Part shown: positions 1 to 64,000 of the stretch, piece after piece
Position numbering within the stretch: position 1 is the first letter of the stretch
Layout of the letters: the number at the start of each line of letters is the position of its first letter
From: Actinomycetales bacterium Actino_02
GTDB lineage: Bacteria > Actinomycetota > Actinomycetes > Propionibacteriales > Propionibacteriaceae
NCBI GenBank assembly: GCA_001603275.1
Contig: LUYM01000030.1
Coordinates: 1 to 64,000 of the forward strand
DNA: 64,000 nucleotides
Reading direction: 5' to 3'
Position numbers and translations under genes: made by a program
The notes under the pieces: model-generated
What the model was told of the DNA's origin: nothing
Databases searched by the model: none
What the model saw: the letters and a program-made list of their open reading frames with translations, nothing else

Positions 1-1213
1 CGGCGGCCTCGGCCTGGCCGCCGGTGCGATCGCCGGCGGCTTCGGCGGGGCGGCGCTGGCCCCCAAGACGTCCGGTGGTCATCTGGAGTACGGCTTCTAC
101 GGCGAGCACCAGGCTGGAATCGCCACTCCCGCCCAGGATCGGCTGCACTTCGCGGCCTTCGACCTCCGCTCCGACGCCACCCGGGACGACCTGATCGCCC
201 TGCTGAAGGATTGGACGTATGCGGCCAGCCGACTGGTGATCGGCGCGGACGTGTCCGCGCGCGGCGCTTTCGACGGCGGCCCCTACCTGCCCCCAGATGA
301 CACCGGTGAGGCGGCCGGGCTGGACGCCGCCGGCCTGACCATCACCTTCGGCTTCGGCTCGTCGCTGTTCCGCGATGCCGCTGGCAAGGACCGCTTCGGG
401 CTGGCCGGCCAGCTGCCACCGGACTTCACCCCGCTGCCGAAGATGGCCAACGACTTCATCTCGCCGGAGCGATCCGGCGGTGACCTGTGCGTCCAGGCGT
501 GTGCGAATGACCCGCAGGTGGCCGTCCATGCGATCCGGAACCTGACCCGGATCGCGTTCGGACGGGCCACCCTGCGCTGGTCACAGCTCGGGTTCGGACG
601 CACCTCGTCCACCTCGTCGGCGCAGACCACTCCGCGCAACCTGTTCGGCCAGAAGGACGGCACCCGCAATCTCAAGGCCGAGCAGCCCGAGCGGCTGGCC
701 GAGCACGTCTGGATCTCCGACGGCCCGGCCTGGGCGCACGGTGGGTCCTACCTTGTCGCGCGGCGAATCGCCATGACCATCGAGGTCTGGGACGGGCTGC
801 AGCTGTCCGAGCAGGATCGGGTGCTCGGCCGGGAGAAGAAGTCTGGGGCGCCGCTGTCGGGCGGCACCGAGTTCACCGATCCGGACTTCGCCAAGACCGG
901 GGCGAACGGGCGTCCGCTGATCGATCCGCGCTCGCATGTGGCCCGGGCCGCCCCGGAGAACAACGGTGGCATCGCGATGCTGCGCCGCGGCTACAACTAT
1001 GTCGACGGCAACGACGACACCGGACGCCTGGATGCCGGCCTGTTCTTCATCGGCTTCGTGAAGGCGCCGGAGCGGTTCGCCACGGTGCACACCAACATGG
1101 CTCGCGATGACATGTTCTCGGAGTACCTGAAGACCACCTCCTCGTCGGTCTTTCTGGTGCCGCCGGGAGTCCGCGAAGGCCAGTACGTCGGCCAATCCCT
1201 CTTCGACGCCTGA
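1..1213 (+). CDS. efeB: Dyp-type haem peroxidase / deferrochelatase EfeB (5' end outside window)
   Basis: The frame is open from the window edge and starts with GGLGLAAGAIAGGFGGAALA, which looks like the tail of a twin-arginine signal or hydrophobic leader, so the start codon lies upstream. The body carries the DyP GxxDG motif (NLFGQKDGTRNL) with the catalytic Asp, the haem-ligand region DPRSHVARAAPEN with the proximal His, and the MLRRGYNY arginine motif. The EfeB/YwbN family oxidises haem-type substrates and works with the EfeUO iron-uptake system outside the membrane. EfeU and EfeO would be expected upstream but cannot be seen here. It ends just before a cluster of three dispersed repeats. 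Confidence 0.92.
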   Translation, partial: GGLGLAAGAIAGGFGGAALAPKTSGGHLEYGFYGEHQAGIATPAQDRLHFAAFDLRSDATRDDLIALLKDWTYAASRLVIGADVSARGAFDGGPYLPPDDTGEAAGLDAAGLTITFGFGSSLFRDAAGKDRFGLAGQLPPDFTPLPKMANDFISPERSGGDLCVQACANDPQVAVHAIRNLTRIAFGRATLRWSQLGFGRTSSTSSAQTTPRNLFGQKDGTRNLKAEQPERLAEHVWISDGPAWAHGGSYLVARRIAMTIEVWDGLQLSEQDRVLGREKKSGAPLSGGTEFTDPDFAKTGANGRPLIDPRSHVARAAPENNGGIAMLRRGYNYVDGNDDTGRLDAGLFFIGFVKAPERFATVHTNMARDDMFSEYLKTTSSSVFLVPPGVREGQYVGQSLFDA

Positions 1214-1570
1214 TCCCCGGGGACGGTTCCATTACCGTCCACCCTTCTCAGCGCGAGACCTGGGGACGGTTCCATTTCCGTCCACCGGAGCGAGCCAGCA
1301 CACCGGTACAAAACGGGGACGGTTCCTGTTACGTCCCAAACCACCCATCGATCCGCCCGGGACGGCGCTCAGCGACGCCTAACCAATTGCCAGCCGGCTC
1401 GGGCGGATGGTTCGAAGACCGTATCCCTGAACCCCAAGCCCCACCCAGGCCGACCCCACACACCCAACCCGACCACGGAGGTCGAGAACGATCCGCCCGG
1501 GACGGCACTCAGCCAGCTGAGTCCGTCGAAGCCCAAACCGTCCGTTCGACAAGCCCAGGGACCGACAGGC
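1214..1570. repeat. Gene-free stretch with three dispersed palindromic repeats and a 25-bp direct repeat
   Basis: No credible gene lies in these 357 bases. They hold type B repeats at 1219-1240 and 1262-1283 and a type A repeat at 1315-1337, all in the GGGGACGG-first orientation. A separate 25-bp direct repeat with one mismatch occurs at 1349-1373 and 1489-1513 (core GATCCGCCCGGGACGGC). A type D-like element (TTCGACAAGCCCAGGGACC) lies at 1545-1563. The region separates the EfeB gene from a convergent monooxygenase gene, so the stem-loops could act as terminators, but no T-tract is visible. Confidence 0.8.
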
Positions 1571-1867
1571 TCAGCCGGGGTAGTCGATGTCGGTGTACTT
1601 CATCGACGAGCGGGGGACGGCCATCAGTGGCGCGACCGCGTCCCGCCAGGCGGCGTAGTGGGCGGTGAGCTTGTGGTCCGCGGCGGCCTGCTCGTCCCGG
1701 TACGCCTCGATCAGGACGAAGCGGGACGGATCCCCCAGCTCCTGAATCGCATCGAATCGGACAACTCCGGGCTCGAGCCGCGAGCCGGCGGCGTTGGCCT
1801 TCGTCGCCTCGATGAAGGCGTCCACCCCATCGGGGACGACCTGGACTTGCACCTGCACGATCAGCAT
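1571..1867 (-). CDS. Antibiotic-biosynthesis-monooxygenase (ABM/YgiN/LsrG-like) domain protein
   Basis: This 98-residue protein begins MLIVQVQVQV and contains the ABM signature FVLIEAYRDEQAAADHKLTAHYAAW, typical of the small ferredoxin-fold dimers that include YgiN quinol monooxygenases and the LsrG autoinducer-2 isomerase. The family usually needs no cofactor, and substrate cannot be predicted. A longer reading to 1951 exists, but the ATG at 1867 matches the family N-terminus. It is divergent from the MFS transporter at 1970, so the two may share a control region of about 100 bp. Confidence 0.85.
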   Translation of the reverse strand: MLIVQVQVQVVPDGVDAFIEATKANAAGSRLEPGVVRFDAIQELGDPSRFVLIEAYRDEQAAADHKLTAHYAAWRDAVAPLMAVPRSSMKYTDIDYPG

Positions 1868-1969
1868 GGCTCCATTCAACCCCCTTGTCAGCCGCCGTAA
1901 CCAGGGATTTGCCAGCGGAGCCGGAGAGTGCCAGCATGGAAGGCTGCCCATTCGCCGAGTAGAGGAATC

Positions 1970-3265
1970 ATGTCACCCAGCCAGCAAGCCACCACGCTGC
2001 TTGCGAACCGTCCGTTCGTGCTGCTGCTGGCCGGCCGCACCACGTCGATGCTGGGCATGGCGTTCTCCCCGGTGGCGCTCGCGTTCGGCCTGCTGCAGCT
2101 GCCCGACGGAGGTCCGGCCACCCTTTCGATCGTGCTGGCCGCCCAGACGGTGCCGATGGTGATCTTCATGCTGGTCGGTGGCGTGGTGGCCGACCGCTAT
2201 CCGCGGCGGTTGGTGCTGCTCACCGGTGAGCTGTTGGCCGCCCTCGGCTGGGGTGCGATCGGCGTCATGCTGCTGACCGGCTACGCCCCGATCGTCCTGC
2301 TCAGCCTGGCTGCGGCGTTGGCCGGTATGTCCAGCGCCCTGATCTATCCGGCGCTGAGCGGGATCATTCCCGACCTGGTCAGCGAGGACATGCTGCAGCC
2401 GGCCAACTCGTGGCTGGCCATGGGCGCGTCCGTGGCCCGACTGGCCGGCCTGGTCGCGGCCGGTGCGGTGGTGGTGTGGCTGGGTGGCGGCTGGGCCATG
2501 GTCACCGCCGGCAGCCTGTTCGCCCTTGCCGGACTGCTGATGATGCGTCTCCCCGCGGTCACCGGAACCCTGGCTGGCGCGGAGGATCACCCGATTCGAC
2601 AACTGATCGAAGGGTGGGGGGAGTTCAAATCCCGGCAGTGGCTGTGGGTCTGTGTCGTCCAGTGGTCGATGCTGATCCTCGCCCTGCAGGCCGCGCACGG
2701 CGTCCTCGGCCCCGTGGTGGCCGAACAGGAGTTGGGCGGAGCCGCGGCGTGGACGACCATCCTGGCCGGCGAAGCGGTCGGCGCCATGATCGGGGTGGCC
2801 ATTTCCCTGGTCTGGCATCCGCATCGTCCGATTCTGGTCGGGACGCTGCTCACCGGAACCGCCGCGCTGCCGCCGATCCTGCTCGCGGTGTCGGCGCCGC
2901 TGTGGGTGGTCACCGCGGCCATGGGGCTGCAGGGCATCGGCTTCGAGCTGTTCGGCGTGCTGTGGCTGACCACCATGCAGAACGAGGTGCCGCCGGAGGC
3001 ACTGTCCCGGGTGGCGTCCTATGACGCGCTCGGCTCGCTGATGCTCGGCCCGGTCGGGCTGCTGCTGGCCGGTCCGGCCACGCTGGCTTTCGGCGTCCAC
3101 CTGCCGCTGCTGGTGACCGGCCTGCTGGCCTTCGCCACGATGAGCTTCGCGCTCGCCTTCCCGGAGGTGCGCCAGCTGCGTTCGCGGCTCGCCTCGGCGG
3201 TCGCGGACGATGCTGTGGCGTCGCCCTCGGTTCCGCTGAGCACCGACCCGCTGATCGCGGACTGA
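1970..3265 (+). CDS. MFS transporter
   Basis: The 431-residue hydrophobic protein has about 12 predicted membrane segments. The inter-helix loop GGVVADRYPRRLVLL (residues about 70-85) is the MFS motif A between helices 2 and 3. It resembles the MFS_3/EntS-like drug or siderophore exporters of actinobacteria. A GTG at 1928 gives a longer reading, but the ATG at 1970 follows AGAGGA at 1961-1966 and starts MSPSQQATTLLANRPF, the expected beginning for this family. Substrate is unknown. It is divergent from the ABM gene. Confidence 0.88.
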   Translation: MSPSQQATTLLANRPFVLLLAGRTTSMLGMAFSPVALAFGLLQLPDGGPATLSIVLAAQTVPMVIFMLVGGVVADRYPRRLVLLTGELLAALGWGAIGVMLLTGYAPIVLLSLAAALAGMSSALIYPALSGIIPDLVSEDMLQPANSWLAMGASVARLAGLVAAGAVVVWLGGGWAMVTAGSLFALAGLLMMRLPAVTGTLAGAEDHPIRQLIEGWGEFKSRQWLWVCVVQWSMLILALQAAHGVLGPVVAEQELGGAAAWTTILAGEAVGAMIGVAISLVWHPHRPILVGTLLTGTAALPPILLAVSAPLWVVTAAMGLQGIGFELFGVLWLTTMQNEVPPEALSRVASYDALGSLMLGPVGLLLAGPATLAFGVHLPLLVTGLLAFATMSFALAFPEVRQLRSRLASAVADDAVASPSVPLSTDPLIAD

Positions 3266-3384
3266 CCATCTGCGACCGGCCGGGCCGGGTCAGAAATTGA
3301 CCCCTCGGCGTGGACGGCGCTGAGCGCTACTCTGGTTCGACGCCGCGGTCGCGGCGATCCCCGACCCCGCGAAAGCTGGCGCCC

Positions 3385-4302
3385 ATGCTGACGAGCGAGC
3401 CAAGCCGCCCGCCCGAAGCGCTGGCCAGCTGGATCCGCGAGGTTGCCAACGCCCAGGATCCGCGGGTCACCCCGACCACGCCGGTGGTGCCGCTGATCAC
3501 CCGCGGTCTGCCCACTCGTCCGGTCGCCCCGGAGCCGGCCCAGGTCTACATCTGCGCGGGCGTCATCGTGAAGCTGCACGGGCGGTTCACCGACCGCGGT
3601 CGGCTCAGCCGCCGGCTGCACTGCATCGGCGGCCCGGACATCGACCGACTGTGGATCCAGCCGCTGATCTACCGCCCGATCGACGCCCCGAATGGACGCC
3701 TTGCTACGGTCTGGCCCCGGGTGACGGTGCTGGCCAGCATCGACCATCCGCCGTGGACCGATGCCGGACGGTTGTTGGCGAAGCTGCACTCGATGCCGGT
3801 CGCCGATGATCCGCCCCGCCTGGGCGGGCACAGTCGGCTGGCCCGGACGATTCGCTGGCTCAAGGACGAGGGGCCGACCGAGCTGGCCTGGTTGGCCGAG
3901 CTGGGCGAGTCGCTGGCCGAACGGCTGGCCGAGCCGGCCGCGTCCACCCTGGCCCACGGCGACTTCCACCTGGGCCAGCTGGGCCATACCCCGTTGCGGC
4001 GCAGCTGGAAGCTGCTTGATGTGGACGATTTCGGGGTCGGCGATCCGGCCTGGGATCTGTCCCGCGCGGCCGGTTTCAACGCCGCCGGGCTGCTCCCCGA
4101 CCAGAATTGGGACGAGTTCGTCGCCGCCTACCGCGAGGCCGGTGGTCCGGCGATTCCGGCCGAGGGTGACCCGTGGCCGAATTTGTTGCTGCCCACCCAG
4201 GCGTCCCTGGTGATTGCGGCGGCCCAGCAGCTGCGTTCCGGACACGACTCATCGGCGACGTTCGCCCTGCTCGACGCCTGCCAGCGGCTCAGCCAGCGCT
4301 GA
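3385..4302 (+). CDS. Aminoglycoside phosphotransferase-like (APH family) kinase
   Basis: The 305-residue protein carries the APH/choline-kinase catalytic motif LAHGDFHLGQLG (catalytic Asp near residue 193) and the metal-binding LLDVDDFGVGDPAWDL (near residues 208-223). The N-terminal ATP-binding lobe is recognisable by VYICAGVIVKLHGRF. Such proteins phosphorylate small hydroxyl substrates such as aminoglycosides, sugars or homoserine; nothing here identifies the substrate or shows resistance. The ATG at 3385 is chosen over 3310 because the earlier N-terminus is arginine/proline-rich and unlike the family. Confidence 0.82.
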   Translation: MLTSEPSRPPEALASWIREVANAQDPRVTPTTPVVPLITRGLPTRPVAPEPAQVYICAGVIVKLHGRFTDRGRLSRRLHCIGGPDIDRLWIQPLIYRPIDAPNGRLATVWPRVTVLASIDHPPWTDAGRLLAKLHSMPVADDPPRLGGHSRLARTIRWLKDEGPTELAWLAELGESLAERLAEPAASTLAHGDFHLGQLGHTPLRRSWKLLDVDDFGVGDPAWDLSRAAGFNAAGLLPDQNWDEFVAAYREAGGPAIPAEGDPWPNLLLPTQASLVIAAAQQLRSGHDSSATFALLDACQRLSQR

Positions 4303-4669
4303 GCTTCAGCATCGATGGACGGTAATGGAACCGTCCCCACCAATTGCGCTGACCAGGCTGGACGGTAATGGAACCGTCCCCACCAATCGCGCTGACCAGG
4401 CTGGACGGAAATGGAACCGTCCCCATTCGTCCCGTGGGACGTAACAGGAACCGTCCCCATTCGTCCCACCGACCGTCCGTCTTGTCGCGCTAGACGGCAA
4501 TGGAACCGCCCCCTTCAGGATGTGGGACGTAACAGGAACCGTCCCCTTTCGTCCCGGAGGACGCAGTGGCGGCACCGGGGATTCCCCGGCGCCGCCACTA
4601 TCCACCTCGGGCCCCTGACGGGCACCATCCGGCCTGGTCGATGCCCGTCCAGACACGGGACCCGGAGCC
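4303..4669. repeat. Gene-free convergent region with six dispersed repeats, three in a 43-bp tandem
   Basis: These 367 bases hold type B repeats at 4317-4338, 4360-4381 and 4403-4424. Their starts are exactly 43 bp apart, and the spacer CACCAAT(T/C)GCGCTGACCAGG is repeated with them. A type A repeat follows at 4436-4458, a degenerate type B at 4492-4513 and a type A at 4524-4546. The region lies between convergently transcribed genes (APH-like kinase and ABC permease). I see no coding sequence. Confidence 0.85.
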
Positions 4670-7111
4670 CTACAACTCGGCCAGCGCCTCCGTCGGTGCA
4701 GTCTTGGCCGCCCGCCGACCCGGCAGGTAGGAGGCCAGCGCGGCGGCCAGCACGGCGATGCCCAGCATGCCGAGCGTCTGCGGGCCGTCCACGGCGTAAC
4801 TGAGCTCCTGCACGTCGGAGGCTCGGCCGAGCGCGGTGATCGCCAGCCAGCCGAAGCCGGCCCCGGCCGCGGTACCGACCAGCACTCCGACCACGGCCAC
4901 CTCGAGCGCCTCGATGGTCAGCATCGTCCGCAGTGAGGACGCCTGCAGCCCCAAGGCCCGCAACAGCCCCGACTCGCGCGTCCGCTCCAGCACCGACAAC
5001 CCCAACGTGTTCGAGACGCCGATCAGGGCGATCACGACCGCCACTCCGAGCAGGCCGGTGGTGATCGCCACCAGCAGGTTCATCAGCGACTCGTACGCCG
5101 AAGCCTCCACCAGCGACCCGGTCACCCGGTTCTGATCGGCGGCCAACTCGTTCACCCCGACCAGGACGTTCAGCGCCTGGCTCCGGTCGGGCACCGACAG
5201 CCAGATCACCGCAGCCGGGGCGGCCTTGCTGATCTTGGCCAAGTTCGCCGCCGAGACCATGGCCTGATCGCTGGTGACCACCTTCGAGCCGACCACCTGC
5301 AGCTTCACAGTCCCGGCCTCGCCCTTCACCTCGATGCTGGACGGCAGATTCTTGGCCGTGCCCGGATCGACCAGCACCTGCTGATCGCTCACACTCACCG
5401 GAATTCCGACCACCGACGCGACCGTGGGCTGCGCCCCCAGCAGAGTCACCAGGCGAGCGTCGTCCGCGCTGCCCAGGTGGGCCAGCCCGGCGGGCAACTC
5501 CACCGTGTCGACCACGCCCGGCACCGTCCCCAGCTTCGTCCGGACGTCCTCAGGGACCGCCGTCGGATTGCCGTCGGCGTCGGTCCAGGCCACCTGGACG
5601 TCCACCGGGAACCGCACCTCGAGTTCGCCGAGGATGCTGGCCCGAATGCTGGCCGTGGTCACCTGCATCGTCACCACCAGGCCGACCGCGAGCATCAGCG
5701 CCGTGGCAGTAGCCGTGGCTCGGCGCGGGTTGCGCTCGGTGTTGTTGGCCGCCAGCAGCGGCACCGTGCCGAACCGGCGAACCAGTCGTCCGACCAGCCG
5801 CAGCAGGCCGGGGACGAACAGTGGCCCGCCGAACAACACCCCTAGTGAAATCAGAGTTGCTGCACCGATGGCGTAGAGCAAGGCGTTCGGATCGGGACGG
5901 CTCACCGAGAAGGCGGCGAGGCCGAGCCCGGCCACCAGCAGCAGGCCGCAGATGATCGCGCGGACCACGCCGGCCCGCTTCCGCTCGTCCATGGAGAGCT
6001 CGGGCTGCAGAGCCTCGACCGGAGCCACCTTGGTGCCCCGCATCACCGGGACGATGGCGGCGATCACCGCGACCATCACCCCGATCCCGAAGGCCAGCGC
6101 CATCCGCGACCACGGCAGCGCCAGCCCCCAGTAGAGCGCCGACGACCAGGACGTGATCGCCACCGCGATCCCGATCCCGGCCAGCACCCCGATCAGGGAG
6201 CCGATCACGCCGAGCAGTGCGGCCTCGGCCAGGAAGCGGAACCGCACCTGCGCGGCACTGGCCCCCACGGCACGCAGCAGCCCGATCTGGCGGCGGCGCT
6301 GGGCGAGGGTGATGGTGAAGGTGTTGGCGATGGTGATCATGCCCACGATCACGGACGCAGCCGCACCCACCCAGAGCACGACGTTGAACGCGTCCAGCTC
6401 ACCGGCAACCCGCGAAGCCTGCCGATCACGGACGACCTGAGCCAGCTCGGCCTTCGCCTTCGGGGCGACTGTGGCCAGCTCGGCGTTGATCGCGTCCAAA
6501 ACCTGATCGATATTCGCGTCCGGGGCCAGCTTGATCGCCCACTCGGTGGTGAGGTCTTCGGTCCAGCCACCCTGGGAGAGTCGCGCGATCGAGGTGTAGC
6601 CGGTCTTGACGAACATGCCGGCCGGCTCGTCGGTCAGTCCAACCACGGTCAGCTGGGTGTCACTTCCGGCAACTCGGACGCCCTGACCGATTCCGACGTT
6701 GAGAGCACGCGACACCGCAGAACTCAGCGCGATCTCGTCGGCACCGGTCGGCCAGCGACCCTCGGTCAGCTTCGACCACCGCAACGGCTCCGGCGGCGGG
6801 ACGAACAGCTGCAGCAGCTGCGAGATCGCACCATTGGTGACGACCTCGTTACTCGCCGCCGATGGGCTGGCGATCGCCACCCCCGGCACGCCGGCGATGA
6901 CCTTTGTCAGCCCAGGAACGGGCTCCTCGGTGCTGACCACGAGATCGGCCATGGCGATCGGCAGGTTGGCCGCCTTGCCTTGCGCCTGCGCCTCGGTGGC
7001 CACCAGGACCGACGAGCCGGCCAGGAAGGCGACGCTGATCGCGATGGCCAGCATCGTGGAGATGAACCGGCCGGGATGCCGACGCACCTCTGACCAGGCC
7101 TGATGCAACAT
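4670..7111 (-). CDS. ABC transporter permease, MacB/FtsX (LolE-like) type, two-domain
   Basis: The 813-residue protein is made of two FtsX-type permease units. An N-terminal membrane helix (residues about 16-36) precedes an extracytoplasmic MacB_PCD-like domain, then three helices with the signature TITLAQRRRQIGLLRAVGAS. The second half repeats this plan and ends in VLERTRESGLLRALGLQ followed by two helices. Such proteins pair with an LolD-like ATPase to move lipids, peptides or drugs by mechanotransmission. The ATG at 7111 overlaps the ATPase stop as TGATG and has a GGGGG upstream, so it is preferred to the start at 7123. Confidence 0.9.
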   Translation of the reverse strand: MLHQAWSEVRRHPGRFISTMLAIAISVAFLAGSSVLVATEAQAQGKAANLPIAMADLVVSTEEPVPGLTKVIAGVPGVAIASPSAASNEVVTNGAISQLLQLFVPPPEPLRWSKLTEGRWPTGADEIALSSAVSRALNVGIGQGVRVAGSDTQLTVVGLTDEPAGMFVKTGYTSIARLSQGGWTEDLTTEWAIKLAPDANIDQVLDAINAELATVAPKAKAELAQVVRDRQASRVAGELDAFNVVLWVGAAASVIVGMITIANTFTITLAQRRRQIGLLRAVGASAAQVRFRFLAEAALLGVIGSLIGVLAGIGIAVAITSWSSALYWGLALPWSRMALAFGIGVMVAVIAAIVPVMRGTKVAPVEALQPELSMDERKRAGVVRAIICGLLLVAGLGLAAFSVSRPDPNALLYAIGAATLISLGVLFGGPLFVPGLLRLVGRLVRRFGTVPLLAANNTERNPRRATATATALMLAVGLVVTMQVTTASIRASILGELEVRFPVDVQVAWTDADGNPTAVPEDVRTKLGTVPGVVDTVELPAGLAHLGSADDARLVTLLGAQPTVASVVGIPVSVSDQQVLVDPGTAKNLPSSIEVKGEAGTVKLQVVGSKVVTSDQAMVSAANLAKISKAAPAAVIWLSVPDRSQALNVLVGVNELAADQNRVTGSLVEASAYESLMNLLVAITTGLLGVAVVIALIGVSNTLGLSVLERTRESGLLRALGLQASSLRTMLTIEALEVAVVGVLVGTAAGAGFGWLAITALGRASDVQELSYAVDGPQTLGMLGIAVLAAALASYLPGRRAAKTAPTEALAEL

Positions 7112-7887
7112 CAGGACCCCCACCGCTTCATGGTGGCCAAGATGGTGTCCGCAGTGGGTGCGGACAGATCGTCCACCACTCGTCCGTCGGACAGCAGCAC
7201 CGTGCGGTCGGCGTAGGCGGCCGCATTCGGGTCGTGGGTGACCATCACGATGGTCTGGCCGAGCACCTGGCTGGTGTGCCGCAGGTAGTCGAGCAGCTGC
7301 TGGCTGGCCCGCGAGTCGAGGGCGCCGGTGGGCTCGTCGGCGAAGACCACCGACGGCCTGCCGATCAGGGCCCGGGCGATCGCCACCCGCTGCTGCTGGC
7401 CACCGGAGAGCTGGGACGGCAAGTGCTTGAGCCGATCACCCAGCCGCAAAGAGTCGACCAGCTGCGCGAAGACCTCCGGGTCGGCCCGCCGGCCGGACAG
7501 CTCCAGCGGCAGCATGATGTTCTGCTCGGCGGTCAGCGTCGGCAGCAGATTGAAGGCCTGGAACACGAAGCCGACCTGGTCGCGACGGACCCGGGTCAGT
7601 TCGCGGTCGGAGAGCCCGGAGAGCTGGCGTCCATCGATCAGCACCTCGCCGGACGTCGGACGATCCAGTCCGGCCAGGCAGTGCATCAGGGTGGACTTTC
7701 CAGAGCCCGAGGGGCCCATGATGGCGGCGAAGGAGCCGCGGATGAAGCCGAGATCGACGCCGTCCAAGGCGTGCACGGCGGCTTCACCGCTGCGATAGAC
7801 CTTGGTCAGCGCCTGCGCGGCGACCACATGGTCGACGGCGACGGTGGCCGTCACCGCTGGCCCCCTGCCGCAGCGATGGCCGGACAA
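7111..7887 (-). CDS. ABC transporter ATP-binding protein, MacB/LolD type
   Basis: The 258-residue ATPase has Walker [10 protein letters not shown], the Q-loop [22 protein letters not shown] typical of MacB/LolD ATPases, signature [15 protein letters not shown], Walker [14 protein letters not shown] and the H-loop VTHD. It overlaps the permease by one nucleotide, so the two are translationally coupled and almost certainly form one exporter. The true start may be the GTG of [10 protein letters not shown] (codon 12), because the preceding residues are not conserved in style. No two-component regulator is next to it. Confidence 0.92.
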
Positions 7888-7993
7888 GGGGAGGCAGGCC
7901 GGCGCGACGCCGACCCCGTCGGGGATGTTGTGAGCATGACTTCACGCTAGGTCGGGGCCTGCGGTCGGCGCGTCCTCCCTTGCGGCGGTGATG

Positions 7994-8011
7994 CTCGTCC
8001 GCAGGGACGAG
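7994..8011. promoter_or_regulatory. Perfect 7-bp inverted repeat upstream of the ABC exporter
   Basis: CTCGTCC-GCAG-GGACGAG is a perfect dyad about 107 bp upstream of the ABC ATPase start. It lies in the 214-bp gap with the DUF2207 gene, where the exporter promoter must be. It could be an operator or a short hairpin. Only symmetry supports it. Confidence 0.3.
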
Positions 8012-8101
8012 ATCGTCCGCCCGAACCACTACCCCTCCGGTCTCACCCGGCAGTGAGTTTCCCGACCGCAGCCCTACCCGGCCGCGATGCCGGTTCCGCC
8101 C

Positions 8102-9241
8102 TCACAAAGAAGGGGACTGTCCCCTTTTCTGCGGGGACGCGGCTGCATCCTGGATCAGGTTCGCGCCGACCGCCACGTCCGAGACCGCCCGCGCAGCAAC
8201 CAGCTGCCGAGCGAGATCGGCGACCAGCCGCGGAATCGCTCCGTCGGCGGTGAGCAGTCGCCGGTCGGCGGCCAGCGGCACCAGCCAGCTGAAACCGTCC
8301 GGCGCGGCCGTCCCCGCCGTCTGCGCCAGGCCGCTCCGCCAAGCCTCCAGCTGGCCCAGGACCATGGCATACGGCAGATACCGCACCTGATCGGCCACCG
8401 ACACCTCGGCCTGGGTGGCCGGATCGGTTCGACCCAGCCAGTTGCCGAAGTGGCGAGCCTGAGCCCGCATCGCGTAGCCGTCCGCGGTCACCGGCGGGTT
8501 CGGCAGCCCCTGGGTGAGCGCCCACAGCACCACCCCGCCCAGCATCAGGCCGCCGCCCAGCCAGGGCTGATTGAGCATCACGATGGCCACCGCGCCGAGC
8601 AGGAGGACGACCGGGCCGGCCAGCCGCAGCGAGGTGTCGGCCGGGTGGGTGAGCCGCCGGAACCACCCGCGTCGCTCGGCCTCGATCAGCAGCAGATCGG
8701 TGACCTGGTTCAGGCCGCGGCGCTGGTCGAGAGTCAGGTCGCTGAGCAGGACGTCGTTGGCGTCGGCGAACAGCACCTGGAGCAGCGCATCCTCCGGGGA
8801 GGCCGGGACGGCTGGGTCCGGCGCGGCGGCGTCCGCCTCGACAGGATCGGTGGACGACTCGACAGGGGCCGGTTCGTGGCCGTCCACCCGGGTGAACTGC
8901 CAGTCGGCGCTGAGCGGGCTGTCCGCCGGTGCCGGCCGCTCGGTGATCACCACGCGGCCCTGCTCGGCCAGGTCGATCAACGTGGCGGCGACCTCGATCG
9001 GGTTCGCGCGTCCGTCCAGGACGACGCCGGTCAGCCCGGGACTGAGCACGTCCGGAGGCACCGGGCGGGTCAGCTCGTCCGCGGGGTGGCGGTCGACGAA
9101 CTCGGTCGTCACCGGCGCTCCCGGGGCCGGGCGCTCACCGTCCGCCAGTCCCCGATATCGCTGATCACGAGTCTGCCGACGCACCACTACAGCCGCGATC
9201 GCCGAAGCCAGCACCACCATTGCCGCAAGCACGACGTCCAT
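8102..9241 (-). CDS. DUF2207-like predicted membrane protein
   Basis: The 379-residue protein starts [32 protein letters not shown], a single N-terminal helix. A DUF2207-like cytoplasmic region follows ([26 protein letters not shown]), then a pair of membrane helices near residues 206-245 and a C-terminal soluble part ([10 protein letters not shown]...[10 protein letters not shown]), the order seen in DUF2207/YciQ proteins. Function is unknown. The last nine codons (QKRGQSPSL) are read from a type C repeat at 8107-8130, so the ancestral C-terminus was probably replaced or extended. The ATG at 9241 follows GAGGAC, although the spacing is short. Confidence 0.75.
8107..8130 (-). repeat. Type C palindromic repeat overlapping the end of the DUF2207 gene
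   Basis: The palindrome is centred on GGGGACtGTCCCC with A/T-rich flanks (AAGA...TTTTCT). It matches the copies at 10787-10815 and 17837-17865. Unlike those copies, it lies within an annotated coding sequence. Confidence 0.85.
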
Positions 9242-9362
9242 GTCCTCATCATCGCGCACCATCGGCTGCAGCGCCGACCTGGGCTGGATTCGGCCCAAAC
9301 TCGGCAATGCCCGACCCCCTCGCGATGCACGGCGTCGGGCCGACGGCAGCTATGGTCGAGCC

Positions 9363-10733
9363 ATGGCGCTGAGCGTCTTTGATCTGTTCCGGGTCGGCAT
9401 CGGCCCGTCCTCGTCGCACACCGTGGGGCCGATGAAGGCCGCGGCCGCGTTCGCCGCCTCCCTGGGGGCGGACGGCCTGGCCGCCCGGGTGACCTCGGTG
9501 CGGGTCGAGCTGTTCGGCTCCCTGGGCGCGACCGGGCACGGCCACGGCAGCGTCCCCGCAGTGCTACTCGGGCTCACCGGTGCCGATCCGCAGACGGTTG
9601 ACCCGGCCTCGGCCGCGCCGCTGCTGGCCGGCTGCCGGGAACGGCGCCAGCTCGGCCTCTCCTGCGGCACCACCATCGGCTTCGACCCGGATGCCGACGT
9701 GATCCTGCACCGGCGCAAGTCGCTGCCGCTGCACTCCAACGGGATGCGGTTCACAGCCATGGACGCGGCCGGAGACGTCCTGGTGAGCCGCGACTACTAC
9801 TCGATCGGCGGCGGCTTCGTCCGCACCGAGACCGAGGCCGGGGCGGCCATCGCCCCTGACCAGACGGTCATTCCCTACCCGTTCAGCAGCGGAGCCGAGC
9901 TGCTGGCGCACTGCCAGGAGACCGGCTTCTCACCGGCTCGGCTGATGCGCGAGAACGAGCGGGTCTGGCGCACCGATGCCGAGATTGACGCCGGACTGCT
10001 GCAGTTGTGGCAGGTGATGTCCGAGTGCATCCACCACGGCCTGCAGACCGAGGGCGTCCTGCCCGGTGGGCTGAAGGTGCGCCGTCGCGCGCCGGAGTTG
10101 CTGCACCGGTTACAGGTGGAGACCGACACCACCGACCCGCTGCGCGGCATGGACTGGATCACCCTCTACGCGCTGGCCGTCAATGAGGAGAACGCGGCCG
10201 GCGGACGGGTGGTCACCGCCCCCACGAACGGCGCGGCCGGGGTCGTCCCGGCCGTGCTGATGTACTACCGGCGCTTCATGGGTGGCAGTGACGACGCCGG
10301 GATCATCCGCTTCCTGCTCACCGCCGGCGCGGTCGGCGTGGTGATCAAGGAGTTGGCCTCGATCAGCGGCGCCGAGGTCGGCTGCCAGGGCGAGATCGGC
10401 GCGGCCTGCTCGATGGCCGCCGCCGGAATGGCGTCCGTGCTGGGCGGAACCCCTGGTCAGATTGAGAATGCGGCCGAGATCGGGATGGAGCACAACCTCG
10501 GGCTGACCTGTGACCCGGTCGGCGGACTCGTCCAGATCCCCTGCATCGAACGCAACGCGATTGCCGCAGTGAAGGCGGTCACTGCCGCCCGGACGGCGCT
10601 GCGCGGTGACGGGCATCACATCGTCAGCCTGGATTCGGTGCTGAAGACCATGCGCCAGACCGGGGCCGACATGAGCGTGAAGTACAAGGAGACCGCCCGC
10701 GGCGGGCTGGCCCTCAACGTCATCGAGTGCTGA
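9363..10733 (+). CDS. sdaA: L-serine dehydratase (single-chain, iron-sulfur)
   Basis: This 456-residue enzyme deaminates L-serine to pyruvate and ammonia. The beta-domain motif [14 protein letters not shown] opens the protein, and the alpha domain has [24 protein letters not shown]. The cluster-binding cysteines lie in [35 protein letters not shown] and neighbouring segments, consistent with a [4Fe-4S] L-serine ammonia-lyase of normal length. The ATG at 9363 is the conserved start ([20 protein letters not shown]); an upstream in-frame start at 9240 gives an unrelated leader. Type A and C repeats follow immediately after the stop. Confidence 0.96.
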
Positions 10734-10736
10734 CCT

Positions 10737-10843
10737 GGGACGTAACAGGAACCGTCCCCTTCTGTCCCGCGGTGAAACCGGGGCCCGCAGAAAAGGGGAC
10801 TGTCCCCTTTTCTGCGCGGTGGGACGTAACAGGAACCGTCCCC
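10737..10843. repeat. Repeat cluster: type A, type C, type A
   Basis: A type A element at 10737-10759 begins 4 bases after the serine dehydratase stop. A type C element at 10787-10815 is a perfect 14-bp inverted repeat around one base (GCAGAAAAGGGGAC-t-GTCCCC...). A second type A element lies at 10821-10843, in the same orientation as the first. The type C element could form a strong hairpin. Confidence 0.9.
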
Positions 10844-10905
10844 GTGACAGGTGGGACGAGGCCCGGCGGCGATAGATTGGGACGCCGCCTAGAAGGGACC
10901 TCACC

Positions 10906-11946
10906 ATGCCACTGCTCGAGCCGTACGCGCCCGACCCGAACCGTTACGACGGACGGATGCCCTACCGCAAACTGGGCCACAGCGGGCTGAAGCTGCCGGC
11001 CATCTCGCTGGGGCTGTGGCATAACTTCGGCGACGACGTCCCGTTCGCCAACCAGCGGGCGATCCTGCGCCGGGCCTTCGAGCTGGGCATCACCCACTTC
11101 GACCTGGCCAACAACTACGGCCCGCCCTACGGCTCGGCCGAGACCAACTTCGGGCGCCACTTCCGCGAGGACTTCGCGCCGTTCCGCGACGAGCTGATCA
11201 TCTCGACCAAGGCCGGCTGGGACATGTGGCCCGGCCCCTACGGCGACTTCGGCTCGCGCAAGTACCTGCTCGGCTCGCTCGATCAGTCACTGGCCCGAAT
11301 GGGCCTTGACTACGTCGATCTCTTCTACCACCACCGCTTCGACCCGGACACTCCGCTGGAGGAGACCATCGGTGCGCTGGACACGGCCGTCCGCAGCGGC
11401 AAGGCCCGCTACGTCGGCATCTCGTCCTACTCCGGCGAGCGCACCCGGCAGGCTGCGGCCATCGCCCATGAGCTGGGGACGCCGCTGGTGATCCACCAGC
11501 CGTCCTACTCGATGCTGAACCGCTGGATCGAAGCCGACCTGCTGGACGCCTTGTCCGAGACCGGCCTGGGCGCGATCGCCTTCTCCCCGCTCGCCCAGGG
11601 CATGCTCACCAACAAATACCTGGGCGGGGTGCCGGCCGGCTCCCGGCTGACCCAGGGCAAGTCGCTGGGCAACGAGCTGCTCAGCGAGGAGAACCTGGCT
11701 CACATCCGGGCGCTGAACCAGATCGCTGCCGGACGCGGCCAAAGCCTGGCCCAGCTGGCGATCGCCTGGGTCCTGCGCGATGCCCGGGTCGCCTCGGCGC
11801 TGATCGGCGCCTCCAGCGTGGCCCAGCTCGAGGACAGCGTCGGTGCCGTGGCCAACCTCACCTTCACCGACGACGAACTGGCCGCGATCGACGTCCATGC
11901 TGTCGAGGGCGGGATCAACCTCTGGGCTGCGCCCAGCCAGGCCTGA
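10906..11946 (+). CDS. Aldo/keto reductase, YghZ / glyceraldehyde-3-phosphate reductase type
   Basis: The 346-residue TIM-barrel oxidoreductase has MPYRKLGHSGLKLPAISLGLWHNFG at the start. The AKR tetrad is visible: Asp in THFDLANNYG, Tyr in the same segment, Lys in ISTKAGWDMWPGPYG and His in YHHRFDPDTPLEET. The WPGPYG segment and overall length match the YghZ/GPR (AKR14) group, which reduces L-glyceraldehyde 3-phosphate or methylglyoxal-type aldehydes with NADPH. It is 7 bp upstream of the GH10 gene and probably in one operon with it, hinting at sugar-related work. Confidence 0.92.
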   Translation: MPLLEPYAPDPNRYDGRMPYRKLGHSGLKLPAISLGLWHNFGDDVPFANQRAILRRAFELGITHFDLANNYGPPYGSAETNFGRHFREDFAPFRDELIISTKAGWDMWPGPYGDFGSRKYLLGSLDQSLARMGLDYVDLFYHHRFDPDTPLEETIGALDTAVRSGKARYVGISSYSGERTRQAAAIAHELGTPLVIHQPSYSMLNRWIEADLLDALSETGLGAIAFSPLAQGMLTNKYLGGVPAGSRLTQGKSLGNELLSEENLAHIRALNQIAAGRGQSLAQLAIAWVLRDARVASALIGASSVAQLEDSVGAVANLTFTDDELAAIDVHAVEGGINLWAAPSQA

Positions 11947-11953
11947 CCCGGCG

Positions 11954-13207
11954 ATGGAGGTTGTCGCCGCGCCGGACACATCGGCAACACATCGGGTCGC
12001 GGAGGCCCGGGTCCGGCTGACCGGGACGGACGGACGTCCGCTGGCCAATGCCGAACTCGTGGTGGCTCAGCGCAGCCATGACTTCGCCTTCGCCAACATC
12101 GGTTTCGACGTCATCGGGCTGGCCAACGGCCGTCCGCGTCCCGGCGACGCCGAACTGGCCGAGCGGTGGCTGGCGCTGTTCAACACCGCCACCCTGCCGT
12201 TCTACTGGCGCAACTTCGAGCCGACGCCCGGCTCGCCGGACACCGCCGAACTGCGGGCCACCGCGCAGTGGTTCGCCGATCGGGGCGTCCGGCTGAAGGG
12301 GCACCCGCTGGTCTGGCACACGCTGGCCCCGCAGTGGCTGATGGGTGTTGAGCCGGCCGAGGTCGAGCGCGCCCTGTGTGGACGGATCCGGCGGGAGGTG
12401 AGCGACTTCGCCGGTCTGATCGACACCTGGGATGCCATCAACGAGCTGGTGATCATGCCGGTCTTCACCGCGGAGGACAACGCGATCACCCCTCTGGCAA
12501 GGCAGAACGGACAGCTGGCGATGGCCAAGCTGGCCTTCGAGGAGGCCCGCGCCGCCAACCCGGACGCCACCTTGCTGATCAACGACTTCGACCTGTCGTC
12601 CGACTATGAGCACCTGCTCGAAGACCTGCTCGAGGCCGGCGTACAGATCGATGCCATCGGTCTGCAGACCCACATGCACCAGGGCTTCCGCGGCGAGGAC
12701 GACCTGGCCGACATCCTCACCCGGTTCTCCCGGTTCGGGCTGCCGCTGCACTTCACCGAGACGTCCCTGGTCTCCGGCGAACTGATGCCCGAGCACATCG
12801 TCGACCTCAACGACTACGTGGTCGACTCCTGGCCGAGCACCCCCGAAGGCGAGGCCCGGCAGGCCGACGAGCTCGTCCGGCACTACCGGATGCTGGTGGC
12901 CCACCCCGGCGTGGCGGCGATCACCTACTGGGGGATCACCGACGCGGACGCCTGGCTGGGCGCACCGATCGGGCTGTTGCGTGCCGATGGCAGCCCGAAA
13001 CCGTCCTACGAAGCGCTCCGCAGCCTGGTCAAGGGGCAATGGTGGGTGGCTCCCACTCGGGTGCACACCGATACCGACGGCTGCTTCGGGCTGCGCGGCT
13101 ACCTGGGCAACTACCGGGTCGAGGTGGCCGGCAGTGCCGCGGCGGCAGAGTTCGCGCTGGGGGCCGGGATCGGCGGAGTCGAGCTGACCCTGTCCGAACC
13201 CGAGTAA
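11954..13207 (+). CDS. GH10-family glycoside hydrolase (endo-1,4-beta-xylanase-like), no signal peptide
   Basis: In the 417-residue protein the GH10 acid/base Glu lies in TWDAINE (near residue 164) and the nucleophile in LHFTETSL (near residue 269). Family hallmarks GHPLVWHTLAP, LLINDFDL, IGLQTHMHQG and ITYWGITDADAWL are all present. A short N-terminal beta domain (residues about 14-45) and a C-terminal beta-type tail flank the barrel. No secretion signal is visible, so it likely acts inside the cell on imported xylo-oligosaccharides or glycosides. It is 7 bp from the AKR gene and 11 bp from the acyltransferase gene. Confidence 0.88.
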   Translation: MEVVAAPDTSATHRVAEARVRLTGTDGRPLANAELVVAQRSHDFAFANIGFDVIGLANGRPRPGDAELAERWLALFNTATLPFYWRNFEPTPGSPDTAELRATAQWFADRGVRLKGHPLVWHTLAPQWLMGVEPAEVERALCGRIRREVSDFAGLIDTWDAINELVIMPVFTAEDNAITPLARQNGQLAMAKLAFEEARAANPDATLLINDFDLSSDYEHLLEDLLEAGVQIDAIGLQTHMHQGFRGEDDLADILTRFSRFGLPLHFTETSLVSGELMPEHIVDLNDYVVDSWPSTPEGEARQADELVRHYRMLVAHPGVAAITYWGITDADAWLGAPIGLLRADGSPKPSYEALRSLVKGQWWVAPTRVHTDTDGCFGLRGYLGNYRVEVAGSAAAAEFALGAGIGGVELTLSEPE

Positions 13208-13218
13208 TCGAGCCCGAC

Positions 13219-14442
13219 GTGGACCGCTTCCGGCTGGGGGACGCCGCCGAACTGGCCGGCGATGTCGGCCCGGACCCACGGCTGATCGGGGTGCTGGCCG
13301 AGCTGGATCGTCCGATTTCGCTGGAGGCGCTGCGGGCGCTGATCGCCGAACGGCTGCCCGGCCAGCCGATCCTGGCCCGCCGGGTCATCCGCAATGGGCC
13401 GGCGACCTGGAACGCGTCCTGGGAGACCGTCGAGCTTCGGGTCGACGAGCACGTCTACGAGGTGCCGACCTCCGACCCGCTGACCACCGCAACCGAGCTG
13501 GTCAGCACCGACTTCGGCCACGACATCCCGGCGTGGCGGCTGATCCTGCTGCGCGGCCCGCAGACCTGCGCACTGCTGTTCGCCGCCCATCACGTCCTGC
13601 TGGACGGTGCCACCGCCGTCACCGTGGTCGGATCACTGTTGGGCGCCGACCTCCGGCTTCCCGAACTCCCGCCCCGGCGACGGACGCCGCTGGGCTTCTT
13701 GGGCTTGTTGGCCGGGGCGAACACCGGGGTGGCCAAGACCTCGCTACTCACTCCGATCACGGCCGGCTTCCGGCTGGCCACGGTCGACGCTCCGCTGGCC
13801 CCGCTCCAAGCCGCCGCCCGGCGCCACGGCGCCACGGTGAACGACGCCCTGCTGCTGGCCGGGGCCGAGGCGCTGCGTGCGGTCGCTGCGGCCCGCGGCG
13901 AGCGGCTCGGACGGGTGGTGTTCAGCGTGCCGGTCACCGGCCAGGCCCGTCCGGGGCACCGGATCGGACGCAACGAGGTGGCCGCCATGGTGGTCGGCAT
14001 CCCCGATCAGGACGGACGTGATGACGCCGCTCAGCTCGTCCGGATCGCCGGACGGACCCGCTGGCGCAAGCTGCTGGCCCACGGCTTCCCCAGCGCCGGC
14101 GCCTTCGCCGAGGTGCTGGCGTTGCTCGGACGGCTGGGCTGGTACCGTCCGCTGTTCAGCCGGCAGCGAGCCATCACCAGCCTGCTGACCAACCTGCGCG
14201 GCCCCTCCGATCGGCTGCAGTTGCTCGGCGCCGAAGTCACCTCACTGACCGCGCTCAGCCCCTCACTGGGCAACGTGACCGTGGTCTTCGCGGTGGTCAG
14301 CTACGCCGGAACGCTGCGGATCACCGTCCGCCTGGATCGATCGGTCTGGCCCGAGCAGGACGTCCTAACCTCCGCCCTGGCCAGCAGCCTCGACCGACTG
14401 GCCAGCCCCGCCGAATCGCCGACACAGTCACCGGCCGGGTAG
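13219..14442 (+). CDS. WS/DGAT-like acyltransferase (condensation-type fold)
   Basis: The 407-residue protein resembles wax ester synthase/diacylglycerol acyltransferases. Its HHVLLDGAT (near residue 124) is the HHxxxDG active-site motif, and the C-terminal half has NLRGPSDRLQLLGAEVTSLTALSPSLGNVTVVFAVVSYAGTLRIT, close to the WES/DGAT C-terminal signature. These enzymes join acyl-CoA to long-chain alcohols or diacylglycerol. The GTG at 13219 (VDRFRLGDAAELAGD) is the likely start, because an earlier in-frame start lies inside the GH10 gene. The probable AKR-GH10-acyltransferase operon is an odd functional mixture. Confidence 0.8.
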   Translation: MDRFRLGDAAELAGDVGPDPRLIGVLAELDRPISLEALRALIAERLPGQPILARRVIRNGPATWNASWETVELRVDEHVYEVPTSDPLTTATELVSTDFGHDIPAWRLILLRGPQTCALLFAAHHVLLDGATAVTVVGSLLGADLRLPELPPRRRTPLGFLGLLAGANTGVAKTSLLTPITAGFRLATVDAPLAPLQAAARRHGATVNDALLLAGAEALRAVAAARGERLGRVVFSVPVTGQARPGHRIGRNEVAAMVVGIPDQDGRDDAAQLVRIAGRTRWRKLLAHGFPSAGAFAEVLALLGRLGWYRPLFSRQRAITSLLTNLRGPSDRLQLLGAEVTSLTALSPSLGNVTVVFAVVSYAGTLRITVRLDRSVWPEQDVLTSALASSLDRLASPAESPTQSPAG

Positions 14443-14494
14443 CCGGGCGCGAGCAAGTGCCCGGCCTGTCTGCGCCGCCCCGTACGGTGGTCGA

Positions 14495-16612
14495 GTGAAG
14501 CTGGATGCGCTCGCCGCTCTGCGGCTGCTGGTTGGAAGCCCCGACGCCGACTTCCGCGACGGCCAAGCCGAGGCGATCCAGGCGCTGGTGGCCGACCGGC
14601 GGCGGGCTCTGGTCGTCCAGCGCACCGGGTGGGGCAAGTCGGCGGTCTACTTCGTGACCACCATGCTGCGCCGCGCCGAAGGGGCCGGGCCGACCCTGAT
14701 CGTCTCGCCGCTGCTCGCCTTGATGCGCGATCAGATCGGTGCGGCCGAACGGGCCGGGATCCGCGCGGTGACCCTGAACTCCTCGAACGCGACCCAGTGG
14801 GACGAGGTCCGCGAGGCGCTGCGCGCCGACGCGGTGGACGTGCTGCTGGTCAGCCCCGAGCGATTGAATAACCCGAGCTTCCGTGAGCACCAGCTGCCGG
14901 ATCTCGCGCAGCGGTGCGGGCTGCTGGTGATCGACGAGGCCCACTGCATCAGCGACTGGGGCCACGACTTCCGTCCGGACTACCGGCGAATCAAGGATCT
15001 GCTGGCCGACCTGCCCGCCTCGACCCCCGTGCTCGCCACCACGGCCACGGCCAACGCCCGAGTGGTCGCCGATGTGGCCGAGCAACTGAGCGTCGGGGCG
15101 GACGGCTCGTCCCACGAGGTGCTGACTCTGCGCGGCGGCCTGGCCCGGGATTCGCTGCGACTAGGGGTGCTGCCGATGGCCAGCCCCGTGCGGCGGCTGG
15201 CCTGGCTGCACACTCACCTGGCCGAGTTGCCGGGCAGCGGCATCATCTACACCCTCACGGTGGCTGGAGCAGAGGATCTGGCCCGGTCCCTGCGGTCGGC
15301 CGGCCATGAGGTCGCCGCCTACACCGGTCGCACCGACACCGCCGAGCGGGAGCTGCTTGAAGGTCGGCTGCGGGCCAATGAGGTGAAGGCCCTCGTTGCC
15401 ACCAGCGCCCTGGGAATGGGCTTCGACAAGCCCGATCTCGGCTTCGTCCTGCATCTGGGCGCACCGTCGTCCCCGGTCGCCTACTACCAGCAGGTCGGAC
15501 GTGCCGGCCGCGCCACCGAGCGCGCCGATGTCGTCCTGCTGCCCGGCCGGGAGGACGCCGAGATCTGGCACTACTTCGCCACCTCGTCGATGCCACAGCA
15601 GGAGCGCGCCGAGGCGGTGATCGGGGCGCTGGCCGAAGCCGGGCGTCCGCTGTCGACGGCAGCACTCGAGGCCGTGGTGGACATTCGCCGCTCACGCCTG
15701 GAGTTGCTGCTCAAGGTGCTCGACGTGGAGGGGGCGGTGCAGCGGGTGTCCGGCGGCTGGGTGGCCACCGGGCGTCCGTGGAGCTACGACGCCGAGCGCT
15801 ACGAGCGGGTCGCCGCGGCGCGGGATCGCGAGCAGCAGCTGATGGTCGCCTACGAGACCACCAGCCAGTGTCGGATGCGCTTCCTCCAGGAGGCGTTGGA
15901 CGATCCGTCCGCCGCCGACTGCGGACGCTGCGACACCTGCCTGGCCGCGTCCGGCCAGCCGTCCTGGTTCGACACTTACATCGACGAGTCGAAGGTGGCG
16001 CTGGCCGAGGAGCAGCTCGCCCAGCTCGGGGTGGAGCTCGAGCCGCGCGCGCTGTGGCCGACCGGAATGGACCGGCTGGGGGTCGCCGCCAAGGGCAAGA
16101 TCGCGCCGAAGGAGGCGGCCGCGTCCGGGCGAGCAGTAGCCCGGCTGACCGACCTGGGCTGGGGATCCGAGCTGCGCTCGCTGTTCGCCGCACCGGACGC
16201 CCCGGTGCCGGCGAAGCTCGCCGCGGCTTGTGTGGAGGTACTGAAGGCGTGGCCGTGGGACCGTCGCCCGGTGGCGGTGGTGGCGATGCCGTCAGCGGGC
16301 CGTCCGCAACTCCTGGACAGCCTGGCCCGCGGGCTGGCCCAGGTCGGCCGGCTGGAGTACCTCGGAGCAATCGACCTGGTCCGGGCCGAGTCGTCCGGGC
16401 CGGGCGGCAACAGCGCCTTCCGGCTCGCGGACGTCTGGAGCCGGTTCGCGGTCGGCCCCGAACTGGCTGCCGCGCTGGCCAGCATCGATGGCCCGGTGTT
16501 GCTGGTGGACGATCTGACCGATTCGCGATGGACGCTGACTGTGGCCGCGAAGCTGCTGCGTGAGGCCGGTGCCGAGGAGGTGTTGCCGTTCGCCCTGGCC
16601 GTCGTGGCCTGA
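14495..16612 (+). CDS. RecQ-like ATP-dependent DNA helicase with C-terminal phosphoribosyltransferase-like region
   Basis: The 705-residue protein starts at a GTG. Motif I is QRTGWGKS (near residues 41-48), motif II VIDEAHC, motif III LATTATA, and motifs V/VI are ALGMGFDKPDLGFVLHLGAPSSPVAYYQQVGRAGR, all as in RecQ. A zinc-binding Cys set lies in CRMRFLQEALDDPSAADCGRCDTC. After about residue 490 it departs from RecQ: a linker leads to VAVVAMPSAGRPQLLDSLARGLA and GPVLLVDDLTDSRWTLTVAAKLLREAGAEEVLPFALAV, which read like a PRTase fold with its VDD(L) ribose-phosphate loop. The role is probably 3'-5' unwinding in repair; the tail function is unknown. Confidence 0.88.
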   Translation: MKLDALAALRLLVGSPDADFRDGQAEAIQALVADRRRALVVQRTGWGKSAVYFVTTMLRRAEGAGPTLIVSPLLALMRDQIGAAERAGIRAVTLNSSNATQWDEVREALRADAVDVLLVSPERLNNPSFREHQLPDLAQRCGLLVIDEAHCISDWGHDFRPDYRRIKDLLADLPASTPVLATTATANARVVADVAEQLSVGADGSSHEVLTLRGGLARDSLRLGVLPMASPVRRLAWLHTHLAELPGSGIIYTLTVAGAEDLARSLRSAGHEVAAYTGRTDTAERELLEGRLRANEVKALVATSALGMGFDKPDLGFVLHLGAPSSPVAYYQQVGRAGRATERADVVLLPGREDAEIWHYFATSSMPQQERAEAVIGALAEAGRPLSTAALEAVVDIRRSRLELLLKVLDVEGAVQRVSGGWVATGRPWSYDAERYERVAAARDREQQLMVAYETTSQCRMRFLQEALDDPSAADCGRCDTCLAASGQPSWFDTYIDESKVALAEEQLAQLGVELEPRALWPTGMDRLGVAAKGKIAPKEAAASGRAVARLTDLGWGSELRSLFAAPDAPVPAKLAAACVEVLKAWPWDRRPVAVVAMPSAGRPQLLDSLARGLAQVGRLEYLGAIDLVRAESSGPGGNSAFRLADVWSRFAVGPELAAALASIDGPVLLVDDLTDSRWTLTVAAKLLREAGAEEVLPFALAVVA

Positions 16613-16642
16613 GCCGATCCTCGGCAACTAGGCGCTTCCGGC

Positions 16643-17119
16643 CTAGGAGCAGATCTTCTGGGAGGCCGCGGTGAAGGTGCCCAGTGCCGTCGAGAATTCG
16701 CCGAGGGGCTCTTGGGCCTTCTGGAGGTCCAGGCCGACCACCTTCGCGCTGGCCGTCTTCAGATCCGCCCACAGCGGCACGGCCTCGATCGGCAGGTTGT
16801 TCGACTCCGTCCCGCCGTAGGCCTTGTCGAAGTCGGCCTGCGTGACCTTGCCCTGGCTAGCCAGAATGCCGATCTTCAAGGCTGCCTGCAGGCTGTCGGA
16901 GGCAGAGGTGCACTCCCTCGAACTGGGCCCGTAGGTCTTGATGTCGGAGAGGTTGTCCACCGGCGCCGTCGGCGGCGTCGACGTGGCCGCCTCGGTGGGC
17001 GCCGGCGCACTCGATGATTCCGGCATCGGAGCCATCGTGGTCGGGGTCATCGGGGCGGGGCTGCTGCAGGCAGTCAGGCTGGCCAGCGCCAAGCTGGCCA
17101 CGAGAATGCGGACGTCCAT
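16643..17119 (-). CDS. Small secreted lipoprotein of unknown function
   Basis: The 158-residue protein starts MDVRILVASLALASLTACSS, giving a lipobox LTAC at residues about 15-18. A Thr/Pro/Ala-rich linker of about 40 residues follows, then a predicted helical domain with two conserved-looking cysteines (SRECTSA and the C-terminal QKICS) that could form a disulfide. The ATG at 17119 has GGAGGAG upstream. I do not recognise the family. It is divergent from the arr gene. Confidence 0.75.
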   Translation of the reverse strand: MDVRILVASLALASLTACSSPAPMTPTTMAPMPESSSAPAPTEAATSTPPTAPVDNLSDIKTYGPSSRECTSASDSLQAALKIGILASQGKVTQADFDKAYGGTESNNLPIEAVPLWADLKTASAKVVGLDLQKAQEPLGEFSTALGTFTAASQKICS

Positions 17120-17252
17120 CTCACTCCTCCCTGTGGGGCCGTGGGGTGCCCGGCCCGGCGCAGCTAGTTTCAGCGGCTGCTGAACGGCCCGGCAATACGC
17201 GCTTGTGCTGCCCCGGGCGCCTGCACCGCGACTGACCCCGTGACGAGGAGGA

Positions 17253-17711
17253 ATGGGCGAACTAGATTGGCAGTTCCACCCCGATCGGAGCCGAATGGAC
17301 GAATCCGCACCGCTGGACACCGGACCGTTCTTCCATGGCACCAAGGCCGCACTGAGCCTCGGCGCATCGATCGCGCCTGGCTACGCATCCAACTTCGGAC
17401 GCGGCGACCGGGCCAGCTTCGTCTACTTCACCGCCACCATGGACGCCGCGGTCTGGGGAGCCGAACTGGCCGCCGGCGACGGCCCGGGACGGATCTACCA
17501 GGTCGAGCCAACCGGGCATTTCGAGGACGATCCAAACCTGACCAACACCCGCTTCGAGGGCAACCCCACCCGCTCCTACCGCACCCGCGAGCCGCTGCTC
17601 GTCGTCGGCGAGGTCGTCGACTGGGAGCCGCATCCGCCGGACGTCCTCCAGCACATGCTCGACCACCTTGCCGAACTCAAGGCCCAAGGCATCGAAGCCA
17701 TCAACGAGTAG
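17253..17711 (+). CDS. arr: NAD+-rifampin ADP-ribosyltransferase (Arr)
   Basis: The 152-residue protein matches Arr along its length. It has FFHGTKAALSLGASIAPGYASNFG near the start, then SFVYFTATMDAAVWGAELAAGDGPGRIYQVEPTG, DDPNLTNTRFEGNPTRSYRTREPLLVVGEV and DWEPH. The family transfers ADP-ribose from NAD+ to the C23 hydroxyl of rifamycins, inactivating them, and occurs as a chromosomal gene in many actinobacteria. The upstream GAGGAGGA is very close to the ATG at 17253; MDESAPLDTG at 17295 is a possible alternative start. No transposon or integron is visible nearby. Confidence 0.94.
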   Translation: MGELDWQFHPDRSRMDESAPLDTGPFFHGTKAALSLGASIAPGYASNFGRGDRASFVYFTATMDAAVWGAELAAGDGPGRIYQVEPTGHFEDDPNLTNTRFEGNPTRSYRTREPLLVVGEVVDWEPHPPDVLQHMLDHLAELKAQGIEAINE

Positions 17712-17729
17712 CGCTCCCCGGGACACAAC

Positions 17730-17865
17730 GGGGACGGTTCCTGTTACGTCCCAACCGAGACAAAACGGGGACGGTTCCTGTTACGTCCCAACCGGTGTTC
17801 TTGCAGGGAAAGCTCCCTCCTACTGACATCACGTCACAGAGAAAGGGGACTGTCCCCTTTCTCTG
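17730..17865. repeat. Repeat cluster: two type A and one type C
   Basis: Type A repeats lie at 17730-17752 and 17767-17789 (both GGGGACGG-first, 37 bp apart). The type C element at 17837-17865 is a perfect palindrome apart from its central base (CAGAGAAAGGGGAC-t-GTCCCC...). They fill the gap between arr and the S4-domain gene. Confidence 0.9.
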
Positions 17866-17904
17866 CGGGTCGTGATTGCCGGCCCGGTGGTCCACACTGG
17901 CGGA

Positions 17905-18135
17905 GTGAAGATCGAGATCGCCGAGGAGTCCATCCGGCTGGGTCAGCTGCTCAAGTTCGCCAACGTGGTCACCGACGGCGCCGAGGCCAAGACGCTGATC
18001 ACCGACGGGGCCGTCCGGGTCGACGGCGAGGTCGAGACCCGGCGCGGACGCCAGGTCGGCGTCGGCTCCGTGGTCGAGGTCGACCTGCGACAGGGCATCG
18101 AGCAGCTGGTGGTAGTGCAGTCCCCTGCCGACTAG
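17905..18135 (+). CDS. S4-domain RNA-binding protein (YbcJ-like)
   Basis: This 76-residue protein starts at a GTG (KIEIAEESIRLGQLLKFANVV) and is essentially one S4 domain: LGQLLKFANVVTDGAEAKTLITDGAVRVDGEVETRRGRQVGVGSVVEV. Stand-alone S4 proteins of this YbcJ/YaaA type bind structured RNA, often rRNA, and have no known catalytic role. A longer start at 17872 is unlikely, because it overlaps the flank of a repeat and lacks family similarity. Confidence 0.85.
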   Translation: MKIEIAEESIRLGQLLKFANVVTDGAEAKTLITDGAVRVDGEVETRRGRQVGVGSVVEVDLRQGIEQLVVVQSPAD

Positions 18136-18195
18136 GACACCGCCGACGCGACCGGCCACCGAGCCCAATCCCGGCCCCTGAACCTGTCAAAGGGA

Positions 18196-18230
18196 CACCC
18201 GCTGGCTTCGACAAGCTCGGCCAACGGGTG
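18196..18230. terminator. Stem-loop between convergent genes (within a type D repeat)
   Basis: CACCCGCTGGC and GCCAACGGGTG form an 11-bp stem with one mismatch around a 13-nt loop. The S4 gene (+) ends at 18135 and the ABC permease (-) ends at 18234. The loop contains TTCGACAAGCTCG, the core of the type D dispersed element; a diverged second half, CCCCTGAACCTGTCAAAGGGACA, lies just before it. It could terminate transcripts from either side, but there is no T-tract. Confidence 0.45.
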
Positions 18231-18233
18231 GAC

Positions 18234-19061
18234 TCAGCGCAGGAACAGCGAGCGCAGCCGGCGAGTGGTGAAGGCGATGCCGAGCACCGACAGAGCCACA
18301 AAGTAGGTCAGATGGACCGCGGTGGACGCCTCGAAGTGGCCCACCGACAGCTGGCGCATCAGCTCCACGCCGTGCCACAACGGCAGCGCCATGATGAACC
18401 ACTGGACGGCCTCGGGGAACGCTGAGATCGGGAACAGCGTGGCCGAGAACAAGAACATCGGCAGCAGCACGATGTTGATCCAATCCATCTGCTGGAAAGT
18501 GGTGAAGTAGCTGGTCACCGCCATGCCCAGGGAGGCGAAGCCGAGCGCGATCAGCAGCGCCACCGGGATCATGGCCAGGGCCCACCAGCTGGTGGCCAGG
18601 CCTAACGCGGCGATCACCGCCGTGAAGCCGATCGCGTACAGCAAGCCGCGGAACAGGGCCATGAAGATTTCGCCGGCGGCCACGTCCAGCGGCCCGAGTG
18701 AGGTGGCCAACATCCCCTGGTAGAGCTTGGCGAAGCGCAGCTTGAAGAAGACGTTCCAGGTGGAGTCGTACAGTGCCCCGTTCATGGCGGACGTCGCCAG
18801 AAGCGCCGGCGCGATGAAGGCGGCGTAGGTGATCGGATGTCCGCCCGGCCCGGTCACGTCGCCGACCAGGGCGCCGACCCCGTAGCCCATGCTGAGCAGG
18901 TACAACACCGGTTCGAAGAAGCCCGACACGATGATCGCCCAGTTCTGGCTGCCGACCACCCGGAAGCCGCGCTCGACAACGGCGCGGACGTTGCCCGAGG
19001 AGTTCGCGGCGAACCAACCGCGGACGCCGCCGCCGACCGGACGCACAGTGGTGGCGCTCAC
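18234..19061 (-). CDS. ABC-2 type transporter permease (second of pair)
   Basis: The 275-residue protein has six membrane segments and the ABC-2 signature LPMFLFSATLFPISAFPEAVQWFIMALPLWHGVELMRQLSVG near the C-terminus. The start is the GTG at 19061, which overlaps the preceding permease stop as GTGA; the upstream extension to 19232 lies inside that gene. Together with the next two genes it forms a NodIJ/DrrAB-like exporter with two different permeases. Confidence 0.9.
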   Translation of the reverse strand: MSATTVRPVGGGVRGWFAANSSGNVRAVVERGFRVVGSQNWAIIVSGFFEPVLYLLSMGYGVGALVGDVTGPGGHPITYAAFIAPALLATSAMNGALYDSTWNVFFKLRFAKLYQGMLATSLGPLDVAAGEIFMALFRGLLYAIGFTAVIAALGLATSWWALAMIPVALLIALGFASLGMAVTSYFTTFQQMDWINIVLLPMFLFSATLFPISAFPEAVQWFIMALPLWHGVELMRQLSVGHFEASTAVHLTYFVALSVLGIAFTTRRLRSLFLR

Positions 19062-19912
19062 TTGGTCAACCTCCGTCGGAAGTTGCGGATGGTCAGCGCA
19101 CAACCGGTGGCGGCGGCCACGATCAGGAAGCCGAGGTGGAACGCGATCTCGGCCCCGGACAGCGGCAGCCCGAAGCTGAGCGCGCGAGCCAACTGCGTCC
19201 CGTGCCACATCGGAGAGATCCAGCCGATCCACTGTAGGTACACCGGCATCGTGGCCAGCGGGTAGAAGGTGCCGGCGAACAGGAACATCGGGTTCAGCAC
19301 GAAGCGCTGGATCATCGAGAACTGGAAGCCCTCGTTGGCCAGGGTCGCCGAGTAGGCCGCGATCGGGGCGCCCAGGGCCAGCCCGGACAGCGCGCCGATC
19401 GGAATCATCAGCGCCGACAGGCCACCACTGGTGGCCCCCAGGCTGATCAGCACCACCCAGAAGATGGCCGATTCACCTAGTGAGCGAATGGTCACGGCGA
19501 CCAGTTCGGCGATCGCCACCTGACCGGCACTGCCCGACGTCGCGGCTCGGGCGAAGTACAGCTCCTGCCACTTGAAGCCGCTCATCACCGGGAACATCAT
19601 CTCGTTGCTGAACGACATCACCGCCGTGGAGACCAGCAGCCCGGGCGCCACGAAGGTCAGATAGGGCACCCCGTCGATGCCGCCGCTGCGTCCGTCCACC
19701 AGGGCGCCCAAGCCGACGCCCATGGCCAGGACGTATAGCAGCGGCACCAGCACGGCCCAGCCGAAGACCGAACTCAGGTAGGCCTTCATGCTGAACAGCC
19801 GCCACTCGGCCTGGTACCACCAGCCCCAGCGACGCACCCTGGCCGCCTGACGGGCGGCGCGAGCCACCCGATCGGTGTCGGGCGGCGTGACGGACAGAGT
19901 CAACTCACTCAA
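19058..19912 (-). CDS. ABC-2 type transporter permease (first of pair)
   Basis: The 284-residue membrane protein is homologous to its neighbour, with LVPLLYVLAMGVGLGALVDG after the first helix and the ABC-2 region NPMFLFAGTFYPLATMPVYLQWIGWISPMWHGTQLARALSFG. The start appears to be TTG at 19912 (MSELTLSV), overlapping the ATPase by 8 nt; no in-frame ATG or GTG lies nearby. The pairing of two NodJ-like permeases suggests a heterodimeric channel for a lipid, polysaccharide or drug. Confidence 0.88.
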   Translation of the reverse strand: MSELTLSVTPPDTDRVARAARQAARVRRWGWWYQAEWRLFSMKAYLSSVFGWAVLVPLLYVLAMGVGLGALVDGRSGGIDGVPYLTFVAPGLLVSTAVMSFSNEMMFPVMSGFKWQELYFARAATSGSAGQVAIAELVAVTIRSLGESAIFWVVLISLGATSGGLSALMIPIGALSGLALGAPIAAYSATLANEGFQFSMIQRFVLNPMFLFAGTFYPLATMPVYLQWIGWISPMWHGTQLARALSFGLPLSGAEIAFHLGFLIVAAATGCALTIRNFRRRLTK

Positions 19913-20825
19913 CGAGACTCCGTCCGGTCAGCCGAAGGAACACGTCCTCCAGCGACGAACGTCGCACCAGCGAAGTGACCGGCTCCAGCCCGTCCCGGCG
20001 GACGGCGGCCAAGCTCTCTTCGCCGTCCTCGGCATACAGCAGGACGCGATCGGGCAGTGCCTCGATCCGGGTGGCGAAGCCGCGCAGTCGGTCGACCAGG
20101 GCGGCATTGCGCTCCGAGCCGAACCGCAGCTCGAGCACCTCACGGGTGGAGTACTGCCGGATCAGCGAGGCCGGGCTGCCCTCAGCGACGATCCGGCCGT
20201 GATCCATCACCACCAGCCGATCGCAGAGTTGTTCGGCCTCGTCCATGAAGTGCGTGGTCACGATGAGGGTGACCCCGGTCTCCTTCAGCCGGAACAGCCG
20301 ATCCCACAGGATGTGCCGGGCCTGCGGATCCAGGCCGGTGGTCGGCTCGTCCAGCAGCAGCACGCTGGGGTCGTTGATCAGCGAGCGGGCGATGGTGAGC
20401 CGTCGCTTCATGCCGCCGGACAGGTTGTCGACCTTCTCGGCCGCCTTGTCGGTGAGCTGGGCGAACTCAAGCAGTTCGTCGGCTTTCGGCCGCAGATAGG
20501 AGTAGGGCAGGCCGAAGTAGCGTCCGTACATCAGCAGGTTGTCCCGCGCTTTGAGCTCGGGATCGAGGTTGTCGGTCTGCGGGACGACGCCCAGGCTGGC
20601 CCGCACCTCGGGGCCGTGCGTCTCCGGGTCGAGGCCGTTGACCAGCAGCGTCCCGGACGTGCGCAGGCTGGTGCCGCCGATCATCCGCATGGCCGTGGAC
20701 TTGCCGGCACCGTTGGGTCCGAGCAGCCCGAACGACTCCCCTGGCGCGACCTCGAAGTCGATCCCGTCGACCGCGTTCAGCTCGCCGTAGGTTTTGGTGA
20801 GGGCGTGGGCTTCGATGACAGGCAC
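19905..20825 (-). CDS. ABC-2 type transporter ATP-binding protein (NodI/DrrA type)
   Basis: The 306-residue ATPase has Walker A LLGPNGAGKST, Q-loop GVVPQTDNLDPELKARDNL, signature NLSGGMKRRLTIARSLINDPSVLLLDEPTTGLDP and H-loop TTHFMDEAEQLCDR. A C-terminal DUF4162-like region follows (EVLELRFGSERNAALVDRLRG...). The Q-loop wording (TDNLDPELKARDNLLMYGRYFG) is that of NodI-like exporters. The GTG at 20825 is the likely start; a longer one at 20861 adds unconserved residues. It is first in a three-gene operon with 8-nt and 4-nt overlaps. Confidence 0.93.
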   Translation of the reverse strand: MPVIEAHALTKTYGELNAVDGIDFEVAPGESFGLLGPNGAGKSTAMRMIGGTSLRTSGTLLVNGLDPETHGPEVRASLGVVPQTDNLDPELKARDNLLMYGRYFGLPYSYLRPKADELLEFAQLTDKAAEKVDNLSGGMKRRLTIARSLINDPSVLLLDEPTTGLDPQARHILWDRLFRLKETGVTLIVTTHFMDEAEQLCDRLVVMDHGRIVAEGSPASLIRQYSTREVLELRFGSERNAALVDRLRGFATRIEALPDRVLLYAEDGEESLAAVRRDGLEPVTSLVRRSSLEDVFLRLTGRSLVE

Positions 20826-20934
20826 CGGATCACCGTACCTATCGGCTCTGACAGTCTCCACCCGGTGCGGAGAATTCCCTGGTCGGGACTCAGTTTTGCG
20901 CCGTGGCCTCGCTCGATTCGGCGGACGCCGTGGC

Positions 20935-22146
20935 TCAGTCGAGGTGGACGGTCAGTGCCGCCGCGGCCTCGCGGGCCCGCTGCCGAGCCTGCTCGACGTC
21001 GGCGCCCCGAGCCAAGGTGACCGCCACCCGGCGACGTCCGGCCACCGCCGGCTTGCCGAACAAGCGAAGCTGAGTGGTCGGGCCGGCCAGGGCCGCGTCC
21101 ACTCCGGTGAACCGCGGGACGCCATTGCCCTGGGCCAGCACCGCGCAGGACGCCGCAGCTGGGGCGTCCGGGCCGCCCAAACGGATGCCGCCGCCGGCCG
21201 GCAGGCCGAGCACGGCCCGGGCGTGCAGCGCGAACTCCGAGAGATCCTGGGAGACCAGGGTGACCAGTCCGGTGTCATGCGGACGCGGGCTGACTTCGGA
21301 GAACAGGACGTCCTCGCCGACGATGAACAGCTCCACCCCGAACAGGCCCCAACCGCCGAGAGCATCGGTGACCTTCGCGGCCACGTCCTTGGCCTTGGCC
21401 AGCGCGGCGGGCGGCAGCGCAGCCGGCTGCCAGGATTCGCGGTAGTCGCCGTCGACCTGGATGTGCCCGACCGGGTCGCAGAAGTCGGTGCCGCCGACGT
21501 GGCGGACGGTGAGCAGCGTGATCTCCGAATCGAAGCGGACGAAGCCCTCGACGATGCATCGGGCGGCCTTGCCCGTCCGCGAGCCCGACTGGGCGTAGGC
21601 CCAGGCGGTGGCCAGGTCTTCGGGCGTCCGCAGCACCGACTGGCCCTTGCCCGAGGACGACATCACCGGCTTGAGGACGCACGGCAGGCCGAGCTCGGCG
21701 ACCGCCCGCTCCAGCTCGTCCAAAGTGTCGACAAAGCGATATGGCGAGGTCGGAATGCCGAGTTCCTCGGCGGCCAATCGGCGAATTCCTTCGCGATCCA
21801 TGGTCAGCTGAGTGGCCCGCGCGGTCGGCACCACCCGGACGCCGCTGGCCTCCACCTCGGCCAGCACGGCGGTGGCGATCGCCTCGATCTCGGGGATGAC
21901 AACGTCCGGAGCCTCGTCGGCCAGGACGGCGCGCAGCGCGGCGGCGTCCAGCATGTCGATGACATGGCTGCGGTGGGCCACCTGCATGGCCGGCGCATTC
22001 GGGTAGCGATCGACCGCGATCACCTCCGCGCCGAGGCGCTGCAGCTCGATGGCCACCTCCTTGCCCAGCTCGCCGGCGCCGAGCAGCAGCACCTTGGTGG
22101 CCGAATCCGACAGGGGGGTGCCAAGCACACCGGGAGTGAAGACCAT
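20935..22146 (-). CDS. purT: Formate-dependent phosphoribosylglycinamide formyltransferase PurT
   Basis: The 403-residue ATP-grasp enzyme makes formyl-GAR from GAR, formate and ATP in purine synthesis, without folate. It has the N-terminal [31 protein letters not shown], the ATP-grasp segment [18 protein letters not shown], the substrate region [14 protein letters not shown], and the magnesium-binding [30 protein letters not shown]. The ATG at 22146 ([23 protein letters not shown]) gives the normal length. It is divergent from yigZ. Confidence 0.96.
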
Positions 22147-22242
22147 GCGCCTATCCTGCCGTGCCCGGGCCGGGCGGACGACCTCGCCCACGCGTCGCCG
22201 GCGGACGCGTCCGTGCGGTAGCGACCCGGTTAGGCTGCCGAG

Positions 22243-22890
22243 GTGAGTGTCGAGCTGCCGTCCACGATCGCGGCCCGGGTCGAGCACGAACTGGTGATCA
22301 AGAAGTCCCGGTTCATTGCGACCCTGGTGCCGGTGCTGAGCGTGGACGAGGCCGACGCCGAGATCGCCGCGCTGCGCCGCCGGTACTGGGACGCCCGGCA
22401 CAACTGCGTGGCACTGGTGGTCGGCCGGCATGCCGATCAGCAGCGCTCCTCCGACGACGGCGAGCCGTCCGGGACGGCCGGAGTGCCGATGATCGAGGTA
22501 CTCCGGCATCGCGGCATCACCGACGTTGTTGCCGTAGTCACTCGCTATTTCGGCGGGGTGCTGCTGGGCGCCGGTGGGCTGGTGCGGGCCTATTCGTCCG
22601 CGGTGTCCGAGGCGCTGGACGCCGCACAGCTGGTGCGCCGCGCCGTGCTCACCGAGGTTGGCGTGGACGTCCCCGCCGCCGAGGCTGGACGCGTGGACAA
22701 CTGGCTTCGGGACTGGGCGTCCGGCCATGGCGGGGTGCTGGAGCCCCCCACCTGGAGCGAGTTCGCCCGGTTCACCGTGCTGGTGCCGCCAGCCGAACTC
22801 GCCGGATTCGCCGACGATCTGGCCGCCTTCTCGGCCGGCTCACTGAGCCTCAACCCCGGTCCCGACCGCGTCGTCGACCTCCCCCACTGA
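22243..22890 (+). CDS. yigZ: YigZ/IMPACT family protein (UPF0029)
   Basis: The 215-residue protein begins at GTG. The UPF0029/Impact domain is clear in [40 protein letters not shown] and [61 protein letters not shown]1949-like C-terminal domain follows. Bacterial members are thought to act in translation or stress control, and the biochemical role is unsettled. The stop is followed at once by a type B repeat. Confidence 0.92.
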
Positions 22891-22895
22891 CCGGT

Positions 22896-23044
22896 GGGGA
22901 CGGTTCCAATACCGTCCACTCGTCGGCATCCACCCACGCCGACTGGCGACTCGGACGGCCGGTTCGCTCGCGGCAACCCCGACCCCTGAGACCGTCGAAG
23001 GGACCCGGACGTAGACAAGGGTGGACGGTAATGGAACCGTCCCC
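22896..23044. repeat. Two inverted type B repeats with a type D element between them
   Basis: A type B repeat (CAATACC variant) lies at 22896-22917 in GGGGACGG-first orientation, and another at 23023-23044 in the opposite orientation. Between them, at 22981-23006, is a type D element (CCCTGAGACCGTCGAAGGGACC). The region lies between convergent yigZ and DUF4921 genes. Confidence 0.85.
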
Positions 23045-23053
23045 GTTGTTGGG

Positions 23054-24403
23054 TCAGGAGCGGTTGGCCCGGTAGCGCAGCGGGTTGGGCTTGCAGGGGG
23101 CCTCGGTGGCGATCTGCAGGGACGAGGCGATCAGGCCGGCGTCGCGCAGCTGCCAGAGCTTGGGCACCAGGCGATCCCGCAGCCCATAAGGGTCGATGGT
23201 GTTCAAGTAGATCTTGGTGGCGCCTTCGAAGCCGGCCAGCGTGGACGTCCGCCACTTCAGCATCACCCGCCACGGCATCGGCAGGTCGGTGTCGATCGGA
23301 CGATAGTGCCACTCCTCATTGCACGGCACCGCCACCCCGGTCGCCGCATGCATGGCGTGCACCATGTCCGAGACCGCACGCAGCTCGTCCTCGGTGTGGT
23401 TCCACGGATCGCAGGCCTCGGACTTGGAGTAGATCTCGACCGTCGGGTAGCGATGCCCGAAGCCGGCGAAGGCAACCGCGAACTCGTTCTCGGCAAGGAT
23501 CAGGTTCTTGTACGCGGCGTAGTTGGGGCCGAACTCGTTGTAGATGTTCGGGTTCGCGCGCAGCCGCTGCATGGCCAGCTCATGCTGAACACCACGCTCA
23601 TCAATGGCAACCAGCTGCTTGTGCAGATGATCGAACGAAGCCCCAGCCGGACGCAGCCAGTTCTGGAACACCGCAACGTAGCGGGCGTACCGGTTCGACT
23701 CGAACAGCCCGGCCGCCGACTCGACGGTGAACTTCTGGAACTGGTGGTGCTCTTCAGGCGTCAGCGTGCCGGACGAACACAGCTGGGTGTTGTCGGTGGC
23801 GCCGTCCACGAAGTGACGCCGCGCCACGATCACGTCATGTCCGCCGCCGAAGAAGCCGGACGCGTACTCCAGCCGCTCAGCCTCGCTCAGCGCCTCGATC
23901 TCGGCCGGGGTGCGACCGCTGGCCGCCAACTTGGCCGCGACCACCGACAGCACGTGCGCCTTTCCGGCCGGCGAGGCCAGATAGGAGTCCCGGCGCTCGC
24001 GCACCCGCTCGGGCAGTTCGTAACCGTAGTTCAGGTGCCAGTAGTCGTAGCTGAGAATCTCGAACAGGTTCGGGATCCGGCGAAACTCCGCGGCGGTCGT
24101 GTCCAGTTCCTCTGCGGGCGTGCGATACCGGGTCTCCCAGCCACCGTCTGGACGCCGCACGACCCGCGACTTCTCCGGCGGGGTCTCCAGCTTGCGTCCA
24201 TCACAGAAGGCGCAGTGGCGGCCGTGTTGAGCCGGATCCAACGGCACCGGATCGGGCAGGCTCACTCCCAGTGGACGGTTCCCGCGGCCGGCCACCGTCC
24301 ACACCTCGGTGCCGCTGAACGGGTTGAGCTGCTTGGTCGTGCCGTCCTTGAGTTGGGTCAAGAACTCCGGGTCACGGAGATACGGCTGCACCACGGCGGG
24401 CAC
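23054..24403 (-). CDS. DUF4921 family protein, GalT-like (HIT superfamily)
   Basis: The 449-residue protein resembles galactose-1-phosphate uridylyltransferases. A zinc site is suggested by HGRHCAFCDGRK (CxxC), and the nucleotidyl-transfer histidine region by GASFDHLHKQLVAID (HxHxQ). The second half contains CNEEWHYRPIDTDLPMPWRVMLKWRTSTLAGFEGATKIYLNTIDP, typical of the DUF4921 group in actinobacteria. Substrate is not established; it may transfer a nucleotide to a sugar phosphate. The start is GTG at 24403. The gene lies directly downstream of the four-copy 24-bp array, which therefore sits where its promoter should be. Confidence 0.85.
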   Translation of the reverse strand: MPAVVQPYLRDPEFLTQLKDGTTKQLNPFSGTEVWTVAGRGNRPLGVSLPDPVPLDPAQHGRHCAFCDGRKLETPPEKSRVVRRPDGGWETRYRTPAEELDTTAAEFRRIPNLFEILSYDYWHLNYGYELPERVRERRDSYLASPAGKAHVLSVVAAKLAASGRTPAEIEALSEAERLEYASGFFGGGHDVIVARRHFVDGATDNTQLCSSGTLTPEEHHQFQKFTVESAAGLFESNRYARYVAVFQNWLRPAGASFDHLHKQLVAIDERGVQHELAMQRLRANPNIYNEFGPNYAAYKNLILAENEFAVAFAGFGHRYPTVEIYSKSEACDPWNHTEDELRAVSDMVHAMHAATGVAVPCNEEWHYRPIDTDLPMPWRVMLKWRTSTLAGFEGATKIYLNTIDPYGLRDRLVPKLWQLRDAGLIASSLQIATEAPCKPNPLRYRANRS

Positions 24404-24740
24404 CCTTCCAGCGAGCGATGTGTTACCGCGATCAGGGTAGTCTCACCAGCCAGTCTCGCCCAGCCGCAATCACCCGAACCGCGCGGACGGGCCCTCCTCG
24501 CCGCCCAGTCGCATAGTCCCGACCGGACGCGCGCCGAGGCCGTCCATCGACATGCGGGTTATCGGCAGAGGCCCGTCGGCTGTGGCGGAGCTATCCATCA
24601 CAAACGGGGTTACCAACGATCGTGAGGCCGCCATAACCCAACTTGCGATGGATAGCGTCTCCGACGTTGAGCCCACCGCGCTGATAACCCTCGCTTCGAT
24701 GGATAGCCGTGGCGATCCGTTGCCGGATGCCAACGCCCGG
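24404..24740. other. Gene-free region (337 bp) carrying the four-copy 24-bp array
   Basis: No convincing gene is visible between the HupE-type gene and the DUF4921 gene. The main content is the array at 24539-24707. Open frames of 87 residues (minus, 24470-24733) and 92 residues (plus, 24552-24830) cross it, but their 17-residue periodicity simply reflects the 51-bp spacing. No type A, B or C repeat is present, unlike most gaps of this size here. Confidence 0.6.
24539..24707. repeat. Symmetric array of four 24-bp elements RTAACCC-N6-YGATGGATAGC
   Basis: Four copies of a bipartite 24-bp element are present. Copies on the minus strand lie at 24539-24562 (degenerate: ATAACCC, N6, CGATGGA then CGGC) and 24590-24613. 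Copies on the plus strand lie at 24633-24656 and 24684-24707. Within each pair the starts are exactly 51 bp apart, so the whole block is a large inverted repeat of two 75-bp halves whose N6 and 27-bp spacers are not conserved. Conserved ends with variable spacers and fixed spacing suggest a protein-binding array (operator or iteron-like). I do not recognise it. Confidence 0.85.
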
Positions 24741-26030
24741 TCAGGCGGCCAGCCCGTTCGAAGGACCCAAGGGCGCCGGACGCGAGCGCGACGCCAGCCA
24801 TCCGGCGACCGAGGCGGTGACGAAGAGTAGGTAGCTGGCCAGCGGATAGGCGCTGATCAGGTCGAACACCGGCTGCAGGATCGTGGACGAATCGGTGAGC
24901 ACCGCCACCGCCCAGCAGACCGAGGCCACAGCCGAGAACGACGCCAGTCCGACCCGGAACCAACGGTAGCCGCCGCGAGTGGCCAGCAGGAGCAGCACCG
25001 GCAGCACCAACGCGACGACGGCCAGCTGCGCCAACTCGACTCCCACGTTGAAGCCCAGCACGGCGATCACCGTGGCCCGGGTGTCCAGTCCAAGGTCGAG
25101 AATCGCGGTGGCGAAGGCCGTCCCGTGGACCAGGCCGAACAAGCCCCCCACAACGATCTCGCCGCGAGCGGCCAGTGGACGCAGCGCGTGGATCCCCGCT
25201 ACCAGGATTGAGCCGGCCACCGCCACCTCTACCGGCTGGCTCGGGAAGTGCACCAGCCCGAACGAGACCAAGGCCAGCGAGGTCGTGTGGCCAGTGGTGA
25301 AAGCCGTGACGATGCCCAGCGTCCGGCCGAGCGCCGAGCGCACCGGACGCCGTCCGGACCACCGGCCACCGACGGCCACCAGTGGCGCGGCCAAGAGCAG
25401 AGTGATCAAGAACAGCAGATGATCGGTGCCGTCGGCGATGTGTTTGGCGCCCAGGCCGACCATGGCCGCGAAACCCGTCCAGGCTGACGCCGCGCTGCGC
25501 TGGATCGTCAGGGTGGGGCTGGACGCGTCCAGGCTGCCCAGCGGAGCCGGGCCACCCTCACCGACCTGGCCGGCCTCCAGATCCGAGACCAGGAAGACGA
25601 AAGCCTTGTGGCCGGCCACCTGGGCGAGGACCAGTGAGTAGTCCAGCCGCAGGTCTCCATCCAGACGTCCCAGCGGCGGATTCGCGCTCAGCCGGACGTC
25701 GAGGGCCCGCGTGCCGTTCACCTCCTGCGGCTCCAGCGCGGTGACCGCGAGCGCATAGGGCAACGCCGCATCGCTGATCCGCACCCCGGACAGCACCCAC
25801 TGCGTCAGCGGAACTCGGGCAGCCTCGATCGAGGCTTGGGTTCCGTCCAGGTGCAGCCCGGCGGCCTGATTCAGCTTGTCCAGCGGGATCGCCAGCTCGA
25901 CGTCCACTCGATCGGCGCGCACCGTCAGATAAACCGCGCTGGCCCCGATCGGGTGAGCCCAGGCCGCAGCGGCCGGCGCCAAGATGAAGATCACCACAGC
26001 CGCCGCCAGGACCCCGATCACCCGCTTCAT
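24741..26030 (-). CDS. HupE/UreJ-type membrane permease
   Basis: The 429-residue protein has a signal peptide (MKRVIGVLAAAVVIFILAPAAAAWAHP), an extracytoplasmic N-terminal domain of about 160 residues, and then about seven membrane segments. The HupE/UreJ motifs GLGAKHIADGTDHLLFLITLLL and VGGLFGLVHGTAFATAI carry His and Asp residues thought to bind Ni2+ or a similar metal in this family. The HP after the signal cleavage site would expose a histidine near the new N-terminus. Its ATG overlaps the preceding stop (ATGA), linking it to the secreted protein genes upstream. Metal specificity is not shown. Confidence 0.85.
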   Translation of the reverse strand: MKRVIGVLAAAVVIFILAPAAAAWAHPIGASAVYLTVRADRVDVELAIPLDKLNQAAGLHLDGTQASIEAARVPLTQWVLSGVRISDAALPYALAVTALEPQEVNGTRALDVRLSANPPLGRLDGDLRLDYSLVLAQVAGHKAFVFLVSDLEAGQVGEGGPAPLGSLDASSPTLTIQRSAASAWTGFAAMVGLGAKHIADGTDHLLFLITLLLAAPLVAVGGRWSGRRPVRSALGRTLGIVTAFTTGHTTSLALVSFGLVHFPSQPVEVAVAGSILVAGIHALRPLAARGEIVVGGLFGLVHGTAFATAILDLGLDTRATVIAVLGFNVGVELAQLAVVALVLPVLLLLATRGGYRWFRVGLASFSAVASVCWAVAVLTDSSTILQPVFDLISAYPLASYLLFVTASVAGWLASRSRPAPLGPSNGLAA

Positions 26031-26767
26031 GACACCAGCTGCCTGCGGCTACGGGCGACCACCCACCAGCTCACGCCGCCCAGTCCAGCGATACCGATCC
26101 CCGCACCGGCGATCAGCGTCCAGCTCGGGAGTGCGGCCACCACCGACGGCGCAGCCGGGCGCGGCGCGGCGTCGGGGTCGAAGGCCCAATCATGGCTTGT
26201 CAGATGGCCGTTGTAGATTTCCTGAGTGCCGTCCGGGCCGGTGGCCACCGTGGCATAGGACGCCTCCAGATCGGTGAGTAGCCCCAACTCGATGCTGGCC
26301 TGACGCACCGCGGACGGGCAGCTGAACACCAGACTGGCCCCGTCGGTGGCCAGAGCGCCGATCTCCGGGCGGCCCGGACGACACTGCTCACCCCCGCTGC
26401 GGACACTGATTCGCTTTGTCAGGTAGCTGGCCAGCGCCGGAGCGTCCTGGAGGAGCCGGGCATCGTCGGCCTGCGGCGTGATCGCCCCGTCCAGCATGAT
26501 CCGGTCGGCCGGCAGCAGTCCGAGGTCGTAGGCCAGCCAGCTCAGGTCGTCCGGCGCACCGGCCTTCCAGGTCACCCGGACCTGGTCGGGGGCGGCCAGG
26601 CTGAGGCTCACCTGCTGGGGCGGGCCCATCGGGTGCGCCTCGGCCATGCCGACCGGTCCGACGAGGGCGAGGACGAGGACCAACGCCGAGCCGAGCACAC
26701 TGCGCCGAAACGCCGGTTGGCGGAGGTGGCCACCCACCCCCGCCAACCGGCTGACTCGATCGCTCAC
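26027..26767 (-). CDS. Exported, C-terminally anchored protein of unknown function (HupE partner)
   Basis: The 246-residue protein begins at GTG 26767, overlapping the giant gene's stop as GTGA. It has a hydrophobic leader (LGSALVLVLALVGPVGMAEAHPMGPP), an extracytoplasmic domain with two cysteines (GGEQCRPG and VFSCPSA) and a C-terminal membrane helix (WTLIAGAGIGIAGLGGVSWWVVA) followed by basic residues. Like the next gene, it exposes AHPMG/AHPIG after the likely cleavage site. The 4-nt overlaps on both sides imply it works with the HupE-type permease, perhaps as an extracellular metal-binding partner. Confidence 0.75.
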   Translation of the reverse strand: MSDRVSRLAGVGGHLRQPAFRRSVLGSALVLVLALVGPVGMAEAHPMGPPQQVSLSLAAPDQVRVTWKAGAPDDLSWLAYDLGLLPADRIMLDGAITPQADDARLLQDAPALASYLTKRISVRSGGEQCRPGRPEIGALATDGASLVFSCPSAVRQASIELGLLTDLEASYATVATGPDGTQEIYNGHLTSHDWAFDPDAAPRPAAPSVVAALPSWTLIAGAGIGIAGLGGVSWWVVARSRRQLVS

Positions 26768-29700
26768 CGCACCGCCAGCGTCTTGGTGGCCGTCGAGCCG
26801 TTGTACTTGGCCTTGTCGGACGGGACGAAGGTGGTCTTGATGGTGACCTTCTTCGTCTTGGGCCGACTCACCGTCTTGATCGCGACGCCCTTCTTCACGG
26901 TGATCGTGTAGGTCTTCGACCCGATCTGGATGATCACCTTGCCGGAGGCGTTGGACGGACGCACCGTCGCGGTCACCCGCAACTTCGACCGGGTGAGGGT
27001 GGTGCTCACCTTGGTGGAGGTCGCCGCCGGAGCCTTCACCACCGTCACCTTCACCGTGGTCCGAGACGCGTTGTGCAGGGCGTCGCCGGGGTATTCCAGG
27101 GTGAGGGTGTGGGTGCCGATCGAGAACCGGCCACCGGTGAAGGTGAGCGTCCCGGAGCCGTCGATCAGGCCCGGACGACCCAGCAGGGTCTTGCCTTCCT
27201 TCACGTCCACCGTGCCGGTCGGGGCACTGGCGCCACCATTCACACTCAGCTTCAGCGTGGCCGTGGCCGTCCCCTTGATGGTCAGCGCCGGGGCGCTCAC
27301 CGTGGTGTCGGCCTTGGTCACGGTCGGTTCGGTCACCTTCAGCGCCACCGCGGTGTGCGACGGATCGTGGGTGGCATCGCCCATGTAGTCGACGGTCACC
27401 GGGTAGGTCCCGACCGGCGGCAGCGAGTTCACCGTGCACGACACCGAGCCGTTGACGATGGTGCCCTGGCAGAGCTGATCCTCGCCGTGGCTGAACTGGA
27501 CGGTGCCGCTCGCCGACGCAGGGCTGACCGTGGCGGACAGCTCCGGAGAGGTGCCGAAGACCACGCTGACGTTGCTGGCAGTGGTCTTGGTTGCGGTCCG
27601 ATCCGGCACCACAGCCGCCTTCACCCTCACCTGGCGGATGGCTTGCGCCTGATTGCCGTTGGCATCGGAGGCGGAGTAGACCACGGCGTAACTGCCGGGC
27701 TTGCTGGTGTCGACCGAGCCGACCACCTGCAGGCTGCTGGAGACATCGCCGTCAGCGTTGTCGACGGCCGTGACATCGCTGAGAGCGTCGAAGGCGGCGT
27801 CCTGATCGACGGTCGTGTCGGTCGGGAAGCTGATCTGCGGTGCGGTGACGTCGGTGCCCTTTGCGGTGGCCACGAAGACCCCACCGAACTGGTTGACGCT
27901 GCCCACCACGGTGCCGTCGGCGTTAGTGGTGGTGGCGGTCCAGGCGTAGGTCTTGCCGGACTCCAGCCCGGTCCAGCTCACCGAGGCCGGGAAGCCGGAC
28001 TTCGCGGTAGCCGAGCCGATCACGGTGTCAGTCGGGCTGAACACGCTCAGCGCCGAGGTGGCGAACGAGGTCTTCCGGCTGGTCAGATCGACCGGGACGG
28101 TGAAGTTGTCCTCAGCACCGTTGTAGCGGGCAGCGGGGTCGTTCGCCGTGTTGCCGAAGGCGTCGAAGAACGGCGAGTAGGTGTCCACCGACATCGTCGA
28201 GTCCTTCACGTTGAACTGCAACAGCCGCTGGTAGGCCGCCCCGAAGAAGAGCTGGTCGCTCGCCTTGTGATCGACGGTGCCGTCACCGTCGGTGTCGATC
28301 GAACCGTCCGGAGCAATCACGCAGGTCGGGCAGGTCTCCTTGGTGAAGATCTTGCTCGCCGGCATCGTGTAGTTCTGGTAGTCAGCCAGCATTTCGACGG
28401 TGTGGTGAGTGATCTGGGTGGTGCTGGTCTGGTAGGTCTTCAGATTCGTCCCCACCCCATGGATGTGGCCGGCCAGCACCAGGAACACGTTCGGATTGGC
28501 CGCGGCCACCTGCTGGTAGAGCCGGGAGCCGTCACCGGTGGTGGCCACGTCGCGGCCGTCCGGGTGGGACGCAGTCGCCGCCGACAGGTAGGAGTGGGTG
28601 ATCAGGATCCCGTTGCGGTCGCGGTAGCGAGCGAACACCTGATTGGCCCAATCAGCCTCGGCCTTGGTCACGCCGTAGGACAGGCCCACCGCGACGAAGT
28701 CCAGACCGCCGGAGGAGAACAGCACGTAGTTGTTCTGGTTGTCGGTGCCGTCGGTCGTGGTCTTGCCGTCAGCATCCGCAGTCTCGTCCCACGCGTGGTA
28801 GGACGCTCCGGCCGGCCAGCCCTGGGCCTGCGCGTAGTAGCTGGCGGCGCTGAAGGCCTTGCTGAACCGCGAACCCGAACCAGTCTCGTTGCCCCACTGG
28901 TTGTCGTGGTTGCCGGCAATGGTCTGGTTGACCACACCCGAGCCTGCCAGGCGCGTGAACTCCTTGGTGGCGAAGGTGTTCTCCGCGTCGACCTGGGCGT
29001 TCATGCCCGGGTAGAGCGGATTACCGTCACCGTCCTTCGCGTCCGGGTCGAACAGGTTGTTGTTGATGATGTCGCCGGTGTTCGCGGCGTACACGATCTT
29101 CTTGTCCTTGGCGTTGTCGGCCGTCCATTGCAGGGCCTTCTGGTAGGCCATGGCCCACACCGCCTGCTCGTCGGCGGTCTCCACACCCGAGGAGGTGTTG
29201 TAGGTCGGGCTGGCCGGCCACTTGCCGGCACCGCCGGCAGCGCCCTCGGCGATGAACTGCGGGTCAGTCCAGTGGACGAAGGAGAAGTCGTAGCTCTCCG
29301 GCTTCTCGAAGTGGTTCTTCTCATCGGCAGTGCCGGCTGAGGAGTCGTGCGCAGACAGGTTGTCGGTGAACGGATCCTGAGCGACCACCAGGACGTGGAC
29401 CGTGCCGGCGTCCACTGCGTCGCTCGGAGCAGTACCGGAGAGCACCACCTCGGCGTCCGCCTGACCGGGGGCATCGTCGAGCTTCACCCACTTGCTCGAA
29501 GCCGCATTCCAGACGTACAGGGTGACCGAACGCTGCGGGTCGACCACGCCGCTCCAGCGAACCATCCGATCGGCGTCGGCATCACCGACGGCCACATCGA
29601 AGCGCTGGAAGGGCAACAGGTTGTGGCTGGACGGGCTGACCACCGGCTCGCCACCGGACAGCTGCTCGGTAGTGAAGTTGGCGCCGTCGCTGTAGCTGAA

Positions 29701-31584
29701 GTCCAGGGTGGCCGGGACGGCCGCAACCGAACCGGTGAAGCCGCCGGTCGGCTGGTTCGGGATGGCCTGGGTGAAGCGGGTCGTCAGCTCACCCTTGGTC
29801 GCGCTGGCCGCCAGTGCGGACAGGGTCACCGACCCCTTCGCCTGAGTGGTGTCCGTGCCGGAGGCCAGCGGGATGGCACCAGAGCTGAACGGCACCGTCC
29901 ACGAGATCGGACGGCCGAAGTTGTCGGTCGCGGTCATCGCGATGGTGTGGCTGCCCGCGGCCAGACCGGCCCCGATCGGCTGCCCGATCGTGATCGGAGC
30001 GCCGTCCAGGCTGTAGGCCCAGCCGGTCGCCGAGCCCTGGTTGGTGATGGTGGCGTTGAAGGTCACCGGCTCGGTGATCAGGGCACCCTTGGCCGGCACC
30101 GTCGACTTCAGCGACACATCCACCTGGCGGGCGCCGCTGATCTGGTAGTTCAGCGCCTCCACCTGGGCCTGGGTGAGCGCAGTACTCCAGACCCGCGCCC
30201 CCGCAATGGTGGACGGGGCCAAGAACTCCGGGTAGCCGCCGTCCTTGACGTCGCCGCCGATCACGAAGTACTTGGCATTGGCGGCCGGGGCACCGACGGT
30301 GCCGGTGACCGCAGCAGCCTCCGCCAGCGAGCCGTCGATGTAGAGCTTGTAGAGGCTGCCGTCATAGGTGGCCACCACGGTGTGCCAGACCCCCGTGGTC
30401 AGCACTGGGCTGACCACACTGCGGTAGGCACCATTGATGTAGGCCATGGTGCCGATCTTGTTGCCGGTCGCGTAGACCGAGATGCCGCCGGTGTTCTTGC
30501 CCGAGCACACATCCAGCTCGGACACCGTGGGCACGGGCCCGTTGAACCGGAAGTCGCATTCGATGCTGAAGCTGTTGGTCAGGTTCGGGGTCTTGGTGGC
30601 GTCCCAGGCGTCCGGGATCGGGTAGACCACTGCCTGGCCGACGCCGTCGAAGCTGGCCGCCTTGGCGCCCAAGGCGACATCGGTGGCGATCTGCGGATCG
30701 GCGTATCCGTCCGGAGTTGCCCCGGAGGCCTTGTCGGTGAACGAGCCACCGGCCAGATCGACGTCCAAAATGTCGGCGGCCGGTACGGTCACCGGCTCCG
30801 CTGTGTCGGACGCGTAGACCGCAGCCACCTGGTCGGCGCTCAGCGCCGAGCTCCAGATCCGGGAGATGGCGACCTGCGACTGGGCGAACTTCTGCGGGTT
30901 CCCCGAGGCGTCGGTATCAGCACCGAGGACGAAGTAGCGTCCCTTCGGTGCGCCGACCAGGCCGGAGATCGCCAGCCGGGACACCTCGGTGCCATTGACG
31001 TAGAGGACCATGGCAGCCCCGTCGTAGGTCGCCATCACGTGGTACCAGGAGCCGAGCGCCAAGGGGGTGCTGTAGGTCACCACGCGGTAGGCCCCCGCGA
31101 TGTAGAACGACGCCTTGAGCGTCGACCCACTGAGCCAAATCGCATAGCCGCCGGTCTCGATGCCGGAGCACGACTCGTGCTCGCCGGACGGCATCGAACC
31201 GACCGGCGAGAACCAGCACTCGATGGTGGCGCCGGCGGTGATGTTGGGCGTGTTCAGCGGGTTCCAGACATTGGCCATGTCGTAGACGTAGGCAGCGGCC
31301 TTGCCGTCGAAACCGGCCGCCACCTTCTTCACGGTGTCGTTCGTGGCCACCTTCGGAGTGCCATAGGTCACCACCGTGCGGTTGGCAGCACGGTCGGCCG
31401 GCGAACCATTGCGGAAGTCGACGTTCAGCACGTCCGCGGACGGAGCGCTGACCTCGGCGTGAGCCAGCGTCGGCACGGCCAGCGCCGAACCGACGGTCAG
31501 GGCAGTGGCGAAGCTCGCCGCAAGCGCGACAAGACGACGTCCACGGCGTGGAGCACGCCGGACGTCATCAGGCACAGGTGACAT
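26764..31584 (-). CDS. Giant secreted LamG-metallophosphoesterase-Ig repeat protein
   Basis: This 1606-residue protein starts at ATG 31584, preceded by GAGGAG. An N-terminal signal (LVALAASFATALTVGSALAVPTLAHAE) is followed by two LamG/concanavalin-like domains (about residues 75-245 and 285-480). A metal-dependent phosphoesterase domain follows (about 770-1150), with WTDPQF, NTGDIINNN, TIAGNHDNQWG, LITHSYLS and VLAGHIHGVG supplying the calcineurin-type ligands. Then come a DUF5011-like domain (TAPQISFPTDTTVDQDAAF...) and about three Ig-like repeats ending in a Lys-rich C-terminus, without LPxTG. It probably binds glycans or cell wall and hydrolyses extracellular phosphoesters. The substrate is unknown. 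Confidence 0.9.
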   Translation of the reverse strand: MSPVPDDVRRAPRRGRRLVALAASFATALTVGSALAVPTLAHAEVSAPSADVLNVDFRNGSPADRAANRTVVTYGTPKVATNDTVKKVAAGFDGKAAAYVYDMANVWNPLNTPNITAGATIECWFSPVGSMPSGEHESCSGIETGGYAIWLSGSTLKASFYIAGAYRVVTYSTPLALGSWYHVMATYDGAAMVLYVNGTEVSRLAISGLVGAPKGRYFVLGADTDASGNPQKFAQSQVAISRIWSSALSADQVAAVYASDTAEPVTVPAADILDVDLAGGSFTDKASGATPDGYADPQIATDVALGAKAASFDGVGQAVVYPIPDAWDATKTPNLTNSFSIECDFRFNGPVPTVSELDVCSGKNTGGISVYATGNKIGTMAYINGAYRSVVSPVLTTGVWHTVVATYDGSLYKLYIDGSLAEAAAVTGTVGAPAANAKYFVIGGDVKDGGYPEFLAPSTIAGARVWSTALTQAQVEALNYQISGARQVDVSLKSTVPAKGALITEPVTFNATITNQGSATGWAYSLDGAPITIGQPIGAGLAAGSHTIAMTATDNFGRPISWTVPFSSGAIPLASGTDTTQAKGSVTLSALAASATKGELTTRFTQAIPNQPTGGFTGSVAAVPATLDFSYSDGANFTTEQLSGGEPVVSPSSHNLLPFQRFDVAVGDADADRMVRWSGVVDPQRSVTLYVWNAASSKWVKLDDAPGQADAEVVLSGTAPSDAVDAGTVHVLVVAQDPFTDNLSAHDSSAGTADEKNHFEKPESYDFSFVHWTDPQFIAEGAAGGAGKWPASPTYNTSSGVETADEQAVWAMAYQKALQWTADNAKDKKIVYAANTGDIINNNLFDPDAKDGDGNPLYPGMNAQVDAENTFATKEFTRLAGSGVVNQTIAGNHDNQWGNETGSGSRFSKAFSAASYYAQAQGWPAGASYHAWDETADADGKTTTDGTDNQNNYVLFSSGGLDFVAVGLSYGVTKAEADWANQVFARYRDRNGILITHSYLSAATASHPDGRDVATTGDGSRLYQQVAAANPNVFLVLAGHIHGVGTNLKTYQTSTTQITHHTVEMLADYQNYTMPASKIFTKETCPTCVIAPDGSIDTDGDGTVDHKASDQLFFGAAYQRLLQFNVKDSTMSVDTYSPFFDAFGNTANDPAARYNGAEDNFTVPVDLTSRKTSFATSALSVFSPTDTVIGSATAKSGFPASVSWTGLESGKTYAWTATTTNADGTVVGSVNQFGGVFVATAKGTDVTAPQISFPTDTTVDQDAAFDALSDVTAVDNADGDVSSSLQVVGSVDTSKPGSYAVVYSASDANGNQAQAIRQVRVKAAVVPDRTATKTTASNVSVVFGTSPELSATVSPASASGTVQFSHGEDQLCQGTIVNGSVSCTVNSLPPVGTYPVTVDYMGDATHDPSHTAVALKVTEPTVTKADTTVSAPALTIKGTATATLKLSVNGGASAPTGTVDVKEGKTLLGRPGLIDGSGTLTFTGGRFSIGTHTLTLEYPGDALHNASRTTVKVTVVKAPAATSTKVSTTLTRSKLRVTATVRPSNASGKVIIQIGSKTYTITVKKGVAIKTVSRPKTKKVTIKTTFVPSDKAKYNGSTATKTLAVR

Positions 31585-31802
31585 GAAGATCTCCTCAGGG
31601 CAGGACAGCATCGCGTCCGGGGCTGCCCGAACGACGCCTTCTTGGGAGGCGGGAAGTGAATCCCCCGCCATCGCTGAGGCAATCAACCGTGGGTGTACGA
31701 CACTCGCGAGAAAGGTGTCCTGGAGGTGACAACAGGACGGCCAGGAGTTGGCCTTAGCCCTTCCGGACTAGGCAATTCAGGGCTGGACGAGGCCCGTCCA
31801 GG
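31585..31802. other. Gap upstream of the giant secreted protein, with a weak hairpin
   Basis: These 218 bases separate the PstS-like gene stop from the giant gene and should hold its promoter. CTGGACG-AGGCC-CGTCCAG at 31783-31801 forms a 7-bp stem right after the PstS-like stop and may be a terminator, though no T-run follows. I see no dispersed repeat and no gene here. Confidence 0.4.
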
Positions 31803-32795
31803 TCACTTGGCCGGGACGTAACCGGCGTCGGCCACCGCTTTGCTGCCGTCGGCGCTGAGCAGCCAGGCCAGCACCGTGCGGGCCGGGCTGCCGGCCGGTT
31901 CGTCCGCCCGGATGACCGCGAAGAAGTCGTTGGTGTAGGGGTAGCTGCCATCGGCCAGAGTCTGCTTGGACGGCTGGACGCCACCGACGCCGAGCATTGT
32001 GATGCCGTCGACGGCGTACATATTGGCCAGGTAGTAGTAGACGCTGTAGCCCAACGCGTTGCCGGAGTTGGCGTAGCTGGCCACTCCGTCGATGATCTCG
32101 CCCATCTCGCCGGAGATCCGATCGGCCGGGGCCTTGGCCAGCTTCGCGTTGCCGACTACATACTTGCGGAACAGTGCCTGCGAGCCGGACGCCTCCGGGC
32201 GCTGGTAGCCGATGATTGTCGCGTCCTTGCCACCGACCTGCTTCCAGTTGGTCAGCTTGCCGGTGTAGATGTCCTTGTACTGGGCTGTGGTCAGCGATTT
32301 CACCGGGTTGGACGAGTTGGTGAAGAAGACCAGGGCATCGCGTCCGATCGGGTGGTACTCCAGCTTCGTTCCGGACTCAGTGATCAGCCGCTTGGTGTCG
32401 GAGTCGGCCTCGTAGACCAGCAGCAGATCGGTCTCGCCGGACACCAGGTTCTGGTAGGCCTGCGGCGTCCCGGTGGTCTTGACCGCGTTGTCGGCCACCG
32501 CAGCCGGCACCCCGGTCAGCCGCTGGATCACCAACGAGATCAGCGGAATGTTCGCCGTCGAGCCGTCGATCCGAGGCAGACCGGCCAACGCGAACGGATA
32601 GCCCGCCGCCGGTGTCGTCGGCAGTGGCGACGAGGTCTGCTCCGGATCGTCGCTGGGCGTGGTCACCGCCGAGGTGGCCGGGTTGGTCGGCGGCGTCACG
32701 CCGGACGAGGTCGCTCCCGACCCCGGGGTGCAGGCGGCCAGGCTCAGGGCGAGCAGGGCCGCGATCAGTGCCGCAGCGAGGGAGCGGATGCGCAT
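31803..32795 (-). CDS. PstS-like phosphate-binding lipoprotein
   Basis: The 330-residue protein has a lipoprotein signal (MRIRSLAAALIAALLALSLAACTPG, lipobox LAAC) and a Ser/Thr/Pro linker to about residue 65. The PBP-like fold of PstS proteins follows: YHPIGRDALVFFTNSSNPVKSLTTAQYKDIYTGKLTNWKQVGGKDATIIGYQRPEASGSQALF. That is the phosphate-binding-protein signature, in which TNWK and RPEASGSQ segments hold the anion. No PstCAB permease genes are adjacent, so it may be a sensor or an orphan binding protein. It starts 1 nt after the upstream lipoprotein gene's stop. Confidence 0.85.
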   Translation of the reverse strand: MRIRSLAAALIAALLALSLAACTPGSGATSSGVTPPTNPATSAVTTPSDDPEQTSSPLPTTPAAGYPFALAGLPRIDGSTANIPLISLVIQRLTGVPAAVADNAVKTTGTPQAYQNLVSGETDLLLVYEADSDTKRLITESGTKLEYHPIGRDALVFFTNSSNPVKSLTTAQYKDIYTGKLTNWKQVGGKDATIIGYQRPEASGSQALFRKYVVGNAKLAKAPADRISGEMGEIIDGVASYANSGNALGYSVYYYLANMYAVDGITMLGVGGVQPSKQTLADGSYPYTNDFFAVIRADEPAGSPARTVLAWLLSADGSKAVADAGYVPAK

Positions 32796-32796
32796 G

Positions 32797-34380
32797 TCAG
32801 TCGTCCAATCTGGTGTGGCTGCTTTGTCGGTAGCGCCAGGCGCCGGAGGCGTCGATGATGCCGACGAAGTTGGAGGTGGTGGCCTGGTAGTAGCCGACGT
32901 CGCCGGACGGTGCCGGGTCGGACAGCGGGGTCACCGAGGAGAACGAGGTGGGGCCGGCGGCATTGATCACGATGGTGGGCAGGACGTCGGAGTCGGGCGT
33001 GCACACCACGAAGGCTGAGCCGGCGCCGGTGCAGCGGGAGCGTCCGACGGTTTCGATCAGCTTCTGACTGACCAGGGAGTACACGGTTCCACGGCCGTCC
33101 GGGTCGCTCTGCGCCGTGCCCGCGAAGCTGCGGCTGAGCGCATCGTTGATGCCGGCAGGCAGGTTCGTCCGGGTGCCGTCGGGGAGGCTGATCAGCTGGG
33201 CGCTGCCGTCGGCCAGCCGCAGGCTGCAGGCGCCTTCCTTCTCCCAGCTGCAGTCGATGGCGCCGGTGCCCAGTGCCACCACGGCGTTCCCGTGGAGATC
33301 CCACAGGGCCTGCCCGGCCGGGCCGCTGGCGAGGTAGCCGACGGGCTCGTACGCAGTGCCATCGCCCGCGGTGCGGGTTACGGCGTCGATTTCGGTCCAG
33401 TCTCCCGGTAGTGGTTGACCCTTCGCGTCGATCAGGACGGAGCTGCCTTCGCGGGGCTGGACGATGGCCAGGTCGCCACCGAAGGAGCCGGCGTCGGCGA
33501 AGGTGGGCTCGATCAGCCAATGCCCGGACAGGTCGACGAAGCCGACCTTGCCGCCGTCGCGGGCTGTGCTGGCCGGCAACCCTGGTGATCCGGCGTTGAG
33601 CTCGGCGCTGCTGGTGATCCAGCCGGGGTGCGGGACCTTGCGTCCGGTGTTCAGATCGAGGAAGTACTCGCCGGTGCGCTCGGTGACGTTGAGCAGGCCC
33701 GGACGCAGACTGGTCAGTTGGCGACCCTTCTTGGGCGAGATCAACATCGTGCCGGTGGCCAGCTCGAACAGCCCGTTCTTCACGTCGTCGCGGGTGGACG
33801 CCTCGTCCAGGCCGTCATTGGTGGTGATCACGTAGCTGGGTCCGGCACAGTCACCCCTGGCTGTCGGCAGGGTGGCCAGCCGCTTGCCGGTCAGGTCGAA
33901 CACCTCGGCGCGGGCCTTGCTGTCCCGATTGGCGATCAGCAGGACCGCACGTCCGGTCTCGTCGGGGCAGTACTGGTAGAACTCGTAGCGCTGCGGGATG
34001 ACGAGCGCGCCGGTGACGTCGAGGAAGCCGCTGCGGGTCACCAGCTGCTGGTAGCCGGAGTACATCGAGACCGCGGTCGAGACTGGCCACAGCATCGGCT
34101 TGCCGTCGCTGGCCGGCAGCGGCTGCGGACCGGAGTAGTCGGGCAGTGGCTGGACGTCATAGGCCCCGACCGTGGTCGAACTGGGCGGGCTGGACGCGGC
34201 AGTGGTCGAGCTGGACGTGCCCGGACTGATCGTCGCCGGACCGGACGGTCGGGCACCGGGCTTTTCTGACGTCGGCTGTGGCGTCGGCCCGGAGTTGCGA
34301 TCCGGCCCCGGAACGCAGCCGGCCAGCAGCAACGCACTGAGTCCGATGGCCAGTGCGGGCCCGAGCGTCCGCCTCCGCAT
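32797..34380 (-). CDS. WG-repeat-like lipoprotein of unknown function
   Basis: The 527-residue protein starts MRRRTLGPALAIGLSALLLAGCVPG (lipobox LAGC), followed by a low-complexity Pro/Ser/Thr linker to about residue 75. The rest is beta-rich with WG-like units such as GKVGFVDLSGHWLIEPTFADAGSFGGDLAIVQ and SGFLDVTGALVIPQRYEFYQYC, and ends NFVGIIDASGAWRYRQSSHTRLDD. A beta-propeller-type extracellular binding domain is plausible. It is immediately upstream of the PstS-like gene and certainly co-transcribed with it, suggesting that the two act together at the cell surface. Confidence 0.75.
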   Translation of the reverse strand: MRRRTLGPALAIGLSALLLAGCVPGPDRNSGPTPQPTSEKPGARPSGPATISPGTSSSTTAASSPPSSTTVGAYDVQPLPDYSGPQPLPASDGKPMLWPVSTAVSMYSGYQQLVTRSGFLDVTGALVIPQRYEFYQYCPDETGRAVLLIANRDSKARAEVFDLTGKRLATLPTARGDCAGPSYVITTNDGLDEASTRDDVKNGLFELATGTMLISPKKGRQLTSLRPGLLNVTERTGEYFLDLNTGRKVPHPGWITSSAELNAGSPGLPASTARDGGKVGFVDLSGHWLIEPTFADAGSFGGDLAIVQPREGSSVLIDAKGQPLPGDWTEIDAVTRTAGDGTAYEPVGYLASGPAGQALWDLHGNAVVALGTGAIDCSWEKEGACSLRLADGSAQLISLPDGTRTNLPAGINDALSRSFAGTAQSDPDGRGTVYSLVSQKLIETVGRSRCTGAGSAFVVCTPDSDVLPTIVINAAGPTSFSSVTPLSDPAPSGDVGYYQATTSNFVGIIDASGAWRYRQSSHTRLDD

Positions 34381-34450
34381 GGGCCCATCATCCGCCCGTA
34401 ATCGGTGCCTCGCAGCGATCGGTGGACTGATTCATCCCATTCTCAGCCCC

Positions 34451-34518
34451 GGGGACGGTTCCAATACCGTCCACCCCACCCCCGGGGACAAAACGGGGAC
34501 GGCCGGATGGCCGTCCCC
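34451..34518. repeat. Type B repeat and a related 24-bp hairpin
   Basis: A type B element (CAATACC variant) lies at 34451-34472. At 34495-34518 is a related structure in which the loop has been rewritten into a perfect stem: GGGGACGGCC-GGAT-GGCCGTCCCC. This is the strongest hairpin in the gap between the WG lipoprotein start and the HAD gene end. It could terminate HAD-gene transcripts, though it is not followed by a T-run. Confidence 0.75.
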
Positions 34519-34579
34519 AGAAGAGAAAGACGCCTCGTCGGGCCGGCTTCAACGGCGCCGACAAGGCGTTGGGCTGCGC

Positions 34580-35428
34580 TCAGGAAGCGAGTGCAGCCGG
34601 TTCCCAGGCTCGTCCGCGCAATCGCGGAGCGAACCAACGATCCAACTCGGCGGCAGTGCCGCCGTCGGCGAAACAGCCGGTGACATCGTCCGCAGCAGCC
34701 TGGACGTCCGCGCACGCATCGCCGACGGCGACCCCACGTCCGGCCCAGGTGAGCATCTCGATGTCATTGCGTCCATCGCCGATCGCCAGCACATCGGCGG
34801 CGGTGTAGCCCATACCGGCCACCACATCGGCCAGCGCCGAGGCCTTGTTGACCCCCGCCGGTGCGATGTCGAGCCAGGCACTCCAGCCGACCGAATAGCT
34901 GACCCCATGCAGCCCGAGCCGTCCAGCCAAGTCGATGAACTCGGCATCGGACGACTCCGGATCGCGGACGATGATCCGGGTCACATCGGACCCGGCCAGT
35001 TCATCGGGGCTGACTTCGACGATCTCACCGGTCAGATCCCCATCAGGGAACTGCCGGGTGACCCGATAGCCGACACCGATCACCTCAGCCGCGATGGCTG
35101 CAGTGGGATGTTCACGAAGCACCTTCTCGATCACGTCTGCCGGATCGAAGGTGCGCACACTCAACAGCTCCAGCGGCGGGAACTGCACGATGACAGCGCC
35201 ATTCGACGCGATCGCCGGCCCCGTCGGCAGGTCAAGCTGTTCAAAAACCGGACGCGTGGCATGCCAACTGCGTCCCGTCGTCAGGACGACCGGAACCCCG
35301 GCCGCCGTGGTCTGCCGAATCGATCGGCGCACATTTCGCGGTAGCACTCCCTCGTGGTCGACGAGCGTCCCGTCGATATCGAGTGCGACCACTCGCGGCC
35401 TCCAGGCCGCCAGTTCACTCTTACTCAT
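34580..35428 (-). CDS. Cof-type HAD-superfamily sugar-phosphate phosphatase
   Basis: The 282-residue hydrolase has motif I VVALDIDGTLVDHEG (nucleophile Asp near residue 17), motif II VVLTTGRSW, and motifs III/IV NKASALADVVAGMGYTAADVLAIGDGRNDIEMLTWAGRGVAVGDA, with a C2B-type cap between them. This is the Cof/YbiV arrangement; these enzymes dephosphorylate sugar phosphates, FMN or PLP with broad specificity. The ATG at 35428 (MSKSELAAWRPRVVALDIDG) is chosen over an unconserved 27-residue extension. Confidence 0.9.
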   Translation of the reverse strand: MSKSELAAWRPRVVALDIDGTLVDHEGVLPRNVRRSIRQTTAAGVPVVLTTGRSWHATRPVFEQLDLPTGPAIASNGAVIVQFPPLELLSVRTFDPADVIEKVLREHPTAAIAAEVIGVGYRVTRQFPDGDLTGEIVEVSPDELAGSDVTRIIVRDPESSDAEFIDLAGRLGLHGVSYSVGWSAWLDIAPAGVNKASALADVVAGMGYTAADVLAIGDGRNDIEMLTWAGRGVAVGDACADVQAAADDVTGCFADGGTAAELDRWFAPRLRGRAWEPAALAS

Positions 35429-35580
35429 CTTGGTTCGAGAGTACCCGCTGGCTGTGACGCCCCCGTGAACCGTAAGTGAACCTTCTCCCTGACCCAGCGC
35501 GGACAACACCCGTCCGCCAAGCCCGAATCGGCCTGGCTCACGAACGCACCTCGGAAGTATCGAGGGCTCGCCTTCAGCGG

Positions 35581-36411
35581 CTACATCTCCTCGTGAGAGG
35601 CCGGATCGGCGTCGAAGAGCCGTCCGTCCGAGCGACTCAGCCCGCTGATCAACGCCATCTGAGAGTCGTCCAGCTCGAAGTCGAACACAGCCATGTTCTC
35701 CGCCTGCCGGGCCGCACCGGACGCCTTGGGCAGCGGCAGAGCGCCCAGCTGCACCTGCCAGCGCAGGACGACCTGAGCCGGCGTCCGTCCAGTTGCCGCG
35801 GCAATGCCGGTGATCTCCGGGCTGGTCAGGACATCACCGCGGCCCAGCGGGCTCCACGACTCGGTGATGATGCCCAGCTCGGTGTCGACTGCACGCTGCT
35901 CGACCTGGGCAAAGCGCGGGTGCAGCTCGACCTGGTTCACTGCTGGCACCACCCCGGTCTCGGCGATGATCCGCCGCAAATGCTCGGGCAGGAAGTTGCT
36001 CACCCCGATCGAGCGCAGTAGGCCGTCACGCTGCAGGTCGACCAGGGCCTGCCAGGCCTCGACGTAGCGATCAGTGATCGGGTTGGGCCAATGGATCAAG
36101 TACAGGTCGATCTGCTCCACCCCGAGCCGGTAGGCCGACTCATGGGCGGCATTGATCGCCTTCGCATAGGTGTGGTGGCGTCCGGGCAGCTTGGAGGTGA
36201 TCGTGATCTCCGTCCGCGGCACCCCGGAGCGGCGGACGGCCTCGCCGACCGCACCCTCGTTCTCGTAGTTCACCGCCGAGTCGATCAGTCGGTAGCCGGC
36301 CTGCAGGCCGCTGACAATGGCGTCCACCCCGGTTCGGCCGACCAGCGGATAGGTACCCAGCCCGATCGCCGGGATCGAATGGCCGTCGTTGAGCGTGCGA
36401 GTCGGAATCAT
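35581..36411 (-). CDS. Aldo/keto reductase (AKR5-type, 2,5-diketo-D-gluconate reductase-like)
   Basis: The 276-residue reductase has the full AKR signature set: DSAVNYENEGAVGEAVRRSGV (Asp and Tyr of the tetrad), TITSKLPGRHH (Lys), DLYLIHWPNP (His), IGVSNFLPEHLRRII, VNQVELHPRFAQ, and LPKASGAARQAENMAVFDFEL for cofactor binding. Length and sequence match the DkgA/prostaglandin F synthase-like group, which reduces small ketones and aldehydes with NADPH. It is monocistronic on this evidence. Confidence 0.93.
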   Translation of the reverse strand: MIPTRTLNDGHSIPAIGLGTYPLVGRTGVDAIVSGLQAGYRLIDSAVNYENEGAVGEAVRRSGVPRTEITITSKLPGRHHTYAKAINAAHESAYRLGVEQIDLYLIHWPNPITDRYVEAWQALVDLQRDGLLRSIGVSNFLPEHLRRIIAETGVVPAVNQVELHPRFAQVEQRAVDTELGIITESWSPLGRGDVLTSPEITGIAAATGRTPAQVVLRWQVQLGALPLPKASGAARQAENMAVFDFELDDSQMALISGLSRSDGRLFDADPASHEEM

Positions 36412-36453
36412 GAGCAGACCCTAGCTCGGGCGCGCAGCCGTCCGCGAGGTCGG

Positions 36454-37317
36454 TCAGGCGAACTTGTGTCGCAGCGCGGCCAGGTCGGTGTCGGTGAGGC
36501 CGAGCCCATCGCGCAGGTAGGCAGAGATGCTGCCGTACTTCGTGTTCGCCTCGTCGAGTCCGCCCTGCAGCGTGGACGCCGTAGTGCCGGACGTGCGCAA
36601 GTACTCGGCCATCACCTGCGAGTCGGAGGCCCCGATCGCGTACATGATCATCGCGACCGCCCAACCGGTCCGGTCCTTGCCGGCCGAACAGTGGATCAGC
36701 ACCGTCCCCTTGGCTGCGGCAGCCGCCCGCAGAGCCTTGGCGAAGGCCGTCCGCCGGGTCGCGTCGGTGACGTAGCGCGGGTAGACCGCATCGGAGTTGA
36801 TCGGGACGTTCAGGTGGGCGACCTTTGGCAGCCACGGATCCGGGTACTTGGCACGGACGCCGCTGGTGCGGAGGTCGATCACCACGCCGCCACGCAGTTC
36901 GAGGGCGAGCTTGAGCTTGTCCCGCTTGGTGGCATCGTGCAGCTTCGCGGTACGCAGCAGGACGCCCTTCTTGAAGCCGTAGCGGGCCAGCGCGTCCCGT
37001 TCGTTGACGACGCCGGACAGGCTGATCGAGGACGGGTAGGTGAACGTCTGCTTGCCCAGCGAGGAGGTGAAGACCTGGCCCTTGGTGAAGCGCTGCAGAT
37101 AGCCGGTGCGTCCGCCGATGGTGACCCAGGTGCGCGAGGCCAGCGGCGTGCCGAACTTCGCCGTGCCGCCGGCTGCCTTCCATGCGCTGTAGGTGCTGCC
37201 GGTGATGGTGATGCCACCGACCCGAGTGGACGCGGCCTGCGCCGGAGTGGGCGCGACAAAGGCGAGGCTCAGGGCCGCGACGAGCACGCCGACCAGGGGC
37301 TTCAGCGACAGCTTCAT
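36454..37317 (-). CDS. Secreted tyrosine/dual-specificity phosphatase with N-terminal LGFP-like region
   Basis: The 287-residue protein has a signal peptide (MKLSLKPLVGVLVAALSLAFVAPTPAQAA). An N-terminal LGFP-like segment follows (YSAWKAAGGTAKFGTPLASRTWVTIGGRTGYLQRFTKGQVF), a module often seen in cell-wall-associated proteins. The C-terminal phosphatase has a PTP loop HCSAGKDRTGWA (catalytic Cys and Arg) and the upstream LLRTAKLHD and VIDLRTSGVRAKYPDP segments of the Y_phosphatase3/MptpB-like group. Extracellular phosphatases of this group can hydrolyse phosphotyrosine or phosphoinositides; the target here is unknown. Confidence 0.88.
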   Translation of the reverse strand: MKLSLKPLVGVLVAALSLAFVAPTPAQAASTRVGGITITGSTYSAWKAAGGTAKFGTPLASRTWVTIGGRTGYLQRFTKGQVFTSSLGKQTFTYPSSISLSGVVNERDALARYGFKKGVLLRTAKLHDATKRDKLKLALELRGGVVIDLRTSGVRAKYPDPWLPKVAHLNVPINSDAVYPRYVTDATRRTAFAKALRAAAAAKGTVLIHCSAGKDRTGWAVAMIMYAIGASDSQVMAEYLRTSGTTASTLQGGLDEANTKYGSISAYLRDGLGLTDTDLAALRHKFA

Positions 37318-37391
37318 GGCGCCATTATCACCCGGCGGCTTTGCGCGGGCGCGTCAGCGAGCGTCCGTCCGCTCCGTGCCCGGCGAACTGC

Positions 37392-38666
37392 TCAGCTCTG
37401 CGGACGCAGATACTCGATCCCACCCAGGAACGGACGCAGTGCGGCCGGGATGTAGATCGAGCCGTCGGCCTGCTGGTGGTTCTCCAGCAGCATGATGATG
37501 GTCCGGGTCATTGCGCACAGGGTGCCGTTCAGCGTCGCCACCGAGCGGACGCCGTCGCTGTCCCGCATCCGGATGTTCAGCCGACGGGCCTGGAACTCGG
37601 TGCAGTTGGAGGTCGAGGTGATCTCGCGGTACTTGTCCTGGGTCGGCAGCCAGCCGTAGCAGTCATACTTGCGGGCCGCGCTCAGGCCGAGGTCGCCGGC
37701 GGCCACCTCGAGCACCTGGAACGGAATCTCCAGGGACTGGATGAACTCCTTCTCGAAGCCCAACAGCTTCTGGTGCTCGGCCTCGGCCTGCTCCGGGTCG
37801 CAGTAGACGAACATCTCGGCCTTGTCGAACCAGTGCACCCGGAAGATGCCGCGGGTGTCCTTGCCGTACGAGCCAGCCTCACGGCGGTAGCAGGGGCTGT
37901 AACCGACGTAGTGGCGCGGCAGCGTGGCGGCGTCCAGGATCTCTTCGGAGTGCATGGCGGCCAGGGCCACCTCCGAGGTGCCGACCAGGTACAGATCGTC
38001 CGCGGGCAGGTAGTAGACGTCCTGGGCGGCCTGGCCGAGGAAGCCGGTGCCCTCCATGGCCGACGGCTTGACCAGCGCCGGCGGGATCACCGGGGTGAAG
38101 CCCCAGCTCATGGCCTTGCTCATGGCCAGGTTCAGCAGCGCGAACTCCAGCTGGGCGCCGACCCCGGTGAGGAAGTAGAACCGCGAGCCGGACACCTTCG
38201 CGCCGCGCTCCATATCGATGGCACCGAGCATCTCGCCGAGCTCTAGGTGGTCACGCGGGACGAAGCCCTCCGCGGCGAAGTCACGCGGGGTGCCGATGGT
38301 CTCGACGACGACGAAGTCGTCCTCGCCACCGCGCGGGACATCGTCGAAGACCGGGTTGGGCAGCTGCTTGATCAGCTCGTCGAAGGTGGCGTTGTTCGCG
38401 TCGGCGACGGCCTGGGCCTGCTTCACCTCTGCGGAGAGCTCCTTGGTGCGGGCCAGCAGTGCAGCCTTGGCCTCGCCGGTGGCCTTGGCCACCTCCTTGC
38501 CCAGATCCTTCTGCTCGGCGCGCAGCTTCTCGAAGGACGCGATCGCTGCTCGACGGGCTTCGTCACTGGCGACAAGGGCGTCCACCAGGGCGGGAGACTC
38601 TCCGCGCGCAGCCTGGGCGCGACGGAGCAGGTCAGGGTCGGTACGCAGCAGCTTCGGGTCGATCAC
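37392..38666 (-). CDS. serS: Seryl-tRNA synthetase
   Basis: The 424-residue class II synthetase has the N-terminal tRNA-binding coiled coil (residues about 25-100) and the catalytic core with [27 protein letters not shown] (TSE serine-binding), [42 protein letters not shown] (motif 2), [19 protein letters not shown] and [32 protein letters not shown] (motif 3). Length and all motifs are normal. No T-box or other leader is visible in the short upstream region, which instead holds a type A repeat pair. Confidence 0.98.
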
Positions 38667-38712
38667 CCCGAAATCCTATCGCCCGCTGCCGATGCCCCCG
38701 ACGACACAGAAC

Positions 38713-38781
38713 GGGGACGGTTCCTGTTACGTCCCAAGGTTCACGAAGCGTCAAGGTTGGGACGTAACAGGAACCGTCCCC
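38713..38781. repeat. REPIN-like pair of inverted type A repeats
   Basis: Type A elements at 38713-38735 and 38759-38781 face each other across a 23-bp spacer (AAGGTTCACG...AAGGTT). The same arrangement with almost the same spacer occurs at 45305-45371 and 48908-48976. This indicates that the pair, not the single repeat, is a unit that spreads. Confidence 0.88.
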
Positions 38782-38810
38782 TTATGTCCCGGCCGAGCGG
38801 AGGGTCCCCC

Positions 38811-38866
38811 TTTCTGTGACTCAATCGGTGGCAGCCAGTTTCTGTGACTCAATCGGTGGCAGCCAG
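38811..38866. repeat. Perfect 28-bp tandem duplication at the 3' end of the TetR gene
   Basis: Bases 38811-38838 are repeated exactly at 38839-38866 (starts TTTCTGTGAC). The downstream copy contains the stop and the last codons (LAATD) of the TetR-family gene. The other copy lies just outside the gene, beside a type A repeat pair. Confidence 0.9.
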
Positions 38867-39400
38867 CAGGGCCACGGCCCGGGCCAGCGCGGGCAGCCCG
38901 GCGGGTTCGGACGCGCTGAGCGGCAGGTCGAGTTCGAAGCCCATGAACGCGGCCTCGACGAGTTCGGCGATCTCGTGGCTGCGCTCCTCGGCCACGCCGG
39001 AGGCCACCAGGTGCTGGCGGACGGCGTCGAGCCAGATCTCGTTCATCGCCGCGACTTCGTCCGCGTACGGCTGCTGGCCGAACAGGCCAAGGGTGGACGC
39101 TTCGACGTAGAGGCGCTCGCATTGCGCCTGGCGTTCGGTGGTGCGCAGCCGCCACTGATCCAGGACGGCCTCGTGCGGCGAGGCGGAGGCGGGCAGCAGC
39201 CGTAGTTCCTGGGCCGAGCGCATTGCCGAGCATCGGATGACGTCGACGATGAGTTGTTCCTTGCTGCCGAAGTGGTAGATCAGCATCCGGTCGCTGGTAC
39301 CGATTGCTGCGGCGAGAGGCCGCAGGCTCAGCCCGACCAGGCCATGCCCGAGCACCCAGTCGGTGGCGCGCTCGGTGAGCTCTTCGCGTCGATTGCTCAT
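38849..39400 (-). CDS. TetR family transcriptional regulator of the adjacent SMR pump
   Basis: The 183-residue regulator has an N-terminal helix-turn-helix domain (LTERATDWVLGHGLVGLSLRPLAAAIGTSDRMLIYHFGSKEQLIVDVI) of the TetR type and a helical ligand-binding domain. It is divergent from a small multidrug resistance gene, and the 76-bp gap holds two identical-arm palindromes TGTAGC-N4-GCTACA. It therefore very likely represses both genes and is released by the pump's substrate. A 28-bp tandem duplication overlaps its last codons. Confidence 0.92.
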   Translation of the reverse strand: MSNRREELTERATDWVLGHGLVGLSLRPLAAAIGTSDRMLIYHFGSKEQLIVDVIRCSAMRSAQELRLLPASASPHEAVLDQWRLRTTERQAQCERLYVEASTLGLFGQQPYADEVAAMNEIWLDAVRQHLVASGVAEERSHEIAELVEAAFMGFELDLPLSASEPAGLPALARAVALLAATD

Positions 39401-39412
39401 CTCGCAGATGAG

Positions 39413-39428
39413 TGTAGCGCCTGCTACA
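39413..39428. promoter_or_regulatory. TetR operator O1: TGTAGC-N4-GCTACA
   Basis: This perfect 6-bp inverted repeat with spacer GCCT lies 12 bp upstream of the TetR start. It is identical in arms and spacing to the second palindrome at 39440-39455; the centres are 27 bp apart. Confidence 0.8.
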
Positions 39429-39439
39429 GTGGTGACGTC

Positions 39440-39455
39440 TGTAGCGGTTGCTACA
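39440..39455. promoter_or_regulatory. TetR operator O2: TGTAGC-N4-GCTACA
   Basis: This is a second perfect palindrome with spacer GGTT, 21 bp upstream of the SMR start. Its position over the SMR promoter fits repression of the pump gene. Confidence 0.8.
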
Positions 39456-39476
39456 TTCGATCAAGGAGAGTTCTTC

Positions 39477-39803
39477 ATGCCCATGGCGCTCGCATTGCTC
39501 ACGCTTGCGATCCTCGTCGAGGTGGGTGCGACGGCCCTGCTTCCGAAGGCCGAGGGCTTCACCAATCCGGTCTGGACAGCGGTCGTTGCCGCCGGCTACC
39601 TGTTCGCCATCTGGCTGCTCACCATCGTGGTGAAGAAGATGGACGTCTCGATCGCCTACGCGATCTGGTCGGGCCTCGGCACCGCGGTTATCGCGATCGT
39701 CGGCTACTTCTGGCTCGGTGAGTCCATGGGCGCGCTGAAGCTGGGCGGAATCGCCTTGATCATCCTCGGGGTGGTCGCGGTGAACGTCGATACCGCGCAC
39801 TAG
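39477..39803 (+). CDS. Small multidrug resistance (SMR/EmrE-like) efflux protein
   Basis: The 108-residue protein has four membrane helices and the SMR hallmarks: the essential membrane Glu in ALLTLAILVEVGATALL (residue about 15), GFTNPVWTAVV, and DVSIAYAIWSGLGTAVIAIVGYFWLGES. The EmrE/QacC family expels quaternary ammonium and guanidinium compounds in exchange for protons. The start is ATG 39477, with AAGGAGAG upstream. It is divergent from its probable TetR repressor, with two operators between them. Confidence 0.95.
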   Translation: MPMALALLTLAILVEVGATALLPKAEGFTNPVWTAVVAAGYLFAIWLLTIVVKKMDVSIAYAIWSGLGTAVIAIVGYFWLGESMGALKLGGIALIILGVVAVNVDTAH

Positions 39804-39890
39804 TCGCCGCCGGACGAGCCAATCCAGAAGTGGCGACTGGCGCACCCGGGGGCCGGTTCGGATTGACGTCCCATCCGTCCCACCTGCAAC

Positions 39891-39994
39891 GGGGACGGTT
39901 CCGAGATTCGTAGCTCAGCCCTCTGACTAGGGGTGGACCGAAATGGAACCGTCCCCCAGTTTTGGTCCAGCGGGACGAAACAGGAACCGTCCCC
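39891..39994. repeat. Repeat cluster: degenerate half element, type B, type A
   Basis: A half element (GGGGACGGTTCC then diverged sequence) lies at 39891-39910. A type B variant follows at 39935-39956 and a type A variant (GAAACAGG loop) at 39972-39994. A short direct repeat CTTTCGTCCCGGAG follows and reaches the pheA stop region. The cluster lies between the convergent SMR and pheA genes. Confidence 0.8.
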
Positions 39995-40028
39995 TTTCGT
40001 CCCGGAGGGTTGCTTTCGTCCCGGAGAA

Positions 40029-40940
40029 TCAGTCCTCGGGGTGGATCAGCGAGGCGTACCAGGCTCGGGCCGCGGCGAACTCCTCGTCGGTGAAGCCGTC
40101 GGCGATGACCGGACGCACCCCGTCCGCACGCGGGTAGGAGCCCAAGAAGACCACATCGGCGCAGATTCGGTGCAGGCCGAGCATGGCCTCAGCGACTCGC
40201 GGATCCCGCAGGTGGCCCTCGGCATCGATGCTGAAGCAGTAGTTGCCCAGTCCGGTCTTGGTCGGACGAGACTCGATCCGGCTCAGGTTCACCCCGCGGC
40301 TGGAGAACTGCTCCAAGATCTCCAACAGTGCGCCAGACCGGTCGGCGCGCATGTAGGCCACCAGGGTGGTCTTGTCGGCACCGGTCCGGGCCGGCGGTTC
40401 GGTCGGACGCGAGGCGAGCACGAAGCGGGTGACCGCGTCGGCGTTGTCGCCGATGCCGACCGCGATTGGCTCCAGGTGATACATCTGGCCGGCCACCTCG
40501 CCGCAGATCGCGGCGTCGTACTTCGAGCCCGGATCGGAGACCTCCAGCGCGGCCGCCGCATTGGACCCACCCTCAGTGACCCGCGCCGTGGGCAGGTTCG
40601 TCCGCATCCAACCCCGGGTCTGCGCGGCCGAATGCGGATGCGTCAGCACCCGGCGGACATCCTCCAGCTTGGTCCCCGGGCGGGCGTACAGGTTGAACTG
40701 CACCGGCAGCAGCACCTCGCGGACGATGGTCAGCGGACGCCCGGAGGCGAGCGTGTCCAAGGTCACCGCGACCCCGCCCTCGACCGAGTTCTCGATCGGC
40801 ACCAGCGCAGCCTCGACCACGCCGTCACGGACGGCGTCCAATGCCTCCCCCACGGTGGCAAAGGGCATCGCGTCCTCGGTGGAGAAGGTCAGCAATGCCT
40901 GGTGGGTGAAGGTTCCCGCCGGTCCGAAGTATCCGAGCAC
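40029..40940 (-). CDS. pheA: Prephenate dehydratase
   Basis: The 303-residue enzyme turns prephenate into phenylpyruvate in phenylalanine synthesis. It starts at GTG (MLGYFGPAGTFTHQALL). Dehydratase motifs VPIENSVEGGVAVTLD, SNAAAALEVSD and the catalytic Thr/Arg pair in DAVTRFVLASR are present. A C-terminal ACT domain (TTLVAYMRADRSGALLEILEQFSSRGVNLSRIESRPTKTGLGNYCFSID) with the ESRP motif indicates feedback control by phenylalanine. It has the normal length for an actinobacterial stand-alone PheA. Confidence 0.96.
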   Translation of the reverse strand: MLGYFGPAGTFTHQALLTFSTEDAMPFATVGEALDAVRDGVVEAALVPIENSVEGGVAVTLDTLASGRPLTIVREVLLPVQFNLYARPGTKLEDVRRVLTHPHSAAQTRGWMRTNLPTARVTEGGSNAAAALEVSDPGSKYDAAICGEVAGQMYHLEPIAVGIGDNADAVTRFVLASRPTEPPARTGADKTTLVAYMRADRSGALLEILEQFSSRGVNLSRIESRPTKTGLGNYCFSIDAEGHLRDPRVAEAMLGLHRICADVVFLGSYPRADGVRPVIADGFTDEEFAAARAWYASLIHPED

Positions 40941-41006
40941 CTGCTCAGCCTAATGGTCGCGCCGCTGCCGACGGTTCAGGCGAATCCGTCCGACGAGACC
41001 GGTGAA

Positions 41007-42653
41007 TCAGCGAGGTTCGATGCCGACCGGAGTACGCAGCTTCGCCGGCAGAACTCGGGACAGCCAGCGAGGCAGCTGGTGACCCCACGACCACCACCAC
41101 TGGACGATCGCCACCAGCACCACGATCTGGAAGGCCGTGCAGGCCCAATCCCGGACGATGCTGGAGACCGTCCGCATGGCCGGGCTGAACTCCACCGCGC
41201 GGCCGGTGACGTAGGCGGCCGACAGCCAGAAGCCGCGTCCCATCATCAACAAGTCGAGCCTGCTGGCCGTCATCAGGCCGAGCGGCACCCAGGCGATCAG
41301 GTCGTACCAGGACAAGGTGTAGGGCGAAGCGACCAGCCAGGCCGTGGTCAGAATTGTGGCCGTCCGGACGGTGATGGTCAGCGGGTCCAGGCGTGGCTCG
41401 TCGTTGTCCGGATTGCCGGGGACCAAGCGCCACGGCAACACTCGGGACAGCATCCAGCCGATCGCCACCATCAGCACCCAGCCGATCGCCACGGTGACCA
41501 CCCAGGACGCATCGTGGCCGATCAGGAAGGACAACGCCCCCTGCACCGGCGGCGCCCACGAGCCGGACGAGATGTAGCCGGTGTTCCGGCTGGCCGCGGT
41601 CAGCGCCCGCGGCACCCAGACGCCGTAGGCCAAGCCCAGCGGGATGGCCGCCCCGACCGCCAGCTGCAGCAGCTTGCGCCAGTCGCGGCGATAGCCCCAC
41701 ATCATGGCGATGCCGTAGAAGACCAGGGACACCTTCACCGCGCCGGCCAACCCGATGGCGATCCCGGCCACGAACGGGCTGCGCCGAATGAACCACAGCC
41801 CCACGATTGCGAAGACGAGAGTGAGTGCCTCGTTGTGCGCCCCGGACAGCACAGCCCAGATCATCAGCGGGTTCAGCACGGTGAACAGCACTGCCCGAGT
41901 CTGGGTGGTCCGGTCGTCGTGGGCGAGCTTGACCGCGATGGCACCGATCAGCAGGAACGGCAGCAAAGCCCACATCTGCAGCCAGAAGACGGTGTTGTGC
42001 ATATTGCCGTTGCCGAGCCATGCGGCCAGCCACTGCGACATCGAGGCGATCGGCCCGTACACGCTCGGGGTGTCCTGCCAGGGACGTTCGGTCCAGACCA
42101 GGACCGGATCGAACTCCTGGCGGAAGATCTCGGCCGGAGTGATCGAGTACGGATCCAGGCCGAGCACTTGGAGGCGTCCATAGGCGGCATACATCAGCAC
42201 GTCCGCCGACGTCATCGGCGGCACCAGACAGGTACCGATGCTGAGCACAGCGCCGAGGGCGAACAGCTTGCGGTTGTGCGGACGCCAACCGGCGTGAACG
42301 GCCCGCCAGCTCACCCACAACCCGATCAGACCGAGAATCAGCCCTAGCCAGAGCAGGGGAACGGCGACCCATTCGCTGAGGTTCACCCAGCCGGTCGGCA
42401 GGTACCACGGCGGCAGCAGATTGTCCCGGGGACCCAGTCGCAGCGCGACCATGGACGGTCCGCAGGCAGCAACTCCGATGGCCAGCAGGGAGCTGGCCAC
42501 GATCAAGCCAAGCCCCAGCCGATGGTTGCGGGACCAGGGTCCGTCGAGGAACTCGGGTACGGGGAGGAAGGCCGGGGCCCTGCCCACCTGTTCGCCCACC
42601 GGCACCTCCCTCTGCGTCTGATCTTCAGGCAGGCTACCGGCTGGGGCGGCCAC
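41007..42653 (-). CDS. Polyprenol-phosphomannose-dependent alpha-(1->6)-mannosyltransferase (MptB-like, GT-C)
   Basis: The 548-residue protein has about 13 membrane segments. The GT-C catalytic loop after the first helices contains MTSADVLMYAAYGRLQVLGLDPYSITP, and conserved loops DTPSVYGPIASM and SGAHNEALTLVFAIVGLW follow, as in MptA/MptB enzymes that extend lipomannan-type glycolipids using polyprenyl-phosphomannose. It starts at GTG 42653; a GTG inside (VPVGEQVGR) is an alternative. Mannosyltransferases at 57965-60372 may serve the same cell-envelope pathway. Confidence 0.86.
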   Translation of the reverse strand: MAAPAGSLPEDQTQREVPVGEQVGRAPAFLPVPEFLDGPWSRNHRLGLGLIVASSLLAIGVAACGPSMVALRLGPRDNLLPPWYLPTGWVNLSEWVAVPLLWLGLILGLIGLWVSWRAVHAGWRPHNRKLFALGAVLSIGTCLVPPMTSADVLMYAAYGRLQVLGLDPYSITPAEIFRQEFDPVLVWTERPWQDTPSVYGPIASMSQWLAAWLGNGNMHNTVFWLQMWALLPFLLIGAIAVKLAHDDRTTQTRAVLFTVLNPLMIWAVLSGAHNEALTLVFAIVGLWFIRRSPFVAGIAIGLAGAVKVSLVFYGIAMMWGYRRDWRKLLQLAVGAAIPLGLAYGVWVPRALTAASRNTGYISSGSWAPPVQGALSFLIGHDASWVVTVAIGWVLMVAIGWMLSRVLPWRLVPGNPDNDEPRLDPLTITVRTATILTTAWLVASPYTLSWYDLIAWVPLGLMTASRLDLLMMGRGFWLSAAYVTGRAVEFSPAMRTVSSIVRDWACTAFQIVVLVAIVQWWWSWGHQLPRWLSRVLPAKLRTPVGIEPR

Positions 42654-42687
42654 TCCGAAGCCGAGCGGACGTCCTGGTATCGGACCG

Positions 42688-43551
42688 TTATTTCAGCAGT
42701 CGAGACAGCCGCCGATCAGCCAGCGGCTTCCCACCGGTCTGGCAGCCCGGACAGTACTGCAGGGACGAATCCGCGAACGACACCTCCGCGATGGTGCTGC
42801 CGCAGACGTCGCATTGCTGGCCGGTGCGTCCATGCACCCGCAGGTTCGTCCGTTTGGCGTCCTTCAGCTCGTAGGCGGCCAGGCCGTCCGCGCGCGCGAT
42901 CGCCGAGGTCAGCTCGGTCTTGATCGCCTGATAGAGCCCGCTGAGTTCGTCCGCACTGAGCGCATTGGACGCCTTGAACGGGCTCAACTTGGCCGCGTGC
43001 AGGATCTCGTCGGAGTAGGCATTGCCGATGCCGGCCAGCACCCGTTGGTCGCGCAGGACGCCCTTGAGCTGGGCCCGTCCGGCCCGAGCCAGGATCGCCG
43101 CAAGAGCGTCCTGGTCGAACTCGGCGGCCAGCGGGTCGGGGCCAAGGCTGGCGATGCCGGGCACCTGGGACGGGTCGTCCACCAGATAGACGGCCAGCCG
43201 CTTCTGGGTGCCAGCCTCAGTCAGGTCGAATCCGGTGCTGTCGTCGAAGACCACCCGCAGCGCCAGCGGGCCTTTGCCCGGCCGGGCCGGAGCGTCCGGC
43301 AGCGCCTTGCGCCAGGTCAGCCAGCCGGCCCGGGCGAGATGCCAGACCAGCCACAGGCCGCCGGCCTCCAGGCACAGGAACTTGCCGTGCCGAGTCACCT
43401 GCTCGACCTCGAGCCCGGACAGCGCGGTCAGTGGCGGTGCGTACGTCTTCAGGCCGGCGAAGGCCAGCAACTCGACCCGGGCGATCGTCTTGCCCGCGCA
43501 CGATTCGGAAAGGAATCCGCGCAGCGCCTCAACCTCGGGCAGCTCAGGCAC
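42688..43551 (-). CDS. Formamidopyrimidine-DNA glycosylase / Nei-like AP lyase
   Basis: The 287-residue base-excision repair enzyme has the catalytic N-terminus MPELPEVEAL (Pro2, Glu3). H2TH residues lie in VLRDQRVLAGIGNAYSDEILHAAKLSP, and a C-terminal zinc finger is visible (CDVCGSTIAEVSFADSSLQYCPGC). The short loops and the H2TH sequence fit the actinobacterial Fpg/Nei family rather than clearly one or the other. It overlaps the aat gene by 8 nt, so the two form an operon. Confidence 0.92.
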   Translation of the reverse strand: MPELPEVEALRGFLSESCAGKTIARVELLAFAGLKTYAPPLTALSGLEVEQVTRHGKFLCLEAGGLWLVWHLARAGWLTWRKALPDAPARPGKGPLALRVVFDDSTGFDLTEAGTQKRLAVYLVDDPSQVPGIASLGPDPLAAEFDQDALAAILARAGRAQLKGVLRDQRVLAGIGNAYSDEILHAAKLSPFKASNALSADELSGLYQAIKTELTSAIARADGLAAYELKDAKRTNLRVHGRTGQQCDVCGSTIAEVSFADSSLQYCPGCQTGGKPLADRRLSRLLK

Positions 43552-44236
43552 GGCGACGCTCCGGGACGGACGGCCAGGCCGGCTCGGGCACTTCCAGTGC
43601 CTCGTCGATGAGTTCCAGGTAGTCGCTGCGGTCGATCTCGATCACACCGAGGCTGGCCAGGTGCGGGGTCTGCCACTGGGTGTCGATCACTCGCTCTTGG
43701 GCATGGTCGTCGCTGAGCAGCTGGATGAGCCGCAGCAGGGCCACCTTCGAGGCGTCCCGGCCGCGCTCAGGGTCGTGGAACATCGACTCGCCGGCGAACA
43801 GGCCGCCCAGCGAGATGCCGTAGAGGCCGCCGACAAGGCGTCCCTCTGCATCCCAGGTCTCCACCGAGTGGACGTGGCCGGCGTGGTGCAGTTCTTGATA
43901 GACCCGTCGGATGTCGTCGTCGATCCAGCCGTACGGACGCCTCGGGTCGGCACAACCGTCCAGCACCCCTTCGAAATCCTGGTCGATGGTGGTGGTGTAG
44001 CGATGGGCCGACTTGCGCAGCGAGCGGGTCACCCGCAGCCCGTCCGGCAGCAGGATGCCGCGGCGCAGCGGCGACCACCAGCCCATGTTGCCGAAGTCGG
44101 TGGCGTGCAGCGCCATCGGGAAAACCCCGCAGCGATAGGCCTGCAAGACCAACTCCTGGTCGAACTCCCGGGAGAAGGCGATCAGGTCCTGAGCGGGCCA
44201 CTCACTGGGCGGTCCGAACATGCCCAGACGTGCCAT
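43544..44236 (-). CDS. aat: Leucyl/phenylalanyl-tRNA-protein transferase
   Basis: The 230-residue enzyme adds Leu or Phe from aminoacyl-tRNA to N-terminal Lys or Arg, marking proteins for ClpAP(S) degradation. The family core is clear: AYRCGVFPMALHATDFGNMGWWSPLRRGILLPDGLRVTRSLRKSAHRYTTTID, then GGLYGISLGGLFAGESMFHDPERGRDASKVALLRLIQLL and IDTQWQTPHLASLG. The ATG at 44236 (MARLGMFGPPSEWP) is chosen because the extension to 44299 is not family-like. It overlaps fpg. Confidence 0.93.
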   Translation of the reverse strand: MARLGMFGPPSEWPAQDLIAFSREFDQELVLQAYRCGVFPMALHATDFGNMGWWSPLRRGILLPDGLRVTRSLRKSAHRYTTTIDQDFEGVLDGCADPRRPYGWIDDDIRRVYQELHHAGHVHSVETWDAEGRLVGGLYGISLGGLFAGESMFHDPERGRDASKVALLRLIQLLSDDHAQERVIDTQWQTPHLASLGVIEIDRSDYLELIDEALEVPEPAWPSVPERRRA

Positions 44237-44342
44237 GATCCGATTCTGCCAGTCCTTCCTGCGGGGGAGTCCTTCACCGTGCGGACGCCCGTGCGGCATT
44301 TCCCCTAATGATCGAGTGCAGCACTGACATAACCTGATCTAC

Positions 44343-44438
44343 ATGAGTCGGCGACGGGTATTCCTGCTGCTGGCCATCGTCGTGGTGGCCGGCCTTCTGC
44401 TCGGCTTCATCGTCGGCTGGGCCGCAGCTGGGCACTAG
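44343..44438 (+). CDS. Small membrane protein (31 residues), probably leaderless
   Basis: MSRRRVFLLLAIVVVAGLLLGFIVGWAAAGH is a single hydrophobic helix with a basic N-terminus, typical of small actinobacterial membrane proteins. There is no Shine-Dalgarno sequence. A TAACCT -10-like box at 44330-44335 places transcription start at or one base before the ATG, as expected for a leaderless mRNA. The function is unknown, and homology cannot be judged from so short a sequence. Confidence 0.5.
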   Translation: MSRRRVFLLLAIVVVAGLLLGFIVGWAAAGH

Positions 44439-44463
44439 GCCCGTCCGCTCCTGGGCGCACCTC

Positions 44464-44540
44464 CGGCCCCTGAGCCTCCCACTCCGGTCCCTGAGCCTGT
44501 CGAGGGGACCACTCACGGGGACGGTTTCAGGGTCGTCCTG
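44464..44540. repeat. Type D elements and a degenerate type B element
   Basis: A full type D element (GGTCCCTGAG...GGGGACC) lies at 44486-44510, preceded by a half copy at 44464-44480. A degenerate type B element (GGGGACGGTTTCAGGGTCGTCC-like) lies at 44517-44538. They lie upstream of the EcsC gene. Confidence 0.65.
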
Positions 44541-44609
44541 GGGATTGAACCGAGGCGCGGCCACCGGGAGCGCGCCTACGCTGGTGGAGCGGCAACCGGA
44601 AGGCAACTC

Positions 44610-45293
44610 ATGGCGACTCCCACCGAAATCGGAAAGCAACTGGTCACTCGGACCCCCGAGGTGGCCGGCGGGTTGCTGCGCAGCATTGTCGACTTCGCGA
44701 TCGACGGCAGTTTCTCCTTCCCGGGCGCCAAGGCTGCAGCCGCGAAGGCGCTGGAGGCCAAGACCGACCGGGAGCAGGCCATCGACTCTCTGGTGCTCCA
44801 GCATGTCGGGGTCGCCTCAGCGCAGGGCTTCGTCACCAGCGTCGGCGGGCTGATCACTCTGCCGGTCGGACTGCCGGCCAACATCGCGGGCATGGCGACG
44901 CTGAGCGTCCGAATGATCGCCGCCATCGCGCATCTGCGCGGCTATGACGTGGACGATCCGAGGGTGCGGACGGCGATCACTGTGCTGCTGCTGGGTGAGG
45001 ATGAGGTCCGCAAGCTGGTGGCCAAGGGCGCGCTGCCCACTCGTCCGCTGGCCATTGCGACCGCGCCAGTCTTCGATACCTCGCTGGATCGGCTGGTCTC
45101 GGAGAAGGTGATGGGTTCGCTGGCCGGACGGATGGGTGGCAAGCACCTGGCCGTCGTGGTCGTCCGCCGGATCCCGCTGATCGGCGGTGGCGTGGGTGCC
45201 GCCGTGGACGGCCTGCTCACCTTCGGCCTGGCCGCCTACACCAAGCGTGAGTTCGTGGCCCGCCAGCAGTTGAACCGGGGCACCGCCGAGTAG
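44610..45293 (+). CDS. EcsC family protein
   Basis: The 227-residue protein has the EcsC core: QHVGVASAQGFVTSVGGLITLPVGLPANIAGMATLSVRMIAAIAHLRGYD, with VRTAITVLLLGED and RRIPLIGGGVGAAVDGLLTFGLAAYTKREF. The alternating hydrophobic and glycine-rich helices suggest membrane association. The name comes from a gene linked to an ABC transporter in Bacillus, but the biochemical role is unknown. No ABC gene is adjacent here. Confidence 0.85.
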   Translation: MATPTEIGKQLVTRTPEVAGGLLRSIVDFAIDGSFSFPGAKAAAAKALEAKTDREQAIDSLVLQHVGVASAQGFVTSVGGLITLPVGLPANIAGMATLSVRMIAAIAHLRGYDVDDPRVRTAITVLLLGEDEVRKLVAKGALPTRPLAIATAPVFDTSLDRLVSEKVMGSLAGRMGGKHLAVVVVRRIPLIGGGVGAAVDGLLTFGLAAYTKREFVARQQLNRGTAE

Positions 45294-45304
45294 CCCCCAA
45301 CTGC

Positions 45305-45371
45305 GGGGACGGTTCCCCTACCGTCCAAGGTTCACGCAACGTCCAGGTTGGACCGAAATGGAACCGTCCCC
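45305..45371. repeat. REPIN-like pair of inverted type B repeats
   Basis: Type B elements at 45305-45326 (CCCTACC variant) and 45350-45371 (CCGAAATGG variant) face each other across the spacer AAGGTTCACG...CAGGTT. This is the same spacer that joins type A pairs at 38713 and 48908. Confidence 0.85.
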
Positions 45372-45416
45372 TTATGCCTCTGGAATGAACTCCGGTGGCG
45401 CGGAGTTAGTTGAAGC

Positions 45417-46436
45417 GTGAAGCACATTGGGTTCTTGTCGTTCGGTCACTGGACGCCCTCGGTCCACTCGCAGGTGCGTTCTGCATCGGACGCTCTGCTG
45501 CAGTCGATCGACCTGGCCGTGGCCGCTGAGGAGCTCGGCGCGGACGGCGCCTACTTCCGGGTGCACCACTTCGCCCGGCAGCTCGGTTCGCCGTTCCCGC
45601 TGCTGGCCGCGATCGGCGCCAAGACGTCCAAGATCGAAATCGGCACCGGCGTGATCGACATGCGCTACGAGAACCCGCTGTACATGGCCGAGGACGCCGG
45701 CGCGGCCGACCTGATCTCGGCCGGCCGACTTCAGCTCGGCATCAGCCGGGGATCGCCAGAGCAGGTCGTCGAGGGCTACCGCTACTTCGGCTACGAGCCT
45801 GCCGAGGGCAGCACGGACGCCGAAATGGCCCGCACCCACACCGACGTCTTCCTCGAGGTGCTGAAGGGTGAGGGCTTCGCCCAGCCCAACCCGCGTCCGA
45901 TGTTCCCGAACCCGCCGGGCCTGCTGCGCATCGAGCCGCACTCGCCGGGCCTGCGGCAGCGGATCTGGTGGGGCGCCGGCACTCGGGCCACCGCGGAGTG
46001 GACCGCGCAGAAGGGGATGAACCTGATGAGTTCGACCCTGCTCACCGAGGACACCGGGGTGCCGTTCCACCAGCTGCAGGCCGAGCAGATCCAGCGCTTC
46101 CGGGACGCGTGGGCGTCCGCCGGGCACGACTGGACGCCGCGGGTCTCGGTCAGCCGGAGCATCTTCCCGCTGGTGGACGAGCGTGACCACGCCTACTTCG
46201 GAGGCCAGGGCGACGACAAGGATCAGGTCGGCTACCTCGACGGCGGCAGCGCCCGATTCGGACGCTCCTACGCGGCCGAGCCGGACAAGCTGATCGAGGA
46301 GCTGGCTGAGGATGAGGCGATCGCCGCGGCGGACACGCTGCTGCTGACCGTTCCGAACCAGCTGGGCGTGGACTACAACGCCCACGTCCTGGAGTCGCTG
46401 CTCACCCACGTGGCACCGGCCCTCGGCTGGCGCTGA
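45417..46436 (+). CDS. LLM class flavin-dependent oxidoreductase (bacterial luciferase-like)
   Basis: The 339-residue TIM-barrel protein starts at GTG (KHIGFLSFGHW). Luciferase-family features include LAVAAEELGADGAYFRVHHFARQLGSPFPLLAAIGAKTSKIEIGTGVIDMRYENPLYMAEDAGAADLISAGRLQLGISRGSPEQVVEGYRYFGY. Members use FMNH2 or F420 to oxidise varied substrates. Neither the cofactor nor the substrate can be assigned here. It is probably transcribed alone. Confidence 0.9.
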   Translation: MKHIGFLSFGHWTPSVHSQVRSASDALLQSIDLAVAAEELGADGAYFRVHHFARQLGSPFPLLAAIGAKTSKIEIGTGVIDMRYENPLYMAEDAGAADLISAGRLQLGISRGSPEQVVEGYRYFGYEPAEGSTDAEMARTHTDVFLEVLKGEGFAQPNPRPMFPNPPGLLRIEPHSPGLRQRIWWGAGTRATAEWTAQKGMNLMSSTLLTEDTGVPFHQLQAEQIQRFRDAWASAGHDWTPRVSVSRSIFPLVDERDHAYFGGQGDDKDQVGYLDGGSARFGRSYAAEPDKLIEELAEDEAIAAADTLLLTVPNQLGVDYNAHVLESLLTHVAPALGWR

Positions 46437-46521
46437 GCCGGGTCGGCGGGCAGTTCGCCAGAAGCGGCCCGGAGAACTCATCAACTGATTAGTCTTCCCT
46501 CAGCGAGAGGGGACATCTGAG

Positions 46522-46800
46522 ATGAGTGATTCGGACGAAAGCCAGCCGGCCAAGACAGTCGACGCCAAACAAGGCGCGATGGTGGGCTTCGGCTTGCTCG
46601 GTGCAGCTGCTGCCGTCTTCATCCTGTGCTCGCTGGTGCAGGGAGCATTCGGGTCGAGCATGTTCGACACGAGCTACCGCGATCCCGGCATCGTCGGGAC
46701 GATTCTGATCAACCTCACCTTCTGGCCCGGTTGGATCGGCACTGTCGGCCTCGCCGTCTTCGGCGCATTCGCACTATGGGCGACCTACTCCAAGGACTGA
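46522..46800 (+). CDS. Small two-helix membrane protein of unknown function
   Basis: The 92-residue protein starts MSDSDESQPAKTVDAKQG, a charged cytoplasmic tail. Helices at about residues 20-42 and 60-86 (FWPGWIGTVGLAVFGAFALWATY) flank a short loop. The start follows GAGAGGGG at a normal distance. I do not recognise a family. It sits between the LLM gene and convergent alr. Confidence 0.7.
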   Translation: MSDSDESQPAKTVDAKQGAMVGFGLLGAAAAVFILCSLVQGAFGSSMFDTSYRDPGIVGTILINLTFWPGWIGTVGLAVFGAFALWATYSKD

Positions 46801-46830
46801 GTTCGTCCTCTCCATCGATCTGGACGCGAC

Positions 46831-47973
46831 TCAGCTGACGAAGGCGCGTCCGACCCGGGGCGTGATCAGGCAGGTCACCTCGTAGGGGATCGTCCCCATC
46901 CGCTCGGCGAGCTCGGCGGTGGTGATCTCCTCATCGCCATCGCGACCCAGGACGGTGACCACGTCGCCGACCTTGTCGGTGGCGTCCGGGCCGAGATCGA
47001 TCATCACCTGATCCATGCAGATCCGTCCGGCGACCTCGCAGCTGCGACCGTTGACCAGCATCCGCGCATTGTTGGAGAAGCGGCGGTTGTAGCCGTCGGC
47101 GTAGCCGATCGGGACGGTGCCGATCCAGGTGTCGCGCGGGGCCGTCCAGGCCCGGCTGTAGCCGACGGTTTCGCCCGCGGCGACCTTCTTCACGAAGGTC
47201 AGCGTGCTGCGCCATTCCAGGGTCGGCAGCAGTGGGACGCTCTTGGGCGACTGCGGATCGGGGTAGTCGCCGTAGGCGATGATTCCGGGCCTGACCAGGT
47301 CGAACCATGCCTCCGGATAGGTCAGGACGCCGCCGGACGCGGCCAGATGCTTGATCAGCGGACCGACCGCCGCCTCGACTTCGGCAGCCACCTTGGCGAA
47401 GAGGGCGATCTGGTTGCGGGTGAACTCCTCGCCGACCGGGACGTCCGAAATCGGCAGGTGCGACATCACTCCGACCAGCTTCAGCCCGGGCGCTGCGGCG
47501 GCCTGTCGGGCTAGCTCTGCGGCCTGCTCGGGCGGGCAGCCGATCCGGCGCATCCCGGTGTCGACCTTCAGATGGACGGCGATCGTCTTGCCCTGGGCGG
47601 ACGCAGCCGCCGAGGCTTCCGCGATCGACTCGGCATCGACCACGACCAGGCTGAGGTCGGCAGCCACGGCGTCGAACACCTCCTCGCCGCGCGCCATCGA
47701 CAGCTTCAGGATCGGCAGCGTGATGCCCGCCTCGCGCAGAGTGACGCCCTCGCGGACAGTGGCCACGCCCAGCCAATCGGCCGCACCGGTGCGCTCAATC
47801 AGCCGGCACACCTCGACGGCGCCGTGGCCGTACGCGTCCGCCTTGACCGCGACCAGCACCTGGCGCCCGCCGACGTGCGCGCGGATCGCGTTCAGGTTGG
47901 CGACGATGTGGTCGCCGCGAGTGGTGGCGACGCTGGGCGCTGGACGCCGCGTCGGGTGGCCGACCGAGTTCAT
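46831..47973 (-). CDS. alr: Alanine racemase
   Basis: The 380-residue PLP enzyme makes D-alanine for peptidoglycan. The PLP lysine lies in VLVAVKADAYGHGAVEV, and other family segments are HLKVDTGMRRIGCPPEQ, YSRAWTAPRDTWIGTVPIGYADGYNRRFSNNARMLVNGRSCEVAGRICMDQVMIDLG, with the catalytic Tyr in that region. The ATG at 47973 overlaps the sulfurtransferase stop (ATGA), so the two genes are coupled. The extension to 48027 is inside the upstream gene. Confidence 0.96.
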   Translation of the reverse strand: MNSVGHPTRRPAPSVATTRGDHIVANLNAIRAHVGGRQVLVAVKADAYGHGAVEVCRLIERTGAADWLGVATVREGVTLREAGITLPILKLSMARGEEVFDAVAADLSLVVVDAESIAEASAAASAQGKTIAVHLKVDTGMRRIGCPPEQAAELARQAAAAPGLKLVGVMSHLPISDVPVGEEFTRNQIALFAKVAAEVEAAVGPLIKHLAASGGVLTYPEAWFDLVRPGIIAYGDYPDPQSPKSVPLLPTLEWRSTLTFVKKVAAGETVGYSRAWTAPRDTWIGTVPIGYADGYNRRFSNNARMLVNGRSCEVAGRICMDQVMIDLGPDATDKVGDVVTVLGRDGDEEITTAELAERMGTIPYEVTCLITPRVGRAFVS

Positions 47974-48821
47974 GCGTCCGCCCCGGTGGCGACCGGACGC
48001 GCCGGATCGGACGACCAGCCTGACCACGACGGCGGATAGAGGACCGCGTTCACCCCGAGGCTGGCCAACGCCAGCAGGCTCTGTGCGGCCGAGACTCCGG
48101 ATCCGCAGTAGACGGCGATTGGCTGGCTGCCGGAGTAGACGTCGGCCGGCAGGTCGAGGGCCTCGAACAGGGCGTCCGGCTCGGGGAGAAGACCCTTGTC
48201 ATCCCACAGTTTGCCGACCGGACGGTTGATGGCGCCGGGCACGTGACCGGCCTTGGCGTCGATCGGTTCGACCTCGCCGCGGTAGCGCTCGCCGGCCCGG
48301 ACGTCGACGACGACCCCGTCGAAGTCGGCCAGTTCGTCCGCGGTGAGCGTGGGCAAGTGACCGAGGGTGAGCTGCAGTTGAGTCGGGGCGACCGGGGCCG
48401 CTTCGCCCTCGCGCAGGAAGGCTTCGGCGGCGAGCCAGGCGGTGATCCCGCCATCGAGGACGCGCACCTTCAGCCCGGCCCAGGTCAGCACCCACCAGGC
48501 GCGGCCGGCCGCGAAACTGCCCGGCTCGTCGTAGACGATGATCTCCCGATTCGGATCGATGCCGAGCTTGCCCAGGCCCTCGGACAGGCGAGTGGCGTCC
48601 GGCAAGGGGTGACGGCCGAGCGTGGGATCGGTGAGTGGCCCGGTGAGGACCTCCTCAAGGTCCAGGAATCGGGCCGGCGGCAGGTGGCCTTCGAGGAATC
48701 GCTGGTAGCCGGCGCCGTGCGGCTCGCCGAGCTTCCAGCGGACGTCGAGCACCTGCGCGCCCTCGTTCACCGCATCGGGCAGGTCGTTGACGCTGATCAG
48801 CACATCGCTTCGCGAACTCAC
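47970..48821 (-). CDS. Sulfurtransferase (thiosulfate/3-mercaptopyruvate type, two rhodanese domains)
   Basis: The 283-residue protein starts at GTG. Its tandem rhodanese domains are visible, with the N-terminal inactive domain around AQVLDVRWKLGEPHGAGYQRFLEGHLPPARFLDLEEVL. The active C-terminal loop is YCGSGVSAAQ, the catalytic Cys being in CGSGVSA. The loop wording fits 3-mercaptopyruvate sulfurtransferases (CGSGVTA) better than rhodaneses (CRKGVTA). It is coupled to alr by a 4-nt overlap. Confidence 0.93.
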   Translation of the reverse strand: MSSRSDVLISVNDLPDAVNEGAQVLDVRWKLGEPHGAGYQRFLEGHLPPARFLDLEEVLTGPLTDPTLGRHPLPDATRLSEGLGKLGIDPNREIIVYDEPGSFAAGRAWWVLTWAGLKVRVLDGGITAWLAAEAFLREGEAAPVAPTQLQLTLGHLPTLTADELADFDGVVVDVRAGERYRGEVEPIDAKAGHVPGAINRPVGKLWDDKGLLPEPDALFEALDLPADVYSGSQPIAVYCGSGVSAAQSLLALASLGVNAVLYPPSWSGWSSDPARPVATGADA

Positions 48822-48854
48822 CCCTGAAGCCTAGAACCCGGCCCCCTCCACCTT

Positions 48855-48976
48855 GGGGACGGTTCCATTACCGTCCACCGGGCCACCTCCATGCCGCCGG
48901 GACGAAAGGGGACGGTTCCTGTTACGTCCCAAGGTTCACGCAGCGTCCAGGTTGGGACGTAACAGGAACCGTCCCC
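48855..48976. repeat. Type B repeat followed by a REPIN-like type A pair
   Basis: A type B element lies at 48855-48876. Facing type A elements at 48908-48930 and 48954-48976 are joined by the same AAGGTTCACG...CAGGTT spacer as at 38713 and 45305. The second one ends only 8 bases before the E2 gene's stop codon. Confidence 0.9.
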
Positions 48977-48984
48977 GTTTTGAA

Positions 48985-50379
48985 TCAGAAGAGCAGCGCC
49001 AGCGCGGGGTCGGACATGATCGTCGAGACGTCGGCCAGGAACTTCGAGCCCATTTCGCCGTCCACCAAGCGGTGATCGAAGGTCAGCGAAACCGTGCACA
49101 CCGAGCGCGGCTCGATCCGCTCCTGATCGCCCTCGCCGACTACCCACGGCTTGCGCAGAATCGTCCCCAGGCACATGATCGCGGCCTCGCCGTTGTTCAT
49201 GATCGGGGTGCCGCCATCAACGCCGAAAACGCCCACGTTGGTGATCGAGAACGTCCCTCCGGCAAGGTCGGACGGTTGGACGCGGCCCTCCCGGGCCAGC
49301 GCGACCATGTCGTTCAGCCCGCGAGTCAGCTCGAGCAGGTTCAACTGATTCGCCCGCTTGATGTTGGGCACCACCAGCCCGCGCGGGGTCGCCGCGGCAA
49401 TGCCGAGGTTCACGTCGGTCGGGATCACCATCTCGTCAGCGGCGGCGTCGTAGCGGGAGTTGATCTCGGGCACCCGCTCGATGGCCAGGCAGGCCGCCTT
49501 GGCGAAGATCACCAGCGGCGACACCTTCAGCCCGGTGAAATCGCGGCGCCGGCGCAGGGTGTCGATCAGCTGCATGGTGGCGGTGACGTCCACCTCCACG
49601 AAGGCGGTGGCCTGCGGAACTGCTAGTGAAGCGGTCATTGACTGGAACATCGCCCGGCGGACGCCGCGCAGCGGGATCCGCTGTTCGCCCGGGTTCTCGG
49701 GCGGACGTCCGGCTGCGGTGAGTACGTCGGCCGCGGTGATGGTGCCGTCCGGGCCAGTGCCGACCACCGTGGCCAGATCAACGCCGAGGTCGCGGGCCAC
49801 CCGGCGGACCGGCGGCTTGGCACGCGGAACGTCGGTCGCTGGGACGAAAGAGGAGCCGTCCCCGTTTCGTCCCGGGGAGGTTGAGACCGTAGGGGCAGCC
49901 GCGGCGGCCGGAGCCTTGGTCGCGGCGGGCTGGACCGAAATGGAACCGTCCCCACGGTTGGCCGCCGGGGCGGGCGCGGACGCCTCGTGGCGACGGGCCC
50001 GTCGGCTGACTGCGGCGCGCGTCCCGTAGCCGACCAAGACCGCCCCCGAATCTTCGGTCTTGGCCGTGGCTACGGGCGACGCGCCCGCCGGTGCGTCGGC
50101 AGGGACGTCCGGCGAGTCTGAGTGATCGGAGTTGGAGCCCGCAGGCTCGTCCGCCCCGATCCGGATGATCGGCGTCCCGACCGGCACCACCTGGCCGGCC
50201 GGCACCAGGATCTCCTGCACCACGCCGGCGAACGGCGAGGGCAGTTCGACCAGCGACTTGGCGGTCTCGATCTCCAGCAGGACGTCGTTCACGGCGACCA
50301 CGTCACCGACAGCGACCTTCCACTCCACGATCTCGGCCTCAACAAGGCCTTCGCCCGGGTCGGGCAGTCGAAACTCCAT
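48985..50379 (-). CDS. Dihydrolipoamide acyltransferase (E2 of a 2-oxoacid dehydrogenase), with repeats inside the linker
   Basis: The 464-residue E2 has an N-terminal lipoyl domain (VLLEIETAKSLVELPSPFAG, lipoyl Lys near residue 43), a peripheral-subunit-binding domain (PPVRRVARDLGVDLATVVGTGPDGTITAADVL, about residues 180-212) and the acyltransferase core with the catalytic TFDHRLVDGEMG near the C-terminus. The Ala/Pro/Asp linker between the first two domains contains two dispersed repeats in frame: NRGDGSISVQP (type B, 49932-49953) and RNGDGSSFVPA (type A, 49841-49863). The reading frame is intact. It is the last gene of the E1alpha-E1beta-E2 operon. Confidence 0.94.
   Translation of the reverse strand: MEFRLPDPGEGLVEAEIVEWKVAVGDVVAVNDVLLEIETAKSLVELPSPFAGVVQEILVPAGQVVPVGTPIIRIGADEPAGSNSDHSDSPDVPADAPAGASPVATAKTEDSGAVLVGYGTRAAVSRRARRHEASAPAPAANRGDGSISVQPAATKAPAAAAAPTVSTSPGRNGDGSSFVPATDVPRAKPPVRRVARDLGVDLATVVGTGPDGTITAADVLTAAGRPPENPGEQRIPLRGVRRAMFQSMTASLAVPQATAFVEVDVTATMQLIDTLRRRRDFTGLKVSPLVIFAKAACLAIERVPEINSRYDAAADEMVIPTDVNLGIAAATPRGLVVPNIKRANQLNLLELTRGLNDMVALAREGRVQPSDLAGGTFSITNVGVFGVDGGTPIMNNGEAAIMCLGTILRKPWVVGEGDQERIEPRSVCTVSLTFDHRLVDGEMGSKFLADVSTIMSDPALALLF
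49841..49863 (-). repeat. Type A repeat inside the E2 coding sequence
   Basis: The GGGACG...CGTCCC stem with a GAAAGAGGAGC loop is in frame with the E2 gene and encodes NGDGSSFVP of the interdomain linker. Its loop differs from the intergenic consensus, suggesting drift since insertion. Confidence 0.85.
49932..49953 (-). repeat. Type B repeat inside the E2 coding sequence
   Basis: The GGACCGAAATGG variant of type B is in frame with E2 and encodes GDGSISVQ. It lies 91 bp from the second in-gene copy, start to start, within the same linker. Confidence 0.85.
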
Positions 50380-50390
50380 GGCTACGCCTT

Positions 50391-51371
50391 TCAGTGGGCC
50401 AAGCTCTGGTCGACCGCGTCGAGGACGCGATCGAGGTCGGGCAGGAAGCTGTGCTCGGTGCGGCTCGGCGGGTAGGGCAGGTCGTAGCCGGTGACCCGCA
50501 GCACCGGCGCCTGCAGTTCGTAGAAGCACTCGGCCTGGATCCGGGCGGCCAGTTCGGCGCCCATCCCGAGGGTCCGGGCGGCTTCGTGGACGACGACCAC
50601 CCGTCCGGTGCGGCGCACCGAGGCGAACACCGTGGCGTCGTCGATCGGCGACAGCGAGCGCAGGTCGATCACTTCGAGGCTGCGTCCCTCGGCTTCGGCG
50701 GCGGCAGCGGCGTCCAGGCAGGTGCGGACCATCGGTCCGTAGGTGAGCAGGGTGGCATCCGTCCCATGCCGGGCGATCCGGGCCTGGTAGAGCGAGTCGG
50801 GGGCCGCGGACGCGTCCACGTCCACCTCACCCTTGTCGTGGTAGCGCCGCTTCGGCTCGAAGAAGATCACCGGATCGGGGTCGGCGATCGCCTGCTGGAT
50901 CATCCAGTAGGCATCGGACGGGTTGGCGCAGGTGACCACCTTCAGGCCCGGGGTGTGCGCGAAGTAAGCCTCCGGCGATTCCGAGTGATGCTCGATGGCG
51001 CCGATGCCGCCGCCGTAAGGGATCCGGACGACCATGGGCACCGACAGCCGTCCGTGGGAGCGGAAGTGCAGCCGCGACACCTGAGAGACGATCTGGTCGA
51101 AGGCCGGGTAGACGAAGCCGTCGAACTGGATCTCGACGACCGGCTTGTAGCCGCCCAGGGCCAGCCCGACCGCGGTGCCGACGATGCCGGATTCGGCCAG
51201 CGGGGTGTCGACGACCCGGTCGCGTCCGAACTCGGCTTGCAGGCCTTCGGTGATCCGGAAGACCCCGCCCAGGGCACCGATGTCCTCACCGGCCAGCAGC
51301 ACCTTCGGGTCGTTGGCCAGCGCTCGGCGCAGCCCGGCGTTCAGCGCCTTGGCCATGGTCAGCGTGCTCAT
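50391..51371 (-). CDS. 2-oxoacid dehydrogenase E1 component, beta subunit
   Basis: The 326-residue transketolase-like subunit has LAGEDIGALGGVFRITEGLQAEFGRDRVVDTPLAESGIVGTAVGLALGGYKPVVEIQFDGFVYPAFDQIVSQVSRLHFR near the N-terminus and PYGGGIGAIEHHSESPEAYFAHTPGLKVV. A C-terminal domain (VIDLRSLSPIDDATVFASVRRTGRVVVVHEA) completes it. These are features of pyruvate or branched-chain 2-oxoacid dehydrogenase E1beta. Its ATG overlaps the E1alpha stop (ATGA), and the E2 gene begins 11 bp after its stop. Confidence 0.95.
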   Translation of the reverse strand: MSTLTMAKALNAGLRRALANDPKVLLAGEDIGALGGVFRITEGLQAEFGRDRVVDTPLAESGIVGTAVGLALGGYKPVVEIQFDGFVYPAFDQIVSQVSRLHFRSHGRLSVPMVVRIPYGGGIGAIEHHSESPEAYFAHTPGLKVVTCANPSDAYWMIQQAIADPDPVIFFEPKRRYHDKGEVDVDASAAPDSLYQARIARHGTDATLLTYGPMVRTCLDAAAAAEAEGRSLEVIDLRSLSPIDDATVFASVRRTGRVVVVHEAARTLGMGAELAARIQAECFYELQAPVLRVTGYDLPYPPSRTEHSFLPDLDRVLDAVDQSLAH

Positions 51372-52507
51372 GCGTTCACCTCGAAGGACGCCTCGTAGGC
51401 CTCGAACTCCGCTCGCTGGCGATGCAGATGTTCGGGGGTGTCGGTGTAGACGAGGTCAAAGCTGTCGGCTAGGTCTGGTTCGACCAGTTGGACGCAGCCC
51501 GTCCGCAGCCGCTCGGCTTGAGTCGCAGCTTCGGCGGCGACCCCATCCAGCCAGGCATCGTCGATCAGGCCCTTGGCTAGCAGATACGTCCGCAGCCGGT
51601 CGATCGGATCCTTGGCCTTCCACTCGGCGACCTCGTCGGCGCTGCGGTACTTAGTCGGATCATCAGAGGTGGTGTGGGCACCCATCCGGTAGGTGAACGC
51701 CTCGATCAGCACCGGCCCGGCGCCACTGCGGGCCCGCTCCAGCGCCCACTCGGTGACCGCGCGGACGGCCAGGACGTCGTTGCCGTCCACCCGGACGCCC
51801 GGGAAGCCGAAGCCGGAGGCTCGCCGGTACAGCGGGACCGGGGTCTGGACGGTGGTCGGCTCACTGATCGCCCACTGGTTGTTCTGGCAGAAGAAGACCA
51901 CCGGCGCGTTCGCCGCGGCGGCGAAGACGAACGCCTCGTTCACGTCGCCCTGGCTGGTGGCGCCGTCGCCGAAGTAGACCACCACGGCGCCGTTGTCGTC
52001 GGGGTTGGGGTTGCCGACTCGTCCATCGCGCTGGAGGGCCATGGCCATCCCAACCGCGTGCAGGGTCTGGGTGCCGATCACAAAGCTGGGCAGGTGCAGG
52101 TTCGCCGGGCCGGTCGGCCAGTCGACCATGGCGGTGCCACGGAAGGTGCCGAGGAACTCCAGCGGGTCCAGGCCGAGGGCCAGATAGACGCCGAGTTCCC
52201 GGTAGGACGGGACGATCAGGTCGTTGCTGCCGAACGCGCGGGCCGAGCCGATCTGGGCTGCCTCCTGGCCAAGCGATTGCACCCATAGGCCGAGTTCGCC
52301 CTTGCGCTGCAACGCGGTGCCTTCGGTGTCGATGGCTCGGGTGAGCAGCATCGTCCGCAGGTCTTCGACAAGGTCCTGGTCACTGCCGGTGTAGTGAAAT
52401 TGCTCGTCAGCGACCAGTTCCCCAGACGGCGTGAGCAGCTGAATCAGGTGATCGTCAGCGCTGGTGGCAAGCTCGGCGGCTACCGCTTCGGGCAAGGCAA
52501 CTCCCAT
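51368..52507 (-). CDS. 2-oxoacid dehydrogenase E1 component, alpha subunit
   Basis: The 379-residue subunit binds thiamine diphosphate through VVYFGDGATSQGDVNEAFVFAAAANAPVVFFCQNNQWAISEP (GDG...N motif). The phosphorylation-loop-like YRMGAHTTSDDPTKYR is also present. Sequence style (FHYTGSDQDLVEDLRTMLLTRAIDTEGTALQRKGELGLW) fits the BCKDH/acetoin-pyruvate E1alpha group, and branched-chain 2-oxoacids are a likely substrate. No E3 gene is present, as is common when a shared lipoamide dehydrogenase is used. A GGTTACGTAACC palindrome lies 30 bp upstream. Confidence 0.95.
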   Translation of the reverse strand: MGVALPEAVAAELATSADDHLIQLLTPSGELVADEQFHYTGSDQDLVEDLRTMLLTRAIDTEGTALQRKGELGLWVQSLGQEAAQIGSARAFGSNDLIVPSYRELGVYLALGLDPLEFLGTFRGTAMVDWPTGPANLHLPSFVIGTQTLHAVGMAMALQRDGRVGNPNPDDNGAVVVYFGDGATSQGDVNEAFVFAAAANAPVVFFCQNNQWAISEPTTVQTPVPLYRRASGFGFPGVRVDGNDVLAVRAVTEWALERARSGAGPVLIEAFTYRMGAHTTSDDPTKYRSADEVAEWKAKDPIDRLRTYLLAKGLIDDAWLDGVAAEAATQAERLRTGCVQLVEPDLADSFDLVYTDTPEHLHRQRAEFEAYEASFEVNA

Positions 52508-53224
52508 CGTGAGGCTCGCGACCTGCCCTAACTTACGGTTACGTAACCATAGGTGTCAATGGTCCACGGCTCCCGATAGGTACCCATTCGTCCCCCGCCA
52601 TCCGAAGTACGGGGACGGTTCCAATACCGTCCACCCAAGCCAGAGGCCAGTCCTGGGGACGGTTCCATTACCGTCCGTACGGCTGCCCACAAACACTCGT
52701 CATCTGCCGGAAGTAAGGTCGCCCCCGGCGCAACCGAAACCGCGGTGGACGGTAACGGAACCGTCCCCACGAAGACGGGTGCGCCTGACCTCAAACCTAA
52801 GTTCGGTCCCGATCCTGCGGGGCTCGCACACCATCCCCAGTTCACACCCGATTTCCGTGCCCAATCCGACAGCTGCGTGAGGCCGGATTGGGTACCAGAC
52901 TCGGTTATCAGTGCCGAGGAATCCAATACGGGCTCCCCGTGCACGTCAGGCCGGGAACTCCAGCTCAAGCTCATCGGGACGTTTCCGCATGCCGCAACCA
53001 CTGGGCTCGGCGGTCCACCCGAGAGCCCGGCGCCCAATTCGACGATTCGAGCCATGCTGATCACGGCCGACGCCACGTCCGGACGGGCCTGCCTGATCCG
53101 CGTCCAAACCGGCGATGGGGCGTCCCAGCCGCTGTCCGGCGGCGTGAGCCTCTCCCTCGGCTAGTCCCGAGAGCGAGGGCTTGGGACGTAACAGGAACCG
53201 TCCCCTTATGTCCCGAACGCCGGC
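52508..53224. other. 717-bp gene-poor region with four dispersed repeats and a long stem-loop
   Basis: Type B repeats lie at 52611-52632, 52655-52676 and 52747-52768, and a type A repeat at 53183-53205. From about 52780 to 53160 the sequence is less GC-rich than its neighbours and has no convincing gene. The open frames crossing it include translated repeat sequence. CCCAATCCG and CGGATTGGG at 52860-52868 and 52884-52892 form a 9-bp perfect stem around a 15-nt loop. This could be a decayed gene or a small structured RNA; I cannot tell which. Confidence 0.5.
52537..52548. promoter_or_regulatory. Perfect 12-bp palindrome GGTTACGTAACC upstream of the dehydrogenase operon
   Basis: The dyad is centred 35 bp upstream of the E1alpha ATG, where a promoter or 5'-UTR operator would be. 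The flanks (TTAC...CATA) continue the symmetry only weakly. It is a candidate binding site for the operon's regulator; no regulator gene is adjacent. Confidence 0.5.
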
Positions 53225-54373
53225 CTAGGCGAGACCAGTGAGGACGGTGGCGAGCAGGACGATCCGGTCGAGCAGCGAGTCGATCAGGATGTGCTCGCTG
53301 ACGGCGTGGGCGCCACCACCGCGAGGGCCGAAGCCGTCCAGAGTCGGGATGCCGAGCGAGCCGGTGGTGTTGGTGTCGGCCGCACCGGCAGCAGGACGTC
53401 CGGGCACCTCGAAGCCGGCCAGCTCACCCACCCGAGCCAGCAAGGCCTTGTCAGCGGCCGATGCCGCCCAGGCCGGGCGCGAGCTGAGCACCTCGAGCTC
53501 GATCGAAGCTCCCGGACGCACCGGCGCCAACCCGTCCAACACGGCCATCACGTCGGCTTCGGCCGCAGCGCTGGCGAACCGAAAGCCGATCAGCGCCTCC
53601 GCGGCACCGGGGACGACATTGGTCCGACCGCCACCACTCACCCCGCCCACGTTCACCAGCACCTCGCCGGGTCGGGCCGCCGACACCCGAGCCACCTCGC
53701 GCCGCAGCACCAACAGCTGATCGACAAGCTCCTCGATCGCCGACACCCCGCTCTCGGGATCGAGTGCGGCGTGCGACTCGCGTCCGACGACCTTCAGCTT
53801 CACCCGGATCGAGCCGAGGCGTCCGACCTTGAGGGCACCGTCCGGGTGCGGCGACTCGAAGCCGAACACCGCCTGGGCGTCGGCGCAGGCCGTCCGCACC
53901 AACGCGGTCGCCGAGCCGGAACCGACCTCCTCGTCGGCGGCGATCAGCACCCGAATCGGCGGGTGCGGCAACTCCAGTGCGGCCAGCGCCCGCACCGCGG
54001 CCAGCATCACCACCAGGCCCGACTTCATGTCGTAGGCCCCGGGCCCGCGCAGCACGCCGTCCACAACAGAGAAGGGCACCGAGCCGGCCAACGTCCCGAT
54101 CGGCCACACCGTGTCGCTATGGCCGAGCAGCAGCACCGGGGAGGTCTGCGCCGAGCCAACCGCCGGCACCTCAATGATCAGATGGCTGCCCGCAGCACTC
54201 GGCTCGATCCGGGTCGCGCCCAGCGGCGCCCAGGCCGCGGCCAGCAGCCCGGCGATCTCCGCACTGGTCGCCAGATCATGGCTCGGGCTCTCCAGCTTGA
54301 TCAGCGCGGCGAGCTCGGTGAGCAGCGCCTGCTCGTCCAGCTGTTCGCGGATCCGATCCATGCTCTGCTCCAT
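53225..54373 (-). CDS. M20 family metallopeptidase (carboxypeptidase G2-like deacylase)
   Basis: The 382-residue zinc hydrolase has VLLLGHSDTVWPIGTL (first metal His and catalytic Asp), GPGAYDMKSGLVVML (bridging Asp), AADEEVGSGSATALV (catalytic Glu pair), GFESPHPDGALKVGR and a C-terminal GGGAHAVSEHI histidine. This set and the dimerisation domain fit the CPG2/ArgE group, which removes N-acyl or glutamate groups. AGGAGGT precedes the ATG at 54373. It is divergent from a GNAT-SIS-NSAR-aminotransferase operon, so it may hydrolyse the N-succinyl-L-amino acids made there. Confidence 0.92.
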   Translation of the reverse strand: MEQSMDRIREQLDEQALLTELAALIKLESPSHDLATSAEIAGLLAAAWAPLGATRIEPSAAGSHLIIEVPAVGSAQTSPVLLLGHSDTVWPIGTLAGSVPFSVVDGVLRGPGAYDMKSGLVVMLAAVRALAALELPHPPIRVLIAADEEVGSGSATALVRTACADAQAVFGFESPHPDGALKVGRLGSIRVKLKVVGRESHAALDPESGVSAIEELVDQLLVLRREVARVSAARPGEVLVNVGGVSGGGRTNVVPGAAEALIGFRFASAAAEADVMAVLDGLAPVRPGASIELEVLSSRPAWAASAADKALLARVGELAGFEVPGRPAAGAADTNTTGSLGIPTLDGFGPRGGGAHAVSEHILIDSLLDRIVLLATVLTGLA

Positions 54374-54466
54374 CAGAAGACCTCCTGTGTCTTACGTACC
54401 CTATCTTCTGCCCGGCAACACTGTCTCTCCCTGCGAGAAAGCCAGGCCTGACAAAGATACGAAACC

Positions 54467-54472
54467 TATAGT
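54467..54472 (+). promoter_or_regulatory. -10-like TATAGT for a leaderless GNAT transcript
   Basis: TATAGT lies 6 bases before the GNAT ATG, with no Shine-Dalgarno sequence between them, as expected for a leaderless mRNA. The 105-bp gap is shared with the divergent M20 gene. Confidence 0.5.
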
Positions 54473-54478
54473 TCAACC

Positions 54479-55210
54479 ATGAGCAACCACGGCGACCTGC
54501 ACGTCGGCCCGCTGACGGCCACCGCAGATCTGACCAACGCCTCGCAGCTGTACCGGGACGTCTTCGGCTACACCAAGCCCGAGGCCAGCCTGAACCCGCG
54601 GCTGCTGAAGGCGCTGGCCGCTAACGGCGGCTCGATGGTTGGCGCCTGGAAGGCGTCCGGCGAGCTGGTCGCCTTCGGCTACGGCTTCGTCGGCCATGCC
54701 GGCGGCGAGACCTACTTCTACTCGCAGGCCGTCGTGGTCGCGGACGGCCTGCAAGGCGCCGGACTGGGCCGGCGGATCAAGCAGGAGCAGCGTCGACTGG
54801 CTCTGGCCGACGGACTGCACCGGATGCGCTGGGCCTACAACCCGGTGCTGTCCCGCAACGCCCACTTCAACCTGTCGGTCCTCGGTGCGGTCGGACGCTG
54901 GTTCGTCCCCGACTGCTACGGCGACGGCGAATCCCGGATGGTCGTCGACTGGGACCTTAACCAAACCCACCCCCACCCCACCCCCCACGCCTGGGCCGAA
55001 TACGGCGCCGCCGACTGGGGCCAGGCCGACCGTCGTGACCGGCTGGCCGCCGTCCCCGTCCCGGTGCACCGCGACCAGGTGACCCCGGCGGTGAACGCCG
55101 CCCTGGACGAGTCGTTCACCGCGATCCTGGCCGACGGCCTGGTTGCGGTCGCCTGCGACCGGCAGGATCACCAGACGTCGGTCTATCTGTTCGCGGAGGC
55201 CGGCCGATGA
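54479..55210 (+). CDS. GNAT acyltransferase (COG3375-like; candidate amino acid N-succinyltransferase)
   Basis: The 243-residue protein has the GNAT acyl-CoA-binding loop AVVVADGLQGAGLGRRIKQEQRRLAL (about residues 84-109) and conserved WAYNPVLSRNAHFNLSVLGAVGRWFVPDCYG, the signature of COG3375-type GNATs often found beside enolase-superfamily racemases. In the known N-succinylamino acid racemase pathway such an enzyme succinylates a D-amino acid. Its stop overlaps the next start (ATGA). Acyl-donor specificity is inferred only from context. Confidence 0.85.
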   Translation: MSNHGDLHVGPLTATADLTNASQLYRDVFGYTKPEASLNPRLLKALAANGGSMVGAWKASGELVAFGYGFVGHAGGETYFYSQAVVVADGLQGAGLGRRIKQEQRRLALADGLHRMRWAYNPVLSRNAHFNLSVLGAVGRWFVPDCYGDGESRMVVDWDLNQTHPHPTPHAWAEYGAADWGQADRRDRLAAVPVPVHRDQVTPAVNAALDESFTAILADGLVAVACDRQDHQTSVYLFAEAGR

Positions 55211-55896
55211 GCCAGCCCCGACAGCCCGTGCAGAACCCCAAGCACGAACAGAACCGGACGCTGCGCAGCCCCGGCGAGCGCTACCAGGCCCGGATGGAGT
55301 CGACCTCCTCGGCCACCCTGCAAGCCCGGCTGATCGCCTCCGAGTTGGAGAACCTCACCGAGGTCTTCGAGCGGCTCAGCTGTGACGGAAGTCTGCGCCG
55401 CGCGGCCGCCCTCACCGTGGCGGCCCGACGCCGGTTCGTGATCGGAGCCGGCAAGAGCCACGCCTACGCCAGCCTGCTGGCCAGCGACCTCTCAGCGGCG
55501 GTCGCCCAGGTCAGCCTGGTGGACGATTCCAGCCTGAGCACCCTGGATCTGCTCAGCGACGTCCGCGAATCCGACGTGCTGATCGCCTTCTCGTTCCGCC
55601 GCTACCGACGGACCACCATCGAGGTGGCCAGGGAGTTTGCCGCCGCGGGCGGCACCGTGATCGCCATCACCGACGACGCGTCCGCCCCGCTCGGGCGCTA
55701 TGCGCACGAGGTGGTCGAGGTCGGCACCGACTCGGCCTCCTACGCCGACTCCCCCACCGCCGTGGCGGCCACGATCCACCTGCTGGCTACCCTGACCACG
55801 GCCAGCGCCAAGGGCGCCCGACGCCGCTTCGCTGACCGGGACCGGATCTCGGCATCGCTGGGCATCTACCTCGACGAGAGCGAGACCGCCGAATGA
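55207..55896 (+). CDS. SIS-domain protein without an HTH domain
   Basis: The 229-residue protein contains a sugar-isomerase (SIS) domain: FVIGAGKSHAYASLLASDLSAAVAQVSLVDDSSLSTLDLLSDVRESDVLIAFSFRRYRRTTIEVAREFAAAGGTVIAITDDASAPLGRYAHEVVEVG. It resembles the sugar-phosphate-sensing half of RpiR/MurR regulators, but the N-terminal 60 residues are not an obvious HTH_6 domain. It overlaps both neighbours by 4 nt, so it belongs functionally to the racemase cluster. Whether it is an enzyme or a sensor is unknown. Confidence 0.8.
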   Translation: MSQPRQPVQNPKHEQNRTLRSPGERYQARMESTSSATLQARLIASELENLTEVFERLSCDGSLRRAAALTVAARRRFVIGAGKSHAYASLLASDLSAAVAQVSLVDDSSLSTLDLLSDVRESDVLIAFSFRRYRRTTIEVAREFAAAGGTVIAITDDASAPLGRYAHEVVEVGTDSASYADSPTAVAATIHLLATLTTASAKGARRRFADRDRISASLGIYLDESETAE

Positions 55897-57011
55897 GAGT
55901 CGTTGCTGCCGCGCTGCACACCGTCCGGCTGCCGCTGGTGCACGAGTTCCAGACCAGCTCGCACGCCAAGCGGCACCTGGATCACATCCTGGTGCAGCTC
56001 ACCGACGAATCCGGGGCGGTCGGTTGGGGCGAAATCGCGTCCGCCTCGCACCCGTTCTACGGCGCCGAGACCGTCGAGACCGCCACCCTGATCGCCGAGC
56101 GCTACCTGCTACCGTCGCTGATCGGCAAGCAGTGGACGCACCCGGCCGAGGCGGCCCGATTGTGGGCCAAGGTGCGCGGAAACGAGTTCGCCAAGGCCGG
56201 CGTCGACATGGCCTGCTGGACGCTGTTTGCCCAAGTCAGCGACCAGTCGCTGGCCTCGGCCCTTGGCGGAACCCGGGATCGGGCGGCCACCGGGGTGTCG
56301 CTGGGCATCGAGCCCACCATCGACGCGCTGGTCGAGCAGGTCGGTGCCCAGATCGAGGCCGGCTACCGCCGAGTGAAGCTGAAGATCGCTCCCGGCTGGG
56401 ATGTCGAGCCGGTCAAGGCCGTCCGGGCCACCTTCGGCGACCACGATCTGCACGTCGACGCCAACGGCGCCTACCCCGCCGATGAGGCCTCGTTCGCGAT
56501 CATGCGTGAGCTCGACCGCTACCAGCTGACCATGATCGAGCAGCCGTTCGCGCCCAGGAACTTCGTCAGTCACGCGCGGCTGCAGGCCCAGCTGGCCACC
56601 GCGGTCTGTCTGGACGAGGCCGTCGAGACCCTGGACGACCTGGCCACCATGATCGAGCTCAAGGCCGGACGAATCCTGAACATCAAGGTCTCTCGGATGG
56701 GCGGGCTCACCAACGCCGTCGCAGCCCACGACCGGGCCACCGCCGCCGGCATTGGCGTCTGGTGCGGCGGTATGCACGAGTTCGGCATCGGCCGGGCAGC
56801 GAACGTTGCGCTGTGTTCGCTGCCCGGCTTCGAGCTGCCGTCGGATGTCTCCGGCTCGGCCAAGTACTACGCCCGCGACGTGATCGTCCCGGTGGTCGAA
56901 ACCACCGCCGACGGCTATGTCGTGATCCCCACCCAACCCGGCCTCGGGTTCGACGTCGACTCCGAATGGGTCGCCGCCAACACCTTGGCCACCAGCCAGA
57001 TAGAGGAATGA
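55893..57011 (+). CDS. Enolase-superfamily o-succinylbenzoate synthase / N-succinylamino acid racemase
   Basis: In the 372-residue MLE-subgroup enzyme, the KxK acid-base motif lies in RRVKLKIAPGWD (near residue 165). Metal ligands are in HVDANGAY (Asp), MIEQPF (Glu) and AVCLDEAVE (Asp), and the opposite-face Lys in LNIKVSRMGG. The family catalyses OSB synthesis in menaquinone formation and/or racemises N-succinylamino acids. Here no menaquinone genes are nearby. Instead, an M20 hydrolase, a GNAT and an aminotransferase are, so racemase activity is the better guess. It overlaps the SIS gene (ATGA) and the aminotransferase start region. Confidence 0.9.
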   Translation: MRVVAAALHTVRLPLVHEFQTSSHAKRHLDHILVQLTDESGAVGWGEIASASHPFYGAETVETATLIAERYLLPSLIGKQWTHPAEAARLWAKVRGNEFAKAGVDMACWTLFAQVSDQSLASALGGTRDRAATGVSLGIEPTIDALVEQVGAQIEAGYRRVKLKIAPGWDVEPVKAVRATFGDHDLHVDANGAYPADEASFAIMRELDRYQLTMIEQPFAPRNFVSHARLQAQLATAVCLDEAVETLDDLATMIELKAGRILNIKVSRMGGLTNAVAAHDRATAAGIGVWCGGMHEFGIGRAANVALCSLPGFELPSDVSGSAKYYARDVIVPVVETTADGYVVIPTQPGLGFDVDSEWVAANTLATSQIEE

Positions 57012-57013
57012 GC

Positions 57014-57895
57014 ATGTCCGCCTGCATCATCGTCAGCCCTGTCGAGGCGTCCGCTGGAGCGGAACTGGCCTCCCGACTGCATGTCGTTGATCCGTCCCAG
57101 CCGCAGGTTTCCGTCCTCGATCTGGGTGTGACCAGGGGCGACGGCATCTTCGAGGTGCTCGGCGTGATCAACGGCAAGCCGCAGGCCGTGGACGCCCACC
57201 TGCGCCGCCTCGGCGTCTCGGCGGCCATGCTCGACCTGCCGAAGCTCGATCTGGAGGCGATCCGGGCCGCGATCTACCAGGTCGTCGAGCTGTCGGAGAA
57301 GCATGACGAGTTCTCGGTGAAGGTGATCGTCACCCGCGGCATCGAAGGCTCCGGGGTGGCTACCGCCTGGGTGCTGTCCTTCAAGGCGCCGGACGACTTC
57401 GCCGCCGAGCGGGCCGATGGGGTCAAGGTCGTCCTGCTCGACCGCGGCTACCCGCACGACATCGCGGCCCGGGCTCCGTGGCTGCTGGCCGGGGCCAAGA
57501 CCTTGTCCTACGCGGTGAACAAGGCGGTGCTGCGCGAGGCCGCCCGCCGCGGCGCGGACGATGTGGTGTTCACCAGCTCCGACGGCTACCTGCTCGAGGG
57601 CCCCAGCGCCAGCCTGATCCTGAAGTTCGGCAACAAGATCTGGACCCCCGCCACCGCGCAGGGGATTCTGCCCGGCACCACCCAAGGCGCGGCCTTCGAG
57701 TACTTCTCCGACGCCGGCTTCGCCACCGCCCAGGTGCTGCTGCGCACCGAGCAGTTGTGGGACGCAGACGCCGCCTGGCTGACCTCGTCCGGCCGGATGC
57801 TGGTGCCGATCTGCGAGGTGGACGGGCGTCCGATCCCGGTCGACCATGCCCTCACCGAGGCCGGCAACGCCGCCCTGCTGGCCCGGACGAACTGA
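57014..57895 (+). CDS. Class IV (fold type IV) PLP aminotransferase / lyase
   Basis: The 293-residue protein has the class IV layout: LDLGVTRGDGIFEVLGVINGKPQAVDAHLRRL, PLP-lysine region [47 protein letters not shown], and GILPGTTQGAAF. This group includes branched-chain and D-amino acid aminotransferases and aminodeoxychorismate lyase. In this cluster a D-amino acid role is plausible. AGAGGA at 57002-57007 favours ATG 57014; ATG 57008, which overlaps the racemase stop, is the alternative. Confidence 0.88.
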   Translation: MSACIIVSPVEASAGAELASRLHVVDPSQPQVSVLDLGVTRGDGIFEVLGVINGKPQAVDAHLRRLGVSAAMLDLPKLDLEAIRAAIYQVVELSEKHDEFSVKVIVTRGIEGSGVATAWVLSFKAPDDFAAERADGVKVVLLDRGYPHDIAARAPWLLAGAKTLSYAVNKAVLREAARRGADDVVFTSSDGYLLEGPSASLILKFGNKIWTPATAQGILPGTTQGAAFEYFSDAGFATAQVLLRTEQLWDADAAWLTSSGRMLVPICEVDGRPIPVDHALTEAGNAALLARTN

Positions 57896-57919
57896 CTCGA
57901 ACCCTCCCCCCGGACGAAA

Positions 57920-57942
57920 GGGGACGGTTCCTGTTACGTCCC
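57920..57942 (-). repeat. Type A repeat between convergent genes
   Basis: A single GGGGACGG-first type A element lies in the 69-bp gap between the convergent aminotransferase and PIG-V-like genes. This is the last copy in the window; the final 6 kb contains none. Confidence 0.88.
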
Positions 57943-57964
57943 AGTTTCTCGTCGCTGGGCCGGA

Positions 57965-59026
57965 TCACCCGGCCCAGCGTCCGGTGAAGAACAGCCAGGC
58001 CCACAGCCCCTGCAGGGCCAACGCCAGCAGGGCCAGCGCACCCAGCATCGCCGCCCGCCAGGGACGAGGCTTGGTCCGACCGGCCAGGCCGCGGCCCAGG
58101 TCGATCCACAGCGGGAACCACAACAGCGTGGCCCGGGTCACGCTCATGAACCAGTACGAGATCGAGAACGCGAGCACCTGGACGCCCACCCAGGCGGCCT
58201 CGGCCCAGCGCCGCTTCCACATCGCGAAGATCGTCACCACCAGGCCGATCGCCATAGCCACCAGCTCGGCCCGGAACAGCCAGCCCCATTCGGGGTAGGC
58301 GGCGTAGGCGCCGGGAGCTGCTGCGTCCAGGGTGTGCTGAAGAGCCACCCACGGCCAGGTGAGTCCCCGGGCCCAGCCGGTGGCCTGCGCGGTGTACCAG
58401 GCCGTCCAGCTGCCGGTGAGCTGCCACAAGAACGTCGCGTACCCGGCCACCACCGCACTCGGCACCAGCAACCAGGCCAGCCGCGACCAGCGACGTCCCC
58501 CCTGGCTCCAGGCGAGGACGGCCAGGGCGAAGATCAAGAACACCCCAGACACCCGCACCGAGGCCGCCACCGCGGCCAGGGCCGCCGCCGGCCACCACTG
58601 CTTGGCCAGCGCCCGATCCCAGGCCCAGAAGGCCGCCGCACAGAACAACGACTCGGTATAGGGCACCACGGTGAAGATCGCCGTCGGAGCCAGCAGCCAG
58701 GCGATCGCGGCCGGCGCGCCGCCAAGCCGGTACAACGCCCACGCGGCCAACCCGGACGCCACCAGCGCCAGCAACACCCCACCCAGCCAGGCCGGCAGCC
58801 CGGTCAGCGACACCAGTCGCAGCAGCAACGGCCAACCCGGGAAGAAGGCGACGTCACTGCCGTGATAGCCACGCTCCGCGATCGCCACGAAGTGCTCGAC
58901 ATCCCAGTTGCTGAACATCTGGGGCAGGGTGCGGCCCTGGGTCACCGCGAGGTACAGCGCGACCAGCAAGATCACCAGCCGGCTGCCCAACCAGGTCTGG
59001 ACGACCAGCCGCGCGTCCGACTTCAC
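57965..59026 (-). CDS. PIG-V-like membrane mannosyltransferase (GT-C)
   Basis: The 353-residue protein has about nine membrane helices. The first loop, SNWDVEHFVAIAERGYHGSDVAFFPGWPLLLRLVSL, matches the WDxxH(Y/F) catalytic motif of PIG-V/GPI mannosyltransferase II-like enzymes, which use polyprenyl-phosphomannose. APTAIFTVVPYTESLFCAAAFWAW is the second conserved loop. Its ATG overlaps the preceding stop (ATGA). It probably acts at the outer face of the membrane in cell-envelope mannosylation. Confidence 0.85.
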   Translation of the reverse strand: MKSDARLVVQTWLGSRLVILLVALYLAVTQGRTLPQMFSNWDVEHFVAIAERGYHGSDVAFFPGWPLLLRLVSLTGLPAWLGGVLLALVASGLAAWALYRLGGAPAAIAWLLAPTAIFTVVPYTESLFCAAAFWAWDRALAKQWWPAAALAAVAASVRVSGVFLIFALAVLAWSQGGRRWSRLAWLLVPSAVVAGYATFLWQLTGSWTAWYTAQATGWARGLTWPWVALQHTLDAAAPGAYAAYPEWGWLFRAELVAMAIGLVVTIFAMWKRRWAEAAWVGVQVLAFSISYWFMSVTRATLLWFPLWIDLGRGLAGRTKPRPWRAAMLGALALLALALQGLWAWLFFTGRWAG

Positions 59027-60372
59027 CGTCGGTCGAACGCATCACGCAGGGCTACCACCCAGGATGCGTCCGGCGCCTCGTTGAAGACGCCGCCGTCCGG
59101 CTCGTCCGCACCGTCGGCCCGAATCGGGTCATGCTGCGGGGCCACGATGTCGCGGACGACGCGAGCACAGAGCCACAGCGTCACCCCGATCCGCAGCACC
59201 ACGGCGGCCCAGTAGAGCCGGTCCTGCTGCGTCCCGGTGTCCAGCACGCCACCCAGGTGCGCCCAGATCGCCACCCAGTAGAGCGTCTCAGCAACCGTGA
59301 AGGCGCCCCACTCCAGCCACTTCGGACGGGCCAGCACCAACAGCGGCAGCAGCCACAGCACGTACTGCGGCGAGTAGACCTTGTTGACCATCAGGAACAG
59401 CGCGACCATCAGGAATGCCCCTTGCGCCAGCCGGGCTCGGCGGCGGCTGAGCAGCAGCAGCCCGCACAGCAGGCTGGTGCCGAGCACCAGCAGTGCGCCT
59501 TCGGCCCAGGACACGTCGGCCAGATCGAATCCGGCCAGCTTCAGGACGTACCAGATCGAGCCGAGGTCACCACCCCGCTCGGCGTTGAACTTCCAGAACT
59601 GCCACCAGCCGTCCGGTGTGGCCAGATAGACCGGAAGGTTGGCCAGCACCCAGGCGACCGCCGTGGCCGCGACGGTCTGAGTGACCTGGCGGTACTTCCC
59701 GGTACGGGCCCCGAGCACCACCAGCGGCACCAGCAGCAAGAGCGGATACAGCTTGGCCGCGATGCCCAGACCAAGCCAGACCCCGGTCCAGATCGGTTTG
59801 TTCCGAGCCCAGGAGAGCAGCGCCAGCGCGGTCAGGGCGATCACCAGGGCGTCCCAGTTGATCAAGCCTGCGGTGACGATGGCCGGGCTGGCCGCGATCA
59901 TCATGGCGTCCCACGGACGTCCCATTCGCAGGTGCGTGCGCACCAGCAGGACGAACAGGGCGAAGATCAGGAAGGCCGTCGAGCCGAAGAAGATCAAAGT
60001 GGCCGTCGTCACGTCGGCCGAGGACAGGCCGGGCTCGCTACGTCCCCCCAACAGCAGGACGATTCGGCGGCCGAGCTCCATGAAGTAGCCGGTGAGTACC
60101 GGGTACTCGACTTGGCTGTCCAGGTACGGGATCTGGCCGTCCTTCAGGCCGCGCCAGTAGTACAGGACGCTGATGTCGGAGTAGCACATGCTCGGCCACA
60201 GGTTGTTCGCCCCGGACAGGCAGGGCAGCTGCCGAATCATCAGCAGCAGGTAGTTCAGGGTGAGCGCCAGGTACGTCCAGGGCGCCGGACGAAGCCAGAC
60301 CCCACCCGGTGCGGCATGGTCACCCAATGGACCACCGAGCATGCGATCGATGGTCGGCACCGGATTGCTCAC
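59023..60372 (-). CDS. GT87/DUF2029-type membrane glycosyltransferase
   Basis: The 449-residue protein has about 11 membrane helices. CYSDISVLYYWRGLKDGQIPYLDSQVEYPVLTGYFMELGR is the periplasmic loop with the acidic pair and YP of GT87/DUF2029 (PimE-like) transferases, and GLGIAAKLYPLLLLVPLVVLGARTGKYRQ follows. Such enzymes move mannose or arabinose from polyprenyl-phosphate donors. It is coupled to the PIG-V-like gene by a 4-nt overlap and lies 18 bp downstream of the PBP gene, so the three may be one transcript. Confidence 0.82.
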   Translation of the reverse strand: MSNPVPTIDRMLGGPLGDHAAPGGVWLRPAPWTYLALTLNYLLLMIRQLPCLSGANNLWPSMCYSDISVLYYWRGLKDGQIPYLDSQVEYPVLTGYFMELGRRIVLLLGGRSEPGLSSADVTTATLIFFGSTAFLIFALFVLLVRTHLRMGRPWDAMMIAASPAIVTAGLINWDALVIALTALALLSWARNKPIWTGVWLGLGIAAKLYPLLLLVPLVVLGARTGKYRQVTQTVAATAVAWVLANLPVYLATPDGWWQFWKFNAERGGDLGSIWYVLKLAGFDLADVSWAEGALLVLGTSLLCGLLLLSRRRARLAQGAFLMVALFLMVNKVYSPQYVLWLLPLLVLARPKWLEWGAFTVAETLYWVAIWAHLGGVLDTGTQQDRLYWAAVVLRIGVTLWLCARVVRDIVAPQHDPIRADGADEPDGGVFNEAPDASWVVALRDAFDRR

Positions 60373-60390
60373 CCAGCGATCCTACGGTCC

Positions 60391-62589
60391 TCAGCCACCG
60401 GATTGGCCAGGATCCGACTTTCCACCGGCCGCACCAGCTGTCGCCGTCGGTGTGGACGGCGGGTTCGGCTCGGTCGGCGTCGGTGTGGACGGCGGCTGCT
60501 CGGTCGGCGTCGACGTCGGCGTTGGCTTCTCGGTCGGGGTCGACGTCGCAGTCGCGGTCTGGGTGGCCGACGCCGTCGGGGTGCTGCTGGCAGACGGCGT
60601 CTGGGTCGAGACTCGTCCGGACGGATCGGCGAAATCGAGCTTCGGCTTTCCGTCCATGGCCTTCTGCATGTAGTCCAGCCAGGTCATGGCCGGCCACTTC
60701 GAGCCGTAGATCTTGGCGCCGAGGCTTTCGGTGCCGCTGTCACCGCGGACGAAGTTGATCGCCGTGGTGATCTGCTTGGTGAAGCCCACGAACCAAATAG
60801 CCGGAGTGATCGGCTTGCCGTTGACCGTGTAATACACGGTGCCGGTCTTGCCGCCGACCGGGTAGCCGAGGGCGGCCGCCCGGGAACCGGTGCCGTCCTG
60901 GGCGACGTGCTCAAGGGCGTAGGTGACGTCCCGGGCCACGTCGGGCTCGATGGCTTGGGTACCGGTGGTGTCGGCCTCGTACAGGGTGCGTCCCTGCAGG
61001 TCGATCACCTTGGCCACCACGTGCGGCGCCCGCCGGACGCCCTCATTGGCGAAGGTCGAGTAGCCGGCCGCCTGGTAGAGCGGGCTGACCTCGGGGACGC
61101 CCAGGGTCGCGGTCGGCACCGCATCCCAGCCCTCGGCAGTGGGGACGCCGGCGTCGTTGGCCGCCTGCAGGATCGCCCCGTAGCCGTCGGTGAGCTGGGT
61201 GGCCAGATCGACGAAGGCGGTGTTGATCGACTTCGTGGTGGCGGTCAGCAGGCTCACTCGTCCGTAGTTCGCCCCGCCGGCGTTGGTGATCGGCTTGGTG
61301 GCACCGGGCAACTTGAGGGTGTTGCCGTTCACAGTGTCGGAGAGCGTCCAGCCGTCCCGAAGTGCGGCCGTCAGGGTGTACGGCTTGAAGGTGGATCCGG
61401 TGCGGGTGGTGGTGGTTGCCCAGTTCCGGTTGTTCTTGACGTAGTCAGCCCCGCCATAGATGGCCAGGACGCCCCCGGTGGCATTGTCGATCGAGGCCAT
61501 TCCCGGGTGCAGCGAACTCGCCTTCACCCCAGTGCCTTCGGCAACCCACTTGATCCCCTTCTGCACCGACGACTCCATGGCGCTCTGCGCCTTGGCATCG
61601 AAGGTGGTGACGATCTTCAGGCCACCGCCGGTGACCTGATCATCGGTGAAGCCCTTGGCCAGCATCTCCTTCTCGACCATCTTCAGCAGATAGCCCTTGG
61701 TGCCGCCGAACTGGGAGCCGGCCTGGATCTCGGGGAACTTCGGCAGGGTGTAGTAGATGTCGTCGTGCTGGGATTGGGTGATCTTCCCCATCTCGAGCAT
61801 GCCGTTGAGGATGTACTGATAACGCTGGAGGAGGTCGGCGGCCGCGTTGTCGCCGGTGGCCGGGTCGAGGCGTCCGGGCAGGTTCACGATGGCGGCCAAC
61901 GCCACCGACTCGCCCAGGTCGAGCTTGCTGGCGTTCTTCTTGAAGTAGGCCTGGGCGGCAGCCTGGATGCCATAGGCGCCGCGTCCGAAATAGACGGTGT
62001 TGAGGTAGCGGCCGAGGATCTCTTCCTTGCTCAGCTCGTTGCCGATCTTGGCGGCCAGCAGGATCTCCTTCGCCTTGCGAGTGAAGGTCTTCTCCTGGGT
62101 CAGATACATCACCTTGATGTACTGCTGAGTGATCGTCGAGCCGCCGCCGGTGGCGGTGGCGTCGGCAGGAGCGATGCCGATCAGGCCCAGCGCGGCCCGC
62201 ATCAGGCCGGTCGGCGAAATGCCGGGGTCGGTCCAGAAGCTGCGGTTCTCGCCGGCCACGATGGCGTCCTTGACGTACTGCGGCATCTGGTCGTAGGCGA
62301 TCGACTGGCGGTTCTGCACCTGGAACGAGCCGATCTTCTGCTTGCCGTCGGCGTAGTAGACCGAGGTGGTGTTGGTGAGGAAGTCGGCGTTCTCGTCGGG
62401 CACCTGGATGGTGACGTAGGCGTACGCGATGCCGCCGATGCCGATTAGACCGATGCCGAGCAGACCCACCAGGGTCCACAGGAGGGCCCGCAGCCACGGG
62501 TTGCGCTTGCGCTTGCTTTTGCCGCGGCTGGCGCCGCCTGTGGGCGTGGCGGCGCGGGTGGCAGCGTTGGCACGTTTGGGCTTAGCCAT
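60391..62589 (-). CDS. Class A penicillin-binding protein (transglycosylase-transpeptidase)
   Basis: The 732-residue protein has a basic cytoplasmic tail and one membrane helix (about residues 33-58). A GT51 domain follows, with AGENRSFWTDPGIS (catalytic Glu; the usual following Asp is Asn), GGSTITQQYIK, RKAKEILLA and YLNTVYFGRGAYGIQAAA. The transpeptidase has TGSTFKPY (Ser nucleophile), TKSINTAF (SxN) and GGKTGT. A long Ser/Thr/Pro-rich C-terminal tail with TPTEKPTPTSTPTEQPP repeats extends into the wall. The ATG at 62589 overlaps the DUF5318 gene by 8 nt. Confidence 0.95.
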   Translation of the reverse strand: MAKPKRANAATRAATPTGGASRGKSKRKRNPWLRALLWTLVGLLGIGLIGIGGIAYAYVTIQVPDENADFLTNTTSVYYADGKQKIGSFQVQNRQSIAYDQMPQYVKDAIVAGENRSFWTDPGISPTGLMRAALGLIGIAPADATATGGGSTITQQYIKVMYLTQEKTFTRKAKEILLAAKIGNELSKEEILGRYLNTVYFGRGAYGIQAAAQAYFKKNASKLDLGESVALAAIVNLPGRLDPATGDNAAADLLQRYQYILNGMLEMGKITQSQHDDIYYTLPKFPEIQAGSQFGGTKGYLLKMVEKEMLAKGFTDDQVTGGGLKIVTTFDAKAQSAMESSVQKGIKWVAEGTGVKASSLHPGMASIDNATGGVLAIYGGADYVKNNRNWATTTTRTGSTFKPYTLTAALRDGWTLSDTVNGNTLKLPGATKPITNAGGANYGRVSLLTATTKSINTAFVDLATQLTDGYGAILQAANDAGVPTAEGWDAVPTATLGVPEVSPLYQAAGYSTFANEGVRRAPHVVAKVIDLQGRTLYEADTTGTQAIEPDVARDVTYALEHVAQDGTGSRAAALGYPVGGKTGTVYYTVNGKPITPAIWFVGFTKQITTAINFVRGDSGTESLGAKIYGSKWPAMTWLDYMQKAMDGKPKLDFADPSGRVSTQTPSASSTPTASATQTATATSTPTEKPTPTSTPTEQPPSTPTPTEPNPPSTPTATAGAAGGKSDPGQSGG

Positions 62590-63001
62590 AGATGTCCTCA
62601 ACAGTGGGCTGGCGGCGTGGTGGACGTCGAGTAACCCCGTCACCGAGCAGATAGGAACTGATCATCTGGTTCCATCCGCATCCGGTGCAGACTTCGACGA
62701 CTCGAACCTTGAACTCACCGAACTGATTCTCCATCTCGTCCAGCTCAGCGCTGGACTTGATCCGTCCGGAGTACTGGCCGAGTTGGTCACCGAAGACATA
62801 GTTCAGGTTCACCAGCTGGGGTGCGGCGCAGATCGGGCAGGGCGCGTCGACAGCCTCGCCGTGATGACGTGCGGCCCGCAACAGCAGCGGGTCGGCGTCA
62901 CACAGCTCGGAGCTGTCCAAAGAGCGTTGTGGACGCCGCGCTGCTGCCAGTCGATTGCGTCGCTGGAGCGCGTAGTCCACCACCTCTCGCCGTGACCACA
63001 T
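62582..63001 (-). CDS. DUF5318 family protein
   Basis: The 139-residue protein has two CxxC pairs (CPICAAPQ and VCTGCGWN) that suggest a zinc ribbon. It starts MWSRREVVDYALQRRNRLAAARRPQRS and ends RRPPRRQPTVEDIYG. DUF5318 genes typically sit immediately upstream of a class A PBP gene in actinobacteria, as here, which hints at a role in cell-wall synthesis. The molecular function is unknown. A nested palindrome lies 94-153 bp upstream of its start. Confidence 0.9.
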   Translation of the reverse strand: MWSRREVVDYALQRRNRLAAARRPQRSLDSSELCDADPLLLRAARHHGEAVDAPCPICAAPQLVNLNYVFGDQLGQYSGRIKSSAELDEMENQFGEFKVRVVEVCTGCGWNQMISSYLLGDGVTRRPPRRQPTVEDIYG

Positions 63002-63094
63002 GGCTTCAAGGGTAGTTGGCGGCCAGAAATCGGTCGATTTCCTCCCGTCCGCCTGGACGCGTGGGACTCACCGACCGCCCAGCCACCCCGTTCC

Positions 63095-63154
63095 CGCTAC
63101 CGAAGGCAACCTTTGCTACCGAAGTTTCGGTAGCGGGAGTTCCCTTCGGTAGCG
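63095..63154. promoter_or_regulatory. Nested double palindrome with four GCTACCGAA boxes
   Basis: The outer inverted repeat CGCTACCGAAGG (63095-63106) / CCTTCGGTAGCG (63143-63154) is perfect over 12 bp. It encloses a second perfect one, GCTACCGAA-GT-TTCGGTAGC (63115-63134). The four boxes are arranged two forward then two reversed. The structure lies between DUF5318 (divergent) and tRNA-Ala, where the DUF5318-PBP operon promoter should be. It may be a cooperative operator or a cruciform-forming element. Confidence 0.7.
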
Positions 63155-63268
63155 AACGCGGCGAAGCGACCCGATGGGGAGCGGACGTGTCCGCGCCGGC
63201 CGGATCGCAACGTCCGGGCGGGCGTGTTGGTATCCACCCGGCCGTAGATGCCACAATGGGCGCCGCAC

Positions 63269-63341
63269 GGGGCATTAGCTCAGTTGGTAGAGCACCTGCT
63301 TTGCAAGCAGGGGGTCAGGGGTTCGAGTCCCCTATGCTCCA
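63269..63341 (+). tRNA. tRNA-Ala (anticodon TGC)
   Basis: The 73-nt gene has acceptor stem GGGGCAT paired with ATGCTCC (one G-T), D arm TAGCTCAGTTGGTAGAGCA, anticodon stem CCTGC/GCAGG with anticodon TGC at 63302-63304, and T arm GGGGTTCGAGTCCCC. The discriminator is A, and CCA is not fully encoded (ACC follows). It decodes GCN alanine codons. Confidence 0.97.
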
Positions 63342-63350
63342 CCCTGTGAT

Positions 63351-63393
63351 GAGTCGCGACATGGGTTACACCTGAGTCGGGACATGGGTTACA
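63351..63393 (+). repeat. Two 20-bp direct repeats just after tRNA-Ala
   Basis: GAGTCGSGACATGGGTTACA occurs at 63351-63370 and 63374-63393 with one mismatch and a 23-bp period. It starts 9 bases after the tRNA end. It could be the remnant of a mobile-element end inserted at the tRNA, but no transposase or integrase is seen. Confidence 0.6.
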
Positions 63394-63401
63394 GCTTGAG
63401 C

Positions 63402-63428
63402 CCGGGCCATCGGCCCGGCTTTGTTGTT
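63402..63428 (+). terminator. Rho-independent terminator after tRNA-Ala
   Basis: CCGGGCC-ATC-GGCCCGG forms a perfect 7-bp GC stem, followed on the plus strand by CTTTGTTGTT. It is the only classical terminator with a T-rich tail that I found in the window. Confidence 0.7.
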
Positions 63429-63462
63429 GGTTGCTCTGGCGGGAAGGGCTGCGGCACAGGGC

Positions 63463-64000
63463 TCACTCGGTCCCGCCAGTGAGCAGAGCCAGCTTTCCGC
63501 GGGTGTGGCGCTGTTGCTGCCGTTCGATGGCGATCCGGTAGTCGGCCAGCGGGTAGGTCTGCTCGACCGGAATCCGCAGCCGACCGGACGCAACCAGACC
63601 CAGCAGCTCCGACAAGGCGTCGGGACGGGCGTCGCGGCCGTTCACCGCCACCGCACCCATCGGCGGCTCGTCGGCTTCGATGGTGGCCACCCGGCCAGGG
63701 GCGGCACCCAGCTCGAGCGCGGCCGTGGCTGCAGCTACACCGTGCAGGTCGGCCGCCGCGGTGATCCCGGACGGGGTCAGCCGGCGCACATCGGGCACCA
63801 GGTCGGGTCCGTAGCGGACCGGCTCGGCACCCAGTGCTGCGATCACCTCCGCACTGTCCGCGGAGCCGCTGCCCAGCACCCGAGCCCCGCTGGCCACCGC
63901 CAGCTGAGTGAGCACCGTGCCGACTCCGCCGGCTGCGGAGCCGATCAGGACCGTGTCGTCCGGGCTCAGCCGCAGCCGATCCGCGACCGCGCTGGCCGTC
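63463..64000 (-). CDS. Quinone reductase-like NADP-dependent oxidoreductase (MDR superfamily), 5' end outside window
   Basis: The frame runs off the right edge. The visible 178 residues begin TASAVADRLRLSPDDTVLIGSAAGGVGTVLTQLAVASGARVLGSGS, where SAAGGVG is the NADP-binding loop of zinc-independent alcohol dehydrogenase/quinone oxidoreductases. The C-terminal part ends PVEQTYPLADYRIAIERQQQRHTRGKLALLTGGTE, the usual ending of this family (QTYPL...A...HxxGKxVL). The substrate is unknown. Confidence 0.88.
   Translation of the reverse strand, partial: TASAVADRLRLSPDDTVLIGSAAGGVGTVLTQLAVASGARVLGSGSADSAEVIAALGAEPVRYGPDLVPDVRRLTPSGITAAADLHGVAAATAALELGAAPGRVATIEADEPPMGAVAVNGRDARPDALSELLGLVASGRLRIPVEQTYPLADYRIAIERQQQRHTRGKLALLTGGTE

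Follow-up and report, generated by a model that had tools for sequence, protein, structure and literature searches.

The window, i.e. the whole 64-kb stretch of DNA that was analyzed, contains a gap between two genes transcribed from the minus strand that harbors the array described here. Downstream of the array lies a gene coding for a DUF4921 (GalT-like) protein (23054–24403, minus strand; PF16268, E 3e-206). On its other side is a gene for a HupE/UreJ-type membrane protein (24741–26030, minus strand; PF13795, E 2e-36), the 3′ end of which faces the array, in agreement with the initial annotation, which had placed the array on the downstream side of a HupE-type permease gene. Ahead of the DUF4921 start, at a distance of 30–36 bp, there is a TACCCTG box on the minus strand (24433–24439), which is probably the −10 region of the DUF4921 promoter and is found again upstream of several orthologues. 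The box is outside the array, which extends from 136 to 304 bp upstream of the DUF4921 start and begins about 100 bp beyond the probable core promoter. The array had been assigned to the DUF4921 promoter region; it is indeed upstream of this gene, but it does not overlap the probable core promoter. Among the genes scanned, no regulator gene is found beside the array; the nearest one found codes for a TetR protein, adjoins an SMR pump gene and is 14 kb distant. The window also includes a gene for a rifampin ADP-ribosyltransferase (Arr; PF12120, 17253–17711).

The array is made up of four copies of the 24-bp bipartite motif RTAACCC-N6-YGATGGATAGC, two on the minus strand and two on the plus strand, and a search of the window at up to three mismatches retrieves exactly these four. 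Three of them are perfect. The expected number of matches per window is 0.02 on average, and none of the dinucleotide shuffles reached four. From left to right, the array comprises site C1 (24539–24562, minus strand; ATAACCCGCATGTCGATGGACGGC), with two mismatches at its distal, outer end (GGACGGC for GGATAGC), a non-conserved spacer of 27 bp (24563–24589), site C2 (24590–24613, minus strand; GTAACCCCGTTTGTGATGGATAGC), a centre of 19 bp (24614–24632), site C3 (24633–24656, plus strand; ATAACCCAACTTGCGATGGATAGC), a second non-conserved 27-bp spacer (24657–24683) and site C4 (24684–24707, plus strand; ATAACCCTCGCTTCGATGGATAGC). The order of the sites is hence − − + +, in two mirror-image halves of 75 bp, the whole array (24539–24707) being 169 bp long. 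Site starts are separated by 51 bp within either half and by 43 bp between the two inner sites, on either side of the centre; the coordinates agree with the spacing, the mirror-image halves and the centre as they were first proposed. The proposal that the sites face the same side of the helix holds in that the spacing is near-integral, but only approximately, as 51 bp correspond to about 4.9 turns at 10.5 bp per turn. The GC content of the array is 0.60, vs. 0.70 and 0.73 in the flanks.

The two 75-bp halves were superimposed to compare the arms (7 + 11 bp) with the 6-bp cores and 27-bp spacers. Identical positions amount to 32/36 in the arms and to 15/39 in the cores plus spacers (Fisher p = 1e-5), the latter value being background, not above the shuffled expectation (P = 0.10). 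All four 6-bp cores differ, with pairwise identities of 1–3 of 6. Conservation is thus confined to the outer 7 and 11 bases, as had been suggested, and a simple recent duplication is likewise discarded, cores and spacers being unrelated while the arms are fixed. From this pattern, it is sensible to consider the arms as bound positions. The sequence at this locus is a real, selectively conserved, single-locus and mirror-symmetric array of four sites. Translated, the arms would give [IV]T-x-x-[ASV]-MD[SG] with a 17-codon period, and one outside match sits in an apparent threonine-dehydratase-like coding frame. A coding repeat was nevertheless dropped: both strands carry sites, there is hardly any variation at synonymous positions, and such a frame would depend on ATA/GTA codons, of rare use in GC-rich genomes.

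The distribution of the motif was analyzed at increasing phylogenetic distance. At up to two mismatches, this is the only locus in the 3.05-Mb genome, which rules out the dispersed repeat that a genome-wide search with the bipartite pattern might have revealed; three further matches, at three mismatches, are near background. The 29 other genomes of the genus lack the array and contain four lone sites at two mismatches. No site at up to one mismatch occurs in 198 genomes of the family, and BLAST of the element against 397 genomes of the order gave just short chance matches. Looser two-site patterns, run on 397 genomes of the phylum and 395 of the class, matched in the source genome alone. An exact scan of the GTDB r220 species genomes yielded nine lone sites, none with a second site nearby, and no array, although collection scans of this kind may omit very near relatives of the source genome. 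Nothing comparable to the array, and hence no plasmid or phage relative of it, came out of the plasmids, phages and viral contigs searched; the one tandem match, in a viral contig, belongs to a different kind of repeat and apparently lies inside coding sequence. A literature search by motif letters returned chance matches only. Both the motif and the array appear to be undescribed in the literature and sequences searched, binding-site arrays themselves being of a known kind.

Of the 30 genomes of the genus that were searched, 24 have DUF4921 matches, and the source genome alone has the array. Footprinting upstream of the DUF4921 orthologues did not recover it in any of the 29 other genomes, orthologue carriers included, so that the cooperative operator initially proposed does not stand as a DUF4921 operator conserved across the genus; for such an operator at least, this is the second of the two outcomes that the initial annotation itself had named as refuting. 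HupE is present in only two other genomes of the genus. In a sister species (G001), the neighboring DNA is 85–89% identical and the same gap, devoid of the array, holds a gene for a TetR-family regulator and a two-gene ABC transporter cassette (L038:7500–10176). In another genome (G006), DUF4921 and HupE are nearly adjacent, with almost no gap. These two configurations identify the DUF4921–HupE gap as an indel-prone place. Either the array arrived in the source lineage or it was lost in all the others.

Our leading, if still tentative, explanation is that the array is a multi-site protein-binding array, probably brought into the lineage ready-made. Each 24-bp element would be read as two parts, the 7-bp and 11-bp arms, across a 6-bp core that is not read; two elements with the 51-bp spacing would make up a head-to-tail pair, and the two pairs face outward from the centre that they share. 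All four sites could then be occupied by a protein, probably multimeric, that folds the 169 bp into a single complex. We infer both protein binding and its cooperativity. Arrival in an already formed state is suggested by the comparison of sequences, because the spacers are fully diverged and yet the sister species, alignable at 85–89%, lacks the array. Its likeliest present effect would be on the DUF4921 transcription unit, the promoter of which is about 100 bp away. Four sites where 0.02 are expected, the identity of the arms, the single genomic locus, the lower GC content and the position in a gene gap remodeled between species all argue for a binding array. Against it count the lack of an adjacent candidate regulator gene among those scanned and of any other target in the genome, the latter being odd for a regulator. 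When compared with the motif, AraC-type, DnaA-type, XerCD-type and IdeR-type sites do not fit. A regulatory platform would be well placed for DUF4921, but it finds support neither in a regulator gene nor in a second target or conservation at orthologues; two tandem pairs in exact mirror symmetry are more usual for the ends of mobile elements than for operators. As the regulatory platform and the mobile-element ends are close as readings, we prefer the general statement of a binding platform.

A close rival, although we consider it doubtful, is that the array is a mobile element, dead or non-autonomous and some 165–169 bp in length, in which two ends came to abut when the interior was lost; each end would have one transposase-type site at its terminus and another in subterminal position (inverted-repeat/direct-repeat ends). 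Paired-site ends of this type are known from Tc1/mariner elements (e.g., Sleeping Beauty) and multi-site ends from Tn7 and Mu, and MITEs can consist of two ends with paired transposase sites. The outward mirror symmetry and the identical 51-bp spacing of both halves are what such ends would look like. Terminal inverted repeats are present, the outer 35-bp arms being 74% complementary and each including the conserved 7 + 11 bases, but the outer tips differ (CG vs. TA). Exactly at both outer edges there is a 7/8 direct repeat, GCCGAGGC (24533–24540, its last two bases overlapping C1) and GCCGTGGC (24706–24713, its first two bases overlapping C4), which could correspond to an 8-bp target duplication. 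Since two of its bases are common to the motif and a repeat of this quality is found in random intervals at a frequency of 0.01–0.05 (0.02 in the GC-rich flanks), it is suggestive only. Absence of the array from relatives, the remodeled gene gap and the lower GC content are also in line with an insertion, and the genome has a RAYT gene with flanking REP pairs that follow the − − + + order of the array. A mobile element ought, however, to have relatives somewhere. The genome contains no second copy, and neither a full-length or paired relative nor an autonomous element sharing these ends was found in GTDB, viral contigs or the genomes of the order, class and phylum. We regard as unlikely a broader alternative in which an undescribed DNA-binding system, belonging either to a regulator or to a mobile element, has the array as its cis-acting part; the protein of this system would read the 24-bp two-part site and assemble on two mirror-image tandem pairs, without relative in the species genomes searched.

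The initial annotation also mentioned a recombination or chromosome-organising site. A site for recombination, partition or chromosome organisation, whether centromere-like or with a 6-bp core between the arms for a tyrosine recombinase, would explain both the arm-core-arm anatomy and the single locus per genome. We nonetheless consider it improbable: there is no inverted-repeat relation between the two arms, and the four cores differ, which makes a homology-requiring tyrosine-recombinase crossover among the copies unlikely. No recombinase or par gene was seen among the nearby genes scanned. Absence from every relative searched, unexpected for a chromosome-maintenance site, speaks against the chromosome-organising role.

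The genome is rich in REP elements. A family with about 300 copies of GGAACCGTCCCC (140 on the plus and 160 on the minus strand), which form part of hairpins such as GGACGGTAATGGAACCGTCC, has the variants GGACGGTAATGGAACCGTCCCC and GGGACGTAACAGGAACCGTCCC and occurs in 21 of the 30 genomes of the genus; searching the literature for these letters gave no paper about this family. Within the window, it occurs at 1219–1325, 4327–4546, 17730–17778, 22896–23044, 38713–38781, 39891–39994, 45305–45371, 48855–48976, 52611–52768 and other places. Among the places listed, 15 clusters are of a single orientation and 12 are mixed, all 12 reading minus before plus; spacings are mostly 43–44 or 54–61 bp, the commonest same-strand spacing being 43–44 bp. 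The window also contains a compact intergenic hairpin cluster at 63095–63154, with short plus- and minus-strand copies of CGCTACCGAAG. Two Y1-transposase (RAYT-like) genes were identified in the genome. The first one (L074; G000:C29 near 18277–18606) has mirrored REP flanks (951 −, 995 − and 1039 − on one side, 1997 + and 2040 + on the other) and is a candidate driver of the GGAACCGTCCCC family. The second one (L075) is flanked by palindromes (CCCGCAGAAAAAGGGGACWGTCCCC; two near-identical palindromes CCCGCAGAAAAAGGGGACWGTCCCCTTTTTCTGCGGGG at 1302–1340 and 2265–2303); it is a second REP/transposase pair in one genome. In G001, downstream of DUF4921, there is a regular REP-type cluster of alternating-orientation TCCGCCCCACC/GGTCCGCCCC units about 95 bp apart (L038:5620–6104). 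In another species of the genus, a different REP-like unit, GAACCGAAGTACCTGTCCCCGACGGTTC, is densely arrayed (L028:3754–4017), which suggests a fast turnover of REP sequence between species.

Given these clusters, the − − + + layout is at home in this genome. Similar mixed clusters and spacings (about 43–61 bp) and the two Y1-transposase genes would fit a third REP/BIME-like family mobilized by a REP-associated tyrosine transposase, a reading that we hold to be very unlikely. As hairpins, the 24-bp sites reach −1.7 to −4.8 kcal/mol, like shuffles, whereas REP units reach −8 to −28. There are four sites at one locus and not hundreds of dispersed intergenic copies; core and linkers are not conserved, unlike the loops of REP units and many REP linkers in the genome, and the motif flanks neither RAYT gene, both being flanked by other repeats. 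Folding and copy number largely refute a third REP family: hairpin, sequence and copy number differ, so that the sites are not REPs, and what the array has in common with the GGAACCGTCCCC elements is the intergenic layout. A functional RNA or DNA hairpin (a terminator or an RNA element) is scarcely credible: the array folds as one long stem on either strand (−97 and −93 kcal/mol, z about −5 to −6), but energies stay as low when everything except the arms is shuffled (z −0.5 to −0.8), so that the hairpin is a by-product of the mirrored arms, whose pairing is no better than the repeated sites force, and neither an Rfam family match nor a terminator-like site was seen at the array. The arms alone explain the energy, and nothing points to selection on an RNA or a cruciform.

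Being single and highly ordered, the protein-binding array that we favor offers a clean bait for a new DNA-binding protein. Whether it serves a regulator or derives from a dead mobile element matters, as the answer would reveal by what route preformed binding platforms come to lie in promoters; a mere relic would be of local interest. When compared with paired-site transposon ends and MITEs, the array lacks a second copy, a proven target duplication and a known partner transposase, but it resembles them in being short and of patchy occurrence, in its mirror symmetry and in having a terminal and a subterminal copy in each half. The other systems to which it can be likened are the multi-site cooperative operator arrays of complex bacterial upstream regulatory regions, which include several sites per regulator. 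It departs from these in its arrangement as two mirror-image tandem pairs and in having no adjacent regulator gene, further genomic targets or conservation at orthologues. Like them, it presents several copies of an asymmetric bipartite site, at a fixed and near-integral helical spacing, upstream of a promoter.
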